IMG/VR virus record: IMGVR_UViG_3300021197_000139
Location: 1 to 20,892 of that record
Source: a virus
Direction: 5' to 3' (one strand)
DNA length: 20,892 nucleotides
This document shows, in pieces, positions 1 to 20,892 of the stretch. The first letter of the stretch is position 1. Each line of letters begins with the position of its first letter. A model generated the notes under the pieces. That model saw only the letters and a program-made list of their open reading frames with translations. It had not been told where the DNA came from and ran no database searches. The position numbers and the translations under genes are program-made.

Positions 1-2562
1 TGCTGTAGTTGGACCTGATTCTCCACCAAGCTGACGCTCAGTCTTACGACTACCCACTTCACCGCTAATTATAGCATCAAAGATGTCCTGTGGTCTAGAG
101 TATCCAGCCTTATTGGCCTTTCTCATGAGCTTCATAAGGAAGCGTTTGATCTTGCCAAAGATGTTGCGAGGTGAACCACCTATCTTCAACCTGCCAGCGG
201 CGTAGTCTCTGAACATCTCAGCAATGGCTTCTTCATCTACTTGTGATGGTGTGCCGTCCTGTTCCTTGGTTTGACTGAGGTTGCCATACAATCTCTTGGC
301 TCTGTCCAGATATGTATACTCACGCTTGGTGCCGTCTTTGTGTGCGTACTTTGTATTAGCTGCCGCCTTGGCTAGAACCTTTAGTTCCTTTGCAGTGATG
401 ACGCCTAAAGACCTGAGGGCATGAATTGTCTCATGGTTCATCACCTCAGCAACGGCCTCAAACAATTGGTCTTCGTTCATGTTGGGGTCATAAACCCCGA
501 CAGCCAAAGCTATTGTCTTCGTTGTGCCAGCAAAACTACCCTCTGCCATGCCGTCTATAAAGCCTGTTTCAGCCTCAAGCTTAACGTCACCCATGCCCAT
601 CTTGGTGAGCATCTCACGCAGTCGGTTAAACACGTTAGTTTGTTTTGGTGCAAATGAACCAAACTGACTTGGGTCTACATTGGCTTGGCCTGTTTCAGCT
701 CGTTCTTTATTTGCCCTTTGCTGATCTCTCTCTCTGGCCTCTGTCTCTTGCACAGCCTTGAATATCGCATCAGACTCAGCCCTAAGCTTGTCCCGCTCCA
801 TTTCTTTTAAGGCTAAATCAGCTTGAGCTTGATACCCTTGATCTATGGCGTCTGGCTTGTCTGGATTTATATATGTTGGCTTATCTTCTTTGGTTAGAAT
901 ATCTCTTCTCTTCATCTCCGCTATGAGTTCTTTATAGGGAGTTGTAGTGACAGATTCTTTTTTTCTTTTATTTGTTACTGTAGTTATATTGGCGTCTGGC
1001 TTTATTCCAAGCCTTCTTAATGAATCCCTGACAGCGGTGGCATTAAAGAATCCCGTTTGTTTCATAGTGTCATGAGCTGCATCAAACGCAGCTTTATTGT
1101 ATCCACCTATCTTTTGAGTTGCCTTGCTAAGATTTTTATTTTCTTGTTTTTTTCTTAGTTCTTTGCTTGGAGCCTTGGGAGCTTTTTTGCCCTTGTCAGC
1201 CAAAGCTTTTATATTGTCTACAATAACAGAGCGTCTATCACCCTTGACACCAATTCCAGCCTCTAACGCCTCTGCCCTAACATCATTAGGCATACTGCCA
1301 TTTTTATTTAATCTTAATTTAAGCTCTCTCGCTTTAGCTACTTTAGCAGCTTCTGCCAGTGTATCCACTTCAGCTTGAGCGCCTAAAGCAGCTTGTTCTT
1401 CTGGGGGTGGTGTGACCACTACGTCAGGATCAGCCACAGGATCGCCGTACAGGCCCTCTGTGGTGGCTTCTCCCTCTCTGGTGACCTTTGGTGACCTCTG
1501 GGCAGCAGCTATGCCACGATCACGCTTAATGGTGTTCTCTGCCTCAAGGGCCTCTATGTCTGCTTCTAGCTCTGCGTTTGCTTTTTGTTTTGCTTTGTCA
1601 CCGCCAACAGCAGAACCAACACCACTTATGCCACCACCAAGTATACCGCCAGCCACACCAGCCTCAATGTACTCCGCTATAGCATCGTCACTGTCTATGG
1701 AAAGGCCAGCTTGTTGACGCTCAAGCATCTGTTGACCAATTTCAGTAAGGCCTTCAGCAGCCGCGCCTTGAGTTACGCCTTTAGCTGTCCTAGTAAAAAG
1801 ACCACCAGTGCCGCCCTTAAATGCTTTTAGTAAAAGTATTTTGTTTGCAACAACCTCAAGTGCAGTTTGTCCAACAGCGTTTCTCATTGCTGTAGCAGCG
1901 TTCACTCTTGCAAGCTCACCTTTTTCTACTTGGCCTTCTTGTCTTTGAATGTTGCCACCAAAGAGAAGGGGATAAGAAGCGATGCCAGTACCTACAACTG
2001 CACCAATGCCGCCACCCACGACAGTTCCAACAGGTCCAAAAAATGAACCTAATGCGGCACCAGTTTTACCGCCAACGTATGTACCTGCTAGGCTTAGGCC
2101 TAACTGCGGTGCCTGTTCAGAAGCAAGCTCACCAACGTAACGACCAACCTTGCCATCACCTTCAGTGACATCAGACAGGGTTGTTCTGTCTACCATAGCG
2201 TCAAGCTCACTTAGACGGCCTTCAGCCTTGTCTGTAACGCCTTCGCCAAACTGTTCTATGATATCTGAGTCAAGACCCTTACCAGCGTATTCTATAGCTG
2301 TACCGCCTAAGGATTTAATTCTTTGATAACCCTGACGTAGGGCTGTGCGATATGTAGATTCGTCTAGGCCCTCAGGTATATCTACAGTCTCATTTGGTTC
2401 ACTTGCACCAAAATACTCTTGATAAATCTGAGCGTATGGGGCCTCTTGCTCAGATACATACGCATCTATACGACCCTGTTCTTCTGGCGTTGGAGTTTCG
2501 CCAGCTATTTCTACAGGATAAGGTGTTTGTGAGTACTTACCTACCGCATTAATTACAGCCAT
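1..2562 (-). CDS. Giant virion/ejection protein with zinc-metallopeptidase signature (3' end outside window)
   Basis: The reading frame is open from ATG at 2562 to the left edge: 854 codons with no stop. The start has an AAGGTG ribosome site and lies 13 bases after the stop of the upstream gene. Residues about 130-200 and 270-300 are hydrophobic and Gly-rich (glycine-zipper-like), as in phage proteins that enter or cross membranes during genome ejection. Residues 410-580 are charged and helical, with a possible winged-helix-like stretch near 490-560. Residues 710-714 read HETIH, a perfect HExxH zincin motif, followed about 60 residues later by DEEAIAEM (776-783), which could supply the third zinc ligand. 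The architecture resembles the large polyvalent or internal virion proteins of phages. The peptidase might process virion proteins, act on the cell wall, or be injected; the sequence does not say which. Domain call is firm at motif level; the biological role is inferred. Confidence 0.8.
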   Translation of the reverse strand, partial: MAVINAVGKYSQTPYPVEIAGETPTPEEQGRIDAYVSEQEAPYAQIYQEYFGASEPNETVDIPEGLDESTYRTALRQGYQRIKSLGGTAIEYAGKGLDSDIIEQFGEGVTDKAEGRLSELDAMVDRTTLSDVTEGDGKVGRYVGELASEQAPQLGLSLAGTYVGGKTGAALGSFFGPVGTVVGGGIGAVVGTGIASYPLLFGGNIQRQEGQVEKGELARVNAATAMRNAVGQTALEVVANKILLLKAFKGGTGGLFTRTAKGVTQGAAAEGLTEIGQQMLERQQAGLSIDSDDAIAEYIEAGVAGGILGGGISGVGSAVGGDKAKQKANAELEADIEALEAENTIKRDRGIAAAQRSPKVTREGEATTEGLYGDPVADPDVVVTPPPEEQAALGAQAEVDTLAEAAKVAKARELKLRLNKNGSMPNDVRAEALEAGIGVKGDRRSVIVDNIKALADKGKKAPKAPSKELRKKQENKNLSKATQKIGGYNKAAFDAAHDTMKQTGFFNATAVRDSLRRLGIKPDANITTVTNKRKKESVTTTPYKELIAEMKRRDILTKEDKPTYINPDKPDAIDQGYQAQADLALKEMERDKLRAESDAIFKAVQETEARERDQQRANKERAETGQANVDPSQFGSFAPKQTNVFNRLREMLTKMGMGDVKLEAETGFIDGMAEGSFAGTTKTIALAVGVYDPNMNEDQLFEAVAEVMNHETIHALRSLGVITAKELKVLAKAAANTKYAHKDGTKREYTYLDRAKRLYGNLSQTKEQDGTPSQVDEEAIAEMFRDYAAGRLKIGGSPRNIFGKIKRFLMKLMRKANKAGYSRPQDIFDAIISGEVGSRKTERQLGGESGPTTA

Positions 2563-2575
2563 ATTTACACCTTAT

Positions 2576-5500
2576 TTATGAAATTTTCTTTACAGGAGGT
2601 GGATTATCATATCCCAACCTTCTTGCAGCTTCTCTCTGCATTTTTATCAGATAAACAAGTTGAGCTTTATCCTCTTTGCTTATTTCATCAGGGCCACTTC
2701 CCTCAACAGAGTTTAAGAAATCAGCAGAGCTTGATGCTCCTTTTTGAGTTAACAGTCCTCTGATGTTATCAGTCGTATTGTTGTATAGGCTAACATCAGA
2801 TTTGTACCTATCTTTAGGCAAGCCAGCCTTAGCAGCGGCAGCTTCTAGACCAGCTTGGAACTTCAGTGTCTTGAGCTTCGCAGCGTCAGCAGCCTGTCGG
2901 CTCTTCATAAGTCCAGCTATGCCCACCTGACCAGCCTCACCAAGCGCACCGCCTAGTGTTGGCTGTTTGGATGACATAAGGGCCATGCCAGCGTTAGCCA
3001 GAGCCAGCCATTTATCGCTGTCTGCGTTAGCCTCTTGGCTTTTAAGTAGATCAAGGATTTGACTACTGGCACTACCACCTGTACCGCCCGTACCTTTAGA
3101 CGTTCCTTTGCTTTGTGCCGCAATTTTACGCTGTCTTTCCGCTTCATATGCTGCGCTAGATTGAGCATCTAAAGCAGCCTGTTCGTCCATTTCTGTAATA
3201 ACGCTTGATTCAGATGCATCCATCTCTTGCTGTGGGCTTCCAGCAGGTTCATCTACTGGAACAGTATTTCCTGCTTCAACTGCCTCAACTTCAGTACCTT
3301 CACCCGCTGAACCATCTGCGCTTGAAGGACCACTAAAATAATTTGGTCCAAGTCCAGCTCCAGCCGCTGCTACATCACCAATTACCTTAGCTGTTGGAAC
3401 TAATCCTTCTGCTACAATTTTTGCTGGTTGAGTACTAACCGTACCTCCCTGAGTTAAGTCAGGCTTAATTTCTGTATCGCCAAATGTATAGGGCCTAGAA
3501 GGGGCATCGTCGAGGTTCATTCCAAGGTAATTATATAGCGGTCTAGATGCCGCTTTACGCATGTCCTCTGACGCTTCAATTGTTGGACCTAGTCTTTTTC
3601 CAAGTGTCCCTTTTTGTATTTCTTGAGCTTCAGCTATTCTTTTATTAAAGGCATCACTGAAATATGAACTTCCTGGTATGTCATCAAACAAATAATTTTT
3701 AGGCTCTCCATCATCACCAAACATACGGGGGTCATCAATGAGTGCTTTTTCTTCTGCCCTTCCTCGCTTTATTGTACTTGCACGACCTCGGATGCCACCA
3801 ATCATAGGCCCATATTCACCTGTCTCTCGCATAGTGGGCTTTTCATAGTAAGGCATAGTTACACTGGGAGATTCTTCATACGTTTGTAGATTGTAACTTT
3901 GAAAAGGCGGGTTGCGCCCAGGGGTATATATATTTCCACCCCCAGCCAATACAGCTTTCGCCCCTTCAATACGATTATCTAAATATGCTTTGTCATTTTG
4001 AACATCATCATTCAAAATAGTGTCTGAACTGGCAATTGCAGCTCTGTCTGCTGCGTATGGGTCAACAATACTAAATTTTGCCTGTTCATTTGCTAGCTTT
4101 TGATCCTCATCTCCATATCCAGATGACTCGCCTGTAATCATCAAGTCATCATATCTTTTTTGCCTTTCATCATCAGCTTTATTTTTATCAAGTTGTCTTT
4201 GAATTATCTCTGAAGTGGATGGGTCATCAAAAAAGAAACCTTGCTCAGTGCCGTCATCACCCTTAGCAAAGGCACCACCTAATCCCGCATCTCTAACACC
4301 TACATCCGCTCTCAAAGCATCAGCAGCTACTTGACCGTAGTTTCCTATTGGTGCAGCACTGTCTATGGACATTTCCGTTGCATCTTTAAGTGCAATTCTT
4401 TCCGCAGCTTCTCTTTTCTGCCTATCCGCTCCAAGGTCATCAACTATTTGACTGTAATTGCCTACAGGTGCAGCGCCCTCTATAGATTGATTTGTTGCGG
4501 CTTGAAGTCTAAGACTATTCATCTCATCTTCTTTTGCCTTTAACCTCATCGCCCTAGCAACATTTTTATCAAGTTCAGGTGAGGCAAGGTTGGCATTGAA
4601 GGCCATGCCTTGACGGCCACCACTTAAAATTTCATCTATTTTGGCTTGATTAGCCATTTCATTGGATGTTCTCATCTTTGTTACAAGATCAGACTCCCGA
4701 ATGCCGCCAATCATATCTGTTGGGGCTTCCATGTTTCTTAAATAAGATTGTAGCTGGGCTTCTGCTTGCGCCTCTTTAACGGCTTCATCTTCCGCTGCCT
4801 TACGGGCAAGTTCTTCCTGCATTGTGTTGGGTGCGCCAAGGTCACCAAACATATTGGGATTGGCTTGAGCTATTGCCGCTTGTTGAAGGGCTTTGTTTTC
4901 CATTATCTGTCTAAAGCCGACAGGCTCATTGCTTCTGTCAATTTGACCCAAGGCAGTTATGGCACTGTCTCTTGCATTTTGTCTGTCAAATTCTCGTTGT
5001 TCTTCTTGCTTTGGCGTTCTTCCCTCAGCATATGCTCTGGCGTTTTCTCTAGCCTTTCTTACAGCAGCTTCTTGCTTTTCTCTCAGCTCTGCACTTATAG
5101 CAGCAGCCTCATCAGACCTAGCATCAAATGCAATCTTTTCTTGGAAAGCCTTTTCATTTTGAGCTTGCTGTAATGGTGATGCAAAGCCACTACTAGGTGG
5201 GCCTGATGTGCCTGTCGGTATAACTGCATCTGGTACAGTCTGAGCGTCAATAGAAGATTGCTTACGGGCTATTTCAGCTTCTTGTCTGCGCCTTATGCTA
5301 TCTTGAGCTAAACGATCAGATACAGCCTTTTCATAATCATCTGCCATCAAGAGGTCACCCTCTATGTCAGAATCTTGCTGAATGTCATACTCAGAAGGTT
5401 CTGCTACAGGAGCGTCCAGTGATTGCACTTCATCAATTACTTGAGATTCAGTGGGCCTACCAGCAGATGTAACAGCTTGATCATCAGTGGCACCTGTCTC

Positions 5501-6145
5501 AGCTTGAAGCTCTGCTATTCTTGCAGCTTCCTCAGCCTTTGCAATGTTTTCTTTACCCCTACGCATAGCAACATTTAGTTGAGCTGGGGCTAGTTTTGTT
5601 GCGGTCTTCTGAAATGCCTCTGGTGCGTTCTCATTGGCTATAATCTCACCACGACTACGCATACGCTTAAAGAACAACGGCATTGATGCTTCAAGCTTAG
5701 ACAAAGTATTGGCAGTGACATAACGGCGTTCACCAGCAAATATTGGACTATTCTTTGGAAACTCTAAGAAGAAGGCTTTCTCTCTTTTAGTTTTACCACC
5801 AGCAGCTAAACTTAATATGCCACCACTAGCCATAGGCATTGGTGCCTGTGGTTGTGCCTGACTTGGTGGCTGCATGTTTGGTTCAATTGAACTTTTCGGG
5901 GCCATAGCTTGAGACATCTGAGCCAGACCACCTTGAGGCACACCAGCGGCAGAAACCACTTCCTGTGCTACTGTCTTTTGATCAGCCGCACCTCTGGTCT
6001 TCATGTCATCACTTATACGCTTACGGCGCGTTATTTCACCAAGCACAAGGAATTGAGGAGCTACACCTTTCGGCTGCTTCATCTCTTGGATTAGCTGCTG
6101 CTGAGAGAAGTTCTTCAGGTCATCCTGTACTTGTAATATGTTCAT
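2576..6145 (-). CDS. 1189-residue internal virion-type protein, mostly disordered/coiled, with repeated short motifs
   Basis: The ATG at 6145 overlaps the preceding stop (ATGA, 6142-6145). No enzyme motif was recognised. Residues 1-60 are helical. Residues 75-110 are rich in Met, Pro and Gln and end in GGILSLAAGG, a motif shared in near-identical form with the protein at 7619-8941. Residues 118-176 form a more ordered block (FFLEFPKNSPIFAG onward). Residues 185-700 are Ala/Glu/Lys/Arg/Gln-rich and predicted helical or disordered. Short motifs recur: AAPVGNYSQ and AAPIGNYGQ (near 555 and 593), MIGGIR (near 477 and 780), and MFGDLG and MFGDDG (near 430 and 806). The C-terminal 150 residues contain an Ala/Gly-rich helical block (ALANAGMALMSSKQP) typical of marine podovirus internal proteins. 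Position between the AFGG protein and the zincin giant suggests an inner core or ejection component. Function is inferred from context only. Confidence 0.8.
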   Translation of the reverse strand: MNILQVQDDLKNFSQQQLIQEMKQPKGVAPQFLVLGEITRRKRISDDMKTRGAADQKTVAQEVVSAAGVPQGGLAQMSQAMAPKSSIEPNMQPPSQAQPQAPMPMASGGILSLAAGGKTKREKAFFLEFPKNSPIFAGERRYVTANTLSKLEASMPLFFKRMRSRGEIIANENAPEAFQKTATKLAPAQLNVAMRRGKENIAKAEEAARIAELQAETGATDDQAVTSAGRPTESQVIDEVQSLDAPVAEPSEYDIQQDSDIEGDLLMADDYEKAVSDRLAQDSIRRRQEAEIARKQSSIDAQTVPDAVIPTGTSGPPSSGFASPLQQAQNEKAFQEKIAFDARSDEAAAISAELREKQEAAVRKARENARAYAEGRTPKQEEQREFDRQNARDSAITALGQIDRSNEPVGFRQIMENKALQQAAIAQANPNMFGDLGAPNTMQEELARKAAEDEAVKEAQAEAQLQSYLRNMEAPTDMIGGIRESDLVTKMRTSNEMANQAKIDEILSGGRQGMAFNANLASPELDKNVARAMRLKAKEDEMNSLRLQAATNQSIEGAAPVGNYSQIVDDLGADRQKREAAERIALKDATEMSIDSAAPIGNYGQVAADALRADVGVRDAGLGGAFAKGDDGTEQGFFFDDPSTSEIIQRQLDKNKADDERQKRYDDLMITGESSGYGDEDQKLANEQAKFSIVDPYAADRAAIASSDTILNDDVQNDKAYLDNRIEGAKAVLAGGGNIYTPGRNPPFQSYNLQTYEESPSVTMPYYEKPTMRETGEYGPMIGGIRGRASTIKRGRAEEKALIDDPRMFGDDGEPKNYLFDDIPGSSYFSDAFNKRIAEAQEIQKGTLGKRLGPTIEASEDMRKAASRPLYNYLGMNLDDAPSRPYTFGDTEIKPDLTQGGTVSTQPAKIVAEGLVPTAKVIGDVAAAGAGLGPNYFSGPSSADGSAGEGTEVEAVEAGNTVPVDEPAGSPQQEMDASESSVITEMDEQAALDAQSSAAYEAERQRKIAAQSKGTSKGTGGTGGSASSQILDLLKSQEANADSDKWLALANAGMALMSSKQPTLGGALGEAGQVGIAGLMKSRQAADAAKLKTLKFQAGLEAAAAKAGLPKDRYKSDVSLYNNTTDNIRGLLTQKGASSSADFLNSVEGSGPDEISKEDKAQLVYLIKMQREAARRLGYDNPPPVKKIS
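5878..5891 (-). promoter_or_regulatory. Palindrome copy 5 (one changed end base) inside the 1189-residue gene
   Basis: In gene sense AGTTCAATTGAACC followed by AAAC, at codons 85-89 of the large gene, where it encodes Ser-Ser-Ile-Glu-Pro. An in-frame ATG follows within a few bases. The core and the AAAC flank are conserved although they are in coding sequence. Confidence 0.55.
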
Positions 6146-7185
6146 CCCATAAGCCCTTTATAGAGACCAAGACCAGATATACCTAGACCCAGTGCTTGCT
6201 GTACTGGGTTGTAAGGTGTCAAGCTTGTTGCGGTTGTACTTGGAGTGACAGGTATGCCGCGAAGAACACTTGAATAAAGACCCAACTGTTGTTCTGGGAA
6301 TGCTCTTTGCTTGAGGAAATCATCATAAGCCAAGTCAAGTCCAGCCTGATCCGCTGCCTGTCTACTTTTACCAACTGTCTCAAGATACTGAGCATCTTGT
6401 ATAGCGGCTGCTCTGGACCTGTCTTCAAGACCTGACGCAAAGTCTAATGCACCTTGTTGCCTTGTAAGGTCAGCAACCTCACCAGCTTGTATTCTGGCTG
6501 CTTCACCTGCGCTAATCCCCTGTGTACGCGCAAGCTCTGCGGCCTTCTGACGTTGCAAGTCCATCTGTGCGCCACGATCCTGCAAGAACATATTCTGAGC
6601 ATCTTGATATGCCCTTTGCTGTCCTTCAGTCTGTATGCCCACCATGCGGTCAAGAACATCATCTTGAGCCATGCCCTCCATGACACCCTGACGAGAGCCA
6701 CCAAATGCACCAGCACTTATAGCATTTGCAGACCTTCCAGCTTGCATTTGCTGAAAATCCTTTAATGCCTCAGCCTTCTGCCTACTAACAACAGCGTCCA
6801 TATACGGTGACATATATTTAGATACATTATCGCCCGTAAACTCTGTCATTGGGTCATATTCAAACTGATCAGCGGTGTATGCTTTGTACCCAGAGTAAGG
6901 ATCAGCTAAAGTTTGTGCAGACTTTACAGCAGCGTCAGTGACAGGGGTGCCATCAGCCGCAACCTGACCGATCATGTCATATGCTTTAAACACATCTGGA
7001 TCAGTCTCAGCTAACCTTTGACCTGTGTAAGGTGTATAAGGCTCCAATGACTGAGCTTCAGCTCTTGCCAAAAGACGCTCAAACTGTGGCTGAACGTAAT
7101 CTGGAAGATTTGTAGTGGTGTTCGTGCTTGTTGTAGTCACCTGTTGAGGTTGATTAGGTGCTGGACCGCCGCCGCCTTTACCCAT
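6142..7185 (-). CDS. Marine-podovirus internal/tail protein with AFGGSRQ motif
   Basis: The start chosen is ATG 7185 (MGKGGGGPAP), which overlaps the previous stop as TAATG and has GGAG just upstream. A longer reading from 7245 would run back into the coding region of the upstream gene and is unlikely. The product is 347 residues. The N-terminus is Gly/Pro-rich then Thr/Asn-rich (VTTTSTNTTTNLPDY), followed by a helical region. Near residue 155 lies SAGAFGGSRQGVMEGMAQ, a signature I recognise from abundant marine phage proteins, and then long Gln/Ala/Arg-rich helices (MQAGRSAN, AYQDAQNMF, DLTRQQG) likely to form coiled coils. A hydrophobic Gly-rich tail ends the protein. It is probably a structural protein of the internal core or the tail; no enzymatic motif is seen. 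Confidence 0.82.
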   Translation of the reverse strand: MGKGGGGPAPNQPQQVTTTSTNTTTNLPDYVQPQFERLLARAEAQSLEPYTPYTGQRLAETDPDVFKAYDMIGQVAADGTPVTDAAVKSAQTLADPYSGYKAYTADQFEYDPMTEFTGDNVSKYMSPYMDAVVSRQKAEALKDFQQMQAGRSANAISAGAFGGSRQGVMEGMAQDDVLDRMVGIQTEGQQRAYQDAQNMFLQDRGAQMDLQRQKAAELARTQGISAGEAARIQAGEVADLTRQQGALDFASGLEDRSRAAAIQDAQYLETVGKSRQAADQAGLDLAYDDFLKQRAFPEQQLGLYSSVLRGIPVTPSTTATSLTPYNPVQQALGLGISGLGLYKGLMG

Positions 7186-7622
7186 TATCCTATCTCCATC
7201 TTGTACGCTATATAGTGTGGCTTCCATCCGTATACACGAAGCCATCTATCCCAGCCTTTTCGACCATATCCCTCTAATTGGGTACAGCCATTTTCCTTAG
7301 CAAACTTTGTCATAACCTTTTGAGCCTGAGGTAACCATTCACGCATTCTAGAACCTCCGATCCAATCCATAGCCAGTGATCTACACTGAGGATATACAAC
7401 AACTCTAGTAGTTAGTGCCGCTACAACCCTGTCATCTTCCATTACGACCCAAAGGCCGTAAAGACCACTCTTAATACCGTCACGCACATCGTTCAGGTCG
7501 AACCTGCCATCAGCAGTTAATACAGACCTACGCAAAACTCTTGATACATCATTCCAGATAACTTCAACTACAGAAGTAGGTACAGCAGTTAAAACTAGAT
7601 TATCTAAAATTACGTCTTTCAT
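7185..7622 (-). CDS. GNAT-like acetyltransferase-fold virion-cluster protein
   Basis: 145 residues. The ATG overlaps the stop of the upstream gene as ATGA (7619-7622), and its own stop overlaps the next start as TAATG. The pattern of an N-terminal helix, central beta strands (GLWVVMEDDRVVAALTTRVV, about 56-75), a conserved MDWIGGSR loop (85-92), a helix, then GYGRKGWDRWLRVYGW (118-133) and a final strand fits a small GNAT fold. GRxGWxRxLxxxGW is the recurring signature of a phage protein found beside internal virion genes; T7 gp13 holds a comparable place in its cluster. The classic acetyl-CoA P-loop (Q/RxxGxG/A) is not obvious, so the protein may be a structural or degenerate GNAT and not an active acetyltransferase. 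Fold assignment is moderate; catalytic activity is unproven. Confidence 0.75.
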   Translation of the reverse strand: MKDVILDNLVLTAVPTSVVEVIWNDVSRVLRRSVLTADGRFDLNDVRDGIKSGLYGLWVVMEDDRVVAALTTRVVVYPQCRSLAMDWIGGSRMREWLPQAQKVMTKFAKENGCTQLEGYGRKGWDRWLRVYGWKPHYIAYKMEIG

Positions 7623-8941
7623 GCATAGCCGCCCATAGCAGCCTTTTTGACAGCTTCAACTGTCTCAGGCTTTCCTTCATTGATAACATCTAAGACATCT
7701 TCTCCCAAAGCTTCACTAGTAGGAGCCTTAACGACATACTCATTGTCTGTGAGTAGAATTTGTTGATCGTCTAGACGGGCTGGCATCATGTCATCAGTGC
7801 CTGACCCATCTGTCGGGCCTTGCACCATGCCGCCTTCTCCAGTGCTAAGTTTTGCTATGGTTTGGTCAAACTCTCCAGAGTTTACACTAGTCACTAGCTG
7901 ACGTAGCTTTTGCTCACCGTACTGTTGAACAAACATAGCCAAAGCCACTTGAGCCTCTTCGCCCTGTATGATGCCCTTGATGGCCCTAGCAGCCTCTACA
8001 ATGACCTCTTGCTCATTAGGCATTGCAGCCGCCTGAGAGGCCATAGGAGCCGCTGTAGGGGCCATAGGGGCCTCTTGTGGCATCATTGCTGCCTCAGGTA
8101 CGCCACCATCCGCTAAGGACACTATACCGCCCCGTGCAAGACGCGCTGACTGACCCATCATTCTGGGACTAGCCATACGCCGTAACATGCCACCGTTGTT
8201 GTAATTGTACTTGTAAAGGTCATCTGCGTTCTGTGGTGCGCTTATTCCGTAGTCAAACTCACCATCATATCCTGGCCTAAAACTGTCTGGCCTTTGATTT
8301 TGAATGCGAGGTATAGGCCTTATTTCCCTGCCATCAAATCTACCTTCTTTTTCTTCCTCAGGTGCGACACCGCCCATACTGTAATCTGGCATTGCAGCCA
8401 TGCCGCCTAGATACTGACCAACACCTGCTGCTGAACTTAACTGGCCTAATCCCCCGCTCATCACACCATTTCCAGTTATGCCCTTCAATTCATTTCCAAA
8501 GCCTTTACTAAATATTCCTTTTGGACCACCTAAAATACCTCTGGGAACATCAGCTTGCTGGGTAACCGCCTGTCTAGCTGCGCTTAATTTGTCAAAATCC
8601 GCACCTCCCATAGCGTACCTAGCTGGCATATCAACGCCAGCACCACCAGCAAATTGTTCTGGCGTGAGACCAGGTAATGCGTTTGCGCCAAACTGATTAG
8701 GTGTTATGCTTCCAGCGTTAAATCCAGCACCTCCGAATGCCTTTCCTAATGCAGCACCACCAAGGTATGAACCTAAGCCTGTCTTTACGCCCTCTTTGAC
8801 ATCACCTGTCTGAGCGAACTGACCTAAACCTGCGCCTATAGAGCCAGCAATGAGTGGATTAGCTAGGAAGCCAGTAGCACCTAGTATACCCGCTGACGCC
8901 AAGCCTGATCCAAGCATTCCCGCTAGAAGTGGAAGAACCAT
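7619..8941 (-). CDS. Gly-rich internal/tail structural protein with GGIVSLADGG motif and acidic C-terminal domain
   Basis: 440 residues. It starts at ATG 8941 with a strong AAGGAG site and is the first gene after the intergenic gap carrying palindrome copy 8972-8985. Residues 1-70 are hydrophobic and Gly/Ala-rich (LLAGMLGSGLASAGILG), resembling membrane-active ejection proteins. The middle is Gly/Pro-rich with repeated Tyr-x-Met/Asn-Gly-Gly turns (YAMGG, YSMGG, YNNGG). Near residue 269 is ARGGIVSLADGG, followed by a Met/Pro/Ala-rich linker. The C-terminal region (about 325-440) carries GPTDGSGTDDMMPARLDD, then ILLTDNEYVVKA, a module I recognise from many marine phage virion proteins. This implies a virion structural role, probably in the inner core. 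No enzyme motif. Confidence 0.8.
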   Translation of the reverse strand: MVLPLLAGMLGSGLASAGILGATGFLANPLIAGSIGAGLGQFAQTGDVKEGVKTGLGSYLGGAALGKAFGGAGFNAGSITPNQFGANALPGLTPEQFAGGAGVDMPARYAMGGADFDKLSAARQAVTQQADVPRGILGGPKGIFSKGFGNELKGITGNGVMSGGLGQLSSAAGVGQYLGGMAAMPDYSMGGVAPEEEKEGRFDGREIRPIPRIQNQRPDSFRPGYDGEFDYGISAPQNADDLYKYNYNNGGMLRRMASPRMMGQSARLARGGIVSLADGGVPEAAMMPQEAPMAPTAAPMASQAAAMPNEQEVIVEAARAIKGIIQGEEAQVALAMFVQQYGEQKLRQLVTSVNSGEFDQTIAKLSTGEGGMVQGPTDGSGTDDMMPARLDDQQILLTDNEYVVKAPTSEALGEDVLDVINEGKPETVEAVKKAAMGGYA

Positions 8942-8971
8942 GTTATTCTCCTTTGCCCCTAAGGACCGTTT

Positions 8972-8985
8972 GGTTCAATTGAACC
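8972..8985 (-). promoter_or_regulatory. Palindrome copy 3 (GGTTCAATTGAACC) before internal-protein operon
   Basis: Perfect copy in the 84-base gap between the small gene ending at 9026 and the gene starting at 8941; it lies 31 bases before that start, upstream of the AAGGAG site. Confidence 0.7.
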
Positions 8986-9025
8986 TAAAGTGCGTTTAAC
9001 CGTATCATTATCATGTCAACACGTT

Positions 9026-9241
9026 TCAGTAAATAGTAGCTTTGCTGTCTATTGGAAGCTCTTCGACAATACAGTACGCAACAACACGATCATCTAGGTG
9101 TATGCCATGTGAGCTGTATCTTTTTACCATTTCACTTGCCACTTTATTGCACACATCAATTCTCATAAAATACATGCCTTCACTTATCAAAGTCCTACCT
9201 TCGCCGTAGCCAAGGTAAACCATTAAAGCGAAGACATGCAT
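9026..9241 (-). CDS. Conserved small marine-phage protein (71 aa), unknown function
   Basis: The start ATG at 9241 lies one base after the endolysin stop, so translation is probably coupled. The product begins with a short hydrophobic stretch (VFALMVYLGYG), then MYFMRIDVCNKVASEMVKR and AYCIVEELP. The pattern 'hydrophobic start, MYF, CN, AYC' matches small proteins that I have seen next to lysis or tail genes in marine phages, but no function is known to me. The two cysteines could form a disulphide if it is exported. It is the last gene before an 84-base gap. I am fairly sure it is a gene; its role is open. Confidence 0.65.
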   Translation of the reverse strand: MHVFALMVYLGYGEGRTLISEGMYFMRIDVCNKVASEMVKRYSSHGIHLDDRVVAYCIVEELPIDSKATIY

Positions 9242-9242
9242 A

Positions 9243-9695
9243 TCACAGCATCAGCTCAAAATGTGGAGCATCAATAAAGGGCCTACGTCCCTGTGAACGC
9301 CTTATGTCTATGTAAGAGTTCATGGCGTTTTCTGCGCTTCCTTCCCAATCACCAAGATCATCAATAGTCCAAGCCGCGCCCCAGCGTAGCTTTACATTAC
9401 ATGCAGCAGCACCTTCCTTCATGGCGTCAGCAATTTCATCGTATAGATTAAGCTCCCATCGACCACCATTGCAGTAAGCCATTAGGTCAACAGCATTGCC
9501 ATCAATGTGTTTTGACTTCATGGTTTGCGAAGCCCCTTTTGCTACTAAGGCCTTCTGCTCGTCTATCGTCCTCAGACCACAGATCACACTGAAGTCCTGC
9601 TTTGTAACGCCGATAGCGTATTTCACGACAGTTACCAGATCGTCGTTGACACCTTCTAGCCTTGATAGGCTTCGCTTTCCTAACTTGTAACCCAC
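9243..9695 (-). CDS. Endolysin, M15-family peptidase (VanY/CwlK-like)
   Basis: 150 residues starting at GTG 9695, with AGGAAGAGG about ten bases upstream. The protein is a single-domain M15 zinc peptidase. RTIDEQKALV (42-51) leads to SKHIDGNAVD (61-70), the SxHxxGxAxD zinc-binding motif with ligands H63 and D70. WGAAW (105-109) and DAPHFEL (142-148) follow, giving the third ligand H145 and an acidic residue at the catalytic position. Enzymes of this type cleave peptide bonds in the peptidoglycan stem or cross-bridge and act as phage endolysins. There is no signal peptide or transmembrane segment, so it would rely on the holin encoded just upstream (9838-10191). The length is normal for a globular phage M15 lysin with no wall-binding domain. 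Confidence 0.93.
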   Translation of the reverse strand: MGYKLGKRSLSRLEGVNDDLVTVVKYAIGVTKQDFSVICGLRTIDEQKALVAKGASQTMKSKHIDGNAVDLMAYCNGGRWELNLYDEIADAMKEGAAACNVKLRWGAAWTIDDLGDWEGSAENAMNSYIDIRRSQGRRPFIDAPHFELML

Positions 9696-9698
9696 GGT

Positions 9699-9851
9699 TC
9701 AATCCTCTTCCTTTTTATTTCTTTCATGAATGAGCTTTGCTTGCTCTGATATTAAGGTCTTTTGTTTTTCCAAGGCAATAAACTGCTTGTCGATCTCGTT
9801 TAGTTCAATTGAACCAAAATCAAGCAGGTTTATTACGTTATCTTTTTCCAA
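9699..9851 (-). CDS. Possible 50-residue helical peptide between holin and endolysin
   Basis: A frame runs from TTG 9851 (overlapping the end of the holin gene by 14 bases) to TGA 9699-9701, just before the endolysin GTG. The predicted product begins MEKDNVINLLDFGSIELN and continues with a charged, heptad-like helix (IDKQFIALEKQKTL) to a Lys/Glu tail. There is no membrane segment. The region would otherwise be an unusual 142-base gap in a tightly packed operon, and the helical, charged composition supports coding. The start is weak: TTG with no clear Shine-Dalgarno, and an in-frame stop lies only a few codons further upstream. Palindrome copy 9802-9815 lies inside the frame. It could be a small lysis accessory peptide, or simply leader sequence for the endolysin. 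Confidence 0.45.
   Translation of the reverse strand: MEKDNVINLLDFGSIELNEIDKQFIALEKQKTLISEQAKLIHERNKKEED
9802..9815 (-). promoter_or_regulatory. Palindrome copy 4 (one changed end base) upstream of endolysin
   Basis: In gene sense GGTTCAATTGAACT followed by AAAC. The 12-bp core GTTCAATTGAAC is intact. It lies 106 bases before the endolysin GTG, inside the possible 50-residue ORF. Confidence 0.6.
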
Positions 9852-10191
9852 AGAACTTACTCACAGAACGCATTCCTATGCTGGCACTAACGATCCCACC
9901 TAAGGCAATCTGATACCACTGAGGCATAACCTCAAGTGCCGCAAAGCCACGGGCAACTATGTCATTGCCCCAATCCCCACAGAAGGCCAATATTAATGGA
10001 ATACTGAAAAGCAAGGTGATCCATTCGTCCTTCCATGAATTCTCAGTGGCCCTCATGGCCTCTAAGTCCCAATCTATCTCACCCGTTAACTGCTTCTTTT
10101 TTATCTCAGCCTCAGTGAGTTTGATTTGAGTCTTTCCGTCTATGATGGATGTGGCAAGACCTGTTAGACTGCCTATGATTTTACCAATCAT
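9838..10191 (-). CDS. Holin, GTA-type three-transmembrane family
   Basis: 117 residues. The ATG overlaps the previous stop as ATGA (10188-10191). The N-terminal 20 residues are amphipathic (IIGSLTGLATSII), then comes a charged helical stretch (21-55) containing WDLEAMRATENSWKDEW. Hydrophobic segments follow at about 57-73 and 92-109, with a basic C-terminus (SKFFGKR). The layout and the W-K-D-E-W, P-x-W-Y and A-S-x-G-M-R positions match the 'holin of 3TMs for gene-transfer release' family first described for gene transfer agents. It would make the membrane lesion that lets the endolysin reach the wall. Its place directly before the endolysin gene supports this. Confidence 0.82.
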   Translation of the reverse strand: MIGKIIGSLTGLATSIIDGKTQIKLTEAEIKKKQLTGEIDWDLEAMRATENSWKDEWITLLFSIPLILAFCGDWGNDIVARGFAALEVMPQWYQIALGGIVSASIGMRSVSKFFGKR

Positions 10192-10394
10192 TTCTCATGT
10201 CCTACCCATACTGCAAACGCCCCTGTAAGTGCGCCTGTGACGGTTGCCGTTAGTGCCGTGGCCTGTGTACTCACAACGTCCTGAGGAAGGCCCATAAACC
10301 ACTCTATGACGCGAATGTACATGATGGTCATGACCAGCATCATTAATCGTGGCATTATCTTCCAAGCTAAGATTTTTTCCATTGCTACTTTCAT
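10188..10394 (-). CDS. Small two-helix membrane protein of the lysis cassette
   Basis: 68 residues starting at ATG 10394 in a TGATG overlap, with GGAGG seven bases upstream. A second in-frame ATG gives MEKILAWKIMPR, but the ribosome site favours the first. Two hydrophobic segments are visible, about 15-34 (MPRLMMLVMTIMYIRVIEWF) and 43-64, with a short charged C-terminus (GHEK). Similar short proteins with a 'TGAFAVW' second helix occur next to GTA-type holins in marine phages. It may be a second holin, an antiholin or another membrane partner; the sequence alone cannot separate these. Confidence 0.72.
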   Translation of the reverse strand: MKVAMEKILAWKIMPRLMMLVMTIMYIRVIEWFMGLPQDVVSTQATALTATVTGALTGAFAVWVGHEK

Positions 10395-10660
10395 CAGAAA
10401 CCTCCTTTAAGGCCGTCTAATATTTCAGACAAACTTGGTCGCTTGTCTTTCTTTTGATAGATACAGCTAAAGACCTTTGGACATTCAGAAAAGCTTTTAG
10501 TTGGATAATGATATCCTAAGCCGCCAAAACCTGCTGTAAATCTATATACACAAATTTTTTGACCATTTACGTCTGTAAACCTCTTCCATAGATGACACTG
10601 AACGTAAGTTGGATTAGCAACTCCTGTTAGTGTTACAGACAATATTAAAGCATTTATCAT
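10394..10660 (-). CDS. Small exported Cys-containing protein of the lysis cassette
   Basis: The start chosen is ATG 10660, which overlaps the upstream stop as ATGA (10657-10660). A longer reading from 10720 would run through the end of the preceding gene. The 88-residue product begins with a hydrophobic stretch (MINALILSVTLTGVANP) that looks like a signal sequence, followed by a mature part with four cysteines (22, 37, 60, 66), which suggests two disulphides in the periplasm. There is no convincing lipobox, so it is not an obvious outer-membrane spanin lipoprotein. Position between membrane proteins and the holin suggests a lysis or envelope role. Function not recognised. Confidence 0.65.
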   Translation of the reverse strand: MINALILSVTLTGVANPTYVQCHLWKRFTDVNGQKICVYRFTAGFGGLGYHYPTKSFSECPKVFSCIYQKKDKRPSLSEILDGLKGGF

Positions 10661-11136
10661 TGAGCAACCAACACAAGTAGATAAATTCCACCACCTAAAG
10701 TACCAATTATAGCAAAGCATAAAGTAGCTATCGCTATATTGCTTTGTATTTGTCTTTTTGCTTCCATAGCTCTGTATACAGTTTCTTCTCTTTCTTTACG
10801 GATTTGCCTACGCATACCAAGCATCTCATCGTATGTGCCTAAACCAAATCTGTAGTCTAACATGAACTTAATCTCTTTTTCCTTTTCAAGCAAAGTTTTC
10901 TTTCGGATGACAATGTCCATAGCTTCTTGCTCTATGTTGTCAGTGCCGTGAGATATCTTATCTAGCCATGTCGGCTTTTTGCGTTGAGACTCAGCTCTAG
11001 TAATGTCTGCAACAGCCCCATACCAAGCACCAAGCTGTTTACTAACGTCTTGCATCTCCCTTCCAGCACCGACCAGTACTTTAACGCCTTTAAATGCGGC
11101 GTTGGCGGCTGCAAATGCTGTGACAGGGTCTATCAT
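10657..11136 (-). CDS. Tail-anchored helical protein, conserved in marine phages
   Basis: 159 residues. ATG 11136 has no Shine-Dalgarno sequence; an A-rich run and two overlapping inverted repeats sit just upstream. The N-terminus MIDPVTAFAAANAAFKGVK is the hallmark of a small protein family frequent in marine podoviruses. Residues 10-130 are strongly helical and charged, with coiled-coil character at 65-130 (RKKTLLEKEKEIKFML, MRRQIRKEREE), and one transmembrane helix at about 133-156 ends the protein, placing the bulk in the cytoplasm. The topology is the reverse of an inner-membrane spanin (N-terminal anchor, periplasmic coiled coil). A lysis-related or virion-membrane role is possible; I do not assign one. 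Confidence 0.75.
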   Translation of the reverse strand: MIDPVTAFAAANAAFKGVKVLVGAGREMQDVSKQLGAWYGAVADITRAESQRKKPTWLDKISHGTDNIEQEAMDIVIRKKTLLEKEKEIKFMLDYRFGLGTYDEMLGMRRQIRKEREETVYRAMEAKRQIQSNIAIATLCFAIIGTLGGGIYLLVLVAQ

Positions 11137-11142
11137 TTTTTA

Positions 11143-11161
11143 AACCAAGCTTAGTTTGGTT
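11143..11161. repeat. Inverted repeat AACCAA/TTGGTT overlapping palindrome copy 2
   Basis: Six-base arms (11143-11148 and 11156-11161) separated by seven bases, just before ATG 11136. The right arm shares bases 11158-11161 with the palindrome, so in mRNA only one of the two hairpins can form at a time. Confidence 0.5.
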
Positions 11162-11171
11162 CAATTGAACC
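11158..11171 (-). promoter_or_regulatory. Palindrome copy 2 (GGTTCAATTGAACC) before tail-anchored protein gene
   Basis: Perfect copy in the 45-base gap between the XhlA-like gene and the gene starting at 11136, ending 22 bases before that start. Its downstream arm overlaps a second inverted repeat (11143-11161). Confidence 0.7.
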
Positions 11172-11181
11172 TAAACTTAAC

Positions 11182-11358
11182 CTACCCCATTTTGATTAGT
11201 ATAGTCACTAACATTAATATAATAGCACCAGACGCTGCTATTAAAGTTGTTTCTAGTCGCTTAACTCTAGTAAATAATTCTTTGAACTGTATTTTAACTT
11301 CTGTTTGCAAAGCAATCATGTCTTTTTCCAGTTCTATAAGTTTATCATCGCGTCCCAT
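11182..11358 (-). CDS. XhlA-like coiled-coil/transmembrane peptide (58 aa)
   Basis: The ATG at 11358 overlaps the stop of the upstream gene as TAATG, and the frame ends with TAG at 11182-11184. The product begins MGRDDKLIELEKDMIAL, a charged coiled coil to about residue 36 (heptad pattern through FKELFTRVKRLE), followed by one hydrophobic helix (about 37-55, TTLIAASGAIILMLVTIL) and a short basic tail. This is the layout of haemolysin XhlA-type phage proteins, which act with holins at the membrane. It is the first member of the lysis region in transcription order. Palindrome copy 11158-11171 lies ten bases after the stop. Confidence 0.7.
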   Translation of the reverse strand: MGRDDKLIELEKDMIALQTEVKIQFKELFTRVKRLETTLIAASGAIILMLVTILIKMG

Positions 11359-11678
11359 TAGGTTATCTCTAAAATACTAGCGACAACATGCAACCTGTTT
11401 GCTGTTGCTGCCGTGACTTTTAATATTTCATCTGCCTGTACTACTAACGGCGCTGTCAACAACTCAACCGTACCTTTGGCCCCAACGGCCTTGTCTTTGT
11501 ATAAATTAAAAACACTTGCACCACTAGTTATTGTTAGTGTCAGGGTGTCAGGATTGTTGCTATCATCCGATACAATAATAGATTTTACAATTGCAGTGGT
11601 GAACTGACCACAAGTGTACAACGTGGTTTCACCTGTGGTCGTTAGGTCCACTTTTGCGTTTATATATGCGTTAGCCAT
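11358..11678 (-). CDS. Small beta-rich virion-type protein
   Basis: 106 residues. ATG 11678 overlaps the previous stop as TAATG, and its stop does the same with the next gene. The sequence is Thr/Val/Ala-rich with alternating hydrophobics (DLTTTGETTLYTC, TLTLTITSGAS, KVTAATANRLHVVASI), indicating an all-beta fold. Proteins of this length and pattern ('alanine/threonine start, TLYT, ..VKVT..') are common in marine phage structural clusters and resemble small decoration, fibre-cap or accessory proteins, but I cannot assign it to a precise virion part. It follows the nozzle gene and the 55-residue protein, so a tail or head accessory role is most likely. Confidence 0.7.
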   Translation of the reverse strand: MANAYINAKVDLTTTGETTLYTCGQFTTAIVKSIIVSDDSNNPDTLTLTITSGASVFNLYKDKAVGAKGTVELLTAPLVVQADEILKVTAATANRLHVVASILEIT

Positions 11679-11845
11679 TAGCCCATAAACCAGCTTAGGG
11701 CAGTCGTATCATCGTCTGCCACTTGTTGAGTATTATTGAACTGATTTAAAAAAACAGAGAAAGAACGTACTACCTCGTTTAAATACGATCTACTATATTC
11801 TTGAGGTGGTATCGGAAAGAATGGTACGGGGGTGTTAGCAGCCAT
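11678..11845 (-). CDS. Small conserved marine-phage protein (55 aa)
   Basis: The ATG at 11845 overlaps the nozzle gene's stop as TAATG, and the TAA at 11678-11680 overlaps the next ATG in the same way. The product begins MAANTPVPFFPIPPQEYS, then SYLNEVVRSFSVFLNQFNN and ends ALSWFMG. The Pro-rich start followed by PPxEY and one amphipathic helix is a pattern I recognise from short proteins next to nozzle and fibre genes in marine phages. The perfect fit between two neighbours and the family pattern make it a confident gene despite its size. Function unknown; possibly a small virion or assembly peptide. Confidence 0.78.
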   Translation of the reverse strand: MAANTPVPFFPIPPQEYSRSYLNEVVRSFSVFLNQFNNTQQVADDDTTALSWFMG

Positions 11846-14049
11846 TATCTTCTCCCATCAGGTCTAATATCTACGCGAGGTACGCCCAATCTCCAAAGAA
11901 CGTTTGCATCCGTAGACTGTATTTTAAGTGTAAAGCTACGCCCTCTTAACCGTGTAAAATACTGGTTCGTGTATTGATCTACGGGTGTGCTGGATGTCTT
12001 TGACACAGTATTCGTTGATGAGCTTTGATCCACTTGACCGGGAAAGTTTTTAGTATCTATTATAAAATTCAAAGAAGATGTATCTACCGTTTCTCTGAAA
12101 TTAATGTCTGGTATAACCCTATTAATAAAAGAAAACTGATTGCCGTCTGTAATGGACATATCACCAGACTCAATAAATGATGTCATGGCTGACCCGTCAT
12201 CTTGCGCGCCCACCTCTTGATTATACAAAAAGTTATTATCTCCCGCCGCGAGAGGCAAAGAAGATATGCCACGATCCAACCAAGCAGTTCTAGATAGATT
12301 TCCTATAAACCATATTTTCTCAAGGTAATTATAAACTACATACCTATTGTTTTCGTTAGAATTAGAAGATGGGTAGAACCACCAAACTTCCGAAAAAGAC
12401 ACATTGGCTCCTGCAACAATCTTGTCAGATTGAGATGTGTTGATGTCATTAAATACATAGTCTCTGACAGTACATGGTATTCTTTGAACAGCACCATTAA
12501 ATTCATAAAACTCTGCTGATCCCATCCAAAAGACTGCATCGTCTACCGCAACTGCAGATTTCGGACTAGAGATAGTTATGTTTTCAGAGATTAAATTTAT
12601 ACCAAACGTAAACGGTGGTCCAAGGAACTGCATTGCGTGAATTGAAACATCCGTAAACACTAATATCTGTTGTCTTGTCTCAACGGCTTGAATTATTTTA
12701 GAACCAGAACTGATACGCAAATCACCCGCTGTACTTATAGAGGTGGGATACCAATCAACAGGATTTTCCTGACTACTAAACCTAATTAATAATGGGTCTT
12801 GAATGCCATCACCATCTGTTGCAGATGAGGTGGCCCCAAGGCCATCCGCGCCAAACGCAATTACATGCCTGTCTCTGTCAGATAAAAGAACTTGTGTAGC
12901 TATAGTAGGAACTGAGGTCCGTGTGCCGAGTCCTAAGCTGCTATCTGTTAAGAATTTAGCCCGTGTATTTACACCATTTGTCTTGTCCCAGTAATAAATT
13001 CTGCCGTTTCTTTCGTTTAACAACAGGTCTTCGCCAAAGTTGTCTTGTGTCCAAATTCGTAAGTTTGCAGAGGGCGTGACTGTTCCTGAAACAAGAGCTA
13101 AACCCCAACCAGAAAAATCATCCGATGTATCTGCATTTCCCGATGCAAGTCTAACAGCAGAACCGTTTGCATGTGTTGTGGCGGTGGTGCCTTTATGTCC
13201 TCTGGTACATCCTGTTAAATCGTTGGAACTTATACCGCCCACCAGAATAAGTTCGTCATCTATTAAAACAATGTCACTGGCTACAATACCCGTAGCGTTA
13301 GCCACGGTGATGGTTGTATCACTATCTGAAAGCGTACCTCCCTCATTTAAAATTGTAGTAAGAGCGCCCGTAGTGATGCCACCCCAAACTCCCGCGCCCC
13401 AACCCGTGCCAAAGACCGAACTATTTAAAGCCGTGCCAATTTGATAAGTACCAACAACACTGCCACCACCGTTACCTGTGTCGCTACCTGTAGCATTTAC
13501 TGCCGTGGCACTTATTCCCCCTGAGGCCGTAACACTTGGTATAGTGCTAACGGTTCTAGCTGATATTTTGTAAGTGTTCCCATCTACAACTTCTGTAACC
13601 TGATACTCTTGGTTGAGAACATTTGCTGTAATGTTCCCGCCCAAAGAGGCGGCACCAGAAAAGGTTACAAAATCATTTGCTACACACCCGTGACTTGTGT
13701 CTGATACAGTAATTACAGGTGATCCGTTTGATGCAGAAAAGGTGACATCTCCCGCAGAAGTGACTTGTTTGATTGGAGTGATGTCTTTAAAGTCAACACC
13801 CTCTTTAATGTAAAACTTTAATTCTGTCCCAAGGCCTAAAAACTTTTCGCCACTCAACGCTACAAACTCATGCATTCCACGGCATTGACCTAAGAAGGCT
13901 TCGTTTGAGTTTTTTTCCCAACCATTTAACTTTTCAGGATAACCAAAGCGAAAACGTATCTTATCACAATCAACCCAACCGTTTCCTTCAGAATACGGCG
14001 TGATTTCTTTGTTTATTCCAGCTTTAAATTTAAGGTCTAAAAGAGGCAT
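11845..14049 (-). CDS. gp10-like tail nozzle / packaged-DNA stabilisation protein
   Basis: 734 residues from ATG 14049; there is only a weak AAAG site 13 bases after the previous stop. The start (LLDLKFKAGINKEITPYSEG, then GWVDCDKIRFRFGYPEKLNGW) and the C-terminal part (WWFYPSSNSNENNRYVVYNY near 555, then WFIGNLSRTAWLDRG) match the family related to P22 gp10-type stabilisation proteins, which close the portal channel and form the short-tail nozzle as a beta-propeller-like hub. Residues about 95-335 form an extra Gly/Ser/Thr-rich beta region (SNGSPVITVSDTSHG, TTITVANATGIVASDIVLID), probably an Ig-like or propeller-inserted domain. The gene supports a podovirus-like, short-tailed virion. Confidence 0.85.
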   Translation of the reverse strand: MPLLDLKFKAGINKEITPYSEGNGWVDCDKIRFRFGYPEKLNGWEKNSNEAFLGQCRGMHEFVALSGEKFLGLGTELKFYIKEGVDFKDITPIKQVTSAGDVTFSASNGSPVITVSDTSHGCVANDFVTFSGAASLGGNITANVLNQEYQVTEVVDGNTYKISARTVSTIPSVTASGGISATAVNATGSDTGNGGGSVVGTYQIGTALNSSVFGTGWGAGVWGGITTGALTTILNEGGTLSDSDTTITVANATGIVASDIVLIDDELILVGGISSNDLTGCTRGHKGTTATTHANGSAVRLASGNADTSDDFSGWGLALVSGTVTPSANLRIWTQDNFGEDLLLNERNGRIYYWDKTNGVNTRAKFLTDSSLGLGTRTSVPTIATQVLLSDRDRHVIAFGADGLGATSSATDGDGIQDPLLIRFSSQENPVDWYPTSISTAGDLRISSGSKIIQAVETRQQILVFTDVSIHAMQFLGPPFTFGINLISENITISSPKSAVAVDDAVFWMGSAEFYEFNGAVQRIPCTVRDYVFNDINTSQSDKIVAGANVSFSEVWWFYPSSNSNENNRYVVYNYLEKIWFIGNLSRTAWLDRGISSLPLAAGDNNFLYNQEVGAQDDGSAMTSFIESGDMSITDGNQFSFINRVIPDINFRETVDTSSLNFIIDTKNFPGQVDQSSSTNTVSKTSSTPVDQYTNQYFTRLRGRSFTLKIQSTDANVLWRLGVPRVDIRPDGRR

Positions 14050-14062
14050 CTTTGTATATGTC

Positions 14063-14479
14063 CTAATTTGGCTTTACAGGCCAAGTGATTGCATTAGGAA
14101 AACCTGACTGCTGTGGTAAATTTAATAGGTCAGTTCTGTATTGTGACCACTCTGTCTGCTTATTAGAGGTCAGTTCTGCCCAACGCAAAGGGTTAGAAAC
14201 TAATGGGTCAACCTCTGTAAGTAACTTGTAGTCACGATCAGAACGAACCTGTAGTGCTGTTACTGCGTCTAATTCTGCCTGAGTTGGTGCAACGTAAGAT
14301 GTGAAATCTGTACCGATTAAAGACATTACTGCGTTGTTATCAACAGTAGTGTCAGTATCGGAAGGGTCTAAGGTGTACGGTATCCAACCGTAAGTGGGAT
14401 GATTAATTTCCACATCCATCCGAGTATTATCAGAGTTAAGTGATTGTGCCTTACGCACCTGTGTGATTGTAGCAGTCAC
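14063..14479 (-). CDS. Tail-fibre assembly chaperone-like protein (copy 2)
   Basis: 138 residues starting at GTG 14479 in a TAGTG overlap with the preceding fibre. The C-terminal third carries RSDRDYKLLTEVDPL, then WSQYRTDLLNLPQQSGFP and TWPVKP. This 'RD-LL, W..YR..L, P.Q.GFP, TWP..P' pattern is typical of phage tail-fibre assembly or tail-associated chaperone-like proteins encoded directly after fibres. The N-terminal part (MTATITQVRKAQ, PTYGWIPYTL) is a separate small beta domain. The second copy at 16930-17295 shares the C-terminal signature but not the N-terminal half, so the two may serve different fibres. Confidence 0.78.
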   Translation of the reverse strand: MTATITQVRKAQSLNSDNTRMDVEINHPTYGWIPYTLDPSDTDTTVDNNAVMSLIGTDFTSYVAPTQAELDAVTALQVRSDRDYKLLTEVDPLVSNPLRWAELTSNKQTEWSQYRTDLLNLPQQSGFPNAITWPVKPN

Positions 14480-15777
14480 TAGGAAATCCTCACAAATAAA
14501 GTTGCTCTATTGTTAAAGCCAAGAAATGCCGCACCAACATAACCCATCGACCTCCACGTTCCAGAAGGTGATCCACTTGGAGAGATGATTATAGCATTAC
14601 CATAAGATCGGGACACACCAGCGTATGTCAACACACTTCCAGAATATGACGTTCCAGCGGTTATGTAGTCGTTTTGACCTGTTGCGGTATACATCAAGAA
14701 AGAATAAGTTCCTACGGCTCCTAAAGTGGTGCTAGCTGCAGCATAGTCTGCTATTTTAGTAGCAGCAACTTGCTTCATAGTGCCTTCATCATTTAAGACA
14801 AACTGGTCTGCGTCTACAATAGTCACATCTGAGGCAGACGTATCACCGTCCATAATGTTTAACTCAGCCGCTGTGCTAGTGACTGTCGTACCATCTATAG
14901 ATAAAGCATCCGTTTCAAGGGTGCCGTCTATATCTGCATTACCCGATATATCTAATGTTGCGGCATCTAGCTCACCTGACAATGTAATGTCCGTAGCCCC
15001 TGTAATTGCGCCATTTAAAACCACGGCACCATTAATGTCTATCGTTGTTGCCGCGATTTGAATTTCAGTGTCTGCAACGATATCAAGCTGACCATCCGCA
15101 CTAGAATTAATGTACAGACCCGTATCTCTAAACTGTATTTTATTATCCGTTGCTATAGTTGTAGTTTCAGCAATATTGACTATGTCTAAATTAGTGGTGC
15201 CATCAATATCCGCATCGCCCGATATGTCTAATGTAACAGCGTCCAACTCTCCCGTAGCTGTAATATTTCTAAAGCCCGTAATGTCTTTGTTGGCATCAAC
15301 GACAACTGATTTACTAGCGGTTACCGTCCCCGCAGTAATGCCGTCCAATTCTGAAATACTAACAAGCGCAGTAAAGTCTGTAACCGCCGCACCTGATCCC
15401 GCACCGTCAGCTAAAATAATAGCTGATTTTCCAGCAATAATAGTGACATTGGCTCCAGCCCCCTGCGTAATGGACAGGCTTTGATTTGTGCTATTAAGGA
15501 TCATATACATTCTAGCTTTGTCATTTTGCTCTAATGTAACCGTACAAGTCCCACCCAGAGTTCCAGTAAACTTTATTGCTTTGTAATGCCCATTAGACAA
15601 AACAGCCGTAGTTGATAACGCCAAAGTGTACGAAGTACTGGACAAAGCAATAGAAACAAAACCGTTTGCGGCACGGTCTATGATATCAAAGTTGTTGTTG
15701 GTGCTGCTGCCCCACGAACCAGATTCATCCCCCGTAGTTATTTTTTTAATCGCGTTAGATGCGGTATATGTAGCCAT
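14479..15777 (-). CDS. Tail fibre protein with TGDESGSWG N-terminus and internal duplication
   Basis: 432 residues from ATG 15777, with GAGG seven bases upstream and a plausible sigma-70-like promoter plus palindrome copy in the leader. Residues 1-45 (NAIKKITTGDESGSWGSS, then NNNFDIIDRA) are the usual start of a marine phage tail fibre. A beta-rich shaft follows. It holds a visible internal duplication: GELDAVTLDISGDADIDGT near 175 and GELDAATLDISGNADIDGT near 267. The C-terminus (SPSGTWRSMG, ATLFVRIS) resembles fibre tips that contact the receptor. It is followed immediately by its chaperone-like partner. The shaft of Ala/Thr/Asp-rich strands suggests a trimeric beta-helix fibre. Confidence 0.85.
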   Translation of the reverse strand: MATYTASNAIKKITTGDESGSWGSSTNNNFDIIDRAANGFVSIALSSTSYTLALSTTAVLSNGHYKAIKFTGTLGGTCTVTLEQNDKARMYMILNSTNQSLSITQGAGANVTIIAGKSAIILADGAGSGAAVTDFTALVSISELDGITAGTVTASKSVVVDANKDITGFRNITATGELDAVTLDISGDADIDGTTNLDIVNIAETTTIATDNKIQFRDTGLYINSSADGQLDIVADTEIQIAATTIDINGAVVLNGAITGATDITLSGELDAATLDISGNADIDGTLETDALSIDGTTVTSTAAELNIMDGDTSASDVTIVDADQFVLNDEGTMKQVAATKIADYAAASTTLGAVGTYSFLMYTATGQNDYITAGTSYSGSVLTYAGVSRSYGNAIIISPSGSPSGTWRSMGYVGAAFLGFNNRATLFVRIS

Positions 15778-15806
15778 GCCGTGACCTCAACTATAAATAT
15801 GTTTGA

Positions 15807-15835
15807 ACTATACCCATGCTAAGTCATTTAATCAA
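15807..15835 (-). promoter_or_regulatory. Putative sigma-70-like promoter for the fibre/nozzle operon
   Basis: In gene sense, TTGATT (15830-15835), a 17-base spacer and TATAGT (15807-15812), followed by a leader of about 25 bases, a GAGG site and ATG 15777. Spacing is ideal and the -10 box matches five of six positions. It lies in one of the few true intergenic gaps. Confidence 0.45.
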
Positions 15836-15846
15836 CTATACGGTTT

Positions 15847-15860
15847 GGTTCAATTGAACC
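15847..15860 (-). promoter_or_regulatory. Palindrome copy 1 (GGTTCAATTGAACC) in fibre-gene leader
   Basis: Perfect 14-bp palindrome directly at the stop codon of the 22-residue-repeat gene and 70 bases before the fibre start at 15777. In gene sense it continues with AAAC, giving the 17-bp consensus GTTCAATTGAACYAAAC found in all five copies. A sigma-70-like promoter follows it. Confidence 0.7.
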
Positions 15861-16930
15861 TAAGCAGCGATATTCGTCCAAGACGGGGTTTGTGATGGGT
15901 TTATGTTTGAGAAGTTAGAAGTTTGATTGGGTTGTATTCTTGACCAAACTAAAACACTACCCACTCCTGCCGTGCCAGAAACGCCCGTGACAGAAACGGG
16001 GTTGTCAACTTTAGAGGCTATTGAACCAACAGAAGTGGTGGAAGAAACGCCTGTGACGGATACATCTACATCAACGGTAACTGTAGGCGATCCTATCGCA
16101 CCTGTACCAGAAACGCCTGTAACTGATAGATTGCTGTCTGCAGTAATTGAAGTGGTGCCAATACTTCCTGTAGCTGCTACGCCTGTAACTGATACAGGGT
16201 TGTCAACTTTAGTAGATAAAGAACCAACCGCACTCGTAGCCGCAACACCTGTAACCGATATATCGGCTGAAGAAGTAGTCGTTGCGGAACCAACCACACC
16301 CGTGGATGAAACTCCCGTTACAGAAACATTTGCGTCACCACTAACACCGCCGCCACCCACAAAAAGACCGTCAGTAAACGCTATAAGGGCTTCTCCCATT
16401 ATAGCGGGAATTCTGGAATTAGTGTTAAGGGATACGCTCCCTACTGCGCCTGTCCCCGCTACACCTGTAACTGATATAACTGAGCTACTTGTGGTAGATG
16501 CGCTTCCTACTGCGCCCGTTCCTGCAACTCCTGTAACATGCTGTCTAAATTCTGTGGTTACAGAACCAGCAGAGCCTGTCCCTGACACGCCCGTAACAGA
16601 AAGATTGGATTCACTTGTAATGGACGAGGAACCTACAGACCCCGTGGCAGCAATGCCTGTAACACCTACATCTAAGTCGGTAGAAGATGCCACTCCGCCT
16701 ACTTCACCTGTGCCAGAGACACCCGTGATAGTGACAGTTGCAAAACCCGTTATGGTTACAGAACCAACACCGCCTGTTGCTCCAACACCTGTTACGGATA
16801 TGTCAGTCGCGCTTGTAGTAGTGACAGAGCCAACCGCCCCCGTAACAGCAACCCCCGTAACAGCAACTGATGCAGAAACACTGCCAGAACTAGCAAGAGG
16901 CGCTCCAGCGAGGGGGGAAAAACCAAGCAC
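15860..16930 (-). CDS. Surface protein of thirteen 22-residue VTGV..TG.VGS repeats
   Basis: 356 residues starting at GTG 16930 in a TAGTG overlap; stop TAG 15860-15862 shares its G with palindrome copy 15847-15860. The body is tandem repeats with consensus SVTGVSGTGAVGS plus nine variable residues: seven copies, then a non-repetitive insert of about 35 residues (RIPAIMGEALIAFTDGLF, then VGGGG), then six copies. The C-terminal 35 residues are Asn/Gln/Trp-rich (PNQTSNFSNINPSQTPSW), like termini of other marine phage virion proteins. Ser/Thr/Gly/Val-rich strands suggest a beta-solenoid or Ig-like fibre. It sits between the first chaperone-like gene and the second fibre gene, so a virion fibre or decoration role is likely, though unproven. 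The opposite strand is open by repeat geometry alone. Confidence 0.8.
   Translation of the reverse strand: MLGFSPLAGAPLASSGSVSASVAVTGVAVTGAVGSVTTTSATDISVTGVGATGGVGSVTITGFATVTITGVSGTGEVGGVASSTDLDVGVTGIAATGSVGSSSITSESNLSVTGVSGTGSAGSVTTEFRQHVTGVAGTGAVGSASTTSSSVISVTGVAGTGAVGSVSLNTNSRIPAIMGEALIAFTDGLFVGGGGVSGDANVSVTGVSSTGVVGSATTTSSADISVTGVAATSAVGSLSTKVDNPVSVTGVAATGSIGTTSITADSNLSVTGVSGTGAIGSPTVTVDVDVSVTGVSSTTSVGSIASKVDNPVSVTGVSGTAGVGSVLVWSRIQPNQTSNFSNINPSQTPSWTNIAA
15960..16875 (-). repeat. Tandem 66-bp repeats encoding 22-residue units
   Basis: Thirteen imperfect units encode V/SVTGVxxTGxVGS plus about nine variable residues. They are split seven plus six by a unique insert near 16330-16420. Codons differ between units, so amplification is not very recent. 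Confidence 0.85.
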
Positions 16931-17295
16931 TAGCTAGGTTCCGTGGGCCACGTAACGCTGCTTGGGAAGCCAGCTTGTGAAGGTACATCACGCAGTGCCT
17001 GTCGGTACGTGCGCCACTCGGTTGACATTGTAACGTCGGTTGAGGCACGCCAATCAGTAGCAGCTAATTCAGCGTTCCTTGCACCTCTAATCCTAGATGC
17101 TTTTTCTTCATCCGTTGAAAAATCTACTACTGAACCAGAACCGTCAGAATTAATTACATTGTAGTTGTTATTAAGAGAAGTCAGCCATTGCTCGTGTGTC
17201 AACTCAATGTTCGGTGTAGGTATAGTATCATGTAGGTCATCAGTATAATAACCTAGAAGACGATTGTTGGGACCTATGTGAGCATAATATTTCAA
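16930..17295 (-). CDS. Tail-fibre assembly chaperone-like protein (copy 1)
   Basis: 121 residues starting at TTG 17295, three bases after the previous stop; AGGAT about ten bases upstream can serve as ribosome site and no in-frame ATG is near. The N-terminal part reads KYYAHIGPNNRLLGYYTDD, a small domain common in tail-fibre assembly-type proteins. The C-terminal part contains RGARNAELAATDWRAS, then WRTYRQALRDVPSQAGFP and TWPTEP, the same Trp/Tyr-Arg and GFP/TWP signature as at 14063-14479. It follows the gp53-like tip protein and the YadA-like fibres, so it may help fold those adhesins. Confidence 0.78.
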   Translation of the reverse strand: MKYYAHIGPNNRLLGYYTDDLHDTIPTPNIELTHEQWLTSLNNNYNVINSDGSGSVVDFSTDEEKASRIRGARNAELAATDWRASTDVTMSTEWRTYRQALRDVPSQAGFPSSVTWPTEPS

Positions 17296-17298
17296 AAC

Positions 17299-17667
17299 TT
17301 AGTATCCTATTGCTATGTAGTAGACCCCAGTGGCAGGCACCCCACCCCTAGAGTAAAAGGTCACGCCTGATGTAGAAGGTGCCCCTGACGCCCAACTAAA
17401 GCTGTTGCTAGTAGCTGCGGCGTGTGGAGACATGGCTACGGTTCTACAGGCGTTTGGAAAAGTTGTGGCAAAGCTAACAGAGCTTGTACCACCTGTACCA
17501 ATGTAGCCACTTTTCCCCCATTGAATAATCAAACCGCCGACTAGGGTGATGTACCCAGTGGCTGCGGTTGATAATGCGGTATATGGATTAATACCCGCGC
17601 CATCTAAAGTTACAGAACCGCTGGTCGCTGATATATCATTTGTCTGATGGTTAATCGTAAGGCTCAT
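17299..17667 (-). CDS. gp53-like receptor-binding tip protein
   Basis: 122 residues from ATG 17667 with AGGAG overlapping the previous TAG stop. After a short N-terminal beta segment (NHQTNDISATSGSVTLDG), the C-terminal domain begins ATGYITLVGGLIIQWGKSG, the signature of the tail-fibre C-terminal domain known from gp53-like and related phage tips, with VSFATTFPNACRTVAMSP and an aromatic end (YYIAIGY). In other phages this domain is the C-terminal cap of a long fibre and binds the cell surface. Here it is a separate small gene, so it probably docks onto a fibre encoded upstream or acts as a short adhesin. Confidence 0.85.
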   Translation of the reverse strand: MSLTINHQTNDISATSGSVTLDGAGINPYTALSTAATGYITLVGGLIIQWGKSGYIGTGGTSSVSFATTFPNACRTVAMSPHAAATSNSFSWASGAPSTSGVTFYSRGGVPATGVYYIAIGY

Positions 17668-17676
17668 ATTGTTCTC

Positions 17677-17982
17677 CTAGGCTGCGCTACTACCCGACAT
17701 ATCGCTCTGCGCCATTACCCAAGCATAGCATTTGGCTAAAAACGTAGCACCAGATGCCGCTTCTACAGCGTCCAAGGTCGCATGGTAACGCTTAAAATCC
17801 ACCTCGCGAGTATCGTTGGATGGTGATGAGGTGGCGTAAGCACTAAGGTCGATCATTACGCTAAATTTAGGGTCAGACCCGCGTTGCCGTGTGACTGATG
17901 CCGTGACAATGCGATAATACGCCCCGTCAAATTTTATCCCGTATTGGGAACTAGCTTGCGTAATGTTGTGTGTAATAGCCAT
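17677..17982 (-). CDS. Small virion-type protein (101 aa), unknown function
   Basis: ATG 17982 with a strong AAGGAG site, 12 bases after the stop of the large fibre. The product (MAITHNITQASSQYG, then YYRIVTASVTRQRG, MIDLSAYATSS, EVDFKRYHATLD) combines beta strands with a C-terminal helix ending in CYAWVMAQSDMSG. Proteins of this pattern occur between fibre and tip genes in marine phages. It may be a fibre adaptor or cap, but no motif decides it. Its stop codon forms part of the next gene's ribosome site, so the two are translationally linked. Confidence 0.65.
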   Translation of the reverse strand: MAITHNITQASSQYGIKFDGAYYRIVTASVTRQRGSDPKFSVMIDLSAYATSSPSNDTREVDFKRYHATLDAVEAASGATFLAKCYAWVMAQSDMSGSSAA

Positions 17983-17994
17983 TATCTTGCTCCT

Positions 17995-18400
17995 TTAAGC
18001 ATAAGTGACTTCCGCTGTTTGGATGTTCGCCACCCACCTGATATTGTGTGATGCTTCGCCCGTTACGGTAACAGCCAATGCATTATTTGTGTTGTCGGCA
18101 CTTAAAGCTAGGCCCCACGAACTTGAATTATTTATGACCGTGATTGCGCTGGTAGGTACTGTTGTAGTCCCGCCATCATTGACTAAAAGCCCTTTAATCT
18201 CCCAGCTACCGTATGCTTGAGCGCCATTTTGCATAGCAACGACTGTGCCACTAAAGGTGATGCACGTATCCGTAGCAGCTACAATTTGATTTGTTGCTGC
18301 GGCTGTAGAATTGTTAGTTGTCATAGCCTCAGCCGTGGCATCTGTGGTGTCAGAAAGTAAAACAAATGTACCACCTTGAGCATCGCCAATAGCATTAAAT
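17995..18400 (-). repeat. Fibre C-terminal domain, paralogous copy B
   Basis: Encodes the approximately 130-residue C-terminal domain of the second fibre; it matches the 3' end of the first fibre (19885-20290) at protein level almost throughout, with a small length difference after the NDGGTT motif and many silent base changes. Confidence 0.8.
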
Positions 18401-19884
18401 TTTTTACCGCTGTGCGCTAGTTTTCCGTGAACTGCTGATGACGCACCCTGACCTAGTGCAATAGACGCCTCTTGGGATGCTGTGCATTCGTTGCCCATTC
18501 CAATAGAATAAGTATTAGAAGAGGTAATCAAACGCCCCAACGCAAAACTATTGTACCCTGAAGCGGTAGAAGAATTTCCCCCTAAAATAACGGATTGGCT
18601 TCCTGAAGCTGTTTGCGCCCAACCTATTGCTACAGCATAGGAGTTAGAAGCCTTTGATGACGCTCCCATAGCAATACTGCTAGTGCCACTAGCCCCGTAG
18701 CTTGCTGAGTTGGTGCCAATACCAAATCCTACACTATTTGAACCCGAAGCAAGGCTGGCTGGCCCTGATATTGCCTGTGCTGCAGATGAAACAGAATTAT
18801 ACCCTGCAGCCATTGAGCTAACGCCCGATGCCGTACTTTGCTGTCCTATTGCAGTGGACTCTAGTGCAGAGGCAGCACTGCCTTTCCCAATAGAAATAGA
18901 CCCAGAACCACCCGCTGCGGCACCATCTCCTATGGCTACCCCATTAGCCCCTGCAGCCGTAGGGTTTGTAGCAGAACTAGGATTAGCAATATAAAGATCA
19001 GCAGAGGGAGAAGCACCACCGCCAGCCGCTGCGAAAGAAACCACTCCAGAACCGTTTGTGGTAAGAACTTGGTTAGCACTACCGTCAGCCGTAGGAAGCG
19101 TGTACGTTTCTGAAATTCGTACAGTATCCGCTGTACCGCCTAGATTAATTTGATTTACGGCTGTTGATTGTACGCTATCACCGATAGAAACCGAATTATT
19201 ATGTGATGCTGTGCTGCCATCACCCATCGCAACGCTATGATCGCCAGAAGCTGTATTATTCTGACCCCCAAGAACCGTTGAATAATCGCCACTGGAATTA
19301 TTAGCACGGCCCCCAATAACCGCCGCACCACGACTACTAGTCGCAGTGCTTTGCCACCCAATACAAATGCTATTATCAAAACCACTCGCAACAGTTTCCC
19401 CTCCAATAGCTATAGAGTTTTGAGTGGTCGCTTTTGCTTGATAGCCCATCGCAATAGCGCCAGTGCCAGTAGCCCCGTAGCTACTTGAGTTGTTATCTAT
19501 AGTTGCTGCGAAACTGTCTTCACCAGAGGCGTAGGATTTACCTAGCGAAACTGCCGCTGTGCCGTAGCCTCTTGAATATGACCCCATAGCAACAGCTTGG
19601 AGAGAATTAGCCAAAGCCTGATAGCCCATCGCAACACTGTCAATGCCACTTGCGACTGATTTTTGACCAAACGAAAAAGAATTTACGCCACTAGCGGTGC
19701 TTTCGTCCCCTATCGCTACGGAGTTGTTAGCACTAGCCACAGGAGTAGTTGCACCAGAAGCGTTGTCTCTATATAACGCTGGATCACCCCCAACAGCACT
19801 ACCACCTAGTAAAAGATCAGTGCCGTCAGAACTAAGGACAACACCCCCACCAGACCCTGTGTGATTAATTTCTATCTGTCCCAT
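17995..19884 (-). CDS. Large adhesin-like tail fibre with two YadA-like head-repeat arrays
   Basis: 629 residues. ATG 19884 follows directly on the previous TAA. Residues 1-45 (IEINHTGSGGGVVLSSDG) are a fibre-type start. Array 1 (about 48-245) is built of 14-residue YadA-head/Hep_Hag repeats (pattern GxxSxAxGxxAxA, e.g. SVAMGYQALANS). A hinge with YTLPTADGSANQVLTTNGSG (about 258-280) follows, then array 2 (about 300-485). The C-terminal domain (about 500-629, from DAQGGTFVLLSDTTDA to IQTAEVTYA) is nearly the same as in the upstream neighbour. Left-handed beta-roll heads of this kind bind surfaces in trimeric autotransporter adhesins; here they form a phage fibre. There is no signal peptide or outer-membrane anchor, which excludes a bacterial autotransporter. 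Confidence 0.88.
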   Translation of the reverse strand: MGQIEINHTGSGGGVVLSSDGTDLLLGGSAVGGDPALYRDNASGATTPVASANNSVAIGDESTASGVNSFSFGQKSVASGIDSVAMGYQALANSLQAVAMGSYSRGYGTAAVSLGKSYASGEDSFAATIDNNSSSYGATGTGAIAMGYQAKATTQNSIAIGGETVASGFDNSICIGWQSTATSSRGAAVIGGRANNSSGDYSTVLGGQNNTASGDHSVAMGDGSTASHNNSVSIGDSVQSTAVNQINLGGTADTVRISETYTLPTADGSANQVLTTNGSGVVSFAAAGGGASPSADLYIANPSSATNPTAAGANGVAIGDGAAAGGSGSISIGKGSAASALESTAIGQQSTASGVSSMAAGYNSVSSAAQAISGPASLASGSNSVGFGIGTNSASYGASGTSSIAMGASSKASNSYAVAIGWAQTASGSQSVILGGNSSTASGYNSFALGRLITSSNTYSIGMGNECTASQEASIALGQGASSAVHGKLAHSGKKFNAIGDAQGGTFVLLSDTTDATAEAMTTNNSTAAATNQIVAATDTCITFSGTVVAMQNGAQAYGSWEIKGLLVNDGGTTTVPTSAITVINNSSSWGLALSADNTNNALAVTVTGEASHNIRWVANIQTAEVTYA

Positions 19885-20290
19885 TTAAGCGTATGTGACC
19901 TCCGCTGTTTGTACGTTAGCTACCCAACGAATGTTATGACTAGCCTCGCCTGTAACTTGTATTTTTAAAGCGTTGTTCGTGTTGTCTGCACTTAATGCCA
20001 CCGCCCAGCTAGAGGCGTTTGTAGCAGCCATATCAGACACGTTACCAAGGGCTAAACTTGTGGTGCCGCCATCATTAACCAACATACCTTTAATCTCCCA
20101 ACCACCATAGGCTTGCGCCCCGTTTTGCATCGCAGTGATGGTGCCGTGGAATGTAATACAGGTGTCTGATGCGGCTACGATTTGGTTAGTGCTTCCAGCG
20201 GTGCTGTTATTAGTAGTCATAGCTTCAGCCGTTGCGTCAGTAGTATCAGACCTCAAAACAAACTGACCGCCTTGGGCATCTCCTCTTGCT
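19885..20290 (-). repeat. Fibre C-terminal domain, paralogous copy A
   Basis: Encodes the C-terminal domain of the first (window-edge) fibre, the partner of 17995-18400. Both copies end in the same AEVTYA residues and a TAA stop. Confidence 0.8.
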
Positions 20291-20892
20291 GCAAATTTTC
20301 CAGATGCTCTTGCAACTTTACCAATCTGAGCAGAAACAGCCTCACCACCAGAAGCAAAAGAATATGTGCCTGTAGCTTGTGTATCAAATCCTCCTATAAC
20401 AGCGGAATATTGTCCTGACGCTACGTTAGTAGTGCCACCCACTACTGTTGCATAAGTAGAACTTGCTGTGTTTGTACGTCCACCAAAAACACCAGAATAA
20501 TTTGCTGATGCCGTGCTAACGTAACTACCTACTACTGTTGAATAACTTGCAGATGCTGTATTTTGTTTGCCTAAAGAAAGTGAACCATATCCAGATGCTT
20601 TTGCATTTGGACCTATCGCCACAGAGTGATCACCAGTAGCCCCATAGGAACTTGTGTTGTTGTCTATAGCCGCTGCAAAAGAATACTGACCACTGGCATA
20701 GCTCTTTGTTAAGGCTGTTGCCCCGAACGCTGTATTAGCTTGAGCGTTGTATCCGATAGCAACAGCAAAGGCGTGACTTGCAACAGTACCACTACCGATA
20801 GCAATACTTTGACTTGCACTGCTTGTTGAATTTGGCCCGATAGCCACGGCATTACTACCAGTGGCAGAAGGCGCAGTAGGACTGTCTGGGTT
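19885..20892 (-). CDS. Adhesin-like tail fibre with YadA-like head repeats (5' end outside window)
   Basis: The frame is open to the right edge (335 codons visible); an internal GTG at 20847 is not a likely start because coding continues upstream with NPDSPTAPSATGSNAVAIG, which resembles the beginning of array 2 in the next fibre. About 190 residues of 14-residue head repeats are visible (ASYSTVVGSYVSTAS, TYATVVGGTTNVAS), followed by the shared C-terminal domain from DAQGGQFVLRSDTTDA to VQTAEVTYA. TAA 19885-19887 abuts the next ATG. Most residues of the C-terminal domain agree with the 17995-19884 fibre, while the head arrays differ. This suggests duplication followed by divergence of the exposed shaft. 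Confidence 0.85.
   Translation of the reverse strand, partial: NPDSPTAPSATGSNAVAIGPNSTSSASQSIAIGSGTVASHAFAVAIGYNAQANTAFGATALTKSYASGQYSFAAAIDNNTSSYGATGDHSVAIGPNAKASGYGSLSLGKQNTASASYSTVVGSYVSTASANYSGVFGGRTNTASSTYATVVGGTTNVASGQYSAVIGGFDTQATGTYSFASGGEAVSAQIGKVARASGKFAARGDAQGGQFVLRSDTTDATAEAMTTNNSTAGSTNQIVAASDTCITFHGTITAMQNGAQAYGGWEIKGMLVNDGGTTSLALGNVSDMAATNASSWAVALSADNTNNALKIQVTGEASHNIRWVANVQTAEVTYA

Follow-up and report, generated by a model that had tools for sequence, protein, structure and literature searches.

The virus record analysed here (IMGVR_UViG_3300021197_000139; the window is the complete record of 20,892 nucleotides) is cut off inside a gene for a giant protein with an HExxH zinc-peptidase signature, and the question that this raises is what a metallopeptidase would do in such a protein. 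An earlier note on this DNA had described the protein as a giant of the ejection type and had offered three roles for the putative enzyme: opening the cell wall, processing core proteins or acting on host targets.

Results

A truncated giant gene and its full-length relative

The 5' part of a giant polyvalent-protein gene occupies positions 1..2562 on the minus strand. The open reading frame starts with an ATG at 2562, encodes the first 854 residues and is stop-free up to the contig end at position 1; the 3' part lies beyond that end and hence outside the window. The remainder of the gene, which the earlier note had wanted, was supplied by a relative: a domain-profile scan of a genome collection returned one locus with 99% identity over 225 query residues, on contig NYWV01000005.1 (L030; a Porticoccaceae MAG by its title). 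Gene order is common to L030 and the window (in L030, ORFs of 150, 438, 145, 344 and 1155 amino acids, then the giant), and in L030 the whole giant gene is a single ORF of 3069 amino acids (L030:7114-16323). Residues 2755-2941 of this protein match LPD38 (PF18857; Pfam, E 9.7e-36), which is a mark of phage "polyvalent" proteins. Judging by its relatives, the window phage is probably marine and podovirus-like.

General family searches were of little help. With the whole window protein as the query, Pfam and PHROGs did not recognise the metallopeptidase domain and returned just weak glycine-zipper-type and chance-level matches, and phage records gave nothing at E <= 1. NCBIfam had no match for the giants of L030 or L005 (a further relative) and one, far under the cut-off, for that of L007.

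Conservation of the motif residues

The two motifs lie exactly where the earlier note had placed them, HETIH at residues 710-714 (421..435, minus strand) and DEEAIAEM at residues 776-783, and HExxH occurs just once in the window protein. Scans of viral contigs yielded 9, then 19 and then the best 80 of 223 loci (tblastn-confirmed, repeats included); the last 80 together with L012-L030 make up a set of 99 loci, in which the same contigs recur. HExxH together with EEA(I/V/L)A was present in 98 of these 99 loci, and in the sole miss, L033, the contig runs out ahead of the second motif. Because the scan behind most loci used two patterns, one per motif, retrieval could be separated from conservation for one of them: in 72 of 99 domains (98 loci plus the window), only the EEA pattern was matched, so that HExxH was not a condition of their retrieval. 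Among 50 domains that are less than 90% identical to one another, the window's included, H710, E711, H714, E777, E778, A779 and A781 are invariant (50/50), the EEA residues being partly a retrieval condition. The homologues thus keep the motif, the loss of which in relatives the earlier note had named as evidence against its claim.

Conservation also narrows down the second motif. Within EEAIA (residues 777-781; 220..234, minus strand), both E777 and E778 stand as proposed, whereas E782, the last glutamate of DEEAIAEM, is variable, some relatives having H, K or D at this position. From conservation and the predicted fold (below), H710, H714 and E778 would bind zinc, with E778 as the likely third ligand, and E711 would act as the general base that activates water.

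Sequence and profile searches of the PDB gave nothing meaningful for the domain (residues 636-834; 61..657, minus strand). A Pfam search with 18 members returned 21 families at E <= 1, and MPTase-PolyVal (PF18818) was absent from them; this family was also matched in none of six records in a search that carries little weight, since its positive control was matched in no genome either. Weak Pfam matches to Mu gp27, M13 and SprT-like families fell under the cut-offs and were left unused.

HExxH in proteins found through the N-terminal domain

A test independent of the motif was provided by the N-terminal 340 residues. A profile of this region (A7) picked up 329 relatives, and the analysis went on with the best 80; removal of 19 loci that have no stop within the locus left 61, and removal of 14 near-duplicates left 47 ORFs, the starts of which were taken unchecked. 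HExxH was present in 45 of these 47 non-redundant ORFs, compared with a mean of 0.3 of 47 in shuffled copies, a control that covered HExxH only; the motif is therefore far more frequent than expected by chance. All 45 also have ExxA/S within 130 residues of HExxH, which is a weak condition by itself. The two exceptions are frame-broken records: in L174 HExxH sits in the next, overlapping ORF, and in L129 the frame is broken at the motif itself. We considered the L174 split, which falls just before the metallopeptidase domain, as a possible sign of a processing site but discarded this reading, since the overlap of the two ORFs falls in a charged stretch beside an A-rich run and the relative L147 reads straight through, as fits a simple frame break.

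Two types of motif were found behind this one N-terminal domain. The window's type, [ND]HExxH, occurs in 12 proteins at positions 641-874, and an [LM]HExxH type occurs in 33 proteins at positions 858-1338. It hence seems that the peptidase module was exchanged or else diverged strongly. Profile comparison of the window's type with L003/L004 and with L006/L010 gave probabilities of 8.7% and 4.6%, respectively, on two-sequence alignments. We also noticed that in L003, L004, L006 and L010, as in 33 of the 47 proteins, the motif has the form [LMI]HExxHA and that in those read it is followed later by EFxAE or EFxSE.

Predicted fold

A first model, built from 18 sequences (A2), was poor (pLDDT 65.0), and its fold matches were at chance level, with no zincin among the rows shown. 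It was replaced by an AlphaFold model of residues 636-834 based on the 50-sequence alignment (A4), with a pLDDT of 87.2 and a pTM of 0.83. In this model, the HExxH residues lie within helix 62-83 (window residues 697-718) and EEAIA, including E777 and E778, within helix 139-153 (window residues 774-788). DSSP assigns an N-terminal helix (4-19) and, before the HExxH helix, two strands rather than three (40-43 and 48-51). The earlier note had called for a structure prediction and regarded motif residues that do not meet as evidence against a zincin; the predicted model places them on the two helices expected in such a fold.

Foldseek found no match for the A4 model in the PDB at E <= 0.001 (the lethal-factor row had E 5.4). 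We ranked Foldseek's 525 candidates with VIA-align, in which the best were anthrax lethal factor entries (Z up to 6.8, 134 residues, rmsd 3.5), followed by PPEP-3 (9g0j, Z 4.9) and IrrE (3dte, Z 4.7), with the first plainly unrelated row at Z 3.4; all of these Z scores are below 8, a range in which, according to the tool, a match may reflect no more than a common arrangement. Among the top 25 rows, three lethal-factor alignments (rows 17, 18 and 23) fall on chain residues 50-270, outside the catalytic domain, and not on 590-778. With these modest Z scores, the nearest solved folds of the model are HExxH metallopeptidases; they have no meaningful sequence match to the domain and an unrelated biology, and are neighbours in fold only. 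The best-matching viral model (E 2e-4) was that of a large polyvalent protein from an uncultured Caudovirales phage.

The alignment to IrrE ends at model position 155 and IrrE position 125. Carrying the offset over from the ends of the aligned range, and not from a superposition, IrrE Glu113 would fall on model position 143, which is window E778. In the available text on IrrE, Glu113 is a zinc ligand together with His82 and His86 (PMC5552922).

Taken together, conservation, the test through the N-terminal domain, the predicted model and the fold comparison bear out the claim of a metallopeptidase domain in the giant: residues 636-834 very probably form a zincin-like domain, and there is a good chance, somewhat lower, that the predicted enzyme is catalytically active.

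Architecture of the giants

LPD38 was found in nine of ten giants scanned (L030, L005, L006, L007, L009, L010, L015, L024 and L031), the tenth, L003, having LPD39 in its place. ADP-ribosyltransferase-type cargo (ART-PolyVal, ART) is matched in L007 and L009, and GNAT, methylase and helicase matches are present in L031. Pieces of the L030 giant were used as queries against the 99 giants, a set that includes incomplete proteins and repeats (35 are whole) and was chosen through the zincin, so that the 97 matches of the zincin itself (33 of the 35 whole giants) arise by construction. Residues 1-340 matched 73 of the 99 giants (27 of the 35 whole ones), whereas residues 341-630 matched two (one whole). 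Behind the zincin, matches were found in 23 giants for residues 850-1160 (8 whole), in 27 for 1160-1400 (6 whole), in 59 for 1400-2140 (17 whole) and in 65 for 2145-3069 (22 whole). In the window, the piece that is so rarely shared corresponds to a variable charged linker (residues 341-635; 658..1542, minus strand). The zincin domain is the best-kept part of the window's 854 residues in comparison with L002: identity is 98% at residues 651-700, and the preceding bins of 50 residues have 34-90%. The zincin is flanked by a conserved N-terminal domain on one side and by variable cargo on the other, a placement that fits a processing enzyme in a protein with exchangeable cargo.

Two further features of the cargo region deserve mention in their own right. 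Directly after the zincin, at about residues 928-1165 of the L030 giant (about L030:9895-10608), is a strongly conserved module, NDxFRxVHDxFGH ... ExxAxxxH ... SETxGQNS. Giants of Synechococcus phage MinM2, Microcystis phage Mel-JY33 and Podoviridae ctQRb9 that differ in their other parts share it at 44-56% identity, and it recurs with 26% identity in a stand-alone 433-amino-acid protein of Mycobacterium phage Flabslab; 187 of its 200 matching records are Mycobacterium phages. The module has no Pfam match, residues 1073-1131 match phrog_3170 (unknown function), and it looks like a mobile cargo of the metal-enzyme type. Further downstream, at about residues 1160-1300, the L030 giant has a GHEGRxR-type motif that is reminiscent of ParB-like domains but has no database match; HEGRH is also found in L013, L015, L016 and L017.

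The N-terminal domain and the neighbouring genes

The N-terminal domain (residues 1-340; 1543..2562, minus strand) is Gly/Ala-rich and membrane-like. The earlier description of a Gly-rich, membrane-like first third was roughly right, in that the Gly/Ala-rich parts lie near residues 155-200 and 295-325 and a glycine-zipper-like stretch at residues 160-196 (1975..2085, minus strand) matches PF13488 below the cut-off (E 0.0012) and, over residues 160-192, phrog_6922 (E 1.9e-05). Its relatives match virion structural proteins. Over this domain, L005 gives a match to phrog_6958 ("virion structural protein") with E 3.6e-24 and L003 one with E 1.5e-08, whereas the window protein itself gives none. 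Residues 54-153 of L005 match proteins of 96 phage records (94 named Pseudomonas and 2 Bruynoghevirus), and many of the 30 listed among them are annotated as virion structural or particle proteins. One of these relatives, gp48 of Bruynoghevirus TL, is a virion structural protein with an N-terminal domain akin to those of L005 (E 9e-13) and L002 (E 7e-07) in a nine-sequence comparison; it differs from the giants in being much shorter (1055 amino acids) and in having neither HExxH nor a Pfam match. Since the window chain itself matches gp48 with just E 0.49 in that comparison, the link to virion proteins runs through relatives.

The neighbouring genes described here all lie on the minus strand. 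Just upstream in the same cassette is a 1189-amino-acid protein (2576..6145), for which neither Pfam nor PHROGs gave a match at E <= 1 and which is possibly an internal virion protein, going by its position. Next to it lies a DNA-ejection-type protein (6142..7245; phrog_4287, "DNA ejection protein," E 7.9e-15). The cassette also has a cell-wall enzyme of its own, an M15-like endolysin (9243..9695; phrog_465, E 1.6e-46; Peptidase_M15_4, E 9.7e-05, below the cut-off). Beside the ejection-type gene, at 7185-7622, lies a 145-amino-acid protein with weak PHROG matches (phrog_22172, E 1.7e-05); as a guess, it could be acetyltransferase-like.

Elsewhere on the minus strand of the window, we noted two adjacent fibre-type ORFs (17995-20892) with repeated "AVAIG"-type units, presumably like those of trimeric autotransporter heads; their C-terminal parts are very similar, which suggests duplicated tail-fibre genes. 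A low-complexity ORF at 15860-16930 consists of "SVTGVxxTGxVGS"-type repeats, and the opposite strand is open there too (336 amino acids, 15927-16937), probably as a by-product of the repeats.

Discussion

The domain described here is a member of the zincin-like metallopeptidase (MPTase) class of phage polyvalent proteins, as judged by its motif, its second glutamate and its architecture. In the accessible text of the survey by Iyer et al. 2017 (PMC5512222), zincin domains are the most common domain of polyvalent proteins. As in that class, HExxH lies on the first C-terminal helix and a glutamate on the second, both of which are found in the window domain. The class is further marked by large proteins with other polyvalent domains, as seen in the LPD38 of L030 and the ART of L007 and L009, the window itself being without that part of the gene. 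Of the three-stranded sheet and N-terminal helix of the class, the model has the helix and two DSSP strands, and its best fold neighbours are zincins. The nearest fold is again of the lethal-factor type, as the survey's available text reports for the domain of coliphage N4. What sets the domain apart is that it belongs to a subfamily unrecognised by the Pfam MPTase-PolyVal model, with a signature of its own, [ND]HExxH ... EEA(I/V)A, in most members; it represents a new branch within a type of phage protein whose description, in 2017, was by prediction.

A close case from a phage with a named host is the 3912-amino-acid giant of Ruegeria phage 45A6 (ANH49087.1). In a search of phage records, the domain alone found this phage only, at E 0.2, and the relative L026 found the same phage at E 9e-17. 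It resembles the giants described here in that its zincin (at residue 2856) is related to theirs, has an EEAIA motif and precedes LPD38, and it is matched by the zincin and the C-terminal parts of L030; it differs in the late position of the zincin within the chain, where matches to helicase, methylase and GNAT come before it. The phage record includes a putative integrase gene. Two other giants are of interest with regard to the virion. In the text available on Burkholderia phage JC1, gp69, a 4515-amino-acid LPD38 protein of a podovirus and in this respect like the L030 type of giant, was detected in CsCl-purified virions with 51 unique peptides; it differs in having lytic-transglycosylase-like, helicase-type and LPD3 domains, and a zincin is not among the domains listed there (PMC9144972). 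The virion RNA polymerase (vRNAP) of N4 resembles the window's protein as a giant ejected protein that includes an HExxH domain (C1) and whose large C-terminal part is mostly helical, but it carries an RNA polymerase; the likeness is taken from the description in the accessible text (PMC12633501). The relatives in phrog_6958 and TL gp48, the presence of JC1 gp69 in virions and the ejection-type neighbour make ejection of the giant likely. Along with the LPD38 of L030, this speaks for the ejection-type protein proposed in the earlier note, and, going by these relatives, we consider it probable that the giant is carried in the virion.

What the zincin would cut is less clear, and the three roles proposed for it fared differently. 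HExxH zincins, as a rule, cut proteins. Opening of peptidoglycan for DNA entry is highly improbable: neither the window protein nor that of L030 has an M15 or M23 Pfam match at E <= 1, the solved folds closest to the model belong to protein endopeptidases and a separate M15-like endolysin is encoded in the cassette, although the lytic-transglycosylase-like domain of JC1 gp69 (in the available text, PMC9144972) indicates that wall-opening cargo does occur among LPD38 giants. A more serious, though still doubtful, alternative, which comes second in our ranking, is that the domain acts as an injected effector protease whose early targets are one or a few proteins of the host, for instance, defence or regulatory proteins, and not the giant. 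The fold neighbour IrrE cuts a specific protein in trans, the repressor DdrO according to the text available, the cargo found next to the zincin in relatives (ART, GNAT, methylase and helicase) is of the effector type and the option is listed in the accessible parts of Iyer et al. 2017 (PMC5512222). However, 45 of 47 proteins that share the N-terminal domain have HExxH, of at least two types, behind it, and for a motif this close to universal, a general processing role is a simpler explanation than a single host target.

It is also conceivable, but unlikely, that the zincin fold has been kept as a structural part of an ejection protein, with no protease role that matters. In support of this, the available text of Iyer et al. 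2017 (PMC5512222) describes the MPTase region of the N4 vRNAP as needed for encapsidation and the protein as packaged unprocessed; in addition, the related virion protein TL gp48 is entirely without HExxH. A scaffold would not need E711 and both histidines, though, which are invariant in 50 of 50 domains. The same parts of the survey propose processing of the giant chain as the role of polyvalent MPTases and cite P1 DdrB, which is processed before packaging (PMC5512222). Against self-processing stand, besides the unprocessed N4 vRNAP, the plasmid MPTase proteins, which according to the same text are transferred at full length. Of the roles offered in the earlier note, processing of core proteins fits best, and self-processing is to us the most likely main role of the zincin, at slightly short of even odds.

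Our best explanation as a whole, with a probability of roughly 50%, is a virion-carried giant with a zinc endopeptidase that mainly cuts the giant itself. Going by its N-terminal and C-terminal relatives, the giant would travel in the virion and enter the host alongside the DNA. The zincin would cut the giant, in cis or in trans, within the variable linkers beside it, and this cleavage, in the capsid or after entry, would set the N-terminal, membrane-type region free from both LPD38 and the enzymatic cargo. Our searches found no cleavage product, site or activity for any member of the subfamily and no experiment on the activity of polyvalent zincin domains in the literature covered, most subscription papers lying outside it.

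The zincin subfamily is widespread, with 223 tblastn-confirmed stretches of viral contigs (repeats included). Since it stands behind an N-terminal domain akin to virion proteins and is present in Ruegeria phage 45A6, a phage with a named host, self-processing of ejected giants is directly testable. A broader and more tentative possibility is that these giants are akin to viral polyproteins, in which the conserved, membrane-type ejection domain at the N-terminus and LPD38 at the C-terminal side frame an exchangeable cargo and a near-obligatory zincin, of at least two exchangeable types, frees that cargo after the envelope has been crossed. If this were true, a single ejected chain would give rise to several independent early effectors.
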